NCBI GenBank assembly: GCA_016177845.1
Contig: JACOUO010000024.1
Coordinates: forward strand, 1 to 56,573
DNA: 56,573 nt
Reading direction: 5' to 3'
Origin: Deltaproteobacteria bacterium
GTDB taxonomy: Bacteria; Desulfobacterota; GWC2-55-46
Below are positions 1-56,573 of this stretch, piece by piece. The position numbers and the translations under genes were made by a program. Numbering within the stretch: the stretch's first letter is position 1; each line of letters starts with the position of its first letter. The notes beneath the pieces are model-generated. The model was not told the DNA's origin. It was given only the letters and a program-made list of their open reading frames with translations, and ran no database searches.

Positions 1-2
1 GC

Positions 3-1370
3 GAGGGCAAGCTGGGCGGACAGGCCGAGGTGAAAGGGGTCGGAGGCACTTGGAAGGAACTGACCGAGAACGTCAACGCGATGGCCGGGAATCTGACCGT
101 ACAGCTGCGCGACGTGTCCAAGGTTGCCACCGCCATCGCCAACGGAGACCTGACGCAGAAGATAACGGTTGAAGTCAAGGGAGAGATATTTCAGATCAAG
201 GATACGATCAACGGAATGGTCGACAACCTCAACACCATCATAGGCGAGATCAATGACGTGATGTCCATGGTCGGAGAAGGGACGCTTACAAAGCTCATAG
301 AGGTCGATGCGACTGGCGAGTTTGCGTCTATGGTGGGCGGCATCAACGGGACGATAGAAAGCCTGCGCGGGATAGTCACGGAGCTGCGCGAGGCCGGGAT
401 TAATATCGGCAATGTCTCTCAAAACATGCTGGGCGCGGGGCAGGAGATGAACTCCATGGTCACTCAGCTATCCGGGTCCGTGGAACAGATAGCGGGCGGA
501 GCCAAGGCCCAGGCGCAGCAGATAGGTGCCGCGTCCAAGGAGAGCGAGGGCGTCGGCAAGACGGCGTCCGACACGCTGAGTCAGGCCGAGGTCATGAACC
601 AGGCTTCGGAGGTTGCCAACAAGGCCGTTGGAGAGGGAAGCAAGGCGATGGAGGACACTATAAAAAACACCGAGCTTATGCTTACAGGCTCGAAGGAGTC
701 GGTTTCGCGGATCGAATCGCTCAGCAAGAGCAGCGAGCAGATACAGGAGATAGTGGAGGTGATCAGGGATATCGCGACCCAGACCAACATCCTGGCCATC
801 AACGCCGCAATAGAGGCCGTCCGGGCCGGGAAGCTCGGCAAGGGGTTCGCGGTCGTGGCGGAAGAGGTCAAGACCCTTTCGGCGGACAGCAAGTCTCAGG
901 CCAAGAAGATATCCACCCTCGTGCAATCGGTGCTGAAGGAGACAGATGAGACGTCCACGACGATCAAGACGATGGCGGCGAACGTGGAGACCGGGAAGCG
1001 TTCCATAGAACAGACATCGAGGGCGTTTGCCGACATAAACAAGTCCATTGATACGACTTCCAAGGTGGCCAAGGTGATAGCGGTGGCCGCCGCCGACCAG
1101 AAGAAAAGCATAGATTCCATATCCGAATCCCTGGACAAGATCAGCGGCATCGCCACGGATACTTCCACCAGCAGTTCGCAGTCGGCAGAGAGCGGAAAGC
1201 GCCTGCTCGGAAAGACCCAGGAGCTTACGACAACCGCTACTACGCTGGCCGCCATGTCCGAAAAACTCCAACAGACTGTGGGCAGGTTCAACGTGGGAGA
1301 AATTGCGCCTGATAAGGCAGTCCCTGCTGCGGCAAGGAAGCCGCGAAGTGAAAAGCGGCATAGGGTATAA
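3..1370 (+). CDS. Poly-HAMP methyl-accepting chemotaxis protein, 5' end outside window
   Basis: Chemoreceptor that would control the CheA/CheW complex encoded downstream. The reading frame is open from base 3, so the start lies upstream of the window. The visible part has at least two HAMP-like units in tandem (the repeated pattern ending in INGMVDNL and INGTIESL), then the long coiled-coil signalling domain with the conserved tip [17 protein letters not shown] and [11 protein letters not shown]. No membrane segment is visible in this part, so membrane topology and ligand domain are unknown. Tandem HAMP arrays are known in soluble and membrane receptors and in hybrid kinases. The C-terminus is basic and lacks a recognisable CheR/CheB docking pentapeptide. 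Ends 64 bases before cheW. Confidence 0.9.
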
Positions 1371-1434
1371 GGGGGGCTTTTTTTTGTAAAAGGCGGCGAG
1401 GCAGGGAATAAAAAGAGATAGGGAGGTCTTATTT

Positions 1435-1968
1435 ATGGCACAGGCGGGCGCACAGGCGGAACTCGGAGCCGAGGAGATAGAAAAGGATCAATACCTCGTC
1501 TTTAAAATCACTTCCCAGGAGTATGCCATCCAAGCGGCAAGGGTCCAGGAGATATCAAGGGTCGCGGCCACGACCAATGTACCTACTGCCCCCCCATATA
1601 TAGAGGGGATCCTTAATCTCAGAGGGCAGCTCGCCACGGTCATAAACTTCAGAAAGAAGTTCGGGTTCGACCCCAAGGAGGCGGACGAAGACACCCGCAT
1701 CATTATAGTGGAGCATGGCGGATTTCCCATCGGGGTCATGGTGGACAGCGTGGAAGAGGTAATCAGGATCCCTGACGACAAGGTGCAGAAACTGCCGGAG
1801 GCCGCCGCCACATCGGTATCAAGGGAGTATGTAACGGGTGTCGGAATGCTTGAGGACAGGCTTGTCGTCGTCCTTGACGCGGATAAGATCCTGACAAAGA
1901 GCGAATTCGCCGAAGCGGAAGCCGCGAGGAGAACATCTGGCGGGGAAGAGGCGGAGAAAACAGCATGA
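1435..1968 (+). CDS. cheW: CheW coupling protein
   Basis: Scaffold that links chemoreceptors to CheA. The 177-residue protein is a single CheW domain: the YLVFKI start of the fold, the GILNLRGQLATVINFRKKFG core strand pair, and the VDSVEEVIRIP segment are typical. A good ribosome site (GGGAGG) precedes the ATG at 1435. The N-terminal 18 residues (Ala/Glu-rich) and the C-terminal Glu/Ala tail are extra to the domain. Sits between the receptor and cheY, all in one direction, so it most likely serves the CheA encoded at 3610. Confidence 0.95.
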   Translation: MAQAGAQAELGAEEIEKDQYLVFKITSQEYAIQAARVQEISRVAATTNVPTAPPYIEGILNLRGQLATVINFRKKFGFDPKEADEDTRIIIVEHGGFPIGVMVDSVEEVIRIPDDKVQKLPEAAATSVSREYVTGVGMLEDRLVVVLDADKILTKSEFAEAEAARRTSGGEEAEKTA

Positions 1969-2037
1969 ACGGTAATTCCTGGAGGTTTATTCCTTGTACA
2001 GGCTTTCGGTTTCAGAATTCTTTGTTCGGGGGTTCAG

Positions 2038-2406
2038 ATGGCTAATATCCTGATCGTGGATAACGCATCGTTCATGAGGTCGTCCCTGAAGGCCATCTGC
2101 GAACAGGCCGGCCATAAGGTCGTTGGCATGGCGGCGGACGGCAGGGAGGCGGTAAGGCTTTACAAGGAACTCAAGCCAGATCTCGTGACTATGGACATCC
2201 TTATGGAGGAGATGGACGGGATTCAGTCCCTTGAGGAGATCAGGAGGTATGATCCTAATGCCAGAGTCGTAATGGTTTCGGCCATAGGTCTGGAGGCAAA
2301 ACAGGAGGAGGCAAGGATGTTGGGCGCCGCTGGATACATAAGGAAGCCTTTCAAGGCGGCCGAGATAACCAGCGAGATTGAAAAGGTGCTGGAGATGGCA
2401 GGTTAG
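2038..2406 (+). CDS. cheY: CheY-like single-domain response regulator with D-N acidic pair
   Basis: Receiver-only protein of 122 residues, the diffusible output of CheA. Phosphoacceptor Asp53 (TMDIL), switch Ser81 and Lys103 (RKPF) are present. The acidic pair that binds Mg2+ is usually Asp-Asp; here it is Asp8-Asn9 (LIVDNASF). Asn at the second position is seen in some receivers and can change Mg2+ binding and dephosphorylation; the consequence here is not known. The ribosome site is weak (GGGGG just before the ATG). Stops 19 bases before the cheB start. Confidence 0.93.
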   Translation: MANILIVDNASFMRSSLKAICEQAGHKVVGMAADGREAVRLYKELKPDLVTMDILMEEMDGIQSLEEIRRYDPNARVVMVSAIGLEAKQEEARMLGAAGYIRKPFKAAEITSEIEKVLEMAG

Positions 2407-2425
2407 GAGTTCGAAAGGATGCTTA

Positions 2426-3448
2426 TTGATTAAAGTCCTGATTGTTGATGACTCCGCGTTTATGACGGCGGCTGTGCGGCATATCCTGTCCTCCGACGCA
2501 GGGATAGAGGTTGTCGGAACCGCAAGCGATGGGATGGATGCCATTGGCAAGGTAAAAAGGCTGAAACCCGACGTCGTCCTTCTTGACATAGAGATGCCTT
2601 TGATGGACGGGCTTACGGCTCTGTCCTATATTATGGCCGAGACCCCCGCGCCCGTTGTTATGTTGAGTGGCCTGGAGGAGAAGAACGCCAGTCTCGCCGT
2701 TAAGTCGCTCGAACATGGTGCGGTCGATTTCATACGAAAACCATCCGGCACCATTTCATACGACATTGGCAGAATAAGGGACGAGATAGTCGAAAAGGTC
2801 AGGATAGCGGCAACCGTGGACGTTCGGAAGATGGCCCTTGAACTGCCCGAAGAGTCATACAGGCTTGAGCGTTTAAGGACTGCAACAAGGAAATCCATCG
2901 TGGTCATCGGCGCGTCGACCGGAGGCCCAAGGGCTTTAGGAAAGGTGCTTTCCGGGTTAAGGCGCGGCGTATCGGCTGCAGTCTTCGTTGTCCAGCACAT
3001 GAGCATTGAGTTCACCGCTTCATTTGCCGAAAGGCTCCGGTGGGTATGCCCGCTTGACATATCGATAGCCAGGGACGGAGAGACTGTCGCTCCCGGCAAG
3101 GTATTTATAGCAGCGGGGGACAGTAACACGGCAATTGAAAGAGGCGGCGATGGCAAGGCGGTAGTTGTTACCAGTGTAGTTCATGCGACTTATCCATCCA
3201 TAGATCACACTATGGAGAGCGCGGCTCGCGTTTACGGGAAGGAGGCGCTGGGCGTGCTAATGACCGGCGCCGGCAGTGACGGGGCTTTGGGGATGAAGGC
3301 CATAAAGAAGGCGGGCGGTGCGACTATCGCTGAGGATAGCTCGACCTGCGTAGTCTATGGCATGCCCAGGGCCGCCATCGAGATGGGGGTGGTGGACGAG
3401 GTCGTCCCGCTTCACGGGATAGCGGAGGCGATCATGAGAATGGTTTAA
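2426..3448 (+). CDS. cheB: CheB methylesterase/deamidase response regulator
   Basis: Removes methyl groups from receptor glutamates during adaptation. Receiver domain (acidic pair Asp8-Asp9, phosphoacceptor Asp54) followed by the CheB methylesterase domain with the catalytic Ser164 in GASTGG, His191 in QHM and Asp285 in GAGSDGALGM, positions almost identical to the Salmonella enzyme. I chose the TTG at 2426, with AAAGG seven bases upstream, because it starts exactly at the receiver fold (IKVLIVDD). An upstream start at 2378 would add 16 residues and overlap cheY. CheB, CheC and CheD are all here, but the partner methyltransferase CheR is not in the window. Confidence 0.93.
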   Translation: MIKVLIVDDSAFMTAAVRHILSSDAGIEVVGTASDGMDAIGKVKRLKPDVVLLDIEMPLMDGLTALSYIMAETPAPVVMLSGLEEKNASLAVKSLEHGAVDFIRKPSGTISYDIGRIRDEIVEKVRIAATVDVRKMALELPEESYRLERLRTATRKSIVVIGASTGGPRALGKVLSGLRRGVSAAVFVVQHMSIEFTASFAERLRWVCPLDISIARDGETVAPGKVFIAAGDSNTAIERGGDGKAVVVTSVVHATYPSIDHTMESAARVYGKEALGVLMTGAGSDGALGMKAIKKAGGATIAEDSSTCVVYGMPRAAIEMGVVDEVVPLHGIAEAIMRMV

Positions 3449-3609
3449 ATCGCTTTGATGTCGAGCCCGGGCCGCTCTTGTATACACCTGCGGTTGTCTT
3501 TAGAAGGAAAAGAATTCTCCGGCTGCAGCCGTCTCCTTTCATGCGGCAACTTGATCCGATCTGTGATTTCACGTGTCAGCGGGGCGGACTGCAACGGGTC
3601 GAGGTTATT

Positions 3610-5238
3610 ATGGCCGACGAGGATAAGATAGACCTTTCCATTTTCTTGAACGAATACCTGAGCGATGCCGCGGTCGGTTTTCAGAAGGCCAGCGATGCAC
3701 TTCTTGCTTTGGAGAAAGACCGCGGCAGGGTAGAGAAGTTGGATGAAGTCGCAAGGGTATTCCATACGCTCAAGTCATCCTCCGCCATGCTTGGTTTTGA
3801 CGATATAGCCGGCCTTGCCCACTGCGCTGAGGATATCCTGGTGAAACTGAAAGGCAACCAGATATCAGTCTCTCAGGGGGTCATCGATATCCTGTTTGAG
3901 ACCGCCGATACCCTTGAAAGGATGGTCACGGAGAGGGGGGAAAAGGTTGTCTCAGATTGGGGGGCGCGGATTACGGAATTAATGGAAAAGATCAAAACTG
4001 CGGGAACTGCGCAATCAGAGGCTGCGGCCCCGGTCATAATCCCCGCCCCGCCGCCTATAGAAAAAATTGAGACCGTGCGCGTCCATATAGGCCTCCTGGA
4101 CGAGCTTTTCAACCAGGTAGGCGAGCTTTTGATCGCCAAAAACCGTCTTGATACCATCCTTCGCGGAACCGGGGGCAAGGAGCTTAGGGAGGTGCTTGCC
4201 ACGATTGCGCGAACGGTCAATGCTATTCAGGAGAACGTGACGGCGGCGCGCCTTGTCCCCGTTGACGAGATATTCCAGAAGTTCCCGAGGATGGTGAGGG
4301 ACCTTGCCCGCGAACAGCGCAAGGAGGTAGACCTTATCATGGAGGGGCGCGAGATAGAACTGGACAAATCAGTGCTCGACGCAATAAGCGAGCCGCTTAT
4401 GCATCTTCTGAGAAACGCGGTTGGGCATGGGATTGAATCTCCCACCGAGAGGGAGGCGCAGGGCAAGGGGAAGAGGGGGACGCTCAAGCTTACGACAAAG
4501 AGGGCGGAGAACCACATCCTCATGGATGTGGAGGACGACGGCCGGGGAATTGACCTTGGCAGGATGAGGGAGACAGCCGTGATGAAGGGGTTCATAAAAC
4601 CGGAGGAGGCGGAACTTATATCGGACGCGGATGTCATGAAGGTTTTATTCTCCCCTGGATTCAGCAGCGTGGAGTACGTGACGAACCTGTCCGGCAGAGG
4701 TATAGGACTCAATGTGGTGAAGATTGCGGCGAGGGAACTGGGCGGGACGGTGGATGTTGTCACGCAAAGGGGAAAGGGTACAAGGTTCTCCATGATGCTC
4801 CCGTTAACCACGGCGATCGTCCAGACACTGCTGGTGGAAGTTGGGGGGCATGTCTTCGCAATCCCTTCAGAGATCGTGCTGGAGACTATGAGGATAGCGG
4901 CTTCGGATATAAAGGAGGTCGCTGATAGGCGGATTTTTGTCAGGGGGACCGAAGTCATATCTTTTTTTCTTATGAATGACATTCTCGGGATGGGGGGGCG
5001 GCATGGGAAAGAGCATGACGTGGTGATCGTGCACATGGGCGGTAAATTCATAGGCCTCGGCGTCGACGGCGTGGTCGGGCAGATGGATAACATTATAAAG
5101 CCATTCGACCCTATAGCCCAGGAGTTCAAGGGGTTTTCCGGAGGGACGATCCTGGGAGACGGGCGCGTGGCGCTTCTTCTTGACGTAGCGGCTATGTTCG
5201 GGTTCGAGACGCTGCGGAAGGAAAGATATTCGGTCTGA
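3610..5238 (+). CDS. cheA: CheA chemotaxis histidine kinase without a P2 domain
   Basis: Histidine kinase of the left chemosensory system, 542 residues. Order: P1 phosphotransfer domain with phospho-His52 (FHTLKSSS), a short Pro/Ala linker (about 132-152), P3 dimerisation helices, P4 GHKL ATPase (G1 box DDGRG about 309-313, G2 box GRGIGL) and a C-terminal CheW-like P5 domain. There is no room for a P2 CheY-docking domain. The N-box reads HLLRNAVGHGIE, so the usual Asp of DHGIE is Gly272; Asn269 is retained. I chose ATG 3610 (GAGG five bases upstream, directly before the P1 fold) over an open frame reaching back to 3478. Confidence 0.93.
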   Translation: MADEDKIDLSIFLNEYLSDAAVGFQKASDALLALEKDRGRVEKLDEVARVFHTLKSSSAMLGFDDIAGLAHCAEDILVKLKGNQISVSQGVIDILFETADTLERMVTERGEKVVSDWGARITELMEKIKTAGTAQSEAAAPVIIPAPPPIEKIETVRVHIGLLDELFNQVGELLIAKNRLDTILRGTGGKELREVLATIARTVNAIQENVTAARLVPVDEIFQKFPRMVRDLAREQRKEVDLIMEGREIELDKSVLDAISEPLMHLLRNAVGHGIESPTEREAQGKGKRGTLKLTTKRAENHILMDVEDDGRGIDLGRMRETAVMKGFIKPEEAELISDADVMKVLFSPGFSSVEYVTNLSGRGIGLNVVKIAARELGGTVDVVTQRGKGTRFSMMLPLTTAIVQTLLVEVGGHVFAIPSEIVLETMRIAASDIKEVADRRIFVRGTEVISFFLMNDILGMGGRHGKEHDVVIVHMGGKFIGLGVDGVVGQMDNIIKPFDPIAQEFKGFSGGTILGDGRVALLLDVAAMFGFETLRKERYSV

Positions 5239-5252
5239 AAGGGGAGGCCGCA

Positions 5253-5897
5253 ATGTCGAACGAAGAAAGACTTTCTGACAAAGAGCTTGATTACCTGCGG
5301 GAGATGATGAACATAGGGGCCGGGAATGCGGCAACGGCGTTGTCCCAGATGCTCGGGTGCAGGATGAAGTTGGATATCCCGCGGGTTCATCAGTTGCCGG
5401 CAAAGAGAGTGTCTTCCGTTGTCGGGGTGAACGGCCTGCCGGTAGTATGCGTGAAGATGAGCATGGTCGGCGATTGCAAAGGAGAAATATTTTTTGTCGT
5501 CCCGGAAAATGCAAGGACTGAACTTGCGCGCATGGCTGAAAGGGCCCTTTTAGGAGACGCCCTAAGAGGCACGGCGGACACCTCGACCCTGGAAGAGATC
5601 GGAAACATCATGGCCGGGTCCTATCTGACGGCGATCCATGACTTTTGCAAACTGAATTTATACCATTCGGTCCCTGTGGCAGTGATTGACGTTTTTCAAT
5701 CAATTATTGACGAACTGCTCGCAAGCTTCAACCTTAGGGCGGACAGCTTTATCGTGATTGAGAATGAATTTGCAATCGTCATCGAGAGCGAGGTCGCGGC
5801 GGAAGAAAGACAGACCAGGGTATTTTTTATCCTGTTCCCGTCAGTGGAATCAGCCAAGAGCCTGGTGGAATCGTTTAAGAACGCAATGCCGGAATGA
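5253..5897 (+). CDS. cheC: CheC-type CheY-P phosphatase
   Basis: Phosphatase of the CheC/CheX/FliY family that hydrolyses CheY-P. The 214-residue protein carries both active-site signatures of the CheC pseudo-twofold fold: Glu17-x-x-Asn20 (REMMNIGAGNA) and Glu115-x-x-Asn118 (EEIGNIMAGS). In the characterised CheC-CheD pairs the two proteins bind each other, and adjacency of cheC and cheD here fits that. The ATG at 5253 follows GGGGAGG. The C-terminal extension after the core (about 195-214) has no obvious motif. Confidence 0.9.
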   Translation: MSNEERLSDKELDYLREMMNIGAGNAATALSQMLGCRMKLDIPRVHQLPAKRVSSVVGVNGLPVVCVKMSMVGDCKGEIFFVVPENARTELARMAERALLGDALRGTADTSTLEEIGNIMAGSYLTAIHDFCKLNLYHSVPVAVIDVFQSIIDELLASFNLRADSFIVIENEFAIVIESEVAAEERQTRVFFILFPSVESAKSLVESFKNAMPE

Positions 5898-5898
5898 A

Positions 5899-5923
5899 CT
5901 TCCTTTCTTGAGGAAAGGAGGAG
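5899..5923 (+). promoter_or_regulatory. Hairpin covering the cheD ribosome binding site
   Basis: Inverted repeat just before cheD: left arm 5899-5907 (CTTCCTTTC), loop TTGAG, right arm 5913-5921 (GAAAGGAGG), nine pairs with one G-U. The right arm contains the purine-rich Shine-Dalgarno sequence of cheD, so pairing would hide it. Translation from cheC, whose stop is at 5897, could open or close the hairpin. This is inference from base pairing only. Confidence 0.4.
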
Positions 5924-5933
5924 ACGATGCCGC

Positions 5934-6425
5934 ATGATTATTACCGTCGGTATGGGCGAGGGGATCGTGGCGGCGGCCCCGCATATTCTCAGGGCCATCG
6001 GGTGCGGCTCATGCGTCATCCTGACCCTTTATGAATGTGAAAGGAAGGTGGGAGGGCTGGCGCATATCATGTTGCCTCGAAAAGCCGCCCTTGCTCGCCG
6101 TCCTGCGCCTGAGGGAGAGGATAAGTACTGCTACGCCGATACGGCCATCTCTTCCCTGCTGGAGCAGCTGCGAAAGATGGGGGTGTTGCGCAAAAATATA
6201 GTCGCCAGGATGGCGGGCGGCGCGGGGATGTTTCCGTCATATTCCGTCGCAGACGCCGGGATAGGAAGGCAGAACATCGAGAGCGTCAGAGATATCTTGA
6301 GACGAGAGGGGATACATCTCGCAGGATGGGACACCGGCGGCAACCACGGCCGCAATGTCGAGTTTCACCTCGACTCAGGCAGGGTGGTCGTCACGGCCTT
6401 TGGGAGGGCGGACAGAGAGATATGA
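5934..6425 (+). CDS. cheD: CheD receptor glutamine deamidase
   Basis: Deamidates receptor glutamines and, in the Bacillus/Thermotoga type system, binds CheC. The 163-residue protein aligns with Thermotoga CheD without gaps around the active site: Cys27 (GCGSCV) and His44 (GLAHIMLP) sit at the same residue numbers. The third catalytic residue described for Thermotoga CheD, Thr21, is Ala21 here (ILRAIGCGSC). The ATG at 5934 keeps the conserved N-terminus; an ATG at 5927 is in a different, short frame. Its ribosome site AGGAGG is part of the 5899-5921 hairpin. Confidence 0.9.
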   Translation: MIITVGMGEGIVAAAPHILRAIGCGSCVILTLYECERKVGGLAHIMLPRKAALARRPAPEGEDKYCYADTAISSLLEQLRKMGVLRKNIVARMAGGAGMFPSYSVADAGIGRQNIESVRDILRREGIHLAGWDTGGNHGRNVEFHLDSGRVVVTAFGRADREI

Positions 6426-6448
6426 TGAGATCGGGTGGTAAGTAAAAG

Positions 6449-7483
6449 ATGAGCGCAAATAAAAAAAATAGCGAGGACCTGGTTCAGAAAAGGATGCTGG
6501 ACCTTCGGGAAAACACCGATTTTTTCATGACCGTTTTTAAAGGACTTCTCGGGTATGCCATAATCGCGGCGGACTTCGACGGCAATGTCCTTGCTTACAA
6601 TGAAGGCGCGAAGTTGCTGTACGGCTACGAGCGCGATGAGATCGTAGGCAGGGAAAATATGGAGATATTTTTCCCCGCTGCTTTTCTTGAGGGAGGAGGC
6701 CTTCAAACGATATTCAACGAGCTGATTGAAAAGGGCAGCGTCTCCTTTGAAACTGAGAAGCTCAGGAAGAACGGACAGAGGTTTCCGGCCAAATGCCTTT
6801 TTACCCAGACAAAATCCAATGACGGACGCATTGTCGGCCTCGTGGAGATAGTCGAGGACCTGACCGAGCTGAAGTTCGCCGAACATGAACTGCGTACCCT
6901 CAACGCCGAGCTTGAGAAAAAGGTGATGGAGCGAACGGCATGGGTTGAAGATGAAAGGAAAAAGGCCGAGGCGAGCGAGGGAAGATTCCGCGCCCTGCTT
7001 GAATCCGCAACCGATGCTGTAATAGGGATCAAACCGCCGGGCGAGATCTATATCTGGAACAAAAAGGCCGAAGAAATATTCGGGTATTCCTCCAGCGAAG
7101 CCATCGGAGCGGTTCTGCATCAACTCATAATCCCCAGGAAATACCGCGAAAAGCACGCGGAAGCCGTTAAAATCTTTTTCAGTACAGGCACAGGCAATGT
7201 GATCGGCAAAACCGTTGAGTTAGAGGGCTTGCGCAAGGACGGCGTCTCATTCCATCTGGAGCTTTCTTTATCAGCCATAAACGTGCAGGGCGCCTGGCAT
7301 TCCTTGGGCATCGTCAGGGACGTCACTGAGCGCAGAAGGATCGAGGAAGAAATTAGACAGAACCTCGACGAAGTGGAGCGCATGAACAGGCTTATGATCG
7401 GACGGGAACTCAAAATAGTGGAGATGAAAAAGGAGATGGTTTCCCTGAAAGCGAAGGTCAAGGAGCTTGAGAGTGCGCATTAA
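6449..7483 (+). CDS. Two-PAS sensor protein with coiled coils and no output domain
   Basis: 344 residues. First PAS domain about 30-145 (IIAADFDGNVLAYNEGA to EIVEDLTELK), a charged coiled coil (about 147-180), second PAS about 185-305 ending in the PAC-like GIVRDVTERRRIEEE, then a C-terminal coiled coil rich in Glu/Lys/Met. No kinase, GGDEF, receiver or receptor tip follows, so it presumably senses something and acts by protein contact. It starts 23 bases after cheD and ends 30 bases before the GGDEF-EAL gene, so it may modulate either the chemosensory array or the cyclic-di-GMP enzyme. Function not known. Confidence 0.8.
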   Translation: MSANKKNSEDLVQKRMLDLRENTDFFMTVFKGLLGYAIIAADFDGNVLAYNEGAKLLYGYERDEIVGRENMEIFFPAAFLEGGGLQTIFNELIEKGSVSFETEKLRKNGQRFPAKCLFTQTKSNDGRIVGLVEIVEDLTELKFAEHELRTLNAELEKKVMERTAWVEDERKKAEASEGRFRALLESATDAVIGIKPPGEIYIWNKKAEEIFGYSSSEAIGAVLHQLIIPRKYREKHAEAVKIFFSTGTGNVIGKTVELEGLRKDGVSFHLELSLSAINVQGAWHSLGIVRDVTERRRIEEEIRQNLDEVERMNRLMIGRELKIVEMKKEMVSLKAKVKELESAH

Positions 7484-7513
7484 ACAGGTGAATCGCTCGA
7501 CTCCAGTTGAAAT

Positions 7514-9316
7514 ATGAACGCAAAAGACGAAAAGAAAGAGGCGACAGTGGCGGAACAACTGGCTGCATGCAAGCTTGAGCACAGGGATTTCCGCGTGGCC
7601 ATGCTCAGCGTCCTGGAGGACCTGAACGAGACCACCGAGGAACTCAAGAAGCTTTCGATGGCTATCGAGCAGAGCGTAAGCATCATATCCATAACCGACA
7701 GGGGCGGGAAAATAGAATACATAAACCCTATTTTCGACGAGAAAACCGGATATTCAAAGGAAGAGGCGATAGGCCGGCAGTCCAGAGAGCTTATGTTTGG
7801 CGAGATAGTCGATGAACGGTATGAAGAGCTTCTTGCCACTGTTCTTTCGGGAACGATATGGCGTGGAATGGTCAAAAACAAGAGAAAGACGGGTGGATAT
7901 TACTGGTGCAACACCGATGTCAGTCCGATAAAGAATGAAAGCGGCGAGATAACGCATTTTCTGATCAGCCAGGAAGATATAACCGAAAGGATCCGTTCGG
8001 AAGAGCGCTTCCAGCATCTTTCCAGGTACGACCCGCTCACGGGCCTTTTGAACCGTTCCTGTTTTATGAAATCGATGAGTGAATGGATGGACTCCTCCGA
8101 AAAGCCGGGCGACACAGGCGTCCTGCTCTTATCCGACATGGATCAGTTCAAATTTTTCAACGAGACATACGGACACGGCACCGGAGATTATATTTTGAAA
8201 AATATGGCAAATCTTATTAACGATGTCGTTGAACGGGCATATGGCGAAGATATCATGACCGGCGCGCAGAAGCCTTTCATCGGAAGGATCGGCGGTGACG
8301 AGTTCGCGGTATTCCTGCCTTTGGTCAATGGAAGCCAGGGCATGCGGATAGCAGAAATTATCAGACAGGCTGTTGAGGGGTTCAATTTCGAGGAAACGGA
8401 TATTTCTATAACTATAAGCATAGGCGTTGCCCGCTATCCTGAGCATGGGATGGAGATTAAAGAGCTTTTGACAAAGGCCGATGCCGCCAGGTATCGGGCC
8501 AAAGAGCTGGGACGCAACAGATGCCACCTTTACCGCTCCGAGGATCAGGACCTCGATAAGGCGCACTCAAAACTCCAATGGAAGGAGAAGATACTGAAAG
8601 CGTTGAAAGGCAACCGCTTCGAGCCCTGGTTTCAGCCAATATTAGATATTAAAGCGAATTGCGTAAGCCATTACGAAGTCCTTGCGAGGATGATTGAAGA
8701 GGATGGAAGCGTGATACTGCCCGCCTCATTCGTAGATGTGGCCGAGTGGTTCGGGCTTATTACTTCGATAGACAGGGTTATTATTGAAAAAGCCCTCAAT
8801 TATCAGGTGCAACTCGGTGCGGCTATCTGTTTAAGCATAAACCTTTCGGGAAAAGATATGGGGGATGAGGAATTGCTTTCTTTCCTGAAGTCAAAGATAT
8901 CTGAGGCAGGCGCTGACCCGCGCCGAGTTATTTTTGAGATAACTGAAACAGCCGCAATATCCAACCTTGAACTGGCCGTAAATTTCGTAAAGGCATTAAA
9001 TTCCATAGGGTGCAAGTTTGCACTCGATGATTTTGGCGTAGGCTTCACGTCATTTACTTATTTAAAGAAACTTATGGTTGATTACATAAAAATAGACGGC
9101 GCATTCATACGCAGATTGCATGAGAACGCAGACGACCAGGTCTTCGTAAAGGCGATGATAGACGTGGCAAGGGGGCTTAACATAAAAACTATCGCTGAAT
9201 TTGTTGAACAGGAAGAGGTGCTTAAGGTTCTGAAAAGGTACGGAGGGGATTACGCACAGGGGTATTTTATCGGAAAACCCGCTCCCTTTTCAGAAATAGT
9301 CAAAAAAGTACAATAA
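7514..9316 (+). CDS. PAS-GGDEF-EAL cyclic-di-GMP enzyme
   Basis: 600-residue bifunctional c-di-GMP protein. A coiled coil leads to PAS (about 45-160), then GGDEF with intact signature RIGGDEF at 260-264, then EAL. In the EAL domain the first motif reads EVL (Glu388), which keeps the catalytic Glu; the other expected motifs SINLSG, FEITET, LDDFGVGF, IKIDGAF, AEFVEQEE and AQGYF are all present, so phosphodiesterase activity is plausible. No RxxD inhibitory site is visible upstream of GGDEF. No membrane segment, so it is cytoplasmic. Last intact gene before the integrase remnant; the che genes and this gene run in one direction with short gaps. Confidence 0.92.
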   Translation: MNAKDEKKEATVAEQLAACKLEHRDFRVAMLSVLEDLNETTEELKKLSMAIEQSVSIISITDRGGKIEYINPIFDEKTGYSKEEAIGRQSRELMFGEIVDERYEELLATVLSGTIWRGMVKNKRKTGGYYWCNTDVSPIKNESGEITHFLISQEDITERIRSEERFQHLSRYDPLTGLLNRSCFMKSMSEWMDSSEKPGDTGVLLLSDMDQFKFFNETYGHGTGDYILKNMANLINDVVERAYGEDIMTGAQKPFIGRIGGDEFAVFLPLVNGSQGMRIAEIIRQAVEGFNFEETDISITISIGVARYPEHGMEIKELLTKADAARYRAKELGRNRCHLYRSEDQDLDKAHSKLQWKEKILKALKGNRFEPWFQPILDIKANCVSHYEVLARMIEEDGSVILPASFVDVAEWFGLITSIDRVIIEKALNYQVQLGAAICLSINLSGKDMGDEELLSFLKSKISEAGADPRRVIFEITETAAISNLELAVNFVKALNSIGCKFALDDFGVGFTSFTYLKKLMVDYIKIDGAFIRRLHENADDQVFVKAMIDVARGLNIKTIAEFVEQEEVLKVLKRYGGDYAQGYFIGKPAPFSEIVKKVQ

Positions 9317-9389
9317 AAGAAGGTTGCAAACTCTATCAACAATGTCTGAGGTCATATATCTATGTAAATTCCGGATATAAAAGACCATG

Positions 9390-9711
9390 GGGTATTTTGA
9401 GCATAAGGAATATCTTGCCCTTAAAGAGGCCCTTCCTCCTTGCCTCAGCGCCGGTTATAGCGCCTCTCCTGCGGGCATGAGGAAAGAGGAGATATGTTCT
9501 CTTAAATGATCTCGGGGTGACCTGATAGAGGGTAAAATTACTCTCAGGGCAGAGGATACAGAGAACGGAGGATCGAGGATTGTTTGTATGGAGGGGGAGT
9601 TTTTGGAGTCCGTACGCTTTCAAAAGGTGCTCAAGGACAATAGACATCCCAAGTGTCCTTGGGTATTCTTTGGTGAGATGGCGAGAATAATGGATTTCAG
9701 GAGCCTGACCT
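9390..9711 (+). pseudogene. Decayed tyrosine recombinase (phage/island integrase) remnant
   Basis: One frame across this stretch reads as the core of a tyrosine recombinase: FEHKEYLALKEALPP, then GMRKEEICSLK, an in-frame TGA at 9507-9509 exactly where the family has Trp (LKW), then GDLIEGKITLRAEDTENG and SRIVCMEGEFLES, ending near CPWVFFGEMARIMDFR. GMRKEEI is the family's box around the first catalytic Arg. The frame is also closed upstream by a TAA near 9381, and the C-terminal box with His-x-x-Arg and the Tyr nucleophile is not visible before the terminator at 9795. It lies about 130 bases from the 3' end of tRNA-Leu and points towards it, the usual arrangement for an element integrated into a tRNA gene. 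Confidence 0.75.
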
Positions 9712-9794
9712 CAAGTCTGGCAACCTTGCATGCCTTATTATCACGAGTTAGGGGCGTGGAGTTTTGTAGTTGGGGGCCTTCTGGGGCCTCAAAA

Positions 9795-9834
9795 ACAAAG
9801 GGGTTAGCCGAAGCTAACCCCTTTGTTTTATTTT
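9795..9834 (+). terminator. Bidirectional rho-independent terminator
   Basis: Perfect 14-bp stem, 9795-9808 (ACAAAGGGGTTAGC) with 9813-9826, closed by a CGAA tetraloop and followed by GTTTTATTTT on the + strand. A run of A before the stem gives a U-run on the other strand, so it can end transcripts from the left block and those leaving the secG-tRNA-Leu side. Confidence 0.85.
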
Positions 9835-9843
9835 AAAATTTAA

Positions 9844-9928
9844 TGGTGCCGAAGGGGGGACTTGAACCCCCACGGGTTGCCCCACTACCCCCTCAAGATA
9901 GCGTGTCTGCCAATTCCACCACTTCGGC
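9844..9928 (-). tRNA. tRNA-Leu (anticodon GAG)
   Basis: Read on the minus strand: acceptor stem GCCGAAG/CTTCGGC, D-arm, anticodon stem CTATC/GGTAG with loop TTGAGGG giving anticodon GAG, a long class II variable arm, T-arm GGGGG-TTCAAGT-CCCCC, discriminator A and an encoded CCA (9844-9846). It decodes CUC/CUU. It follows secG on the same strand, as in Escherichia coli where secG is followed by leuU, also GAG. Its 3' end faces the integrase remnant. Confidence 0.97.
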
Positions 9929-10030
9929 ATTTGTAACGAGGGAACGAAGCGTTAAGCCTATTAAAACTAACATGAAGGCAATAAGCAAGTCAAGAGTTTT
10001 GCCTCTTTTTGACTCGAATATTTTATATTT

Positions 10031-10354
10031 TTAGGGCTGCGGAGCGGGAGGCGCTGTCGTAGGAGCCGCCTGAGGCGCAGTCTGTGTTGCAGCGGGTACG
10101 GTGCTCATAATGGATGCTTTGCCCTTTGATGACTGGTATGTCAGATAAAGGGAGGTCAGCATGAATATTGCGGCGCAAATCCCGGTGACCTTGGCAAGCA
10201 TTGTCGCAGGGCCGGCGCTTCCAAATACGGTCTGGCTTGATGCCCCGCCGCCGAATGTAGAGCCCATTGTGGCGCCTTTTCCTGACTGCAGGAGTACGGC
10301 GATTATAATGATAATGCTGACAATAACATGAATAACTACGGTCAATGTAACCAT
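10031..10354 (-). CDS. secG: SecG preprotein translocase subunit
   Basis: Small SecYEG subunit that assists SecA-driven export. 107 residues: first membrane helix about 4-22, the conserved LLQSGKGATMGSTFGGG cytoplasmic loop with SSQTVFGSAG, second helix about 50-70, and a Pro/Ala/Thr-rich tail that is a common variable region. GGAGGG lies six bases before the ATG. Placed after tpiA and before tRNA-Leu on the same strand. Confidence 0.95.
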   Translation of the reverse strand: MVTLTVVIHVIVSIIIIIAVLLQSGKGATMGSTFGGGASSQTVFGSAGPATMLAKVTGICAAIFMLTSLYLTYQSSKGKASIMSTVPAATQTAPQAAPTTAPPAPQP

Positions 10355-10429
10355 TGATCCCTCCGTGGGAATATCTCAAAAGGCTGTTAAAGGCCCTTAA
10401 TGACTGAAAATATGAGAAACAAAAGAGTA

Positions 10430-10457
10430 ATTTTACACAATTACGCGTGAATTGCAA
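10430..10457 (-). promoter_or_regulatory. Likely sigma70 promoter for secG
   Basis: Minus strand TTGCAA (10457-10452), 16-base spacer, TAAAAT (10435-10430), about 70 bases before the secG start. This would let secG and tRNA-Leu be transcribed separately from the glycolytic genes. Confidence 0.5.
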
Positions 10458-10491
10458 GCGAAAAGAGGGATTTATCTCAGGAAGGCCAGGC

Positions 10492-11250
10492 TTATGCAGG
10501 CTGGAACTTGATGATTCTTGCGAAGTCTTCTGCCTTGAGGCTTGCGCCTCCTACAAGGGCGCCGTCTATGTTGGGCTGTGCCATAAGGCTGTCTATATTG
10601 TCAGCCTTTACGCTTCCGCCGTATATTATGCGAACCCCTTTTACGCCGTCCGGCTCATATAACTCAAAAAGAAGCTCCCTGATTGCGTTATGCACCTCTT
10701 CGGCTTCCTGAGGTGAAGCGGTCCTTCCTGTGCCGATTGCCCAGATAGGCTCATATGCTATGGCGATATCCTTTAAAGCCCCACCGGCAAGTCCGGCAAG
10801 GGCATTTTTTACCTGAATTTTAACCCTCGGAAGGGTCTTGCCCCTGTCTTTTTCGTCAAGGGTCTCGCCAACGCAGATTATGGGCTTAAGCCCTACTTTC
10901 AGGGCTGCCTTTGCCTTCTTGTTTACTATCTCGTCCGTTTCCTTGAAGTATTCCCTTCTCTCGGAATGGCCGATAATAACATAACTGCATCCTACGGACT
11001 TTAACATATCGCCGGATATCTCTCCGGTGTACGCGCCGCTTTTTTCCCAGAAAAGGTTTTGACCGGCTAATTTAATGGGTGTGTCGGGGATGAGATGGCT
11101 TAGGTGATGAAGCGAGGTAAACGGAGGAGCGATAACGACCTCTACCGAATCCGCATCCTTTATAAGGTCCCTCAGCTTGAGTACCAGGTCCACGCTTTCG
11201 TGGATATTGGTATTCATCTTCCAATTGCCTGCTATCAGCGGTTTGAGCAT
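10492..11250 (-). CDS. tpiA: Triosephosphate isomerase
   Basis: Interconverts dihydroxyacetone phosphate and glyceraldehyde 3-phosphate. 252 residues, normal length. Catalytic Lys in AGNWKMN, His in IIGHSERRE and Glu in YEPIWAIGTG are all visible, as is the phosphate-binding YGGSVK and GALVGGASL. Follows pgk on the same strand with a 44-base gap; part of the gapA-pgk-tpiA-secG series. Confidence 0.97.
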   Translation of the reverse strand: MLKPLIAGNWKMNTNIHESVDLVLKLRDLIKDADSVEVVIAPPFTSLHHLSHLIPDTPIKLAGQNLFWEKSGAYTGEISGDMLKSVGCSYVIIGHSERREYFKETDEIVNKKAKAALKVGLKPIICVGETLDEKDRGKTLPRVKIQVKNALAGLAGGALKDIAIAYEPIWAIGTGRTASPQEAEEVHNAIRELLFELYEPDGVKGVRIIYGGSVKADNIDSLMAQPNIDGALVGGASLKAEDFARIIKFQPA

Positions 11251-11294
11251 ATCCAGATTACCCCGGGTCGGGCCCTGTGCGAGGCCCTGAGAAT

Positions 11295-12515
11295 TTAGTT
11301 TGCGGCTTTGGTGGCACCAGGTTTCGGATGTCTTAATGCGGTAATCCCCGGGAGTTCGACACCTTTGAGTATTTCAAGGAATGCGCCTCCGCCGGTTGAG
11401 ATGTAGCTCATCTTTGCGTATTCTCCGGCGCGGTGTACGGCAACATCCGTATCTCCGCCTCCGACTATTGTCATTGCGTATGTATTGGCAACGCTCTGGA
11501 CAAGGGCAAAAGTGCCGCGGCTGAAGGCGTCTATTTCAAATACGCCCATCGGGCCGTTCCAGATTATTGTTTTTGCGTTCTGTATGGCTTCGGTAAACAG
11601 GGTAACTGTGGCAGGGCCTATGTCAAGGGCCATCCAGTCCTTGGGGATCTCCTGATATGTCACTACCTTTGTCTCAGCCGAGGCGCTGAACTTGTCAGCT
11701 ACGACAAAGTCAACCGGCATGTAGAGCTTTATGTTCTTTTCCCTGGCTTTTTCGATGACTTGCTTGCATGTCTCCTTTGCATCGTCTTCGGCAAATGAGT
11801 TGCCTACTTCATAGCCCAGGGCCTTGAAGAATGTAAGTGCCATGCCGCCGCCGATGATAAGCTTATCTACCTTGTCGCAGAGGCTTAAGAGCACGCCGAC
11901 TTTGTCAGAAACCTTTTTGCCGCCTACAATAGCCGCAAGCGGGCGTACCGGCTTTTCCATTGCCATTGAGAAGTAGGAGAGTTCCTTTTTCATGAGGAAG
12001 CCTGCCCCGTACTCCTTTATATGGTGGGTGATGGCGACATTGGATGCATGGGCCCTGTGGGCCATTGCAAACGCATCATTTATATAGACATCGGCAAGCT
12101 CTCCGAGCTGTTTGCCGAAGTTCTCGTCATTTTTCTCTTCTTCGGGGTGGAATCTGAGGTTCTCAAGGAGGACAACATCCCCGGGCTTCATATTGTTTAC
12201 GACTTTTTTGGTCTCATCGCCGACGCAATCAGGGGCAAGGACTACATCTTTCTCAAGAAGCCTGCCAAGCCTTTTGGCAACAGGCGCAAGGCTCATCTCA
12301 GGCGTTCTTTTGCCTTTGGGCCTGCCGAGATGGGATGCGAGTATTACCTTCGCGTTCTCATCAAGCGCGTAGTTGATAGTGGGCAGTACGCCCCTTATCC
12401 TGGTGTCGTCGGTAATGTTATTGTTCTCATCAAGGGGGACATTGAAGTCCACCCTGATAAAGACCTTCTTATCTTTAAGATCTATCTCATCAATATATTT
12501 TAAGCCCTGGTTCAA
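11295..12515 (-). CDS. pgk: Phosphoglycerate kinase
   Basis: Transfers phosphate between 1,3-bisphosphoglycerate and ADP. 406 residues, usual length. The signature [12 protein letters not shown], the ASHLGRPKG substrate loop, the hinge and nucleotide-site sequences GGKKVSDK and [10 protein letters not shown] are present. The start is TTG at 12515, with GGAGGT five bases upstream; no better in-frame ATG exists. Lies 28 bases after gapA. Confidence 0.96.
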
Positions 12516-12543
12516 GCGTCACCTCCGAGTATTCTGGGGGATT

Positions 12544-13569
<1,026 letters not shown>

Positions 13570-13579
13570 TTAATTATAA

Positions 13580-13597
13580 GCCCCTGTTTAAAGGGGC
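13580..13597 (-). terminator. Hairpin between aroD and gapA, possible terminator or leader structure
   Basis: Six-bp GC-rich stem GCCCCT/AGGGGC with a 6-base loop, followed on the minus strand by TTATAATTAAAAATTT, a broken U-tract. It could partly terminate aroD transcripts or sit in the gapA leader. Weak evidence. Confidence 0.35.
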
Positions 13598-13626
13598 AGG
13601 CTTTTAAAATAAAATCAAAAATAAAA

Positions 13627-14328
13627 TCAGAACCCGTAACGGCTGAATTCCTTTTTGATGGCGTTTATGGAAAGCTGGCCCGGCGCAGTAGCCTCTGTTA
13701 CGGAACCGTAGGTGACAAGAGAGCCGAGCATCGGGAAAAATATACGGGAGGCCGCACCAAGCCTGCCCATGGCTATCACTATCAAGTCATCTGAGCCGGC
13801 AAGTATGGCGGCAAGCCTTTTAAGGTCGCCCGCATTTTTAGCTGTGGCGGCTATCTTAACAATGTCCGCCCCTGAAGAGCGAGCCTTTTTTATTATGTCT
13901 TTAAGTATTTTATCTCCGGGTGTGGATTTAAAATTATGGTAGGAGATGATTACTTTTTTCTTATTTCTATCTGCAGAGTTTACCACATTTTTTAATATTT
14001 CGCTGGAACTTAATTCAATATCTATTAAATCAGCCATAGGCATGAGGGCTTCATACATTTCAGCCCTTTTCCTGTCAGATATCGGGTGCTTGCCGCCTTC
14101 TTTCCTGCTTCTGACGGTTATCAGGAGGGGAATATTCCCGCCGTAGGCTTTCAGTTTTTCAAGTTCTTTTGCAACGGTCGCAGTGTTCCTGTCCCTGAAA
14201 GTATCGACTCTTACCTCAAGCAGGTCTGCCCCTGCGTTTATTGCTTTCCGTACGGTCCTGCCGCTAACCTCCTCTACTATGACACCCGCTATGCGCGGGA
14301 CACCTGCCTCAGATTTGGCTTTATTCAT
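13627..14328 (-). CDS. aroD: Type I 3-dehydroquinate dehydratase
   Basis: Third step of the shikimate pathway, 3-dehydroquinate to 3-dehydroshikimate. 233 residues, usual for type I. Seen: LEVRVDTF near the N-terminus, LITVRSRKEGG, catalytic His in VIISYHNF, Schiff-base Lys in ADIVKIAATA, and the C-terminal GSVTEATAPGQLS loop. No strong ribosome site precedes the ATG at 14328. Same strand as gapA but separated from it by 78 bases holding a hairpin. Confidence 0.93.
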   Translation of the reverse strand: MNKAKSEAGVPRIAGVIVEEVSGRTVRKAINAGADLLEVRVDTFRDRNTATVAKELEKLKAYGGNIPLLITVRSRKEGGKHPISDRKRAEMYEALMPMADLIDIELSSSEILKNVVNSADRNKKKVIISYHNFKSTPGDKILKDIIKKARSSGADIVKIAATAKNAGDLKRLAAILAGSDDLIVIAMGRLGAASRIFFPMLGSLVTYGSVTEATAPGQLSINAIKKEFSRYGF

Positions 14329-14656
14329 TATGATGAAGGCCGGATAGAGTGCTTCCGGTAAAGGATTCTCCTTGGATTTAAAGGCAGAATGATAGTAAAA
14401 CTGATCCTGCCTATTTTAAAAATAACATTAATACCAATACTGAAAAGGTATTTAAAAGTCAAGAGGAAAGACTTGATTTTATTATTTTAATCGGCAGATT
14501 GCGAAGAGGGCGGCAGATATGCGGTTTTTGGGATTTTCAATAAAAAACCTGAAAATTTTTAATAATTCGGGAGTAATTTTTTTAATCTTTCTCAATCATA
14601 ATCATAAAGCCGGCAGAGACGGTCTGAACGCTGATTTTCTCAATGAATTAAAGCTC
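14329..14656. other. AT-rich divergent intergenic region
   Basis: Spacer between aroD (minus) and the LysM coiled-coil gene (plus). I see no open frame with coding character and no RNA motif I recognise. Long A/T runs dominate 14400-14650; the right end carries the promoter described next. Confidence 0.6.
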
Positions 14657-14685
14657 TTGAAAAACAAAACCTTAAAAGTTATAAT
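14657..14685 (+). promoter_or_regulatory. Strong sigma70-type promoter for the LysM coiled-coil gene
   Basis: TTGAAA (14657-14662), 17-base spacer, TATAAT (14680-14685). The predicted transcript start near 14692 leaves a leader of about 45 bases before the ATG at 14736. Confidence 0.65.
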
Positions 14686-14735
14686 TTTTTGAAAACCTAA
14701 GTACCTCTTAGATAAGGATTGAATAAGGAGAAGTT

Positions 14736-17396
14736 ATGGGTGGCATAGGCGCAATACTTGGAATTTTTCTGATATTTTCTCTCGCTGTGTCATGGGTGTC
14801 CGGCGATAAGGAAAAGGCGCGGCTTGAGACAAAAATAGAAGAGACCAAGACTGCCAAGACCAGCGTCGAGAATGAATATAACCTTGCCAAGGCCCAGTCC
14901 GTTAAAGATGCCGAGCATCTGAAGGAAATTGAGAAGAAGCTCAGGGACGAAATAGCCGAGAAAAAGAAGCTTGAGAGGGCGCTTGCCATGGAAGAGAGGG
15001 CGAAGCGTCTTGCGGCTGAGCAAGGGACAGTTCCTGATATAGAAAAAGAGCGTGAAAAGATAAGGGCTGAAATAGAGGCAAAGACAAAGCAGGAAATCGC
15101 CGAGCTTGAAACAAAGCTTCAGGCGGTAGAAGAGGCAAAAAAGAGATTTGAAGCCGAGATGAAGTTGAAAATAGAGGAAGAGGCGCGCAAAAGGGCTGAG
15201 GCCGCATGGACTCAGGCCGAGCTTGCAAGGGCAAGGGCGCAGGAAGCCTCTGCCAAGAATGTCGAGCTTGAGAAGAAGCTCAAGGATATGGAGAAGGCCC
15301 GCACCCAGATGGAAGCGGCCTTAAAGAGCCACGAGACCGCAAGGAAAGATGCTGAACTGAAGCTCGCAAAGGAAAAGGCGGCCCGAACAACCCTTGAAGC
15401 AAGGCTTAAGGAAGCGGATGAGTCGATACTGACATCCAAGGCAGCGGCTGAGGCTGTAAGGGAAGTGCCTATTGAGAAGGCTGCCGCATTGAAGGCAACG
15501 GAATCCGTGCCGTCCGTAGCGGTGGAGACGACCGAGATGCCGGTGCTGGTCATAGCAGAGCTTGAGAAGTCCAGGGATGAGGCGAAAAAGAAAGTGGCAG
15601 AGAGCCAGGATGCCATCTCCAGACTTGAGCGTGAGATAACAAAGATAAACGAAGAGAAGGGCCTTATAAAGAAAGAGGCTGTGGAAAATTCACAGAAGCT
15701 CGCTCTCTTAAGGGAAGAGCTTAACAGTTCAAAGCAGCAGGAAGAGGCGCTTAAAAAAGCACTTGAGGAACGCACGATACTCTTAAATCCTGATGCGTTC
15801 AAGGAAGCCCAGAAGCAGAAGGAAGAATACGCCAAAAAGGTCACCGACCTTGAAGGCAGATTAAAAGAAGCCGAGGATTCCAAAAAGAAGGTAGAAGAGG
15901 CAACAAAGACCGAACTTGAATCCTTAAGGGTTAAGTCAGATGAGCTTGCCTTCAAAAATAAGGAGCTTGAGGCAAAGCTGAAAGATACGCTGATGGCCTA
16001 TGCAAAGGCTGATGCGGCAAGCGAGATGGCAAAGGACTTGATTGCCAAGAACGCTGAACTTGAGGCAAAGCTCAAGGAAGCGGGGCTTGTAAATCTTCAG
16101 GGAAAGGCCGCGAACTATGTGGCCCAGAAGCTTATAGAACGCAATACCGAGATAGAGATGAAGCTTAAGGAAGCCCAGCTTGCGCTTGTGCAGTCAGAGG
16201 CGGCAAGGGTCCAGGCAGAATCAGCCATCTCACAGAATAAAGACCTCGCTTCAAAGCTTAAGGATGCAGAGATAACTCTTGCAAAAAGCCAGGCAACCGC
16301 ACCTGTAATAGACAAGCTCAATCAGAGGAACTCGGAGCTTGAGGCAAGGATAAAGCAGGCTGAGGAGGCCATGGCGCAGGTTGAGGCAGTGCGGTTCATG
16401 GCAGAGGAGTTGAATAACAAAAATAAAGAGCTTGAAGCCCAGCTTAAGGCACAGCCGCTTGCCGGCGCTGACGCAAAGGCGCTTGAGGATTTAAGGCTTG
16501 CAGGCAAACAGATAGAGGAGAAGCTTGCCAAAGAGGCTAAATCAAGAGAGATAATAGAAGCAAAGCTCCGTGAAGCAGAGGCAGCCAGGACAGCGGGAGA
16601 CGCCTCCATAAAAGAAGCTCTTGCTTCAAGAGAGGAAACCCAATTAAAGCTTGTTCAGGAGACTGAGGTCAGAAAAACCCTTGAGGCAAAGCTTAAGGAT
16701 GTGGAAGCCGCAAAACTTGCCGGAGAAGTCGCAATAGCTGAAATAAGGGTTTCAAAGAAGGATTTAGAGGCGCAGCTCGCAAAAGAAGTTGAGCAGAGAA
16801 AGGTGCTTGAGGCAAAGCTCAGGGAGAGCGAAGTGGCAAAGGACTCTGAAAAGGCTACTATCGCAAAACTCGAGCTGGCGCTTAAGTCAGCTGAGGAGAG
16901 ATTAAAGAAAGAGGCTGACTCCAGAAGGGAACTTGAGCTTGAGATAACAAGGATAAGCAAGGAAGCAGAAGTGCTCAGCAAGGGCGGCATAGCCCTTGAA
17001 GACATTGCCGCTCTCCAGAAGGAATTTGCCGGGCTTAAGAAAAAGATTTTGGAAAAACTTAAGGCAGGTGAAGTCGATGCCGAGGAAGTCGCAAGGCTTA
17101 TGCGCGTAGACGATGTGCTCGGCTTCTATGTGGTCAGGAAAGGCGACAGCCTCTGGAAGATTGCTTCAAGAAAAGAAGTTTACGGCAATCCGTACATGTG
17201 GCCCCTCATATACAGGTATAACGCTACAAAGCTTAAAGGCCCGGATAAGATTGGGCCTGAGCAGATACTCATAGTATATAAGGACATTTCAAAAGACGAG
17301 GCGAGGGACGCGGTAAGGAAAGCGAAACTCCGCAGGGACTGGAAGAAGTGGCCTGAGGAAGAAAAGAAGAAGTGGTTAGGCGACTGGACTAAATAA
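14736..17396 (+). CDS. Membrane-anchored coiled-coil protein with C-terminal LysM domain
   Basis: 886 residues. A hydrophobic segment at about 4-22 (signal anchor) is followed by a very long Ala/Glu/Lys-rich coiled coil (about 25-760) and a C-terminal LysM-like domain starting at FYVVRKGDSLWKIA and continuing through NPYMWPLIYRYNATKLKGPDKI. LysM domains bind glycan chains such as peptidoglycan, so the protein could span the periplasm from the inner membrane to the wall. The coiled coil contains five tandem 31-residue units (407-561) and three 42-residue units (597-722). AAGGAGAAG precedes the ATG. Possibly a spacer or tether; no exact family recognised. Confidence 0.82.
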   Translation: MGGIGAILGIFLIFSLAVSWVSGDKEKARLETKIEETKTAKTSVENEYNLAKAQSVKDAEHLKEIEKKLRDEIAEKKKLERALAMEERAKRLAAEQGTVPDIEKEREKIRAEIEAKTKQEIAELETKLQAVEEAKKRFEAEMKLKIEEEARKRAEAAWTQAELARARAQEASAKNVELEKKLKDMEKARTQMEAALKSHETARKDAELKLAKEKAARTTLEARLKEADESILTSKAAAEAVREVPIEKAAALKATESVPSVAVETTEMPVLVIAELEKSRDEAKKKVAESQDAISRLEREITKINEEKGLIKKEAVENSQKLALLREELNSSKQQEEALKKALEERTILLNPDAFKEAQKQKEEYAKKVTDLEGRLKEAEDSKKKVEEATKTELESLRVKSDELAFKNKELEAKLKDTLMAYAKADAASEMAKDLIAKNAELEAKLKEAGLVNLQGKAANYVAQKLIERNTEIEMKLKEAQLALVQSEAARVQAESAISQNKDLASKLKDAEITLAKSQATAPVIDKLNQRNSELEARIKQAEEAMAQVEAVRFMAEELNNKNKELEAQLKAQPLAGADAKALEDLRLAGKQIEEKLAKEAKSREIIEAKLREAEAARTAGDASIKEALASREETQLKLVQETEVRKTLEAKLKDVEAAKLAGEVAIAEIRVSKKDLEAQLAKEVEQRKVLEAKLRESEVAKDSEKATIAKLELALKSAEERLKKEADSRRELELEITRISKEAEVLSKGGIALEDIAALQKEFAGLKKKILEKLKAGEVDAEEVARLMRVDDVLGFYVVRKGDSLWKIASRKEVYGNPYMWPLIYRYNATKLKGPDKIGPEQILIVYKDISKDEARDAVRKAKLRRDWKKWPEEEKKKWLGDWTK
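15954..16418 (+). repeat. Five in-frame 93-bp repeats (31 residues each)
   Basis: Within the LysM coiled-coil gene. Units begin at residues 407, 438, 469, 500 and 531 with the pattern (K/R/Q)N-x-(E/D)-(L/I)-x-x-(K/R)-(L/I)-K-(E/D/Q), exactly 31 residues apart with no gaps; a sixth start is visible at 562. The period is not a multiple of seven, so each unit must hold a coiled-coil phase shift. Confidence 0.85.
16524..16901 (+). repeat. Three in-frame 126-bp repeats (42 residues each)
   Basis: Within the same gene. Units begin at residues 597, 639 and 681 with the pattern L-(A/V)-(K/Q)-E-x-x-x-R-K-x-LEAKL-(R/K)-(E/D), 42 residues (six heptads) apart; a fourth partial unit starts at 723 and a related copy is near residue 210. 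Confidence 0.8.
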
Positions 17397-17407
17397 GCGG
17401 CAAATGC

Positions 17408-17436
17408 AAAGGGGGCCTGAAAGCCCCCTTTTTTTT
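17408..17436 (+). terminator. Rho-independent terminator after the LysM coiled-coil gene
   Basis: Nine-bp stem AAAGGGGGC/GCCCCCTTT with loop CTGAAA, followed by a run of T to 17436. It separates this gene from the membrane TPR gene at 17481. Confidence 0.85.
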
Positions 17437-17480
17437 AAGGCATAAGGTTTTAAATTTTACTGCGGGAAGGGCTGAACCGA

Positions 17481-19223
17481 TTGCATTCTTCTATCCTTAA
17501 TAAGCGGATATTCATAATAATCATAGCCGTAACTGCTTTCCTCACATTCCTGAATACGACCTATAACGGCTTTGTAATCGATGATCATTTCCTTATAGAA
17601 AAAAACCCGCTTATTAGCAGTTTCGGTAATCTCCTTGATATATTCACCTCTGATGTCCATGCGTTTAAGACAGAAAACCCTGTAACCGATTATTACCGTC
17701 CGCTCCTTTTTACAGTATATACCTTTGAGTACCTCCTTTTCGGGCTTCAGCCCTGGGGCTGGCATCTCTTCAATGTCATCTTTCATGTTGTAAACAGTAT
17801 CCTTGTCTTTTTGATAGCGTGGCGGATTTTTGGGGAGGCCGGAGATAAAGAAAAAAGCAACGGCGTATTTGCGCTTATAGCCGGCCTGATATTCGCTGTC
17901 CATCCGATAAGCGCTGAGCCTGTTTCATGGCTTGCGTGCGTCTGCGAGCTGTCTTATACCCTGTTTTCGCTTTTGGCTCTGTACCTGTTCATGCTCTCTT
18001 CAGGTGACGCAGGCCAAACGAGCGGCAAGCGGTTTACGCTCAAGGCATTATCCGTTTTTTCATTTTTGCTTGCGGCATTTTCCAAGGAGACCGCCTTGGT
18101 GCTGCCCGGCGTCCTGATAGCCTATGACCTTGCGAGAGGCAATAGGCCGGGCTTACGGATGCTAAAATCGCACAGCCCTTTTTGGGTGGCTGCCATCGTT
18201 TACTTGGCGCTTCGGTTCAACGCTCTCCATGCAGTCGCATTCCCCGGTAACCTTGACCACTCTCTTTTTTATTATATTTCAAGCGCGGCATATCTCTATT
18301 CAAACTACATCTTTCTTTTCCTGTTTCCCTTGGATTTAAACCTCTACCATGTAGTGCCGGTATTTTCGGGTTTTTCAGCGGGTCTTCTATTAAATTTTGC
18401 GGTAGTTATAATTGCGTTTATTCTCATGCTGTACGCAGGAAGAAAGAGGCCGGTTGTGGCCTTTTTCGCTTCGATTATGATTTTACCGATACTGCCCACA
18501 CTCTATCTGCTCGCCAAAGACCTTAATATCTACTATATAAATATCATGGCTGAAAGGTACCTGTATTTTCCTCTGGCAGGTTTCTCCCTTCTTGCCGCTT
18601 TCTGCTTAAGCCGCTTATCCGTTAAATTCAACAATACAGCTCTTGTGCTTGTACCGGTATTTATTGTCATTGCAGTTGGCGCGGCGGCCTCGGTAAAAAG
18701 GAACGCGGACTGGAAAGATGAATTTACGATTTCAAAGGCAACCCTGAAGACAGACCCGTCCAACTTCTTTGGCCATTATCTGCTGGCTGAGGTATATGCA
18801 GCAAAAGGCGAGCACGATGAAGCTATAAGGGAGTATGGCGAATCAATAAAGAGCAAGCCGTCTTTTTCAGGTTCCCATCACAGGCTGGGGCTCTTGTATT
18901 ATTCGCTTAACAGGTTGGAAGAGGCAGAGGGTGAATTCAGGGAAGTGCTTAAGGTGAACCCCCGCAACAGTGACGCTTATTATAATATTGCGCTTATCAA
19001 TATGGATAGGGGCAGGTGGACAGAGGCTATTGTCGGCCTTGAAAAGGCGCTTACGCTTGGCAAGGGCGCAAGAATACTTCGGATAAGGAATAATCTGGCT
19101 GTTTCTTATGCAAAACTCGGCAACTTGGAAGAGACGAGAAGGCAGCTCTTATTGGCCAAACAGCAAGACCCCAACGACGCTGAAACCCTAAATAACCTCC
19201 GCTATCTTTCAGAGCAAAAATAG
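17481..19223 (+). CDS. GT-C-like multi-pass membrane protein with C-terminal TPRs (TMTC-like)
   Basis: 580 residues. About ten or more membrane helices (residues 9-395) followed by tetratricopeptide repeats (about 410-575, units such as AEVYAAKGEHDEAIREY and GLLYYSLNRLEEAEGEF). The first extracytoplasmic loop has Asp-Asp in GFVIDDHFLIEKNP and then YYRPLLFTVYTFEYLLFG, the pattern of TMTC/DUF1736-type proteins, a group of GT-C glycosyltransferases using lipid-linked sugars. Donor and acceptor are unknown. The start is a TTG at 17481 with GGAAGGG about ten bases upstream. It lies between a terminator and the promoter of the HEAT-GT2 operon. Confidence 0.75.
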   Translation: MHSSILNKRIFIIIIAVTAFLTFLNTTYNGFVIDDHFLIEKNPLISSFGNLLDIFTSDVHAFKTENPVTDYYRPLLFTVYTFEYLLFGLQPWGWHLFNVIFHVVNSILVFLIAWRIFGEAGDKEKSNGVFALIAGLIFAVHPISAEPVSWLACVCELSYTLFSLLALYLFMLSSGDAGQTSGKRFTLKALSVFSFLLAAFSKETALVLPGVLIAYDLARGNRPGLRMLKSHSPFWVAAIVYLALRFNALHAVAFPGNLDHSLFYYISSAAYLYSNYIFLFLFPLDLNLYHVVPVFSGFSAGLLLNFAVVIIAFILMLYAGRKRPVVAFFASIMILPILPTLYLLAKDLNIYYINIMAERYLYFPLAGFSLLAAFCLSRLSVKFNNTALVLVPVFIVIAVGAAASVKRNADWKDEFTISKATLKTDPSNFFGHYLLAEVYAAKGEHDEAIREYGESIKSKPSFSGSHHRLGLLYYSLNRLEEAEGEFREVLKVNPRNSDAYYNIALINMDRGRWTEAIVGLEKALTLGKGARILRIRNNLAVSYAKLGNLEETRRQLLLAKQQDPNDAETLNNLRYLSEQK

Positions 19224-19397
19224 CTCTAAATAACATTTTAAAATGGGCAGTTATTCACCAGTTCTTTTCTAAGAACTACTTATATCCGTAAATAAAAAAT
19301 AAATTTTGAAATTTAATCTTAATGATATTTAACAGGAAAAATAATAAAATCATAGATATTGAGATAGAAACCGCTATGGGGTGTAATTAATAACCTA

Positions 19398-19426
19398 TTG
19401 ATTTATATAAGAAAAACAAATATAAT
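19398..19426 (+). promoter_or_regulatory. Strong sigma70-type promoter for the HEAT-GT2 operon
   Basis: TTGATT (19398-19403), 17-base spacer, TATAAT (19421-19426), in a very AT-rich 260-base spacer. The expected transcript start near 19433 gives a leader of about 50 bases before the GTG at 19486. Confidence 0.6.
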
Positions 19427-19485
19427 TCAGGTACAAACATCTTTGTTCTTTTTAAAATAAATTTGCGTCAAGAGCAGGATTTCCC

Positions 19486-20835
19486 GTGGCAAGCCTCATT
19501 ATAAAGTTAATCATCTGGACGATCCTCTTTCTTATCTTCTTTACTTTCATCGCTGTCCTCATCAGAAGATTCTACATGAACAGGAAATACAGGCTCCTTG
19601 ACATTGAGAGGGACAAGGTCGCCCCATTTCTTGCCTGTCTTTCGGATGGCCTCAGAATAGATGACATACAGCGCTACAGAAGGAAAGAGGGCTCAAGCGG
19701 CTGGGTTGCAGTGGAAGAGGCAATGTTTAAAGCCTTGGAGAGCCCTAACGCCTTGAGGCAGGAGATATTCAGGTATTTCGATGAGCTTGGCTATATCGAG
19801 AGCTATATAACAACCCTGTACAGGGGGAATAAATTCGCCCAGGCGCTCGCCGCTGATAAGCTGGGCAGGATAAAATGCATAAAGGCTCTGCCCCACCTGA
19901 TTTTTGCCCTTAAAGGGGTTCATAAAGACATAAGGAACATGGCGGTATATGCCTTGGGCGTTATTAATCACGAAGATGCCATACCGCACCTGATAGAAAG
20001 GCTTCGGAGCGCGGCTTTAACGGATGAAGAGGTCTCAATAAGGATTGTCAAATCATCTCTTATCTCTTTTGGAGAGGCCGTCATACCAAAGCTTTTGCCT
20101 GAAATTAGAAACCAGTCATGGAGAATAAGGTCGGCTGCCGCTGACATATTGGCCGAGCTTCGCCCGAAGACTCCGATAATCGCGGAGGCGTTCATGGATG
20201 CCTTGTCAGACCCTGAGCAGGACATGAGGGCAAAGGCTGCCAAGGGGCTTGGCAAATTAAGGTATTGGCCTGCGATAGACAGGCTGAAGGAGCTTCTTCA
20301 AGACCCTTTTTGGGTTGTGCGCCTGCATGCGGCGCGCGCACTCGGACTTATCGGGGACCCTGTTGTCATAGACAGCCTCAGGGAGATGCTCAAGGACAAG
20401 AACTGGCAGGTGAGGAAATCCGCGGCAGAGGCGCTTGGAAAGATAGGGGGCAGGGCATATATAGTGCTCCTTCAGGTCTACCTATACAGCAATGACAGGT
20501 ACGCCACTGAGCAGGTAGCCGATGAAATGGAGCGCATGGGTATAATCAAGGAATTTCTGAACTGGCTCCTTAAAAAGGAAAAGCCGGTATCTTTGGATTC
20601 AGGCGATATCAATAAAGAAGCCTTGGAGCATCAAAGAAATAATTTCAGCGAAGAAGTTTTCAGGTCGATTGCTTATGAGCTTAACTACTTCGGGATTCAA
20701 AGGCATAAAGAGGTGATGGGGCCTCTTGCCGGCCCTGAGTTTAGCCCTGAAGAGATTGATAATGCAATTGAGGAGCTTGCCAGAATGCCTGAGAGGGAAA
20801 TGCTCGAGTTCGGCGAAAAGTTGATACCTGCGTGA
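19486..20835 (+). CDS. Membrane-anchored HEAT-repeat protein
   Basis: 449 residues. One N-terminal membrane helix (about 5-26), then the basic stretch RRFYMNRKYR, which by the positive-inside rule puts the rest in the cytoplasm. Residues about 95-330 are HEAT repeats (ALAADKLGRIK, NMAVYALGVIN, IRSAAADILAEL, RAKAAKGLGKLR, RLHAARALGLIG, VRKSAAEALGKIG), a scaffold fold. The last 110 residues are helical without a motif I know. The GTG start has CAGGA upstream. Its stop overlaps the start of the glycosyltransferase gene by four bases, so the two are translationally coupled and probably work together, for instance as a synthase scaffold. Confidence 0.82.
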   Translation: MASLIIKLIIWTILFLIFFTFIAVLIRRFYMNRKYRLLDIERDKVAPFLACLSDGLRIDDIQRYRRKEGSSGWVAVEEAMFKALESPNALRQEIFRYFDELGYIESYITTLYRGNKFAQALAADKLGRIKCIKALPHLIFALKGVHKDIRNMAVYALGVINHEDAIPHLIERLRSAALTDEEVSIRIVKSSLISFGEAVIPKLLPEIRNQSWRIRSAAADILAELRPKTPIIAEAFMDALSDPEQDMRAKAAKGLGKLRYWPAIDRLKELLQDPFWVVRLHAARALGLIGDPVVIDSLREMLKDKNWQVRKSAAEALGKIGGRAYIVLLQVYLYSNDRYATEQVADEMERMGIIKEFLNWLLKKEKPVSLDSGDINKEALEHQRNNFSEEVFRSIAYELNYFGIQRHKEVMGPLAGPEFSPEEIDNAIEELARMPEREMLEFGEKLIPA

Positions 20836-22268
20836 TAGAGTCCATCAAACAGTTTGTATTCTGGTTCAACTATGTTGTGCTGGGCTATTACACGGCGGCA
20901 AACTTTGTTTATTTTGTCCTTCTGGTCATGGCTGTCGGGCTGATAATGAACCATCTGCTGAGGCTCAGCTATGGCAAATATCAGGAGTCCATCCACCCTT
21001 CCGTTGCGCCTCCAATAAGCATATTGATAGCGGCTTACAATGAAGAAGCTACTATTGTTGAGAGCATAAGGTCGCTATTCCATCTGAACTATCCTGATTA
21101 CGAGATAATAGTAGTAAATGACGGATCTACGGACTCAACCCTAAAGCGCCTGATAGAAGGCTTCAATCTCAAAAATATAAATATAGTCTATCGGGCTGTC
21201 ATCCCTACCGCATTTGTGAAGGGCTTCTATGTCAATCCTGATATGCCCAAGCTCATTGTCATTGATAAGCTGCACGCAGGCAAGGCTGACTCCCTTAATA
21301 TCGGCATAAATGTCTCAAGGGCACCTTATTTCTGCTCTGTAGACGCGGACTCCATCCTTGAGAAAGACGCGCTGCTTAGGCTGATGCGCCCGATTGTCGA
21401 AGAGCCCGAACTTGTCCAGGCTACAGGCGGCATCGTGAGGCTTGTAAATGGCAGCATCGTAAAAGACGGCAAGCTTGTAAAGGTCCAGTTGCCCAAGGAC
21501 AGCCTTTCCAGGCTTCAGGTCGTTGAATACATAAGAAGCTTCCTCTTCGGAAGGGCGGGCCTTAGCGCCCTTAATTCTCTCCTTGTAATATCAGGCACAT
21601 TCTCCATGTTCAATAAAAGGTCTGTGCAGGAGGCCGGCGGCTATCTGTTGAATACAGTGACTGAGGATATGGAGCTTGTAATCAGACTTCATAAGCACCT
21701 CATTGAGAAGAAAGTAAAATATCATATCAACTTTGTGCCTGACCCGATATGCTGGACAGAGGCGCCCAAAGACCTCGCAACTCTCAGGAGGCAGAGGCGA
21801 AGGTGGCACCTGGGGCTTGCCGAATCAATATACATATACAGGCAGATGCTCTTTAACCGCAAATACAAATGGATCGGTTTTTTTGCGCTTCCGTACCAAT
21901 TGTTGGTAGAGCTGATAGGCCCTGCCATAGAAATATTGGGATATTTCGTAGTTACTTTTTCTTTCTTTTTTGAAATAATTAATTTTAAATTTTTCATGCT
22001 GTTCCTTACCATGGCCCTTCTTGTAGGCGTATTTTTCTCAACCGCGGCGATACTGCTTGAAGAGATGAGCTACAGGAGGTATCCGAGATTAAAGGACCTT
22101 CTTATTCTGCTTGCGTATGGCGTTATCGAGAACTTCGGGTACAGGCAGCTTCTTGCGCTCTGGAGGACTGAGGCGATAATCCAGTTCCTGTTCACAAAGG
22201 AGAAGAAGTGGGAAGTGGTGCAGAAGAAGGGTTTTGACGCTTCACCCGCTTCTAAAAAAGACGGTTAA
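20832..22268 (+). CDS. Processive family 2 glycosyltransferase (PgaC/BcsA-like polysaccharide synthase)
   Basis: 478 residues. An N-terminal membrane segment (about 15-42), cytoplasmic GT-A domain, and several C-terminal helices (about 345-415). The GT2 synthase motifs are in order: NDGSTD (96-101), DAD (171-173), TED (277-279) and Q-x-x-R-W (321-325), the set of processive inner-membrane synthases for cellulose, PNAG and hyaluronan. KLHAGKADSLN is the expected acceptor-side loop. GTG start overlapping the HEAT gene stop. With the TPR/barrel protein next, the product is probably an exported beta-linked polysaccharide; the sugar is unknown. No deacetylase or PilZ domain gene is beside it. Confidence 0.88.
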   Translation: MIESIKQFVFWFNYVVLGYYTAANFVYFVLLVMAVGLIMNHLLRLSYGKYQESIHPSVAPPISILIAAYNEEATIVESIRSLFHLNYPDYEIIVVNDGSTDSTLKRLIEGFNLKNINIVYRAVIPTAFVKGFYVNPDMPKLIVIDKLHAGKADSLNIGINVSRAPYFCSVDADSILEKDALLRLMRPIVEEPELVQATGGIVRLVNGSIVKDGKLVKVQLPKDSLSRLQVVEYIRSFLFGRAGLSALNSLLVISGTFSMFNKRSVQEAGGYLLNTVTEDMELVIRLHKHLIEKKVKYHINFVPDPICWTEAPKDLATLRRQRRRWHLGLAESIYIYRQMLFNRKYKWIGFFALPYQLLVELIGPAIEILGYFVVTFSFFFEIINFKFFMLFLTMALLVGVFFSTAAILLEEMSYRRYPRLKDLLILLAYGVIENFGYRQLLALWRTEAIIQFLFTKEKKWEVVQKKGFDASPASKKDG

Positions 22269-22337
22269 AAAATCTTTTTTGAGCTAAAACAGGTTTTTAT
22301 ATTAATATAGATACGAAAAATCAGAAGGCAGGTTGTG

Positions 22338-23873
22338 ATGAAGAGGTTAATTTTAGCGTTGTTGCTTTGTATGCCGGTATGCTCTTTTGCCGCCGGTGAA
22401 GCGGAAGTCCCAAAAGAAGCGCAAATCTCAGTTGATAAGTCTGAGAGCGCGAAGGCGATTAAAAAGACAGGAGATGAGCTTGCCGCAAAAGGGGATTATA
22501 AAAAGGCAACTGAGGAGTATCTAAAAGCCCTGTCTCTTTCAAGAGAGTCTTTTACGACAGATGAACGGGCGCAGATGGCCATGTATATGTCATGGGCAGG
22601 CAGTTACAATGAATCGATTTTTGAGCTTAAGAAAGTTATAGAGGAAAACCCTAAAGACCTGCAGGCAAGAGTACACCTTGCCAGAGTCCTTTCATGGACA
22701 GGCAATCTTGATGACTCATTAAAAGAGTCCGGGGCCGTTCTCTCTGAGCATCCGGGCAACAAAGAGGCGATGACAGTGCAGGCAAACGCCTTGAGGTGGA
22801 AAGGCAAGACAGGCGAGGCAGTCAAAATATACGAGAAGATAATGGAAGGCGGAGAGGATTTTGAGGCACGGGTAGGGCTTACATACGCCATGCTCTCAAT
22901 CGGTGACAGGAAGGCCGCGCGCGAGAACAGAGACCGTGTAAAGCCGCTTTACCCGTATCAGGAGAAGGACTACCGTGATTTGAAAGAGGCGGTTGACGCG
23001 GCTACAAGGCCAACTTTTGACGCCAAGGCAAGCTACTACAACGATACTGATTTCAATCAGGTAAACAGGCTTCTATTTTCATCCGGTTTCTGGATTAATA
23101 ACTGGAAGGCTGATTTGAAATACGCCAGAACATACGCGCAGGATAAGACAAGGAACAATGATGCAGAGGCAATATTTTTTAACGGCTATTCAAAATTCAC
23201 TGATAAATTCGGGGCAGGTGCAGGAGTTGGGCTTAATCTCATAGGCAACAGGGAAGGCACAGCTTTTCTTTCAGGCCATGTAAAGGCAGACCTGAAGGCC
23301 AAGTACGCTGACTTTGGAGCAAGCCTCTCAAGAGATGTGCTGACTGACACTGCCCAGTTGATAGAGAACGCGATAAGGGCTACTAACTACGGTTTTTTTG
23401 CTTCAAGGAAGTTTAATGACAGGTACAGCCTCAGCGGAAACCTGACCTACAGGGATTACTCCGATGACAATAGCGCGATAGATTTTCAGATTTCTCCCCT
23501 TTATTCCGTCATGTTGAAAAACCCGACTGTCGCAGTCGGCTACAGTTTCAGATACCTTGGCTTTGAAAGGCAGAGCCGAGGCGGCTACTATGACCCGGAC
23601 AGCTATTTTGCACACAAGCTTTTCTCTGTCATCTCGTACGATAAGGGCAGGTTCTACACATATCTTGAGCCTTACATAGGTTATCAGTCCGCTACCCGTT
23701 TCGGCAGCGATAGCGGTGATATCTTCAGCGGAGGCGCAGCGATTGCAGGATACAAAATAAAAAAGAACGCCTCTTTTGAGGTCAACGCAGAGGGCGGCAA
23801 TTCTGCCGTAGGCACAGCCGCAGGCTTCAGGTATTACATCCTGGGGATGAAGTTGGTCTGTACCACATTTTAG
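22338..23873 (+). CDS. TPR plus outer-membrane beta-barrel protein (YaiO-like, PgaA/BcsC-like role)
   Basis: About 511 residues. A signal peptide (MKRLILALLLCMPVCSFA) is followed by TPRs (about 25-215, for example ELAAKGDYKKATEEYLKAL and RVLSWTGNLDDSLKES) and a barrel-like C-terminal half (about 225-511) of alternating aromatic/polar strands, with FFASRKFNDRYSLSGNLTY near the YaiO barrel pattern and a C-terminal Phe typical of Bam substrates. The TPR-then-barrel plan is that of PgaA and BcsC, which pass polysaccharide across the outer membrane; this barrel half is somewhat short for that. I prefer ATG 22338 to the GTG three bases earlier. Confidence 0.8.
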   Translation: MKRLILALLLCMPVCSFAAGEAEVPKEAQISVDKSESAKAIKKTGDELAAKGDYKKATEEYLKALSLSRESFTTDERAQMAMYMSWAGSYNESIFELKKVIEENPKDLQARVHLARVLSWTGNLDDSLKESGAVLSEHPGNKEAMTVQANALRWKGKTGEAVKIYEKIMEGGEDFEARVGLTYAMLSIGDRKAARENRDRVKPLYPYQEKDYRDLKEAVDAATRPTFDAKASYYNDTDFNQVNRLLFSSGFWINNWKADLKYARTYAQDKTRNNDAEAIFFNGYSKFTDKFGAGAGVGLNLIGNREGTAFLSGHVKADLKAKYADFGASLSRDVLTDTAQLIENAIRATNYGFFASRKFNDRYSLSGNLTYRDYSDDNSAIDFQISPLYSVMLKNPTVAVGYSFRYLGFERQSRGGYYDPDSYFAHKLFSVISYDKGRFYTYLEPYIGYQSATRFGSDSGDIFSGGAAIAGYKIKKNASFEVNAEGGNSAVGTAAGFRYYILGMKLVCTTF

Positions 23874-23882
23874 GAGAGCGCA

Positions 23883-24374
23883 ATGAGTACTGAAAAGAAG
23901 ATTTTGCTTTTGGCAGCCGTGCTGATGGGCTTGTTTGCTTACGGCTTTTACAATATTTTTACGCCTGATTCCGGCCCGATAAGTTTTGCAAGGGGCAGCG
24001 TGAGGACTCTTTCAGCCGATGTCATGGTGGGCCCCTACCCGACAGAAGTGGAGATTAAAGAGCTCAAGGCAAAAGGCGTTACGGAGATAATCTGCCTGAT
24101 GGATAACAACAATCCCATAGAAGCGAAGCTTATAGAAGATGAGCAAGCCAGCGCAGGAAAAAACGGGATAGTGTATCTGAATTTTCCGATGAACTTCGCA
24201 GACCTTGAAAACCCGAAAAATATCGAGAGACTCAATGTTGCCTTAAAGCATGTTGCTGATTCAAATGGAAAAAAGATATATGTGCATTGCTACCTCGGAA
24301 GACACAGGGTGGGAATGTTTGAGAAGGCGTTTTTGAAAAATAAAAAATCAGAGAAATCGCCCAAAGAAAAATAA
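23883..24374 (+). CDS. Membrane-anchored Cys-based phosphatase (dual-specificity-like)
   Basis: 163 residues. An N-terminal membrane anchor (about 6-24) with a Lys pair before it implies that the catalytic domain lies outside the inner membrane. The phosphatase P-loop HCYLGRHR gives Cys136-(x)5-Arg142, as in protein tyrosine and dual-specificity phosphatases, and VMVGPYPTEVEIKELKAKGVTEIICL is the typical N-terminal part of that fold. Asp107 is a candidate general acid. Starts nine bases after the barrel gene, so it belongs to the same operon. Substrate unknown; phosphorylated glycan or lipid carrier, or a protein, are possible. Confidence 0.75.
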   Translation: MSTEKKILLLAAVLMGLFAYGFYNIFTPDSGPISFARGSVRTLSADVMVGPYPTEVEIKELKAKGVTEIICLMDNNNPIEAKLIEDEQASAGKNGIVYLNFPMNFADLENPKNIERLNVALKHVADSNGKKIYVHCYLGRHRVGMFEKAFLKNKKSEKSPKEK

Positions 24375-24421
24375 CCTAATTAAGGATTAACCAGCTCTTT
24401 TGGTTATCAAAAAATAAATTA

Positions 24422-24751
24422 ATGAAAAAAGAAAAACTTATTATAAAAATGGATATGTTGGAATTAGAATGTGTTCCTTTACTTAAAGGTAAAATATTCC
24501 ATGTAACAAGTCAACATAGTGCAAAGCAAATTTTAAAAACAGGATTTATAAAATCAAATAAAGATGGCAGCTTAGGCTATAATTTCTCTGAGAATAGCTT
24601 TGGAAGAAAAAAAGGATATGTTTGTCTGTTTGATTTTAGAACGGCTTCTGATGATATTATAAAAAAGTCATTAGAATGTTTCAATTTTTTATCTTTTAGA
24701 AAATATGAAGGAAAGATGGCCTATTTATTTACAAGAATTATATTCTTCTGA
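24422..24751 (+). pseudogene. N-terminal part of a frameshifted, AT-rich gene of unknown function
   Basis: 109 codons, lysine-rich and much poorer in G+C than the flanking genes. The text HVTSQHSAKQILKTGFIK and KKGYVCLFDFRTAS reads as a real protein. It breaks off at KMAYLFTRIIFF where the neighbouring frame (24705-24923) continues, so the two pieces look like one gene of roughly 165 codons split by an indel between about 24705 and 24740. No family recognised. Composition suggests recent transfer into the end of the polysaccharide operon. Confidence 0.55.
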
Positions 24752-24923
24752 GTTAATATTAAATGTATGCGCAAAATTAGGCAATGATAAATATATACCT
24801 CACACTGAATGCTGGTATCCAGCCGATTTGCCAATAAGCAGGATAGAAGCAATAATGACCGTCAACATCCCAGATTTTCAGAAAGAATCTGGTCACATCT
24901 TTGAGTATCTTTGTAGGCATTAG
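24705..24923 (+). pseudogene. C-terminal part of the frameshifted AT-rich gene
   Basis: Continues the previous entry in another frame. IYLQELYSSELILNV reads smoothly on from the first part, and the end IPHTECWYPADLPISRIEAI with a terminal HIFEYLCRH looks like an intact C-terminus. It could also be an overlapping second gene, but the lack of a ribosome site before its ATG argues for a single broken gene. Confidence 0.5.
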
Positions 24924-24929
24924 CTATAG

Positions 24930-24946
24930 GGTGGGCTGTGCCCACC
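24930..24946. repeat. REP-like palindrome GGTGGGC-TGT-GCCCACC
   Basis: Seven-bp perfect inverted repeat with a 3-base centre in the spacer between converging genes. The same element with TGC at the centre occurs at 56230-56246. No U-tract follows on either strand, so it is a dispersed palindrome rather than a clear terminator. Confidence 0.7.
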
Positions 24947-24961
24947 AAAAAAGAGTGAGCT

Positions 24962-25321
24962 TCACCCCATCTCTGCTTCTATCTTCTTAACTGCCTTCTG
25001 TGATTCGTAGAGGGCCTTACCGATAGGCCGTATCCTGTCCATGGTAAGGACAAGATAATAGCCGTCCTTGATGGCCGATATCGCAAGCTTCATCATCGTG
25101 GTTGAGATGGAGACCGACTTCACACCTGATAAGTCCTGCCTTCTTGAAGAGAAATCCTTGATTGAATTTAAGATTATGCCGTGGTGCGCGCCGATTAAAT
25201 CTATTTCAAGGCTCGGAAAGCTCGAGTAAGACGCTACAAGCTCCCCGTCATGGTCGAGCATAACCGCTCCCGTGGAGTGCGTCTTCTGGGTTAAATCTCT
25301 TAATATTGCGGTAAACGGCAT
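24962..25321 (-). CDS. Roadblock/LC7-domain protein
   Basis: 119 residues, a single roadblock/LC7 domain as in MglB and other bacterial regulators of small GTPases: start with a helix, then GAVMLDHDGELVASYS, the central SVSISTTMMKLAISAI and the strand GYYLVLTMD. It follows smc on the same strand with a 13-base gap, so it is probably co-transcribed. No MglA-type GTPase gene is in the window. Partner unknown. Confidence 0.75.
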   Translation of the reverse strand: MPFTAILRDLTQKTHSTGAVMLDHDGELVASYSSFPSLEIDLIGAHHGIILNSIKDFSSRRQDLSGVKSVSISTTMMKLAISAIKDGYYLVLTMDRIRPIGKALYESQKAVKKIEAEMG

Positions 25322-25334
25322 AATTTTATATTTC

Positions 25335-28300
25335 TTACTGTAAGCTTGCTAAATTTACTGAGATGACCTTTGAAACGCCCGGCTCCTGCATCGTGATGCC
25401 GTAGAGCGAGTCAGCCATCTCCATTGATTTTTTATTATGCGTGATAAGCAGGAACTGGCTTATCTTCGACATATCCCTTACGAACAGGTTGAACCTGTCG
25501 ATATTGGCTTCATCAAGCGGGGCGTCCACTTCGTCCAACAGGCAGAACGGGCTCGGCTTGATAAGGAATATGGCAAATATCAGTGCCGTAGCCGTAAGCG
25601 CCTTTTCTCCGCCTGAGAGGAGGGTGATATTCTGCAATCTCTTTCCCGGAGGCTGCGCCGCAATCTCTACACCTGTCTCCAGTATGTCCCCGTCATCGGA
25701 GAGCCTTAACTCAGCCCTGCCGCCGTTGAAGAACCTCGGGAATGTCTCCTGGAACTTTTTATTGACCTCATCAAAGGTATGCCTGAACTTCTCGCGCGTA
25801 GTCCTGTTGATGCGGTTAATGGCGGTATGGAGGCTTTCTACCGAACGGGTGAGGTCAGCCTGCTGGTCAACGAGGAACTGGTGCCTGTTCTCAAGCTGGG
25901 CGTACTCCTCAAGGGCGGATAAGCTCACTTCGCCAAGGGAGGTAATCTTTTCCCTCAGTTCCGCTTTCTTTGCCTCAAGCGAATCTATATCAAGGTTCTC
26001 TTCGCCTTCATCAGGCCTGAAGCCTTCGATGTTGGTTGAATACCTTTCATTCATTTTTTCTTTGAGATGGTTGATGCTCATCTCCATCTCTTTATGCTCT
26101 ATGGTAAGCTCGCCTTTAAGCTCCTGAAGTTCAGAGTACCTTGACTTGAACTCCTTAAGGTTATTCTCAATGGTTTTTATGCGCTCGGTAAGGGTATTGA
26201 GAGCCTCTGTCTTTGCGATCTCTTCTTCCTTGATAATATCGATACGGGAAAGCAGCCCTTCAAGTTTTGCCTTAAGCGCATCGACCTGCTTTGACTTCTC
26301 GGCAACTTCAGCCCTTCCGTGTTCTATTTCCTGCGCCTTTGTCTCAAGCCTTCTGTCGGTGTCGGCAATCGAGCGTTCCCTTTCGGTTATCTGCTTGTTC
26401 ATTGCCTCAAAACGCTCTTTGGCCTGCGCAAGCGTGACCCTTATCTCAGTTACGACCTGTGAGAGTTTTTCTTTCTTTTCAGCTAACGCAGAGATTTCAG
26501 TGGCAAGTAAGGCAATCTTGTCTTCCCTTTCGGCAAGGGATTTCTCAAGGCCGTCTCTTTCCGCTGAAAGGGAATTTTTCTTTTCGCTGATTCCTGTAAG
26601 GCGTCTGAGCGCGTCAGCTATGTCGTTTATGAGATTGTCCCTTGTCTTGGTAAGCCTGAATATCTCATCCTCAAGTCTCTTAAGCTCGTTGCCTGTGTTG
26701 ACCTTTTCAATGTCAACGCTGTGGAGCTTTTCCCTGCATTCATCAAAGAAGGCCTTTGTAGAGCGGATGCCTTCCTCTGCAGATTTAAGCTCTGCCTCAA
26801 GGGTTGTAATGCGCCCGCCAAGCTCCGCGGCTTTTGCCTTAAGCTGTTTTATCTCGCCTCTTTTTTGCAGGATACCTGCGTCAGAGCCTTTGACAGTTCC
26901 GCCGGTGATTATGCCCTGTGCATCGATAACCTCTCCGTCGAGGGTGACTATTGTTTTAAAGCTGTTCTGCTTCCATGCCTCTACGGCGAAGGCGAGGTTT
27001 TCAACTATAAGCACATCGCCAAGCAGGAAGTTTACAATCTCCCTGTAGCCGTCTTTTATCTTAAGTTCGGTTAAAAGCTCTTTTGCGCCAGCGGCATTTA
27101 CGGATGCAACTGTAACAGGGCTTACGGAAGGGCGCGCATCCTTTACGGGGATGAAACTGCCTTTTCCCGCGCTGTTTGTTTTTAAATACTCTATCGCCTC
27201 AACACCCTCTTTATGGCTCTCGACAAGCACATACTGAAGCCTGTCGCCCATTACAGCCTCTACAGCCTTTTCATAGCCTGAGTTTGTCTCTATCACATCG
27301 GCAATAAGGCCGTAGATGCCGCCTTTCTCGCCTTTCTGGAGTATTGCCTTTGCTCCGCCTTTTACATTCTCGAAGTTCTTCTCCATGTCCTCAAGGGTGG
27401 AAAGCCGCGCGGCAGTCCTTGAGTACTCATCTTTTATCTTCTTAAGCTCCTCGCCTTTGGAGACCCTGTCCCTTTCAAGGGAGTCCTGCCTTGCCCTTAT
27501 TTCTCTCTGTTCATCCTCTATCGCCTCTCTCTTTGAGGCGGAGTTTTCGAGCTTTTCTTTTAATGCCTTAAGCGGCTCTTCCTTTGAGGCAAGAGCGTTG
27601 ATGATGTTTTCTTTTTCGGTATTTGATTTTGATTCCCTGAACCTTAAGTTCTCTTCATCCCTGATAAGGGTCTGTATGGCGTGCCTTATGTCTGAAAGGC
27701 GGGTTGAAGTCTTAAGCGATTCAGCCTTGTCAGCCCTCTGGATATCCTCATTTTTCCTGAGTTCTGAAATAAGGGCCTCAAGCTGGGCTGAATTCCCGCT
27801 GAGCTTTTCTGATTCTGCTGAGATAAGCTTTGAAAGCTCATTCAATGTGAAACGCAGGCTTTCTATCTGCTCTGCCGCGCCTGACTTATTCCTTTTAAGC
27901 TCTGCTATCTCGTTTGTGAGCCTTTCCTCGCCCCTGTTAAGTTCGTCTATGCGGACTCTTGCAAGCTCGCTTGAGCGTTCTTCATTCTGGATAAGCCTTT
28001 CAAGCTCAAATACCTGTTCCTTGACTGCCCTGTATTCGTTCTCGATATTGAGATGCTCAAGCTTTATGTCCTCAGCCAATATCTCTTTTTCATTGACAGC
28101 GGTAGTAAGGGCAAGCTCTTCATCCTTGATGCCCTCTATCTTTTTGCCAAGGTCCTCAAGCGCACTTTTCATCCTGTGGAACTCAAGGGATGATAAAAGC
28201 AGGTCAATTGACTGCAGCTCTTCTTTTAATGCCTTATACCTCTCCGCCTTTTTAGCCTGACGGTTAAGTGAGTTGAGCTGTCTTTTTACTTCGCTGATGA

Positions 28301-28889
28301 TGTCATTTACCCTTGTGAGGTTTTCTTTTGTGGACTCAAGCCTCCTGAGGGCAGCGTCTTTCTTGTGTTTGAACTTGTTTATGCCAGCGGCCTCTTCGAA
28401 TATAGCCCTTCTGTCTTCGGGCTTGGCATTGATAAGCCATGCGACCTGACCCTGCTCGATGATCGAATAAGCCCTTGTGCCTATGCCTGTATCCGTGAAG
28501 AGATCGACTATATCGCGAAGCCTCGACTGTACCTTGTTTATGTAATATTCGCTCTCGCCTGACCTGTAGAGGCGCCTTGCTATCTCAATCTCAGTGAAGT
28601 TGGCGAACTTGGAAGGGGCTGTGCCTTCGTCATTGGCAAAGGTCAGCACGACCTCGGCCATGCCAAGCGGCTTTCTCAGCTCGCTGCCGTTGAAGATGAT
28701 ATCCTCCATGTGCTTGCCTCTCAGATGGCGGGCATTCTGCTCGCCAAGCACCCATCTTATGGCATCGACAATATTACTTTTGCCGCAGCCGTTAGGCCCT
28801 ATTATGCCTGAAGTCCCTGAAGGAAAATGTAGTGTGACCTTATCGACAAACGACTTGAAGCCGTGAATCGTAAGCTTTTTTATCTTCAT
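25335..28889 (-). CDS. smc: Chromosome segregation protein SMC
   Basis: Condensin ATPase that organises the chromosome. 1184 residues, normal length. Walker A GPNGCGKSNIVDAIRWVLGE at the N-terminus, a long coiled coil, a hinge domain in the middle (about 500-690, GIYGLIADVIETNSGYEKA), the second coiled coil, then signature LSGGEKALTATALIFAIF and Walker B PFCLLDEVDAPLDEANI. The ATG at 28889 is preceded by GGGGATATAG. Kleisin genes scpA/scpB are not nearby. Confidence 0.97.
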   Translation of the reverse strand: MKIKKLTIHGFKSFVDKVTLHFPSGTSGIIGPNGCGKSNIVDAIRWVLGEQNARHLRGKHMEDIIFNGSELRKPLGMAEVVLTFANDEGTAPSKFANFTEIEIARRLYRSGESEYYINKVQSRLRDIVDLFTDTGIGTRAYSIIEQGQVAWLINAKPEDRRAIFEEAAGINKFKHKKDAALRRLESTKENLTRVNDIISEVKRQLNSLNRQAKKAERYKALKEELQSIDLLLSSLEFHRMKSALEDLGKKIEGIKDEELALTTAVNEKEILAEDIKLEHLNIENEYRAVKEQVFELERLIQNEERSSELARVRIDELNRGEERLTNEIAELKRNKSGAAEQIESLRFTLNELSKLISAESEKLSGNSAQLEALISELRKNEDIQRADKAESLKTSTRLSDIRHAIQTLIRDEENLRFRESKSNTEKENIINALASKEEPLKALKEKLENSASKREAIEDEQREIRARQDSLERDRVSKGEELKKIKDEYSRTAARLSTLEDMEKNFENVKGGAKAILQKGEKGGIYGLIADVIETNSGYEKAVEAVMGDRLQYVLVESHKEGVEAIEYLKTNSAGKGSFIPVKDARPSVSPVTVASVNAAGAKELLTELKIKDGYREIVNFLLGDVLIVENLAFAVEAWKQNSFKTIVTLDGEVIDAQGIITGGTVKGSDAGILQKRGEIKQLKAKAAELGGRITTLEAELKSAEEGIRSTKAFFDECREKLHSVDIEKVNTGNELKRLEDEIFRLTKTRDNLINDIADALRRLTGISEKKNSLSAERDGLEKSLAEREDKIALLATEISALAEKKEKLSQVVTEIRVTLAQAKERFEAMNKQITERERSIADTDRRLETKAQEIEHGRAEVAEKSKQVDALKAKLEGLLSRIDIIKEEEIAKTEALNTLTERIKTIENNLKEFKSRYSELQELKGELTIEHKEMEMSINHLKEKMNERYSTNIEGFRPDEGEENLDIDSLEAKKAELREKITSLGEVSLSALEEYAQLENRHQFLVDQQADLTRSVESLHTAINRINRTTREKFRHTFDEVNKKFQETFPRFFNGGRAELRLSDDGDILETGVEIAAQPPGKRLQNITLLSGGEKALTATALIFAIFLIKPSPFCLLDEVDAPLDEANIDRFNLFVRDMSKISQFLLITHNKKSMEMADSLYGITMQEPGVSKVISVNLASLQ

Positions 28890-28916
28890 CTATATCCCCT
28901 GTTTTATTGGCCACAA

Positions 28917-28945
28917 ATCGTAACAAAGTTTGTACCTTTTGTAAA
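28917..28945 (-). promoter_or_regulatory. Likely sigma70 promoter for smc
   Basis: Minus strand TTTACA (28945-28940), 17-base spacer, TACGAT (28922-28917), about 28 bases before the smc start. Confidence 0.45.
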
Positions 28946-29258
28946 GCAAAAAAAATACTATGGGGTGTATCAAAAGCAAGTCAAAACACTATATGTTGGG
29001 GTTGTTAGTAAGGTAATGCACTATTAAAAATGATTTGAAAATCACCTTTTTTGCCTGCTGTGCTTAAAAGGATGTCAACAGAACGATTCGTTGCAATAAA
29101 ATGAGCTAAAACAATAAGTTGCATGGATTTAAAACCGTGTAAAGCGATAAATCCCAATTAAAACCTGAGGAAATTGAAAACCGACCTTCGGCACATATGT
29201 TGCACATTTATATGTTTAGGAAAAAGGGTTGTTTTGAAACAATAAGGAGGTGTATATC
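28946..29258. other. Divergent intergenic region before the small secreted protein
   Basis: No gene seen. The right end has a 14-base palindrome TTGTTT-TG-AAACAA at 29229-29242, directly before the AAGGAGG ribosome site (29244-29250) of the next gene; it could be an operator or a small leader hairpin. Confidence 0.4.
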
Positions 29259-29744
29259 ATGAAAGTCCTTAAGGGCATCATACTGCCGGTTCTAATGGTC
29301 ATGCTCCTCGCAAGCGGAGTGATGGCAAAAGGATATGGCAAGGGTACTACCGGAGGCGCGATGGGCGGCGGAGTAAGCCAGATGCAGCCCGGAGTCTCAC
29401 AGCTCCCGAGTTTTGGCGGTAGTCAGGATATGGTGTTTTATACCGGTAAGGTATCCAACTTCAATCTTGACAATCAGGAGATAGTCCTTTCAACAGAGGT
29501 TCCGGGTCTTTTAGGGCCTCAGACAAGGGACGTACCGTTTAAGCTTGACAGGGATTCAACTCTGACTATCTGCTTCAGGTCCATCAATGCGTGTGAAAGC
29601 TCAGCAACAGCAAGTGAAGGCTGGGATATGATCAGCAGCCTTAACAAGTTCAGTTCAATTGCCGGAGCTGATAAGAACGCTATCGTGATCGGTGACCCTG
29701 CTACGGGACGTGTAGTTCATGTTCAGATTGATTATCTTGTCTAA
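29259..29744 (+). CDS. Small secreted protein of unknown function
   Basis: About 161 residues. A signal peptide (MKVLKGIILPVLMVMLLASGVMA) leads to a Gly/Met/Ser-rich stretch (KGYGKGTTGGAMGGG), then a compact domain with MVFYTGKVSNFNLDNQEIVLST and RDSTLTICFRSINACESS holding two Cys that may form a disulfide. The beta-rich middle with a VVHVQIDY end resembles small periplasmic OB-like domains, but I do not recognise the family. The ATG at 29259 is chosen over the GTG at 29250 because AAGGAGG lies eight bases upstream of it. Ends at a shared terminator. Confidence 0.7.
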   Translation: MKVLKGIILPVLMVMLLASGVMAKGYGKGTTGGAMGGGVSQMQPGVSQLPSFGGSQDMVFYTGKVSNFNLDNQEIVLSTEVPGLLGPQTRDVPFKLDRDSTLTICFRSINACESSATASEGWDMISSLNKFSSIAGADKNAIVIGDPATGRVVHVQIDYLV

Positions 29745-29760
29745 TTAGACCGGACAAATG

Positions 29761-29792
29761 AAAAAGCCCTCCTGAAAAGGAGGGCTTTTTTT
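29761..29792. terminator. Bidirectional terminator between the secreted protein gene and ppdK
   Basis: Stem AAAAAGCCCTCCT (29761-29773) with AGGAGGGCTTTTT (29778-29790), GAAA tetraloop. It gives a U-tract on both strands and so serves both converging genes. Confidence 0.88.
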
Positions 29793-29812
29793 GTTTTCTT
29801 TAACGGTTAAGC

Positions 29813-32551
29813 TTATTTTTTCTTTGCTTTGGCCTTTGCTTTAACAGGTTTTTTAGCAGCCTTTTTAACGGGGTACTTCAAAGAAGCCTGCGCGGCTGCA
29901 AGCCTTGCGATGGGCACCCTGAAAGGCGAGCAGGATACATAGTCAAAGTTGTTCCTGTGGCAGAACTCAACTGAAGACGGGTCTCCGCCGTGCTCTCCGC
30001 ATATGCCTATCTTAAGGTCGGACTTTGTCTTTCTGCCCTTTTCGATTGCCATTTTTATAAGAAGGCCTACTCCGTCCTGGTCAAGCGACTGGAAGGGGTC
30101 GTTCTTAAGGATGCCGGTCTTTTTCTCATCGACATAATCAGGCAGGAACCTGCCTGCGTCGTCCCTTGACATGCCAAGGGTCATCTGGGTAAGGTCGTTC
30201 GTTCCGAAAGAGAAGAACTCGGCTACCGTTGCTATCTGGTCAGCCAGAAGGGCTGCCCTGGGCACTTCTATCATTGTGCCTACAAGGTATTTAAACTTTA
30301 CGTTTTCCTCTTTCATAACTTTTTCGGCTACTTTCCTTGCCCTGTCAGCGAGTATGGAAAGCTCTTTGACGTCAATGATAAGGGGGAGCATTATCTCCGG
30401 GAATACCTTTATGTTCTTCTTCTGGCATTCGCAGGCTGCTTCCATAATGGCGCGTACCTGCATGTCAAGTATCTCAGGGTAAGTGATGCAAAGACGGCTT
30501 CCCCTGTGCCCAAGCATGGGGTTTGCCTCGTGGAGCCTTTCTATCCTTCTCTTTACCTGATGGAAGGGAAGTCCAAGCCTCTGGGCAAGGTGCTTCTGCT
30601 CATTTTCCGTATGGGGAACAAATTCATGGAGTGGGGGGTCTATAAGGCGTATTGTAACGGGCTTGCCGTCCATTGCCCTTAGAATTCCGATAAAATCTTT
30701 TCTCTGGAAGGGGAGAAGCTCATCAAGGGATTTTCTCCTTGTCTCTTCATCTTCTGAGATGATCATCCTCTGGATGGCCATCCTTCTCTCATCTGTATCA
30801 AAGAACATATGCTCGGTCCTGCAAAGGCCGATTCCCTCGGCTCCGAGACGGATAGCGTTCTCAGCGTCATAGGGCGTGTCTACATTTGTCCTTACCTTTA
30901 GGTTCCTTATCTGGTCAGCCCACTGCATGAGGGTATTATACGCATCAGGCAGTTCAGGTTTTCTTAGCTTAAGGGCGTTCTTGAACACTTCTCCGGTTGA
31001 GCCGTTGATAGTGACCTCATCGCCCTGCTTTATTACAGTGTTGCCGACAGAAACAGTCTTTGCTTCATAATCTATTACAAGGTCTTCGCAGCCTACTACG
31101 CAGCATTTGCCCCAGCCCCTTGCCACAACCGCGGCATGTGAGGTCTTTCCGCCGGTAGCCGTAAGGATGCCTTTGGCTGCGTGCATGCCGCCTACATCTT
31201 CAGGGCTTGTTTCTTTTCTTACGAGGATGACTATCTTGCCATGCGCAGTCCAGTCTTCGGCTTCTTTAGCTGTGAATACGACTTTGCCTGCGGCAGCGCC
31301 CGGAACAGCGGCAATGCCTGTGGCAAAGAGATTGTGCTTCAGTTCTTCCATCGGGATGGTGGGATCGATTACCGGGTAGAAGAGCCCTTCTATATCCTTA
31401 TCCGTCAATCTTAAAAGCGCGTCCTGCTTTGTGATTAGCCTTTCCTTGACCATGTCAACGGCAATCTTGAATGCCGCCATGGGAGAGCGCTTGCCTGTCC
31501 TGCACTGGAGGATGTAGAGTTTTCCGTCCTCGATTGTGAACTCGATGTCCTGCATCTCCTTGTAGTGCTTCTCAAGCCTTGTCCGTACCTGTGTAAGCTG
31601 CTTATATACCTTGGGCATGATGCGCTCAAGGTCATTTAAATGTATCGGTGTGCGAATGCCCGCTACGACATCTTCTCCCTGCGCGTTCATCAGCAGGTCG
31701 CCGTAGAAGATGTTCTCTCCGGTATTCGGGTCACGGGTGAAGCATACGCCTGTGCCTGAATTATCTCCCATGTTGCCGAATACCATCTGAACGACATTGA
31801 CGGCTGTCCCAAGGAGGCCGGTAATTTTTTCGACCCTTCTGTAGGTTACTGCCTTCTCAGCCATCCATGAGCCGATTACCGCGTCAATTGCGCCTGTAAG
31901 CTGCTCTTCCGGTTTCTGGGGGAAGTCTTTTTTGGTGTTCTCCTTATAGACAGCCTTAAGCCTTGGTATAAGGTTTTCAAGCTCTGTTTCGTTTACATCG
32001 GTATCAAGAATGGGGCGGTTCCTCGGTACATTGAGCCTTACCCTTGTGAGCCGTTCTTTAATGTCGTCGAACTCCACGTCAAACTTATGCCTGGGCACAC
32101 CCATTGCCGTTGAGCCGTACATTGTTATGAAACGCCTGTACGCGTCAAGGGCAAACCTTCTGTTTGAGGTCTTTTTTGAAAGCCCCTCGACAGACTGGTC
32201 GTTCAGGCCGAGATTGAGGATGGTTTCCATCATTCCGGGCATTGACCTTGCCGCGCCGGACCTTACTGAGACAAGCAGAGGGTCGTTGGGGTCGCCGAGC
32301 TTCTTGCCTACAAGCTTCTCGAGTTTTGAGAGGTTCTTCTTCAATTCTGCTTCGAAGCCCTGCGGATACTTCTTGCTTATTTTATAATAGTGATCGCAGA
32401 CCTCGGTGGTGATGGTGAAGCCGGCAGGAACAGGCAGCCCGATATTGGTCATCTCAGCCAGGCCCGCACCCTTGCCGCCAAGGAGTTCCTTCATGTCCCC
32501 TTTGCCTTCGGCCTTACCGCCGCCAAAGAAATACACAAACTTTCTGGCCAT
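29813..32551 (-). CDS. ppdK: Pyruvate, phosphate dikinase
   Basis: Reversible conversion of pyruvate, ATP and Pi to PEP, AMP and PPi; supports gluconeogenesis or PPi-linked glycolysis in anaerobes. 912 residues. An N-terminal ATP-grasp domain (LLGGKGAGLAEMTNIGLPVPAGFTI region), the central swivelling domain with phospho-His in GGKTSHAAVVARG, and the PEP/pyruvate TIM barrel with acid Cys in YVSCSPFRVPIARL are visible. An extra Lys/Ala tail (KKAAKKPVKAKAKAKKK) follows the normal C-terminus. GGAGG precedes the ATG. A hairpin with a U-tract lies in its leader at 32605-32631. Confidence 0.97.
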   Translation of the reverse strand: MARKFVYFFGGGKAEGKGDMKELLGGKGAGLAEMTNIGLPVPAGFTITTEVCDHYYKISKKYPQGFEAELKKNLSKLEKLVGKKLGDPNDPLLVSVRSGAARSMPGMMETILNLGLNDQSVEGLSKKTSNRRFALDAYRRFITMYGSTAMGVPRHKFDVEFDDIKERLTRVRLNVPRNRPILDTDVNETELENLIPRLKAVYKENTKKDFPQKPEEQLTGAIDAVIGSWMAEKAVTYRRVEKITGLLGTAVNVVQMVFGNMGDNSGTGVCFTRDPNTGENIFYGDLLMNAQGEDVVAGIRTPIHLNDLERIMPKVYKQLTQVRTRLEKHYKEMQDIEFTIEDGKLYILQCRTGKRSPMAAFKIAVDMVKERLITKQDALLRLTDKDIEGLFYPVIDPTIPMEELKHNLFATGIAAVPGAAAGKVVFTAKEAEDWTAHGKIVILVRKETSPEDVGGMHAAKGILTATGGKTSHAAVVARGWGKCCVVGCEDLVIDYEAKTVSVGNTVIKQGDEVTINGSTGEVFKNALKLRKPELPDAYNTLMQWADQIRNLKVRTNVDTPYDAENAIRLGAEGIGLCRTEHMFFDTDERRMAIQRMIISEDEETRRKSLDELLPFQRKDFIGILRAMDGKPVTIRLIDPPLHEFVPHTENEQKHLAQRLGLPFHQVKRRIERLHEANPMLGHRGSRLCITYPEILDMQVRAIMEAACECQKKNIKVFPEIMLPLIIDVKELSILADRARKVAEKVMKEENVKFKYLVGTMIEVPRAALLADQIATVAEFFSFGTNDLTQMTLGMSRDDAGRFLPDYVDEKKTGILKNDPFQSLDQDGVGLLIKMAIEKGRKTKSDLKIGICGEHGGDPSSVEFCHRNNFDYVSCSPFRVPIARLAAAQASLKYPVKKAAKKPVKAKAKAKKK

Positions 32552-32604
32552 AAATAAATCCTCCGGATAAATATCTAAAATTTTTCAGAAGTAATTGAAT
32601 ATAA

Positions 32605-32631
32605 ATAAAAAAAGAGAGTCTAATACTCTCT
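32605..32631 (-). terminator. Intrinsic terminator in the ppdK leader (possible attenuator)
   Basis: Minus strand stem AGAGAGT/ACTCTCT with 5-base loop, followed by a run of T and then ATTTATAT. No gene lies upstream of it on the minus strand before gyrA, so a transcript ending here could only be the ppdK leader or readthrough antisense to the gyrA promoter. Confidence 0.5.
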
Positions 32632-32720
32632 TTAAGCACTTCGGGGTTAATCTTAAAGGTAGAAGATTAGCAAAAAATGACAAGAATGTCATCAAGTAAT
32701 TTCTATATAGTTTAATATGC

Positions 32721-32750
32721 TTGACAGTGTTGTAAAACCTTAGATATTAT
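32721..32750 (+). promoter_or_regulatory. Sigma70-type promoter for gyrA
   Basis: Consensus TTGACA (32721-32726), 18-base spacer, TATTAT (32745-32750). Expected start near 32757, leaving a leader of about 98 bases before the ATG at 32855. Confidence 0.6.
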
Positions 32751-32854
32751 AAAATATTAATTAAGATATTATACACCCATTTCCAAAGGTTGTTTGGCCT
32801 TTCGCGGAAATAAGTATAAAGGAACATCAGCAAAGAATCAAATTTGGAGGAAAG

Positions 32855-35314
32855 ATGGCACAGGAGAGAATCCCGGTCTATATAGAAGATGAGATGAAAA
32901 AGTCGTATCTGGACTACGCCATGTCCGTTATTGTCGGAAGGGCGCTGCCGGATGTGAGGGACGGGCTTAAGCCTGTCCACAGAAGGATTCTTTTCGCCAT
33001 GCACGAGATGGGGGTGGAGTGGAACAAGCCCTTTAAGAAATCCGCCCGTGTAGTCGGAGATGTCATCGGTAAGTACCATCCTCACGGAGATACCGCTGTC
33101 TATGACGCCATTACAAGGATGGTACAGGATTTCTCGCTCAGGTACCCGCTCATTGACGGTCAGGGTAACTTCGGCTCGGTTGACGGAGATCCTCCGGCAG
33201 CCATGCGTTACACGGAAGTAAGAATGGCAAAGCTTGCAGGGGCGCTCCTGCAGGATATAGAGAAAGAGACCGTAGACTTCTCACCCAACTATGACGAATC
33301 CTTGAAAGAGCCGGTGGTTATGCCGGCGGCTTTCCCGAACCTGCTTGTAAACGGCTCATCAGGCATTGCCGTCGGCATGGCAACAAACATGCCTCCGCAT
33401 AATCTGACCGAGATAATAGACGCGCTCATATTTTTAATCAAAAAGCCTGATGCAAGCGCAATGGAGCTTATGGCGCTTGTTCCGGGCCCTGATTTCCCCA
33501 CAGGCGGCTTTATCAACGGCAGAAAAGGCATAAAGGACGCCTATGAGACGGGCAGGGGCGTTATCCAGATAAGGGCAAAGGCCGCGATAGAGAAGAACCC
33601 GAGGACAAACCGCCAGGCAATCGTAATCACAGAGATACCGTACATGGTAAACAAGGCAAGGCTTATCGAAAGCATTGCCGACCTTGTAAGGGATAAGAAG
33701 ATAGAAGGCATCTCGGATGTCAGGGATGAGTCCGACAGAGAAGGCATGAGGATAGTAGTCGAGCTTAAAAGGGATGAGGTGGCGGAAGTAATCCTCAATA
33801 ACCTCTACCTCCAGACCCAGATGAAGACCTCATTCGGCATAATCAACCTTGCCATTGTTGACGGCCAGCCCAAGGTAATGCCGCTTCAAAGGCTTCTTAA
33901 GGAATTTGTAAAGTTCAGGAAGGAAGTCGTTACAAGGCGCATAATTTACGACCTCAAGAAGGCAAAGGAAAGGGCGCACATCTTGGAGGGCCTTAAAATC
34001 GCCCTCGATAACCTTGATGCGGTCATTAAGCTCATACGGGCCTCAAAGAGCCCTGCCGAGGCAAAGGCCGGCCTTATGGCAAACTTCAGCTTAAGCGAGA
34101 TACAGTCCCAGGCTATCCTTGAGATGAGGCTCCAGAGGCTTACGGCCCTTGAGAGGGATAAGATAATAGAAGAGTACAATGAGATATTAAAGCTCATCAA
34201 ATCACTCGAAGAGATACTTGCGAGCGAAAAGCTCCTTATGGAAGTAATAGTCGGAGAGCTTAAAGACATAAAAGACAAGTTCGGGGATGTCAGAAGGACT
34301 CAGATAGTTGAAGAGATGAGCGAGATAACCCTTGAGGATGTCATTGCCGAAGAGGATATGGTCGTCACGATTACAAATGACGGCTATATAAAGAGGAACC
34401 CGACAAGTCTCTTTAAGATACAGAGAAGGGGCGGCAAGGGCAAGATGGGCATGACTACAAAAGAGGAGGATTTTGTAAGTAACCTCTTTATTGCCTCCAC
34501 CCACAGCTACATCCTGTTCTTTACGGATAAAGGCAAGGCTTATTCCCTTAAGGTCTATGACATACCGCAGGCCGGAAGGGCTGCCAAGGGCAAGGCCATC
34601 GTCAATATCCTCAATGTAGAACAGGGCGAGAAGATTACAGCCTACCTCCCGGTAAGGGAATTCATTGAGGACAGGTATATAATAATGGCCACCGAGCACG
34701 GGGTCATCAAGAAATCCGACCTCATGTCGTTCTCCCATATCCGCTCAGGCGGGCTTATTGCCGTAAGCCTTGACGAAGGGGACAGTCTCATAGCTGCCAG
34801 GCTTACCGATGGCAAGATGGACATTTTCCTTGGTACGCGCATGGGCCAGGCAATAAGGTTCAGTGAGGAAGAGGTCAGGGAGATGGGCCGCCAGGCAAGG
34901 GGCGTCAAGGCCATTAAGCTTGCCGGGGATGACAGGGTCATCTCAATGGAGACAGTTGAGGAGAACTCAACCGTGCTTACCGTAACAGAGCACGGTTTCG
35001 GAAAGAGGACTGACTTTGCCGAGTACAGGGGGCAGGGCAGGGGCGGAAGCGGCCTTATAAATATCAAGATAACAGAGAGGAACGGCCCTGTTGCCTGCAT
35101 CGCCAAAGTGAAAGATTCTGACGAGCTGATGATATCTACCAGCAGCGGAAAGATAATCAGGATAGCGATGAAGGATGTTGCCGTAATCGGAAGGAATACC
35201 CAGGGCGTCAAACTCATGGATATTGACAAGGATGAAAAGATAACCGGGGTAGCGCCTGTGGCCGAGTCTGAAAAAGAAGAGGAAGAAGCAAGCGCAGAGG
35301 CTACACCTGAATAG
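32855..35314 (+). CDS. gyrA: DNA gyrase subunit A
   Basis: Breakage-reunion subunit of DNA gyrase. 819 residues. The winged-helix domain holds [15 protein letters not shown] (the quinolone region; Thr in place of the E. coli Ser83, Asp at the 87 position) and catalytic Tyr in [10 protein letters not shown]. The C-terminal wrapping domain has the GyrA box QRRGGKG, which distinguishes it from ParC. Ends with an acidic Glu-rich tail. TTTGGAGGAAAG precedes the ATG. gyrB is not nearby. Confidence 0.97.
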
Positions 35315-35325
35315 TTCAATATAAA

Positions 35326-35356
35326 ATCACGCCGCCCTGAAAAGGGGCGGCGTGAT
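35326..35356 (+). terminator. Strong hairpin after gyrA without a U-tract
   Basis: Perfect 12-bp stem ATCACGCCGCCC (35326-35337) with GGGCGGCGTGAT (35345-35356), 7-base loop. No run of T follows, so it may protect the gyrA 3' end, give partial termination or be a dispersed palindrome. Confidence 0.55.
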
Positions 35357-35442
35357 ATCAAGGCGCAAAAACCCTGCAGAACAGTATAGAACTTTCCATT
35401 AAAAACCCTTTTATAAAAAAGATCTCTGCCGTAATCGTCCTT

Positions 35443-36210
35443 ATGGCTTTCCAGTACCTTTTGGCCGGTTGCGCCTATGACCCTGCCGAAAGGGAGTTTA
35501 ATAAGGCCGAGCGGCTTTTTTCCCAAGGGCTTTACAAAGATGCCATTGACAGGTATTCCTATATAACAGGCAAATATGCCGCCACCCCTTACGGCCCGAA
35601 AAGCCAGTACAGGATAGGCTACATATACCACCGGCACCTGAAGGACTCGCAAAGCGCGATATACGCCTACAATTCGATATTCTTTCTCTACCCTGAAAGC
35701 CCTGATGCAACAGCGGCCAGGCTTGACCTTGCAGGCATTTACTCAGAGGGCGGAGACCACATGGCCGCCATAGAGGAGTATCAGAAACTTCTTAAAAGAG
35801 AGCCGGAGTCAAAGCAAAAGTATCAATACCTCATCGCGATGGAATACCTGATGATGAACGACTTCCGTCAGGCCCGTATTGAACTTGTGGAGCTTTCAAA
35901 CATAATCTCCAATCCGAACCTTATCCCCGATATAAGATTTCAGATAGCTAATATTTATTATATAGAGGGTAATTTCACCGAGGCCATCAAAAGGTATGAT
36001 GAGGTGGTCTTGAAATATCCCGGGCACGGGGCCGCTCTTGAGGCGCTGTTCGGCAAGGCAAAAGCGCTCGATGAGTCGGGCAGGTACAAAGAGGCCCTTG
36101 TTATTTACAGGGAGCTTCTCAATGATTATCCCAACAGGAAAGCCGTAGAAACAAGAATAGGATGGATTGAGAACAGGATGAAGGCAAAACCGTTTAAGGG
36201 GAGGCATTGA
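35443..36210 (+). CDS. BamD-like TPR lipoprotein
   Basis: 255 residues from the first ordinary start. A lipobox LAGC is followed by TPR-like repeats over the rest (AERLFSQGLYKDAIDRYSYI, YRIGYIYHRHLKDSQSAIYAY, ALDESGRYKEALVIY), the plan of BamD/YfiO outer-membrane assembly lipoproteins or of a related TPR lipoprotein. The ATG at 35443 leaves only nine residues before the Cys, too short for a signal peptide. The frame is open back to 35356 and reads KNPFIKKISAVIVLMAFQY before the lipobox; a CTG at 35374 with AAGG about ten bases upstream is the likely real start. Couples to gpsA through TGATG. Confidence 0.78.
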   Translation: MAFQYLLAGCAYDPAEREFNKAERLFSQGLYKDAIDRYSYITGKYAATPYGPKSQYRIGYIYHRHLKDSQSAIYAYNSIFFLYPESPDATAARLDLAGIYSEGGDHMAAIEEYQKLLKREPESKQKYQYLIAMEYLMMNDFRQARIELVELSNIISNPNLIPDIRFQIANIYYIEGNFTEAIKRYDEVVLKYPGHGAALEALFGKAKALDESGRYKEALVIYRELLNDYPNRKAVETRIGWIENRMKAKPFKGRH

Positions 36211-37208
36211 TGGAACGCAGTGTAGTTCTTGGCGCAGGCAGCTGGGGTACAACGCTTGCCGATATCCTCGCGCAAAAAGGCTTTGAAGTGGCTCTCTGGG
36301 CTCGTAACAGGGAACTGTGCGAAGCCATATCCAAAAATAACGAAAATGAGACATATCTGCCCGGAGTAAAGCTCTCCAGAAATCTAAGGCCTGTTTCGTC
36401 CCTTGAGGAGGCTCTTAATGGGGCAACCCTTATCATAAGCGCAATCCCTTCACACGGTGTCAGGGAGATATTGTCCAATGCCATTGCCTATGTGCCAAAA
36501 GACGCGATACTCGTAAGCGCCACAAAAGGCATTGAGGAAGGTACGCACCTGATGGCCTCGGGCATACTTAAAGATGTCCTTAAGGCTGATGAAAAAAATA
36601 TCGTAATACTCTCAGGCCCGACATTTGCGAAGGAAGTCAGCGTAAAGCTTCCGGCTGCGGCCTGTGCGGCATCAACTTCAACTGAGGCCGCAGAAGCTGT
36701 GCAGAAGGCATTCTCAACTCAGCATTTCAGGGTTTATACGAATACGGATGTGACAGGGGTGGAGCTTGGGGGCGCGCTAAAAAATGTAATAGCAATAGCC
36801 GCGGGCATATCTGACGGACTTGCGCTTGGTTTTAACGCAAGGGCAGCCCTTATCACAAGGGGGCTCGCCGAGATAACAAGGCTCGGGGTAAAGCTCGGGG
36901 CAAATGAAAAGACCTTTGCCGGGCTTTCAGGCCTTGGGGACCTTGTGCTTACCTGTACCGGCCCCCTTAGCAGGAACTATACAGTTGGGGTTGAGATAGG
37001 AAGGTCAAGGAACCTTGATGAGATAGTGAAAGGCATGAGGATGGTAGCCGAAGGCGTCAAGACATCAAGGGCGGCGCAGTCCCTTGCCGATATGAACGGC
37101 GTCGATATGCCCATTACCAGAGGGGTTTGCGAGGTCCTTTACCATGGCAAGCCGCCAAGAGAGGCTGTTTTGGACCTGATGATGAGACAGCTTAAAGGCG
37201 AGTATTGA
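36210..37208 (+). CDS. gpsA: NAD(P)-dependent glycerol-3-phosphate dehydrogenase
   Basis: Makes sn-glycerol 3-phosphate for phospholipid synthesis. About 332 residues. N-terminal Rossmann motif GAGSWGTTLA, substrate-domain sequences SGPTFAKEV, GGALKNVIAIAAGI with the catalytic Lys, and GLSGLGDLVLTCTGPLSRN. The ATG at 36210 shares a base with the stop of the lipoprotein gene (TGATG), with AAGGGGAGG upstream; a TTG three bases earlier is the alternative. Confidence 0.95.
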   Translation: MERSVVLGAGSWGTTLADILAQKGFEVALWARNRELCEAISKNNENETYLPGVKLSRNLRPVSSLEEALNGATLIISAIPSHGVREILSNAIAYVPKDAILVSATKGIEEGTHLMASGILKDVLKADEKNIVILSGPTFAKEVSVKLPAAACAASTSTEAAEAVQKAFSTQHFRVYTNTDVTGVELGGALKNVIAIAAGISDGLALGFNARAALITRGLAEITRLGVKLGANEKTFAGLSGLGDLVLTCTGPLSRNYTVGVEIGRSRNLDEIVKGMRMVAEGVKTSRAAQSLADMNGVDMPITRGVCEVLYHGKPPREAVLDLMMRQLKGEY

Positions 37209-37479
37209 TTTTTACTTGAATTTACCTGTGTTTAACTGATAGAATCCGGTTGTAATTTTTACAATTCTAACCTTTTAAATAACCAAATCAATACCTGAGG
37301 AAAATAGGTCCGGTTTTACGTGCTTCATGCCACAGGGCGGGGGGCAATGTTCAGGTACAACCCGTCTTTAAGTACAGTATAAAAAGTTATGGCTCAAGTG
37401 TATTCTATCTCTCCCTGATCCTTTAGAAGCTTCATCATAAGATTTTCATCAGAAGGGTAGCACAGTAAGTAATCTTTTT

Positions 37480-39840
37480 ATGCTAAAAAGAAGCCTCCAT
37501 TTCAGAATCCTTTTCCTTATTGTCGGTCTCTTCTCAATCGGCGTAATAATCTCAATTTTTTGGGAACTCCAGAATAAAGAGCAGGAGCTTCTTGATGAGA
37601 AGCTCAGGGCGAGCCGTATCATGGCCCAGCCCATACTCACCGCCATCTACGAGGATATGCTTGAGGAGCGCGCCGACATGGCACGCCACCTCATCAATTC
37701 GATCAGCAAGGCACAGTCAATCGACAGCGTCTATATCATAAGGAGCAACGGCGCCGAAGAGGCATTCAGGGATTTAAAGACCATTGATGATGTAAAGAAG
37801 GAATTCGGAGAGGTAAGGCCGGAGTGGCTTACCGACCATCCTGACGAGCCCGTGAACATGGCAAGGGGCATAGACAACCCTGAATTCAAAAAGGCATTTG
37901 AATCATTCAGGCAGAACTGGAACAGGGATGAGATCTACTATATCGATAAGAGCGGAGACAAGCCTCTATTCACTTATCTCCAGCCAATTGATAAAAAGGC
38001 AAAATGCAATACCTGCCATAGTGTAGAAGGTTCAAGGGGCATCCTTGTGATAAGGACCTCTCTTGAGGATATGTACAATATCCTTGAGAAAGGGAGAAAC
38101 CAGTGGATCGTCTCAGGCATACTCGCAATCCTCATAGGAGGGGCGCTTCTTTCCCTCCTCATAAAAAAATCCATAACAGGCCCCATAAAGAAAAATGTCG
38201 AGGTAATTAAAAGGATAGCGGAAGGCAAGGCTGACATAACCGAGAGGGTTAATGTCCAGACCGAGAACGAGGTAGGCTATCTTGCAGCAGCCTTCAATAA
38301 TATGCTCGACTCCCTTGAGAAGAGGGCAGAGGAGAACAAAAGGCTCTTTGAGATGGTCACAAAGAGCAAAGAAGAGTGGGTCGCCACATTCGATGCCATT
38401 CAGGACTATATCTCAATCCATGACAGGGAATACCGCATTTTAAAGATAAACAAGGCCCTTGCCCGCCAGTTTAACGCCCACCCCGAAGCCCTTATCGGAA
38501 GGAAGTGCTACGAGCTTCTTTATTGCAGGCAGGAGCCCCAGTGCAACTGCCCTCATTCAAGGACGCTCAAGACCGGCGAAGTGGCTGATGCTGAAGTCGA
38601 AGACATGATTGTGGAAGGGACTTACAAGGTAACCACCTTCCCTGTATTTGATGAGGACGGCAGGGTGTGGGCAAGCGTCCATGTCGCAAGGGATATCACT
38701 CAGGAGAAGATGCTCAGGGAACAGCTCCTCCACTCCGAGAAGCTCAGCAGCGTGGGTAAGCTTGTGGCAGGCATAGCGCATGAGCTTAATAATCCGCTCA
38801 TGGGCATAATGGGCTTCAGCCAGATACTTATGGACATGCCCGGAGATAAAAAGCTCGATGACATAAAAGATAAGCTCAGAAAGATATACCACGAGTCCCT
38901 GAGGACGGCAAAGATAGTGCAGAACCTCCTTACATTTGCCAGGGCCAAGAAGACAGAAAGGGAGTATCACAATATAAACGAGATACTTAAGCACACGATA
39001 GAGCTCAGGGAATATTCACTTAAGGCAAATAATATCCATGTTTCGCTTCATTTCGAGGAAAACCTCCCGAAAACCATGGTTGACCTCTTCCAGCTTCAGC
39101 AGGTATTCATAAACATCATCAACAACGCTGAAGATGCCATGGTCTCAAAGCACGGCAAGGGTAATCTTTCCATAACAACCAGAAAGAACAGGAGAAAGCT
39201 TGAGATAGCGTTCAGGGATGACGGCCCGGGCATCAGGAAAGAGATAATACATAAGGTGTTCGACCCCTTCTTCACGACCAAGGATGTGGGCAAGGGAACG
39301 GGTCTGGGATTGTCCATCAGTCATGGGATAATTACCGAGCACGGAGGCAATATAGAAATAATAAGCCCTGATGATGGCGGCACGATTATTACCGTAGAGC
39401 TTCCCATCGTTGAAAAATCACAATGGGCAGAGGTGACAAAGGCTATTGATCCGGGCACGGATAAGCAGAAACTCTCGGACATAAAGGTCTTGATAGTAGA
39501 TGACGAGAAATCAATCAGGGAAGCCCTTGAGGACATACTTGCAAGGGAGGGCTTTGATGTGCAGACCGCGCGCGACGGCAGGGAAGCCCTTGATTTTATC
39601 GAGAACAAGAAGTTTTCACTTATAATTACCGATATAAAGATGCCCGGCTACGGCGGAATGGACCTTTACGAGAGTATTTTGAAAAAACACGATTACCTTA
39701 AAGACAGGATAATCATGGTCACCGGAGATGTATTCAGCCAGGATGTAAGGGAGTTCTTCGCAAAGACCGGATGCCCTCATGTCCTTAAGCCTTTTGAACC
39801 GAAAAAGCTGATTAACCTTGTCGCAAAAATACTTGCCTGA
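37480..39840 (+). CDS. Heme-binding (CxxCH) hybrid sensor histidine kinase
   Basis: 786 residues. Membrane helix about 8-28, an extracytoplasmic sensor domain (30-205) with a c-type heme motif C176-N-T-C179-H180, second helix about 209-228, HAMP, a PAS domain (about 295-410), HisKA with phospho-His434 (AGIAHELNNPL), GHKL ATPase (DDGPGI, TGLGLSISHG) and a C-terminal receiver (VLIVDDE, LIITDIKMPG). The sensor resembles DUF3365/Tll0287-type heme domains, suggesting redox, oxygen or NO sensing. The PAS contains Cys343, 349, 355 and 357. No Shine-Dalgarno sequence is obvious before the ATG. No cognate regulator is adjacent. Confidence 0.9.
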   Translation: MLKRSLHFRILFLIVGLFSIGVIISIFWELQNKEQELLDEKLRASRIMAQPILTAIYEDMLEERADMARHLINSISKAQSIDSVYIIRSNGAEEAFRDLKTIDDVKKEFGEVRPEWLTDHPDEPVNMARGIDNPEFKKAFESFRQNWNRDEIYYIDKSGDKPLFTYLQPIDKKAKCNTCHSVEGSRGILVIRTSLEDMYNILEKGRNQWIVSGILAILIGGALLSLLIKKSITGPIKKNVEVIKRIAEGKADITERVNVQTENEVGYLAAAFNNMLDSLEKRAEENKRLFEMVTKSKEEWVATFDAIQDYISIHDREYRILKINKALARQFNAHPEALIGRKCYELLYCRQEPQCNCPHSRTLKTGEVADAEVEDMIVEGTYKVTTFPVFDEDGRVWASVHVARDITQEKMLREQLLHSEKLSSVGKLVAGIAHELNNPLMGIMGFSQILMDMPGDKKLDDIKDKLRKIYHESLRTAKIVQNLLTFARAKKTEREYHNINEILKHTIELREYSLKANNIHVSLHFEENLPKTMVDLFQLQQVFINIINNAEDAMVSKHGKGNLSITTRKNRRKLEIAFRDDGPGIRKEIIHKVFDPFFTTKDVGKGTGLGLSISHGIITEHGGNIEIISPDDGGTIITVELPIVEKSQWAEVTKAIDPGTDKQKLSDIKVLIVDDEKSIREALEDILAREGFDVQTARDGREALDFIENKKFSLIITDIKMPGYGGMDLYESILKKHDYLKDRIIMVTGDVFSQDVREFFAKTGCPHVLKPFEPKKLINLVAKILA

Positions 39841-39912
39841 TAAAATGGGAACGCTGACTTTGAAATGCTGAAATTCAACGGCCATTCCACGGCAAAATCA
39901 TAAATCTTCTGC

Positions 39913-39918
39913 TATAAT
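39913..39918 (+). promoter_or_regulatory. -10 element very close to the next start codon (leaderless candidate)
   Basis: TATAAT at 39913-39918 ends nine bases before the GTG at 39928. Transcription would start at or within a few bases of the GTG, and no Shine-Dalgarno sequence is present. No good -35 hexamer is visible. Confidence 0.35.
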
Positions 39919-39927
39919 ACCAACACT

Positions 39928-40608
39928 GTGAAATTTTCAGTAATCATACCGGCATTGAACGAAGCCGGTAATCTGAAGGGCGCGATAGCTTCGGCAGGCC
40001 CAAATGCTGAGATAATAGTAGCTGACGGCGGAAGCACGGATGAGACCCGCCAAACAGCGCGGGAGCTTGGCGCAATCGTTATAAAAACCCCTGCCGGCAG
40101 GGGGCTTCAGATGGACAGCGCGGCTCTCCATGCCAAAGGCGAAGTCCTTTTATTCCTCCATGCCGATTCGAGGCTGCCGGAAGGCTGGCAAAATGATATA
40201 GCCGGGGCGCTTACAGACCAAAAGGTTGCGGGCGGCGGCTTCAGATTAAGGATAGATTCCCCTGGAAAGGGTTTCAGGCTGATAGAGCGGATAGCCAATC
40301 TGAGGGGCAGGTTTCTTGGGCTTATCTACGGGGACCAGGCCATATTTGCCAGAAGAGAAATATTTTTCAGCGCCGGAGGGTTTAATAAACTTCCCTTGAT
40401 GGAAGATGTTGATTGTGTTAAGAGGTTAAGTAAACTGGGAAAGGTAGTGCTGCTCGATAAAGAGGTGAGGACATCCCCTCGGAGGTGGGATAAGGGCGGC
40501 GTAATTCGAAATACCTTTTGGAATATTACCTTTTTATCCCTGTATAAAGTCGGAATCCCTCCCAAAAAGCTTTACGGCTGGTATTACGGGAATAAAGCTT
40601 CAAACTAA
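39928..40608 (+). CDS. Family 2 glycosyltransferase (TIGR04283-like)
   Basis: 226 residues, soluble GT-A enzyme. FSVIIPALNEAGNL, DGGSTDET, GRGLQMDSAA, VLLFLHADSRLP (the DxD site is HADS), YGDQAIFARREIF and MEDVDCVKRL match the short GT2 group TIGR04283, whose members are often named after arsenosugar synthesis although most are uncharacterised. GTG start. Its job here is unknown; it lies alone between a sensor kinase and an aldolase gene. Confidence 0.82.
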   Translation: MKFSVIIPALNEAGNLKGAIASAGPNAEIIVADGGSTDETRQTARELGAIVIKTPAGRGLQMDSAALHAKGEVLLFLHADSRLPEGWQNDIAGALTDQKVAGGGFRLRIDSPGKGFRLIERIANLRGRFLGLIYGDQAIFARREIFFSAGGFNKLPLMEDVDCVKRLSKLGKVVLLDKEVRTSPRRWDKGGVIRNTFWNITFLSLYKVGIPPKKLYGWYYGNKASN

Positions 40609-40693
40609 AAAATCAGAAAACATTTAAATGGCCGCGAGGGATTATTTCTCAGAGATAATCCTTATGCGGAATTCATTTTCGAAAGGAGATTTT

Positions 40694-42037
40694 ATGGAAT
40701 TTAAATCTGTAGGCAATCTTTACGACTCTATGAAGGGCGCTCTGAAGGAAAAGGGCGGTGTTGTAGAGCTGGTTGACGAGAAGCTTGTTCGCGGAGAAGC
40801 GATTGATAAACTTATATATAACGCAGTATTCAACACGAATAAAGAGGTGCTCGAAGAGAGCAGGAAGCTGATAAAATCCCTTGCTTCAGCCCTTGGCATC
40901 AGGTCTGCCTCGATACACGGGCTTTACATGGCAATGGGCAGGGGCGAGTGCGGCGGTTTTACCGTTCCGGCGTCAAACATCAGGGGGCTTACCTACGGGG
41001 CCGCAAGGGCGTGTTTCAGGTCAGCCATGAAGCATAATTCAGCGGCTTTCATATTTGAGATAGCAAAGAGCGAGATATCCTATACAGAGCAGAGGCCCGC
41101 GGAGTACGCGGCGTGCTGTCTTGCCGCTGCCATCAAGGAGGGCTACAGGGGGCCGGTATTCATTCAGGGCGACCACTTCCAGGTAAACGCAAAGAACTAT
41201 GTAAAGGATAAAGAAGCGGAGATAAACAGCCTTAAAAAGCTTATAAAAGAGGCTATTGACGCTGATTTCTACAACATAGACATAGATGCTTCCACGGTAG
41301 TTGACCTCACAAAGCCCGATGTAAGGGAGCAGCAGAGGCCGAACTTTGAGACAACCGCCATTCTCACGGAATTCATCAGGGCAAATGAGCCTGAAGGCAT
41401 TACTATCTCGGTCGGCGGTGAGATAGGAGAGGTCGGAGGAAAGAACTCGACCGAAGAAGAGCTCAGGGCATTTATGGACGGTTTTATCGGCAGGCTTCCC
41501 AAGGGAATGGCCGGCATCAGCAAGATAAGCATCCAGACAGGCACTTCCCACGGTGGCGTACCGCTTCCAGACGGGACGGTAGCAAAGGTAAAGGTCGATT
41601 TCGATACCATTGAGAAGCTCTCAAAGGTAGCCAGAGAGGTGTACGGGCTTTGCGGCATTGTTCAGCACGGCGCTTCAACTCTTCCTGATGAGGCGTTCCA
41701 TCTCTTTGTGCAGAAGGGCGCTGCCGAGGTGCACCTTGCCACTGGCTACCAGAATATGATATACGACAGTTCAGCTTTCCCACAGGACCTGAAAAAAGAG
41801 ATATATAAGCACCTGATAGACGCGCATTCTGACGAGAGAAAGCCTACCGACACTGAGGAGCAGTTCATCTATAAGACAAGGAAAAAGGGTTTCGGGCCGT
41901 TCAAGCACCAGATATGGACGCTCGATGAAAAGCGCAGAAAGCAGATAGGCTCAGAGCTTGAGGCGCGCTTTGACCTTTACTTCGACCAGTTTAACGCAAA
42001 GGGAAACGCCCCCATCGTCAAAAAGTATGTAAGCTGA
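40694..42037 (+). CDS. Class II (zinc-dependent) fructose-bisphosphate aldolase family protein
   Basis: 447 residues from ATG 40694, with GAAAGGAG six bases upstream; the frame is open further back to 40628 but without a ribosome site. Class II aldolase landmarks: IQGDHFQVN (catalytic Asp and a zinc His), IDIDAST, GGEIGEVGGKNST (zinc Glu region), TGTSHGGVPLPDGT (zinc His) and VQHGASTLPDEAF (phosphate/zinc His region). It is longer than the common 300-350-residue enzymes, as in a distinct long subgroup. Substrate is most likely fructose 1,6-bisphosphate, serving with gap-pgk-tpi and ppdK; other ketose bisphosphates cannot be excluded. Confidence 0.88.
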   Translation: MEFKSVGNLYDSMKGALKEKGGVVELVDEKLVRGEAIDKLIYNAVFNTNKEVLEESRKLIKSLASALGIRSASIHGLYMAMGRGECGGFTVPASNIRGLTYGAARACFRSAMKHNSAAFIFEIAKSEISYTEQRPAEYAACCLAAAIKEGYRGPVFIQGDHFQVNAKNYVKDKEAEINSLKKLIKEAIDADFYNIDIDASTVVDLTKPDVREQQRPNFETTAILTEFIRANEPEGITISVGGEIGEVGGKNSTEEELRAFMDGFIGRLPKGMAGISKISIQTGTSHGGVPLPDGTVAKVKVDFDTIEKLSKVAREVYGLCGIVQHGASTLPDEAFHLFVQKGAAEVHLATGYQNMIYDSSAFPQDLKKEIYKHLIDAHSDERKPTDTEEQFIYKTRKKGFGPFKHQIWTLDEKRRKQIGSELEARFDLYFDQFNAKGNAPIVKKYVS

Positions 42038-42048
42038 ACCATAAACAG

Positions 42049-42077
42049 GTGAAATTCAATATTATTTATGGTATAAT
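42049..42077 (+). promoter_or_regulatory. Extended -10 promoter for efp
   Basis: TGGTATAAT at 42069-42077 is an extended -10; GTGAAA at 42049-42054 is a fair -35 at 17-base spacing. Transcript start is expected near 42084, before the GAAAGGAG ribosome site. Confidence 0.6.
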
Positions 42078-42110
42078 GCCTCAAATATCTGAAAGGAGCA
42101 GTATTAGATA

Positions 42111-42671
42111 ATGATTCCGGCAACACAACTGAGAGTGGGAACGACCATTCTATACAATAAAGAGCCTCACAGGGTAGTTACTGTTCAGCATATCACGCCG
42201 GGCAACTGGCGCGGGATGGTGCAGACAAAGCTAAAGAACTTAAAGACCGGCTCAACGGTTGAGAACAGGTTCAGGTCAGAAGACAAGCTTGAAAAAGCCC
42301 ACCTTGAACAGCATGAGATGGAATATCTCTATAGTGACGGTTCGGATTATCACTTCATGAACAGCGAGAATTACGAGCAGGTCTCCCTTTCAGGCGAAGT
42401 GCTCGGCGATAATGTCTACTTTCTTATCCCGAACATCAAGTTCAATATCGAATATTACGAAGGGACTCCGGTGGGCGTTGAGCCCCCGAAAGTCGTCGAG
42501 CTTAAGGTCGTAGATACTACTCCCAACATGAAGGGCGCAACGGTTACGGCTTCACAGAAGCCCGCAACCCTTGAGACAGGTCTTGTAGTCAATGTGCCTC
42601 CCTTCATAGAAGTTGGCGAAACAATCAGGGTAGATACGGAAGGCGCAAAGTACCTTGAGAGGGCGAAGTAA
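42111..42671 (+). CDS. efp: Elongation factor P with Asn at the modification tip
   Basis: Relieves ribosome stalling at proline runs. 186 residues, three-domain EF-P of normal length (KOW-like, OB and C-terminal domains; signature region in the last third). The loop that reaches the peptidyl-transferase centre reads HITPGNWRGMVQ; aligned with Bacillus (HVKPGKGAAFVR) the modified residue Lys32 is Asn32. Arg34 lies two residues later. No epmA/epmB, earP or ymfI homologue is in the window. AAAGGAG precedes the ATG, and a strong terminator follows. Confidence 0.95.
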   Translation: MIPATQLRVGTTILYNKEPHRVVTVQHITPGNWRGMVQTKLKNLKTGSTVENRFRSEDKLEKAHLEQHEMEYLYSDGSDYHFMNSENYEQVSLSGEVLGDNVYFLIPNIKFNIEYYEGTPVGVEPPKVVELKVVDTTPNMKGATVTASQKPATLETGLVVNVPPFIEVGETIRVDTEGAKYLERAK

Positions 42672-42698
42672 AAAGCCCTTAAAAAACCTGAAAATAAG

Positions 42699-42736
42699 AA
42701 GGCCCTGCCCGTAAGGCAGGGCCTTTGCTATTTTGG
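42699..42736 (+). terminator. Rho-independent terminator after efp
   Basis: Eleven-bp stem AAGGCCCTGCC (42699-42709) with GGCAGGGCCTT (42715-42725), loop CGTAA, followed by TGCTATTTT. Confidence 0.85.
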
Positions 42737-42895
42737 GGTGGTTTTTACTTCAGCGCCGTAAAGGAGATGGTGCGTGCGGCACTCCCACCATTTTAAAATT
42801 AATTTCGGCAGCTTCTTTTTAAACGGTTGAATTGTAAAGAACAATATTATTGTGCGATAATTATTTAAAGGCTCCCGGGCTCCAGGGCGGATAAT

Positions 42896-44812
42896 ATGAA
42901 TATAGAGGAAATACTTTCAAAATTACCGGCTTCCCCCGGAGTTTATATCATGAAGGGGAAGGAAGACGAGGTCATCTACATTGGCAAGGCAAAAAACCTC
43001 AGGTCAAGGGTGAGGTCTTATTTCCGTGAGCAGGGCGACACAAGATATACGGTAAAGTTCCTTGTGGCAAGGGTAGAGGATATAGGCTATATCGTTACTG
43101 CCAATGAGAAAGAGGCGCTCTTCCTTGAGGATACCTTACTAAAACAGCATAAGCCGAAATATAACATACAGCTTAAGGACAGCAAGACCTATGTAAGCAT
43201 CAAGATAACGGTCAAGGATAAATTCCCCAGGATACTTGTAACAAGGCAGATTAAAAAGGACGGCTCAAGGTACTTCGGCCCTTACACATCGGCGCGCGAT
43301 GTAAGGGACACCATAAAATTCATCAGAAGGATATTTCCGCTTTGCGTCTGCAGCGCGTCTGTCTTTAACAACAGGGTAAGGCCGTGCCTTGATTTTCAGA
43401 TGGGCATATGCTCAGCCCCTGCTGTGGGCCTCATTTCGGAAGAAGCTTACAGAGATCTTGTGAATTCGGCGATACTTTTTTTAGAGGGCAGGAACAAGGA
43501 GCTTGTAAGGCACCTTTGGGATAAGATGAACGAGGCTGCTGCCGCGCTTGACTTTGAAAAAGCCGCAAAGATACGCGACCAGATTGCCTCTATTGAGCAC
43601 ATGCTTGAAAAGCAGAAGGTAGTGACCCATAAAGCTGTTGATCAGGATGTCTTCGCGTTTATCAGAGAAAAAGATTCCATCATCATACAGGCGCTTTTCA
43701 TAAGGGACGGCAGGCTGGTAAGCAGCCAGGACTATTACTTCCATGAATTGGGCCTACCTGATGATGAGATAATTTCTTCATTCATTACCCAGTTTTACAG
43801 GGGCGAGAGATATGTGCCGGATGAGGTGATTCTCCCCATACGGCTTGAGGACAGCCCTGTCATTGAGGAATGGCTTGCTGATAAGAAAGGCCGCAAGGCG
43901 CCTCTTATCGTGCCTGAGAGGGGGGACAGGACAAGGCTTCTTGAGATGGCCTTTGAGAACGCAAGGGAGGCGTTAAGAAAAAGGACAGAACAGCAGTCAG
44001 CAAAATCAGACCTGCTCTTTGAGCTTAAGAACAGGCTGCATCTGAGGAATACGCCTAATAATATTGAGGCGTTTGATATCTCCAATATCAGCGGCAAGCA
44101 GGCAGTAGGCGCTATGGTGAACTTTAAGCAGGGTGCGCCTGACAAGAACTCTTACAGGCTCTTTAAGATAAAAGGGCTTGAAGGCCCTGATGATTACGCC
44201 ATGATGTATCAGGTCCTTTCAAGAAGATATAAGCATGCGGCAGATGAGAAAACAGAACAAGGAGAGGAGAAGGCCTTGCCTCTTCCTGACCTGATAATGG
44301 TTGACGGCGGTAAGGGCCAGTTGAACATCGCAGTAGAGGTATTGCACGAGCTTGGCATAACAGGCGTTGATATCGCTGCCCTTGCAAAGGACAGGGAAGA
44401 TGACAGGCTGCTGCGAAAGGGCAAGGCGCCCAAGGGAGAGAGAATATTCCGTCCGAATGTCAAAGACCCTGTTCACTTGAGGGAAGGCTCGAAGCCGGAT
44501 CTGCTGCTCCGCAGGGTTCGGGATGAGGTGCACAGGTTTGCCATTTCATATCACAGGAAGCTCAGGTCAAAAGAGGTGGCTTCCCTCCTTGAGAAGATTC
44601 CCGGCATAGGCGATAAAAAAAGGAAGGCTTTGTTTGAGAGGTTCGGCGACCTTGAGGCAATGGCAAACGCAAGCACAGAGGAGCTGATGGAAGTGCAGGG
44701 TATAACCGAGGCGCTGGCCCTTTCCTTGAAAGAGGCATTGAAGGAGTTTAAATCTTCAAGTGAATTAGACGCAGACCTCAGCTTGATCTCAGAAGATCAA
44801 GATAAGTTCTGA
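42896..44812 (+). CDS. uvrC: Excinuclease ABC subunit C
   Basis: Makes the two incisions in nucleotide excision repair. 638 residues. GIY-YIG nuclease at the N-terminus (GVYIMKG, IYIGKAKNLRSRV), a Cys-containing segment (CVCSASVFNNRVRPCLDFQMGICSAP), UVR motif (DFEKAAKIRDQI), the RNase-H-like second nuclease with DISNISG and LIMVDGGKGQ, and tandem helix-hairpin-helix (IPGIGDKKRKALFERFG). Its 3' end overlaps the converging DUF1499 gene by 35 bases. Confidence 0.97.
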   Translation: MNIEEILSKLPASPGVYIMKGKEDEVIYIGKAKNLRSRVRSYFREQGDTRYTVKFLVARVEDIGYIVTANEKEALFLEDTLLKQHKPKYNIQLKDSKTYVSIKITVKDKFPRILVTRQIKKDGSRYFGPYTSARDVRDTIKFIRRIFPLCVCSASVFNNRVRPCLDFQMGICSAPAVGLISEEAYRDLVNSAILFLEGRNKELVRHLWDKMNEAAAALDFEKAAKIRDQIASIEHMLEKQKVVTHKAVDQDVFAFIREKDSIIIQALFIRDGRLVSSQDYYFHELGLPDDEIISSFITQFYRGERYVPDEVILPIRLEDSPVIEEWLADKKGRKAPLIVPERGDRTRLLEMAFENAREALRKRTEQQSAKSDLLFELKNRLHLRNTPNNIEAFDISNISGKQAVGAMVNFKQGAPDKNSYRLFKIKGLEGPDDYAMMYQVLSRRYKHAADEKTEQGEEKALPLPDLIMVDGGKGQLNIAVEVLHELGITGVDIAALAKDREDDRLLRKGKAPKGERIFRPNVKDPVHLREGSKPDLLLRRVRDEVHRFAISYHRKLRSKEVASLLEKIPGIGDKKRKALFERFGDLEAMANASTEELMEVQGITEALALSLKEALKEFKSSSELDADLSLISEDQDKF

Positions 44813-45545
44813 TCCTGTCCGCGTTAGTCCCTATATCGCTTTTCCCTACCCGAGAGGTTGACCTTACATCTATCTTTGAGCCTGTAGCCGAAGGCTTTAT
44901 CCGTACGATAATATCATCCTTGAAACCAAACCAGAAGGTGGAGTCAGTCGCCTCTATCCTGCCCTCTTTCTTATCGGCATCAACTATCTGCCAGCCCATC
45001 CTCCCTGCTGCCCTTAAAGCCCTTTCGTAAGCATCCAGTGGTTCATAAGGGAGTATCAACGGCCCTATGTCAGGGTAAGCGGCCTTTTGCTTTAAGGACA
45101 CCTCAGCGCCTCCGTACCACGGCGGATTAGGCGCGTCTTTTCTTACCTCAAGTATTTTAACGAATTGGGGCGGGTTTTCTGTATCAGTAGTTATGTCGTG
45201 TATGGGCGGCAGGGTCTGGGCATTCCTCCACCATTGGAAAGGGATATAGAAGACGATAAGCCCGATAAAAAGCGCGGCTATCGAGATGAACATCGATTTT
45301 CTTGAACCGCTGATAGAGGAAATAAGGCTTACGATTGAAATCAGTACGGCAATGAAGCCGCCGTAAGCGCCCCACTTGAGGATTGAAAACCCTGTCCTGA
45401 ATTCCCACCAGTTAAGCTTTGTACCGAGCCCTGACATAATAGCTGCAATCATAGAGACTGCCGCAAGTGTTAAGCCGATTACCGAAGCTATTGAGAAGTC
45501 CCTTTTCGGGCCGTCTGTTATCTCATTGATGAATTGCTCGCCCAT
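44778..45545 (-). CDS. DUF1499 membrane protein
   Basis: 255 residues. Three membrane helices (about 20-40, 57-78, 86-105) are followed by a soluble DUF1499 domain beginning PPIHDITTDTENPPQF and including RAAGRMGWQIVDADKKEGRIEATDSTFWFGFKDDIIVRI. DUF1499 proteins are uncharacterised. The 3' end overlaps uvrC tail to tail. No clear ribosome site before the ATG. Confidence 0.8.
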   Translation of the reverse strand: MGEQFINEITDGPKRDFSIASVIGLTLAAVSMIAAIMSGLGTKLNWWEFRTGFSILKWGAYGGFIAVLISIVSLISSISGSRKSMFISIAALFIGLIVFYIPFQWWRNAQTLPPIHDITTDTENPPQFVKILEVRKDAPNPPWYGGAEVSLKQKAAYPDIGPLILPYEPLDAYERALRAAGRMGWQIVDADKKEGRIEATDSTFWFGFKDDIIVRIKPSATGSKIDVRSTSRVGKSDIGTNADRIRTYLDLLRSS

Positions 45546-45620
45546 TCTAAGAGAATATACAGGCCATCGTGTTATGTCAAGGTTCCCATAAACAAGAAGT
45601 CGATAGGAGGGTGATAAGCA

Positions 45621-45656
45621 GTCATTCCCGAATGTTTAATCGGGAATCGAGTATTT
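45621..45656. repeat. Dispersed repeat GTCATTCCCGAATG (copy 1)
   Basis: GTCATTCCCGAATG followed by ATCGGGAATC and GAGTATT; stem ATTCCCGA (45624-45631) pairs with TCGGGAAT (45640-45647). Near-identical copies lie at 56370-56405 and, cut by the window end, at 56554-56573. Confidence 0.75.
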
Positions 45657-45752
45657 AAAGAGATAATTGCCTGACAGCTTTTGCGGAGGAAAATACCATA
45701 GTTGTCACTGCGATCAGGGTGAGTTTTTTGTATTTTGTCTTGAAAAACCCCG

Positions 45753-45899
45753 AGGGCGTTAATGGTGCAGCAACCCCTAAGGGAGGAAGGGTGAGCGAGC
45801 CGAGTGCGGGAGTAAAGCGACCTAAGAAATGAACCGAGCGGATTGGGGAGGAGCGGGGTTGCGCATCCATTCGCCCGAAAGAGCCCGGCAGGGCGTTAA
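45753..45899. repeat. Possible small non-coding mobile or repeat element
   Basis: A GC- and purine-rich block in an AT-rich spacer. The 10-base direct repeat AGGGCGTTAA occurs at 45753-45762 and 45890-45899. Inside are imperfect inverted repeats: AATGGTGCAGCAACCCC on the left (45761-45777) and GGGGTTGCGCATCCATT on the right (45856-45872). This is the general layout of a MITE-like element, but the right inverted repeat is not flush with the direct repeat. It is not coding as far as I can tell. Confidence 0.4.
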
Positions 45900-46040
45900 A
45901 GTTAAAACAGCACTGAGCTGATTAACTAATCATCCTTGAATTAAGCTAAATAATGAGTTAAAAATAAGTAATCTCAGATTTTATCAGGGTCTTTCGCTTA
46001 AACGGCATCCTAAAGGAATCCTCATTCGGAAGGAATTTCA

Positions 46041-48455
46041 TTGCGCCCTCTCGTCCCTGTACTGTTATCCTTTGCCGCAGGCATAATCGCCGCAAAATCC
46101 ATATCCCTTTCCTATCAACTGACAGTCGTCCTGCTTGCGTTATCCCTCCTTCCTGCAATCTCTTTATTTTTAGTAAGGCAAAGATTTAATGCCTTAATTG
46201 TCACTGCGCCTTTTTTCATGCTCGGCGTCCTTTTCATAAAGCCCCATCTGAACCCTGAACTTTCGCCGAATCATATAAAAAACATCATCAGGGAAATCCC
46301 TTTTGAGAACAGCATTGGGACAGGCATCGAAGGGTTTGTCACAGGCTCTCCTGAGGCAGGCCATAAAAGGACACGCATCTGCATAGAGGCAAGGCGCATC
46401 AATTACAATGGGCAATGGAAGGATGTTGAAGGAAAAGTGTTGCTGAGCGTCTATGGGAATACGGATGCCAAAAGGGGAGACTACATCGGCGCGCTTGCAA
46501 ATCTGAGAGAGCCGAGGAACTTCGGGAACAGGGGCGAGTTTGACTATAAGGGGCGGCTCAACCTGCAAGGCATTTTTGCCACAGGCTCGGTAAAGAACGA
46601 ACGGCTCATATATACCATTAAAAAAGCTGACCCTGATTTCATGGGCCGTATAGACGGTGTAAGAAATTCCATCAGCGCATTTATTGATAACTCCGATATT
46701 GAGAATAAAGGCGCGCTCAAGGCATTGATAATAGCGGAGGAAGGCGGCATCGGAAAGGGCCTCAGGGAGACCTTCAAAAGGACAGGCACATGGCATATCA
46801 TATCCATTTCAGGGCTTCATGTAGGCATTGTCGCGGTATTTTCCTATACCATCTTCCTTTTTCTCTTTAAACAGTCTGAGTGTCTTGCGCTCAGGTACAA
46901 TATAAAAAAGCTCTCTACAATTTTATCCCTTGTGCCTGTTGTCTTTTACGGTCTTCTGGCAGGCTTTCCAGTGCCAACCCAGAGGGCAGTGATAATGGTA
47001 GCTGCCTTTGTCATTGCATTTGCCATGAACAGGGGAAAGGATTTTTATAACACTCTTGCCTTTGCTGCACTCATTATCCTGCTCCTCTATCCCTATTCGA
47101 TATGGGATGTCTCATTCCAGCTTACTTTTGCCGCCATGTTTTCCATTGTATATATTGAATCGAGATTGAAAAATTTAATTAAGCAGGAAAAAGAGGACGG
47201 AAAACCTGAAAAAAATCTTATAAAAAAACTTTTTCTGAAAAGAGTATTGCCGGCTCTCCTTGTTACCATAGCCGCAGGAATAGGCATTTCTCCAATCGTG
47301 GCGTATCACTTCAACCAGATATCTCTGACGGGGCTTGCCGCCAACCTGATTGCAATCCCATTGACAGGAGTGATAGTTCCGCTTCTTTTTATTTCAGTAT
47401 TGCTGATTCCCCTGTGGGCAGGGCTTGCGAGTTCGGTTTTATTCCTTGCGGATATTATGTTCAGGCTGCTTGCTTACATAATAAGCATCTTCTCAGCCCT
47501 TCCATACGCGGCAAAATGGGTACCTTCGCCTGCGATAATCGAGATAATCCTTTTTTACGCCATCGTAATCTGCCTTCTTAATTTTAGAAAAAACCGAATC
47601 TACGCGTATTCAACACCTGTGATAGCGGCGGGCTTTGTTTTCAACTGGGGCTACTTTAATTTTTCAGGGATGAATACAAACGGTCTTAAGGTGACTTTCT
47701 TAAGCGTGGGGCAGGGCGAATCCGAGCTCATAGAATTCCCAGGCGGAAAGACCATGCTTATTGACGGAGGAGGCATCTTTAACAGTGATTATGATATCGG
47801 GGAGAAAATAATAGCTCCTTTCTTATGGTCTAAAAGGATTGGCAGGGTCGATTACATGGTGCTCACGCATGCGCAGCTGGACCATATGGGCGGGCTCAAG
47901 TTCATAGTTGAGAACTTTGATGTGGGAGAGTTCTGGTGGAACGGCGAAGGCAGCCTCGATGACCTTGGGGAGGCTGTTTCAGGAAAGGTAAAGACAAGGA
48001 TACTGGACAGCTCAACTGAAGCCATTAAGATAGGAGGGGCGGATGTGAGGGTTATCAACCCGCCCCATTATGAAAGGCTCAGGGATGAGAACAATAATTC
48101 TCTGGTCTTAAAGGTAGCTTATGGAGATAAGAGTTTTCTCTTTACCGGAGATATAGGCAAAGAGGCAGAAAGCAGTCTTCTTTATAAAAATATCAGTTCC
48201 TCGGTATTAAAGGCTCCTCATCATGGAAGCAGGTATTCATCCGATAAGGAATTCCTGCAAAAGGTGAGGCCGTCGGTGGTAGTGGTCTCAGCAGGATTCA
48301 GGAATATCTTTAACTTCCCTCATAAGGAGACCCTTGAGAGATACAGAAGTGTTGGCGCTAAGGTATTCAGGACTGATGAGCACGGCGCGGTTACCATTGA
48401 AACAGACGGAAAAAGTTTAAGGGTTGAGCCTTATTTGACTGCGGAAGCGCTGTAG
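46041..48455 (+). CDS. comEC: ComEC/Rec2 DNA-uptake channel protein
   Basis: Inner-membrane channel for transforming DNA. 804 residues: N-terminal hydrophobic and DUF4131-like region (1-190), the multi-helix Competence domain (about 235-500, WHIISISGLHVGIVAVFSY and FPVPTQRAVIMV), and a C-terminal metallo-beta-lactamase domain (VGQGESELIEFPGGKTMLIDGG, LTHAQLDHMGG, APHHGSRYSSDKEFL). TTG start with GGAAGGA six bases upstream. No other competence genes are adjacent, so natural transformation is suggested but not shown. Confidence 0.93.
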   Translation: MRPLVPVLLSFAAGIIAAKSISLSYQLTVVLLALSLLPAISLFLVRQRFNALIVTAPFFMLGVLFIKPHLNPELSPNHIKNIIREIPFENSIGTGIEGFVTGSPEAGHKRTRICIEARRINYNGQWKDVEGKVLLSVYGNTDAKRGDYIGALANLREPRNFGNRGEFDYKGRLNLQGIFATGSVKNERLIYTIKKADPDFMGRIDGVRNSISAFIDNSDIENKGALKALIIAEEGGIGKGLRETFKRTGTWHIISISGLHVGIVAVFSYTIFLFLFKQSECLALRYNIKKLSTILSLVPVVFYGLLAGFPVPTQRAVIMVAAFVIAFAMNRGKDFYNTLAFAALIILLLYPYSIWDVSFQLTFAAMFSIVYIESRLKNLIKQEKEDGKPEKNLIKKLFLKRVLPALLVTIAAGIGISPIVAYHFNQISLTGLAANLIAIPLTGVIVPLLFISVLLIPLWAGLASSVLFLADIMFRLLAYIISIFSALPYAAKWVPSPAIIEIILFYAIVICLLNFRKNRIYAYSTPVIAAGFVFNWGYFNFSGMNTNGLKVTFLSVGQGESELIEFPGGKTMLIDGGGIFNSDYDIGEKIIAPFLWSKRIGRVDYMVLTHAQLDHMGGLKFIVENFDVGEFWWNGEGSLDDLGEAVSGKVKTRILDSSTEAIKIGGADVRVINPPHYERLRDENNNSLVLKVAYGDKSFLFTGDIGKEAESSLLYKNISSSVLKAPHHGSRYSSDKEFLQKVRPSVVVVSAGFRNIFNFPHKETLERYRSVGAKVFRTDEHGAVTIETDGKSLRVEPYLTAEAL

Positions 48456-48521
48456 AGTATACTCAATTGTGCATTGTTTCAGTGATTAATAAATTAAATT
48501 TTTTGCCAGAGGGCTTTTAAA

Positions 48522-49049
48522 ATGAAGATATTACGCGTGATTGCAATATTGTTTTTTCTGGCTTCAGCCGCATACGCTGACCTGTACCAGTGGAAGGACA
48601 GAGAAGGGGTTATCCATATCACAGACGACCTTAAAAAAGTGCCTGAAGCTTACAGGAACAAGGTAAAGGTATTTGAATCAACCGCAAAAGAAAAAGAGAG
48701 GGAGGCGGAGCCGCCCCCTGCAGTGATAATACAGCCTCCGCAGAGGGATATTGGAGAGGAAATCTATGGAGACCACACCCTTGAGTGGTGGAGGCAGACA
48801 TTTATAAAGAGAAAAGAGGAACTTGCCTCTATTGAATCAAGCGTAACCGCTAAAAGGCAATACATCGATATATTCGAGAGCGGCAGGCGCACAGGCCAGA
48901 TATTCGAACCCACGGAAATAGAGACCTATAACAGGTACAAATCAGAGTTGCCGAGGGACCAGGAAAGGCTTGTTGATTTAAGGACTGATCTTGATGAGCT
49001 TAGGAGAAAGGCAACCATAGCAGGTGTGCCGAGAGAGGTAAGGGATTAA
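48522..49049 (+). CDS. DUF4124-domain periplasmic protein
   Basis: 175 residues. A signal peptide (MKILRVIAILFFLASAAYA) followed by the DUF4124 motif DLYQWKDREGVIHITDDLKKVP, a Pro-rich linker and a coiled-coil C-terminal half. DUF4124 proteins are common in Gram-negative bacteria; function unknown. The stop overlaps the converging MBL gene by four bases. Confidence 0.85.
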   Translation: MKILRVIAILFFLASAAYADLYQWKDREGVIHITDDLKKVPEAYRNKVKVFESTAKEKEREAEPPPAVIIQPPQRDIGEEIYGDHTLEWWRQTFIKRKEELASIESSVTAKRQYIDIFESGRRTGQIFEPTEIETYNRYKSELPRDQERLVDLRTDLDELRRKATIAGVPREVRD

Positions 49050-49885
49050 AGCTTAAATTCCATTCCTGTTGCAACTGCAAAGCATTCCATTTTGGAACCG
49101 CGTTCGGCGACAATCTTTCTGCACTCGGCCTGAATCCTGTCAACCTCATCATCTGTCCTCTCCTGATTAAGGTGGAATAGGCCTAAAGCCTTTACACCCG
49201 CGTCAAGCGCGAGGTTCAATGTATCCAGATAGACCGAATGCCCCCATCCCACTGTTTCCTTATATTCCTCCCTGCTGTATTCAGCGTCATGGAATAAAAG
49301 GTCAGCCCCTTTAGAGAATTTTGCGTAATCAGCGTAACCAAGCCCGAATGGATGATGATGTGTCAGCTCATTATCGGTAAGAAAGACAAAGGTCTTTCCG
49401 TCCTCTTCGAGCTTATATCCAACGCCCTGGTTAGGATGGCTTAGCGGAATGGTTGATATCTTGACCGAGCCGATGGCATAATTTTTATGCCCCATTCCAA
49501 GGAATGAGATATCCGCGTTTATATCCTCAAGCTCTATTGGGAAGTAGGGCGAGGACATGGTCTTGGAGATGATGGATTTAAGCGAATCCTGCGTGGGCTG
49601 CGGGCCGTAGATTCTTATCTCAGAATCTTTTTTATAGATTGGCTTAAAAAAAGGAAAGCCTGAAAGGTGGTCCCAGTGCGCGTGTGTGAGGAGCAGATTT
49701 ATTTTTTTGATGTTTTCGCTGACAACCCTGTTGCCGAGATTTCTTATGCCTGTCCCTGCATCAATGATTATAAGGTCGCCGGTGTTGCTTACGACCTCGA
49801 TGCAAGTTGTATCTCCGCCATACCTGTTGAACTGTTTGCCTGATACGGCTATCGACCCTCTTGACCCCCAGACTCGTATTATCAT
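49046..49885 (-). CDS. MBL-fold metal-dependent hydrolase
   Basis: 279 residues. Metallo-beta-lactamase motifs: IIIDAGTGIRNLG, metal ligands THAHWDHLSG, His in PLSHPNQGVGYKLE, Asp in FLTDNE and LLFHDAEYS, His near the C-terminus in GLFHLNQERTDDEV. Close to the beta-CASP-free, RNase Z-like/phosphodiesterase group; cytoplasmic, no signal peptide. Substrate unknown, cyclic nucleotides or RNA are possibilities. Confidence 0.85.
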   Translation of the reverse strand: MIIRVWGSRGSIAVSGKQFNRYGGDTTCIEVVSNTGDLIIIDAGTGIRNLGNRVVSENIKKINLLLTHAHWDHLSGFPFFKPIYKKDSEIRIYGPQPTQDSLKSIISKTMSSPYFPIELEDINADISFLGMGHKNYAIGSVKISTIPLSHPNQGVGYKLEEDGKTFVFLTDNELTHHHPFGLGYADYAKFSKGADLLFHDAEYSREEYKETVGWGHSVYLDTLNLALDAGVKALGLFHLNQERTDDEVDRIQAECRKIVAERGSKMECFAVATGMEFKL

Positions 49886-50264
49886 GGGAGGCCTTTTATG
49901 GTTCCGGCTGGAAAATGGAGGAGTTCCTTAGAATTGGCAGGATTTATTTTTAGAGTATTATACATTTGCAATTTGGCCCGGTTTTTTGAAATCAGCGGCT
50001 GCGTAAGACCAGATGGTTATCTCAAAATTCTGACTCATACTCTATTTTACTGCACTGTATTATAGCAAATAAGTGACTTTAGTCAATTATATACTTTTTT
50101 CCTGCATTGCCGGAAAGCCATTCCTCTCAATGACTAAAGCAGTCGTCATTACGAGAATGCGAAGCAATCTGCATTTGATAATTCCCCTCCCTTACGGGAG
50201 GGGAATTAGAGAGACACTGACTGAAACAAAATTTAAAACAAAGTATTGCGATAACAATTAATAT
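49886..50264. repeat. Intergenic region with repeat sequences
   Basis: No gene seen. It holds a perfect 12-bp inverted repeat AATTCCCCTCCC (50180-50191) with GGGAGGGGAATT (50196-50207), loop TTAC, and before it GTCATTACGAGAATGCGAAGCAATCTGC-type sequence (50143-50174), a relative of widely dispersed bacterial repeats. The inverted repeat may help end larC transcripts. Confidence 0.6.
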
Positions 50265-51446
50265 TTATTTCTCCAGCGCAGCCTTCACCGCATCCATGAC
50301 TTTCTTAAGCGGAACTTTCTTTTTTTCCGCGAGGGCTTTGCAGTCCTCGTACTCAGGCTGATTGTTTACAACCTTTCCGTCCCTTAAAGACGCCTTTACC
50401 CGAACAGTGCCAAAAGGCGTTTTTACCTTTAATATCTTCCTCTCAAGGCAGTGCCTTTCGACATAATGCGTCCTTACGCCTATTGATGTGGATTCGTTGA
50501 AGATGACATCCAGCAGGGCCTCTTTTTTGCTTTCTTCAGTAAGGACCGAGAGAAGGATGCCGGGCCTTGATTTTTTCATCTGCACAGAGGTGTAGAAAAC
50601 ATCGAGCGCGCCGTTCGCAAAAAGCCTCTCCATAAGATAGCCCGCAAGCTGAGGGCTCATGTCATCGATATTCGTCTCCATCATCAGAAGCCTTTGGGCA
50701 GTCTTGCATTCCTCGTCTGCCGTGGCTTCTTCCGTTTTTCCGAGGAACACCCTTACAAGGTTGGCGGATTCCTTAAAATCTTTTTTGCCTGCCCCGTAGC
50801 CTGTCTTCTCTATTGTCATCTGCGGCATTGGCCCAAAGCCTGAGGCAATTGTCTTGATTATCGCCGCTCCGGTAGGTGTAGTAAGCTCAAAGGGAATGGT
50901 TGAGCCTGCGACAGGCACACCCTTTAATATCTCAACCGTTGCAGGGGCAGGGATAGGTATCCTGCCGTGCATGGTGTCAGCCCAGCCTGAGCCCAGCGGA
51001 ATAGGCGAGGCATAGACTTTGTCTATCCTGAGGGATTTTATGGCTATTGCCGCGCCTACTATATCAATGATGGAGTCCATTGCGCCGACCTCGTGAAAAT
51101 GCACCTCATCAGCAGCAATGCCGTGTATCTTTCCTTCAGCCTCAGCGATTATTTTGAAGATGGAAGCGCTCAATTCCTTCACATCAGCGGAAAGCGAGCT
51201 TTCTTTTATTATCTTCCTGATATCCTTAAATGTCCTGTGGTGGTGCGACTCTTTGATATTTACCCTGAAGCTTGTCGCTGTTATCGAATGGCGCACTTCC
51301 TTGCCTATTTTTACATCTATCTTATCTACAGGCAGTTTTTTAAGCTCACGGACTATCATCTTGAAATCAACCCCGAGGTCGATCAAGGCGGCAAGGCACA
51401 TGTCCCCGCTTATGCCTGTGGGGCAGTCGAAATAAAGGATATTCAT
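50265..51446 (-). CDS. larC: LarC, nickel insertase of the nickel-pincer cofactor
   Basis: CTP-dependent insertion of Ni into the pyridinium dithiocarboxylate cofactor of lactate racemase-like enzymes. 393 residues. Family start YFDCPTGISGDMCLAALIDLG, the His-rich ESHHHRTFKDI, and DEVHFHEVGAMDSIIDIVGAAIA are typical. In Lactiplantibacillus the gene is split and joined by programmed frameshift; here it is one continuous frame. Follows larB by 38 bases. LarE and LarA are not in the window. Confidence 0.93.
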   Translation of the reverse strand: MNILYFDCPTGISGDMCLAALIDLGVDFKMIVRELKKLPVDKIDVKIGKEVRHSITATSFRVNIKESHHHRTFKDIRKIIKESSLSADVKELSASIFKIIAEAEGKIHGIAADEVHFHEVGAMDSIIDIVGAAIAIKSLRIDKVYASPIPLGSGWADTMHGRIPIPAPATVEILKGVPVAGSTIPFELTTPTGAAIIKTIASGFGPMPQMTIEKTGYGAGKKDFKESANLVRVFLGKTEEATADEECKTAQRLLMMETNIDDMSPQLAGYLMERLFANGALDVFYTSVQMKKSRPGILLSVLTEESKKEALLDVIFNESTSIGVRTHYVERHCLERKILKVKTPFGTVRVKASLRDGKVVNNQPEYEDCKALAEKKKVPLKKVMDAVKAALEK

Positions 51447-51484
51447 TTTAAGTTCCCGATGATTTATTTTTTAAGACGGAAAGG

Positions 51485-52234
51485 CTATTCCCTGTTGATA
51501 AGGCTTGCTACATAAGCCGCGCCGAAACCGTTATCTATATTTACCACTGAAATGCCTGAGGCGCATGAGTTAAGCATTGCCATAAGCGTTGTAAGGCCGC
51601 CGAGGTTTGCCCCGTACCCGACACTTGTTGGAACCGCTATGACAGGCCTTGCGACAAGCCCTGAGACTACGCTCGGAAGCGCGCCTTCCATGCCTGCGGC
51701 AACTATAAGGACATTGGCGTCCCAGAGGTCCTGCTTCCTGTGCAGGAGCCTGTGAATGCCTGCCACCCCCACATCGTAGAGCCTCTTTACCGTGTTGCCC
51801 ATATACTCGGCGGTAAGCGCCGCCTCTTCAGCTACAGGCACATCAGAGGTGCCCGCGCATATGATAAGTATCGTGCCTCTGCCGGTATTTTTTATCTCAT
51901 GCGATTTGATGAAAAAGGTCCTTGCTATCTCGGTATATACAGCTTTTGGAAAAGCCTTTTTAAGCTCTTTCCCCTTTTTTTCATCGACCCTTGTCACAAG
52001 CACATTCTCTTTTCTTGAGAGCATGCTTTTTATTATTGCTTTTATCTGAGAGGTTGTTTTCCCTCCGCCGAAGATGACCTCAGGAAAGCCCTGCCTCAGT
52101 GAGCGATGGGTATCGAGGGTAGCGAACTCAAGGTCTTCGAAAGGCAGTTTCTTAAGCTCTTCGAGAGCGTCCTTTACTTCGACATTGCCGTCCTTCACAC
52201 CTTTTAACAACTGTTCGAGTACTTTTACATTCAT
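51485..52234 (-). CDS. larB: LarB, pyridinium-3,5-biscarboxylate mononucleotide synthase
   Basis: Carboxylates nicotinate adenine dinucleotide in the first step of nickel-pincer cofactor synthesis. 249 residues with a C-terminal AIR-carboxylase (PurE)-like domain: ICAGTSDVPVAEEAALTAEYMG, VAAGMEGALPSVVSGLV, PVIAVPTSVGYG and NSCASGISVVNIDNGFGAA. Its ATG lies only five bases after the CheA stop on the same strand, which implies that it is part of the chemosensory operon. Confidence 0.93.
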   Translation of the reverse strand: MNVKVLEQLLKGVKDGNVEVKDALEELKKLPFEDLEFATLDTHRSLRQGFPEVIFGGGKTTSQIKAIIKSMLSRKENVLVTRVDEKKGKELKKAFPKAVYTEIARTFFIKSHEIKNTGRGTILIICAGTSDVPVAEEAALTAEYMGNTVKRLYDVGVAGIHRLLHRKQDLWDANVLIVAAGMEGALPSVVSGLVARPVIAVPTSVGYGANLGGLTTLMAMLNSCASGISVVNIDNGFGAAYVASLINRE

Positions 52235-52239
52235 GTTTT

Positions 52240-53904
52240 TTATTTAGCCGCCAAAGTATTATTATGAGGAGATTTTGAGACTATCTGCGCAATGTCCAGA
52301 AGGAAGACGGGTTTCCCGTCGCCCATCAGGGCTATCCCTGAAACGCCCCAAAGCCTGGACATGGGCGGCACGAGAGGCTTGATGTATGCGTCTATCTCAT
52401 CGCCGAAGTCATCCACCTTAAGTCCAAGAAGTTTTTTATCGCCTAAAGCAGGCCTTGTGTTCTCTACGATTAGAATCGTGTAGGTATCCCTGTCAAAAGA
52501 GTCCTCCAGGCCAAGTGTTTTCCCCAGTGATATTATCGGAATTTCCGTTCCGTTAAGTTCAAGGACACCGCCTGATATGTCGGAAGTTTTCACTTCTTTT
52601 ACTTTTTCAATCTTTGAGATTGGGACAAGGAACTGCTCGTAGCCGATTGATACTACGAGGGCCTTTGTTATCGATGTAGTCCTTGGGAGTTCCAGTATGA
52701 TCTTTGTGCCTTTCCCAAGGGTTGATTCTATCTCAAGGCTTCCGCCTATGCCTTCAACGAGCTCTTTTACTATATCCATCCCAACACCCCTGCCTGAGGT
52801 ATCGGTCACGGTCTCGGCAGTGCTCAGCCCCGGCAGGCAGATGAGCTTTATGGCTTCCTTATCGCTCATCGCAAGCACGCGGTCTCCGGAGAGCCCTTTT
52901 GCTATTGCTTTCTTCTTAATCTTTTCAATGTCTATCCCTCTGCCGTCATCGGATATCTCTACAATGGCCCTGTCCCTCTTTATACTGGCTTTTACCTTGA
53001 TTGTGCCTACGGAGAGCTTGCCCGCGCTGTTCCTTTCGCTTATGGGCTCAATGCCGTGGTCAACCGCGTTCCTGATGATATGCACAAGGGGAGAGCCGAG
53101 GTTTTCCAGTATCGAGCGGTCGAGGCTTATCTCTGTGCCTTCGATCTTCAGGTCCACTTCCTTGCCGCTTGCCTTGCATATGTCCCTTACAATCCTTGGA
53201 AGGCTCTGGGTAAGGTCTCCGATAGGGAGCATCCTTGCGGATAAAATATTTTTATGTATGGTGTTGATAGCCTTTCCGAGCATATGCACGCCGTCCTTGA
53301 ACTCGATTGAGCGCGATGCGTGCGTCATAGGCTTGAACGCGGAAAGCACCATGAAAAGGTCGCCGACTGTCGTAAGGAGGTCGTCAAAGACTTTGCCGTC
53401 CACCTTCATTACATTGGATATCTTAAGCTCATTGGCGGTAAACGCCTCTTTTACATTGATTACAGCCGTTTCCCGCTGCGGGGAAACCCTTGGAGCGGTT
53501 GCGGCCCCTGCGGCATTTTCAATCCTGACTTCAGAGATTGAGGCAAGCATTTTTAAAAAAGGATTTATGTCAGTATCGAGAGGAGAGTCTTCCTCTACTT
53601 TTTTTACAAGCTCCTTAAGGCTGTCAAGGCATTCAAGGAGTGTAGAGATTATCGGTGGTGATAGGGCTATTTTTTTTGAGCGGACCTTGTCAAGCAGGTC
53701 CTCCTGCGCATGGGCGAGCTTCGTCAGCGGGTCATAGCCCATTGAGGCGGACATGCCCTTTATTGAATGGTAATGCCTGAAGAGGTTGTCGATGGCGCCC
53801 CCTTCGGCAGGGTCTTTCTCCAGGGTTAAAAGTCCCTTTTCTATGCCTGAGATGTGTTCGTTCGTCTCCTGCAGGTATAGGGCTTTGTATTTGGAAGTAT
53901 CCAT
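52240..53904 (-). CDS. cheA: CheA histidine kinase of the second chemosensory cluster
   Basis: 554 residues. P1 with phospho-His46 (FRHYHSIKGMSASMG), an unstructured linker without a P2 domain (about 125-155), P3 helices, P4 ATPase with canonical N-box HIIRNAVDHGIE (Asn279, Asp282), DDGRGID and GRGVGMDIV, and a C-terminal CheW-like P5. Unlike the CheA at 3610, its N-box is standard. Sits after receptor, cheW and cheY and directly before larB. No CheR, CheB or CheC is encoded with it, so adaptation is absent or borrowed. Confidence 0.93.
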   Translation of the reverse strand: MDTSKYKALYLQETNEHISGIEKGLLTLEKDPAEGGAIDNLFRHYHSIKGMSASMGYDPLTKLAHAQEDLLDKVRSKKIALSPPIISTLLECLDSLKELVKKVEEDSPLDTDINPFLKMLASISEVRIENAAGAATAPRVSPQRETAVINVKEAFTANELKISNVMKVDGKVFDDLLTTVGDLFMVLSAFKPMTHASRSIEFKDGVHMLGKAINTIHKNILSARMLPIGDLTQSLPRIVRDICKASGKEVDLKIEGTEISLDRSILENLGSPLVHIIRNAVDHGIEPISERNSAGKLSVGTIKVKASIKRDRAIVEISDDGRGIDIEKIKKKAIAKGLSGDRVLAMSDKEAIKLICLPGLSTAETVTDTSGRGVGMDIVKELVEGIGGSLEIESTLGKGTKIILELPRTTSITKALVVSIGYEQFLVPISKIEKVKEVKTSDISGGVLELNGTEIPIISLGKTLGLEDSFDRDTYTILIVENTRPALGDKKLLGLKVDDFGDEIDAYIKPLVPPMSRLWGVSGIALMGDGKPVFLLDIAQIVSKSPHNNTLAAK

Positions 53905-53943
53905 TTTTTTAGGAAAAATCCTGATTAATGATTAGGAGCAATT

Positions 53944-54324
53944 TTATGGCTGGCTTTTTACGATGCCAAGGCTGCCAAGCGTGTTAAGGACCTTTGTCTC
54001 GCTCAGCGGTTTGATGATGTAGGCGCATGCCCCTGATTTTATTGCCTCTTCCACTATCGGCTCATACCCGAGGGAAGTGCACATGACTATCTTAAGCGGC
54101 AGCTTAAGCTGTGATATCTCCCTTGCCGCTTCAAGCCCGTTCTTTACAGGCATTACCACATCGAGGATGACTATGTCCGGCCTTAATGCCGCTGCCTGTT
54201 CAAGGGCCTCGGCCCCGTTGGTGGCCTCTCCCACAACCTCGTAGCCGCCTTTTTTAAGGATGTCCCTGAGGGCAACCCTGAAGAATGCCGCATCATCCGC
54301 TATCAATACTCTTTTAGATTCCAT
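53944..54324 (-). CDS. cheY: CheY-like response regulator of the second cluster
   Basis: Receiver-only protein, 126 residues. Acidic pair Asp10-Asp11 (LIADDAAFF), phosphoacceptor Asp55 (VILDVVMP), switch Thr in VMCTSLG and Lys105 (IIKPL). I chose ATG 54324, which overlaps the end of cheW by 11 bases; a TTG at 54351 would add nine residues not belonging to the fold. The next gene, cheA, begins 39 bases later. Confidence 0.92.
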   Translation of the reverse strand: MESKRVLIADDAAFFRVALRDILKKGGYEVVGEATNGAEALEQAAALRPDIVILDVVMPVKNGLEAAREISQLKLPLKIVMCTSLGYEPIVEEAIKSGACAYIIKPLSETKVLNTLGSLGIVKSQP

Positions 54325-54751
54325 TGGCTGATAATATCCTGGCTGCCTCAACCATTAACGCGGCCCAGTTTATGAGTTTTATTTTTTTCCCTTCGGGGTC
54401 TATTACCCCGTCCGTGTACCTGTCCTGCTCGCTATTTACAGGCATCTTCTTAAGTTCTTCTTCCCAGAGAAAGGAGACATTCGAGCCTCCTATGTCGATG
54501 CCCAGAAGCTTGTTTTTTTCCTTTATTACAATCACCTTTTTGGGGCCTGCTTCAGTTGATTCACTGATGCCGAGAGCCTTTTTAAGGGTTATTACAGCTA
54601 CAGGCTCACCCCTTAAGCTTATGATGCCGCCTACAAAAGAGGTCTGGCCCGGAAGGAACGGGATTCGTTCGACCTCCACGATACCGGTTACCAAGGCCGT
54701 GTCCAGCGCGTATCTGCCGCCGTTTAACTCGATTACGAGCTTATCTCCCAT
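54314..54751 (-). CDS. cheW: CheW-like coupling protein of the second cluster
   Basis: 145 residues, a single CheW domain: VIELNGGRYALDTALVTGIVEV, FVGGIISLRGEPVAVITLKKALG and LLGIDIGGSNVSFLW. Divergent from the CheW at 1435. Five bases separate it from the receptor gene and it overlaps cheY, so receptor, cheW and cheY are one unit. Confidence 0.9.
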   Translation of the reverse strand: MGDKLVIELNGGRYALDTALVTGIVEVERIPFLPGQTSFVGGIISLRGEPVAVITLKKALGISESTEAGPKKVIVIKEKNKLLGIDIGGSNVSFLWEEELKKMPVNSEQDRYTDGVIDPEGKKIKLINWAALMVEAARILSANGI

Positions 54752-54756
54752 GGGAA

Positions 54757-56028
54757 TCAGCCAAGATTGAATTTAGCGACAACCGCTTTAAGCTCCCGTG
54801 ATATCTCATAGAGCTTCTGGGAAGCGGTTATTGTTTCGTTTATGGCTGCTCCGTGCCTCTCAACCGCTGCCTCTACCTTCTCAGTGCTTGAGAGGTTCTC
54901 ACGCGCGATGCCTGCGACCTGCTCGATTATATCAACTGTCTTTTCAGCCTTTTCTTTCTGTTTATGCGTAAGCCCCAGTATTATCGTGGCCTTTTCCGCA
55001 ACTTCGGATGTATAGTTCGTGATATCGACCAATATCTCGCGTATCTTTCTCAGGTCGTCCCTGCCGCCCTTAAGGTTTGAAGTGCCTTCGCTTGCGGAGT
55101 TTACCACGCGCTCGACTTCCATCCTGAGGTCTTTGACAATGAGGGCGACATCCTGAACGCTGTTGTTGGTGTTATCCGCAAACCTTCTTACCTCATCGGC
55201 GACCATGGCAAAGCCCCTGCCGTGCTCCCCTGCCTTTGACGCTTCTATTGTTGCATTGAGCGCGAGCAGGTCTGTCTGGCGTGATATATGGGTGATGACA
55301 TCAAGTATCTTTGGAATGTCATTGAGTTTTTCTTTAAGCCTTATTGCCGCGCTTTCTGTATTTTCGATTCCGTTGAATATGGTCTCCATCTTCTCCATTG
55401 CAGAGGTTGCGGTGGTTGCTCCCCTCTGTACCATGGAGTTGACTTTTTGAGAGGCGTTTGCGCTCTCCGTTACCTTGTTTGCGACATCATCGGCAAGTTC
55501 CGCCATTGATTTTACGGTGGATGAAGCGTCCCCTATATGATTTGCCTGTTCAAGCGCACCGTCAAATATGCTTGAAGTGCCTGATATGACCTCTTTTGAA
55601 GTATTGTGGCCTTTGGCGATTACCGCATTGAATGTATCCTGCGCCTCGGCAAGGTTTGCTACAGTGCTGCTCATCTGTATGACAAGGCTTCTGAGGTTCT
55701 CAGACATAAGGGCTATGGCTTCTTCGAGGTCTGAGGTCTCGTCCTTGAAAAGATTTGAGACATGGTTTGTCTCAGTGCTCTTTGTAAGGTCGCCCTTGCT
55801 TATCTTCTGAGCGGTGTTCGTTAGCCTGTTGAAGTTCCTTGTGAAGTTCTTTGTGAAAATAGAGCCGAGTATCAGGCCTATCACGATAGCCGTTAGAAAA
55901 CTAAGGGGCTCCTTAAGCCATTCGACAACATCGGTCTGTTCTATCAAGCCGGGGACAAAAGCAGCCGCGGCAACAACGGCAATAAAGCCGAGTATGAATT
56001 TATAACCAATCGGTATCTTAATATTCAA
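54757..56028 (-). CDS. Methyl-accepting chemotaxis-like receptor with minimal external domain
   Basis: 423 residues. Two membrane helices (about 10-27 and 40-60) are separated by only a dozen residues, so there is almost no external sensor domain; a HAMP-like linker and the coiled-coil signalling domain follow. The tip reads SRQTDLLALNATIEASKAGEHGRGFAMVADEVRRF: Asp replaces the usual Asn of QTN, Thr an Ala, and Lys the conserved Arg of EAAR. It may sense membrane or cytoplasmic state. Start TTG 56028 with AAAGG eight bases upstream. First gene of the che-lar unit. Confidence 0.9.
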   Translation of the reverse strand: MNIKIPIGYKFILGFIAVVAAAAFVPGLIEQTDVVEWLKEPLSFLTAIVIGLILGSIFTKNFTRNFNRLTNTAQKISKGDLTKSTETNHVSNLFKDETSDLEEAIALMSENLRSLVIQMSSTVANLAEAQDTFNAVIAKGHNTSKEVISGTSSIFDGALEQANHIGDASSTVKSMAELADDVANKVTESANASQKVNSMVQRGATTATSAMEKMETIFNGIENTESAAIRLKEKLNDIPKILDVITHISRQTDLLALNATIEASKAGEHGRGFAMVADEVRRFADNTNNSVQDVALIVKDLRMEVERVVNSASEGTSNLKGGRDDLRKIREILVDITNYTSEVAEKATIILGLTHKQKEKAEKTVDIIEQVAGIARENLSSTEKVEAAVERHGAAINETITASQKLYEISRELKAVVAKFNLG

Positions 56029-56058
56029 CTCCTGAACCTTTCTTTAAAATAACAGCTA

Positions 56059-56088
56059 ATTATAAAATTGTTTTCGAGATAAAGTCAA
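56059..56088 (-). promoter_or_regulatory. Strong sigma70-type promoter for the che-lar operon
   Basis: Minus strand TTGACT (56088-56083), 18-base spacer, TATAAT (56064-56059). The transcript would start near 56052, about 24 bases before the receptor TTG. No other promoter or terminator is obvious between the receptor and larC. Confidence 0.62.
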
Positions 56089-56573
56089 TCGCAGTGTTAC
56101 TGGTATAATTTCGACTTTTTTAAGATTAACTTTAATAGTGTGCGCAAGCCGAGGAGAATGGGGAAAGTTGTTAATAATTTAACAGAAAAATCAGTAAAAT
56201 ACCAGGGCGGAGAGAGAAGGTTTCTTGAGGGTGGGCTGCGCCCACCGAGTCAGTGCTTATATACTTTTGCGAACAGCGGGTTCGCCCTTCGGGGCATTGG
56301 CTCCGTTTGCTGTCGGGCACATTCGCAATAGCTACTGAGACTTGCTCTTTCGCTTTCCTCTAAACAAGCGTCATTCCCGAATGTCTCTATCGGGAATCCA
56401 GTATTATAGATTTTGGCCGCACCCTTTCATTAGGAAAACACCTAAGTCATCATTGTAAGCAGATTGAAAGCAATCTGTTTTTTACCCCTCACCCCAGCCC
56501 TCTCCCACAAGGGGAGATGGGGGGATACATTTAAGCTCAATCGTATCAAATCCGTCATTCCCGAATGCTTCTA
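56089..56573. repeat. Repeat-rich intergenic region at the window end
   Basis: No gene seen. It contains the palindrome GGTGGGC-TGC-GCCCACC (56230-56246, second copy of the one at 24930), a full copy of the GTCATTCCCGAATG repeat (56370-56405, stem 56373-56380 with 56390-56397), a CCCCTCACCCC...AGGGGAGATGGGG low-complexity repeat of the kind common in bacterial spacers (56484-56525), and the start of a third GTCATTCCCGAATG copy (56554-56573) cut by the window edge. Confidence 0.7.

What the first reader, a model, noticed from the sequence alone, without database searches (positions are those of the whole stretch)
19398..24374. Four-gene operon with the parts of an uncatalogued polysaccharide synthesis and export machine
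One promoter (TTGATT-17-TATAAT) precedes a membrane-anchored HEAT-repeat scaffold, a processive GT2 synthase with NDGSTD, DAD, TED and QxxRW (start overlapping the HEAT stop by 4 bases), a signal peptide-TPR-beta-barrel protein and a membrane-anchored Cys-phosphatase predicted to face the periplasm. Synthase-dependent systems such as Pga and Bcs pair a GT2 synthase with a TPR/barrel exporter; the HEAT scaffold and phosphatase in place of PgaB/PgaD or BcsB are not part of the classical sets. The c-di-GMP enzyme and two chemosensory clusters in the window are possible inputs.
Basis: partly seen in the sequence, partly recalled or inferred. Interest (0 to 1): 0.65.

Follow-up and report, generated by a model that had tools for sequence, protein, structure and literature searches.

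The report
HEAT-partnered sugar-polymer synthesis and export operon
Four neighbouring genes in this uncultured bacterium encode what looks like a complete machine that makes a long sugar polymer inside the cell and pushes it out through both membranes; the core enzyme nearly always travels with a helper protein (a HEAT-repeat protein) that none of the well-studied machines of this kind has.

Summary
In detail: HEAT, GT2, TPR-barrel and phosphatase genes lie in order on one strand, with gaps of -4, 66 and 9 bases. (1) Across 59 related genomes the HEAT and GT2 genes occur in exactly the same 21, adjacent in 20; in a GT2 tree, 42 of 44 loci of the main clade have HEAT upstream. (2) The predicted barrel has TPRs plus 16 strands and matches BcsC, PgaA and PelB (Z 29, 28, 26), far above any porin. 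It is best read as a synthase-dependent polysaccharide secretion system, with a PgaC-like synthase and a HEAT protein in place of PgaD. Corrections: in most distant relatives the downstream genes are a PgaB-like deacetylase plus an 800-residue TPR/TIM-barrel-like protein, and no phosphatase. The two cassettes replace one another, and the window is a hybrid. A relative carries a scar of the whole lost operon. The promoter match is not above chance; the c-di-GMP and chemosensory inputs have no support. Polymer identity, HEAT action and phosphatase substrate are inferred. No paper in the library describes it.

The parts
19398..19426 (+). possible sigma70-type promoter (TTGATT-17-TATAAT)
   Evidence: 10/12 match, but the number of such sites in the region is not above shuffles; for position
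19486..20835 (+). membrane-anchored HEAT-repeat protein (449 aa, GTG start), one N-terminal TM, HEAT domain predicted cytosolic; putative synthase partner
   Evidence: (HEAT_2 3.7e-35)
20832..22268 (+). processive family-2 glycosyltransferase (478 aa), PgaC/IcaA-like synthase core with membrane segments on both sides
   Evidence: (PgaC_IcaA 132 bits, cut-off 422)
22335..23873 (+). outer-membrane exporter: signal peptide, TPR domain, 16-stranded beta-barrel (512 aa)
   Evidence: pLDDT 86.7; BcsC Z 29.0, PgaA Z 27.8, PelB Z 25.6
23883..24374 (+). membrane-anchored Cys-based PTP/DSP-fold protein predicted to face the periplasm (163 aa)
   Evidence: pLDDT 88.2; DUF442 3gxg Z 14.8

Best explanation
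The four genes encode one synthase-dependent exopolysaccharide secretion system. The GT2 protein in the inner membrane polymerises a nucleotide sugar (most likely an N-acetylhexosamine, by likeness to PgaC and by the NodB deacetylase in sister loci) and extrudes the chain through its own membrane segments. The membrane-anchored HEAT protein sits on the cytosolic side and is an obligatory partner of the synthase, taking the place that PgaD has in the Pga system (assembly, stability or switching). The TPR domain of the outer-membrane protein receives the chain in the periplasm and its 16-strand barrel passes it outside. The PTP-fold protein, anchored in the inner membrane with its catalytic domain in the periplasm, is an accessory that modifies the polymer, its carrier or the machine, in the position where sister loci have a deacetylase cassette. 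Shown by computation: gene order, HEAT-GT2 coupling, synthase motifs, exporter fold, PTP fold and P-loop, cassette exchange, loss of the operon as a unit. Inferred: polymer production, sugar identity, HEAT binding to the synthase, phosphatase activity and substrate.
For: Gene order HEAT-GT2-barrel-PTP is conserved in 12 related loci. In 59 related genomes the GT2 set and HEAT set are the same 21 genomes, adjacent in 20; chance of identical sets 2e-16 before allowing for kinship. The strong PTP matches lie in 13 of these 21 and in none of the other 38. In a GT2 tree, 42 of 44 rows of the main clade, from at least four phyla, have HEAT directly upstream; the exceptions are a transposase (by eye) in its place and a contig end. 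The processive-GT2 catalytic motifs are invariant; PgaC is the closest curated family and E. coli PgaC aligns over 273 residues at 27%, probability 99.8 as profile. The barrel model matches BcsC, PgaA (2.0 A over 275 residues) and PelB, with a gap of 7 Z units to the next barrels. Sister loci add a NodB protein alignable with the PgaB deacetylase domain (E 6e-18). One GT2-less relative (G015) keeps only a barrel tail and a broken PTP remnant at the same site; another (G001) has the site without the operon.
Against: No experiment. GT2 and barrel fail the curated cut-offs for PgaC and PgaA. A Nitrospira subclade of the GT2 family (14 rows) has no HEAT gene next to it, so HEAT is not universal at the edge of the family. 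The PTP lacks a conserved WPD-type general acid, so it may not be an ordinary phosphatase. No sugar-nucleotide or known polymer-modifying gene lies in the window's operon.
Confidence: 0.77

Rival explanations
1. It is simply a divergent PNAG (Pga) system: the polymer is poly-beta-1,6-GlcNAc, HEAT is a functional PgaD, and deacetylation is done in trans or not at all.
For: PgaC/IcaA is the closest curated family, the barrel matches PgaA at 2.0 A over 275 residues, and sister loci encode a PgaB-like NodB deacetylase.
Against: GT2 scores 132 bits against a cut-off of 422 and the barrel 47 against 367; no PgaD likeness in HEAT; no PgaB-type deacetylase-hydrolase in the locus; the NodB gene found elsewhere in the own genome sits among LPS-type glycosyltransferases; the extra 800-residue protein has no PgaB likeness.
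Confidence: 0.3
2. The PTP-fold protein is regulatory, like periplasmic TpbA of Pseudomonas aeruginosa: it dephosphorylates a periplasmic domain of a signalling protein (for example a diguanylate cyclase) and so tunes output, without touching the polymer.
For: Its predicted fold also matches TpbA (Z 11.7) and it is predicted to face the periplasm; TpbA has been proposed to act on the periplasmic domain of YfiN (PMC2837407). A c-di-GMP enzyme lies in the same window.
Against: It follows GT2 directly or next-but-one in widely separated lineages, including a Gram-positive, and is exchanged against a deacetylase cassette, which suggests it works on the machine or its product; no candidate target is linked; the fold match to TpbA is no better than to many DSPs.
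Confidence: 0.2
3. The GT2 makes a short or lipid-linked glycan (glycolipid or surface glycoconjugate) rather than a free matrix polysaccharide, and the PTP is a lipid-phosphate or diphosphate phosphatase on that pathway.
For: PAP2-like lipid-phosphatase hits (weak in Rossellomorea) occur in downstream genes of the Rossellomorea and Elusimicrobia loci; a missing general acid is known for a PTP-fold diphosphate phosphatase (PMC9038691); the Gram-positive locus has no exporter.
Against: A 16-strand TPR exporter of the BcsC/PgaA/PelB kind is expected for a linear polymer; the invariant QxxRW and DxD set is typical of processive synthases.
Confidence: 0.12
4. The four genes are neighbours by chance or by housekeeping operon structure and do not form one machine.
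For: The operon sits at a fixed site between unrelated genes (LysM coiled-coil protein upstream; roadblock-like protein and SMC downstream).
Against: Identical presence/absence of HEAT and GT2 in 59 genomes, conservation of adjacency when all flanking genes differ in other phyla, and loss of the operon as one block.
Confidence: 0.02

Closest known systems
Pga (PNAG) system, PgaABCD, Escherichia coli
   Same: GT2 synthase alignable with PgaC (27% over 273 aa); exporter with TPRs and 16-strand barrel of the PgaA fold (Z 27.8); sister loci carry a NodB deacetylase like the PgaB N-terminal domain.
   Different: No PgaD; a HEAT protein instead. No PgaB in the window; a PTP-fold protein instead. Curated PgaC and PgaA cut-offs not reached.
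Bcs cellulose system (BcsA, BcsC)
   Same: GT2 synthase plus TPR-barrel exporter; best fold match of the barrel is BcsC (Z 29.0).
   Different: No PilZ domain on the synthase, no BcsB or BcsZ; CelA profile score 44 against a cut-off of 699.
Pel system (PelB exporter)
   Same: Barrel and C-terminal TPRs match PelB (Z 25.6).
   Different: No Pel synthase parts; the polymerising enzyme here is an integral GT2.
E. coli YaiP-YaiO
   Same: GT2 (YaiP) near a small outer-membrane barrel (YaiO); one distant Sulfuricurvum locus has HEAT-GT2-YaiO barrel (L116).
   Different: YaiP is a more distant GT2 (98.8 probability, E 1e-16); no HEAT, TPR exporter of this type, or PTP in the E. coli locus; the window barrel has no hit to the YaiO Pfam model.
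Pga-like operons lacking pgaB and pgaD noted in environmental bacteria (PMC7112194)
   Same: The survey reports environmental pga arrangements without detectable pgaB and pgaD.
   Different: No HEAT or phosphatase partner is mentioned in that paper; whether any of those loci belong to this family could not be checked because the figure is not held.
TpbA, periplasmic DSP of Pseudomonas aeruginosa
   Same: PTP/DSP fold facing the periplasm in an exopolysaccharide context (PMC2837407).
   Different: Here the gene is part of a synthase operon and no protein target is known; TpbA, from general knowledge, is not encoded with a synthase.

Membership tests
Synthase-dependent polysaccharide secretion systems (general kind) | inner-membrane processive GT2 synthase with D, DxD, ED and QxxRW | tested here: met
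   All invariant in 18 homologues; membrane segments on both sides of the catalytic domain
Synthase-dependent polysaccharide secretion systems (general kind) | TPR-containing outer-membrane beta-barrel exporter encoded with the synthase | tested here: met
   TPRs plus 16 strands, pLDDT 86.7; BcsC, PgaA, PelB top the fold list
Synthase-dependent polysaccharide secretion systems (general kind) | inner-membrane partner of the synthase (PgaD, BcsB, Alg44 or similar) | tested here: inconclusive
   HEAT protein co-occurs perfectly with GT2 in 59 genomes, but binding was not tested and it does not resemble PgaD
Synthase-dependent polysaccharide secretion systems (general kind) | secreted polysaccharide product | not testable with these tools
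   needs experiment
Pga (PNAG) system | PgaC equivalog | tested here: not met
   TIGR03937 132.2 bits, cut-off 422.3
Pga (PNAG) system | PgaA equivalog | tested here: not met
   TIGR03939 46.7 bits, cut-off 366.65; fold alone matches
Pga (PNAG) system | PgaB deacetylase/hydrolase in the locus | tested here: not met
   absent in the window; only a NodB domain protein in sister loci; nearest own-genome NodB gene lies in an LPS-type cluster
Pga (PNAG) system | PgaD partner | tested here: not met
   HEAT profile against PgaD: probability 1.8
Bcs cellulose system | BcsA with PilZ domain | tested here: not met
   no PilZ hit in GT2; CelA 44.4 bits, cut-off 699.1
YaiO/YaiP | YaiO barrel domain (PF19413) | tested here: not met
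   no hit in the window barrel; present only in distant locus L116
Cys-based PTP/DSP phosphatases | HCX5R P-loop on a PTP fold | tested here: met
   HCYLG[R/K]HR invariant in 12 homologues; fold matches
Cys-based PTP/DSP phosphatases | conserved general-acid Asp in the WPD-like loop | tested here: not met
   no Asp conserved in the corresponding loop across the 12 homologues; some PTP-fold phosphatases also lack it (PMC9038691)
Cys-based PTP/DSP phosphatases | phosphatase activity | not testable with these tools
   needs assay

The most novel reading that the evidence does not exclude
HEAT-GT2 defines a separate, widespread class of synthase-dependent secretion system, with a fixed HEAT-synthase core and exchangeable envelope modules (a PTP-fold enzyme in one, a deacetylase plus a cytosolic TPR/TIM-barrel-like protein in the other). 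The PTP-fold enzyme acts in the periplasm on a phosphorylated or diphosphate-linked glycan or lipid, a role not known for this fold in polysaccharide export.
Probability: 0.35. Interest if true: 0.75.

Novelty: new variant of a known kind. Interest (0 to 1): 0.52.

Why it matters
Known polysaccharide synthases of this kind depend on a partner subunit that differs from system to system. A HEAT-repeat partner that shadows the synthase across several phyla would be a new way to build or switch such a machine, and the natural swap of a deacetylase cassette against a phosphatase on the same synthase gives a direct handle on what the periplasmic parts do. It also gives a functional annotation to a matrix or capsule locus in Nitrospirota, deltaproteobacterial and Campylobacterota genomes whose parts match only generic domain models.

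Tried and rejected
Looking for a PgaB-type protein elsewhere in the own genome: best NodB gene is a 267-aa protein among LPS-type glycosyltransferases, rejected as a partner. Looking for the 800-residue C6 protein in the own genome: only TPR-level hits. Pfam found no family for the TIM-like proteins beside Nitrospira GT2 genes. HEAT gene in L072: not found, a transposase-like frame (recognised by eye) lies in the locus. The promoter was rejected as evidence. Ten literature searches, eight of them on this question, found no paper joining HEAT repeats with a polysaccharide synthase or with YaiO; the library lacks most subscription journals.
Full report
What is there. Four open frames lie on the + strand in close order: a HEAT-repeat protein with one N-terminal membrane segment (19486-20835), a family-2 glycosyltransferase (20832-22268, start overlapping the previous stop as GTGA), a TPR-barrel protein with a signal-peptide-like start (22335-23873) and a small protein with an N-terminal membrane segment and HCYLGRHR (23883-24374). 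Pfam and NCBIfam agree on HEAT, GT2 and TPR; the last protein gives only sub-threshold PTP/DSP hits. The catalytic residues of the synthase motifs are invariant in 18 homologues; the T of TED varies. The promoter is present as written, but such sites are no more frequent than in shuffles.

Are the genes a unit? The GT2 query found 28 loci in public genomes and 21 of 59 related genomes. Clustering of the neighbours shows HEAT next to GT2 in 27 of 28 loci by tblastn, while the other flanking genes change. In the 59 relatives the genomes with HEAT (E < 1e-40) are exactly the 21 with GT2, adjacent in 20; in G047 about 2.5 kb separate them. The PTP gene (E < 1e-50) is in 13 of these 21 and none of the other 38. 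Within the family the operon sits at one site, between a LysM coiled-coil gene and roadblock-like/SMC genes. Genome G001 has this site without the operon, and G015 keeps only the tail of the barrel gene and a broken PTP piece there. The operon is thus lost as a block.

How far does it reach? A sampled survey with the GT2 profile found members in 15 of 297 genomes of the own phylum, 46 of 245 Nitrospirota and 4 of 249 Campylobacterota. In a GT2 tree 42 of the 44 rows of the main clade have HEAT directly upstream; of the exceptions one has a transposase-like frame in the neighbourhood and the other is cut by a contig end. Outside the main clade HEAT-like genes still precede GT2 in several loci (L052, L075-L077, L095, L100, L107, L116), whereas a Nitrospira subclade of 14 rows lacks it and instead has a TIM-barrel-like gene alongside in the two loci read.

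Two cassettes. Downstream of the HEAT-GT2 core there are two arrangements: barrel then PTP (the window, eleven related loci and L045; L049 also has both genes but its frames overlap in this call), or an 800-residue TPR protein of unknown C-terminal fold (C6), a Tat-type NodB deacetylase, then the barrel (nine loci: L038, L044, L046-L048, L050, L051, L053, L054, in Nitrospirota, Campylobacterota, Abyssobacteria, Thermodesulfobacteriota and two deltaproteobacterial genomes). No locus or relative genome has both C6 and a strong PTP match. The second cassette is nested inside the clade of the first (L038; L043 and L065 show only its barrel), so exchange has happened within one bacterial family. 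The window itself is a hybrid: its barrel groups with the second type at 100/100 support (42-47% identity to several of these, about 25% to the first type), yet it has the PTP gene and neither C6 nor NodB; the own genome holds no C6.

The exporter. The model of the window barrel protein (11 sequences, pLDDT 86.7) has an all-helical TPR half and 16 strands. Against solved structures the top matches are BcsC, PgaA and PelB, Z 29.0, 27.8 (2.0 A over 275 residues) and 25.6; the next barrels are at 18.7.

The synthase and its partner. Among curated families PgaC/IcaA is closest but far below cut-off; E. coli PgaC aligns at 27% over 273 residues and as a profile at 99.8 probability, YaiP at 98.8. 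HEAT shows no likeness to PgaD. NodB of the sister loci aligns with the PgaB deacetylase domain over 257 columns. Hence a PgaC-like synthase with a new partner, and by inference an N-acetylhexosamine polymer.

The phosphatase. The model (pLDDT 88.2) is a PTP/DSP fold, closest to a DUF442 protein, PFA-DSP1 and others, with TpbA among the matches. Cys136 and Arg142 are invariant, but no Asp is conserved in the WPD-like loop. At least one PTP-fold enzyme without that acid acts on diphosphates (PMC9038691); this makes a diphosphate or activated phosphate substrate a reasonable guess, not more. In distant lineages the PTP gene directly follows GT2 (L095, L100, L107, L114, L115), and in Gram-positive Rossellomorea the locus has HEAT, GT2 and a multi-PTP membrane protein but no barrel. 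So the PTP belongs with the inner-membrane core rather than with the exporter.

Mechanism, with status. Polymerisation and extrusion by GT2: inferred from family and invariant motifs. HEAT as cytosolic partner: inferred from perfect co-occurrence and topology. Periplasmic guidance and export by the TPR barrel: inferred from fold. PTP as periplasmic accessory: inferred from topology, linkage and cassette exchange. Polymer chemistry: a guess.

Known or new? The kind, synthase-dependent secretion, is known. The composition is not described in any paper found in the library. A systematic survey noted Pga-like operons lacking pgaB and pgaD in environmental bacteria (PMC7112194) without naming HEAT or phosphatase partners. 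I rate it a new variant of a known kind.

Noticed in passing
L128 (G015 C22), about 780-1121: A GT2-less relative keeps a scar of the operon: an 81-bp barrel-gene tail and a broken PTP remnant between the LysM and roadblock-like genes.
   Followed up: yes
L038, L044, L046-L048, L050, L051, L053, L054: A family of about 800 aa (N-terminal TPR, TIM-barrel-like middle by eye, no signal peptide) with no Pfam family beyond TPR sits between synthase and deacetylase; a cytosolic place for such a protein in an export system is unexplained.
   Followed up: partly
L052, 5311-12324: Rossellomorea (Gram-positive) has a HEAT-GT2 pair with a 593-aa membrane protein carrying repeated PTP-like domains, preceded by a 533-aa protein that reads by eye as a receiver/degenerate-GGDEF response regulator.
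   Followed up: partly
L116, 3-4133: A second, very divergent Sulfuricurvum locus has HEAT-GT2-YaiO barrel, hinting that HEAT-GT2 pairing extends to YaiO-type exporters.
   Followed up: no
L097, L104, L095, L115: A TIM-barrel-like protein family (motif G(V/I)Q(L/F)DVEPYL) without any Pfam family lies next to GT2 genes in Nitrospira and beside HEAT-GT2-PTP elsewhere.
   Followed up: partly
L047, 12574-14580: The exporter in this Nitrospirota locus carries an extra N-terminal SPOR domain.
   Followed up: no
17481-19223: Multi-membrane-segment protein with C-terminal TPRs lies just upstream in the window but is absent from this site in the related loci; probably not part of the system.
   Followed up: partly
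24422-24751: AT-rich 109-aa open frame between PTP and the roadblock-like gene with no relative in the compared loci and no Pfam family; may not be a gene.
   Followed up: no
7514-9316: PAS-GGDEF-EAL protein (c-di-GMP turnover), about 10 kb from the operon with no evidence of a link.
   Followed up: no
L123 (G021 C1 1207306-1209714): In one relative the C6 protein is encoded about 110 kb away from the HEAT-GT2 locus, in a longer open frame (1423 aa).
   Followed up: no
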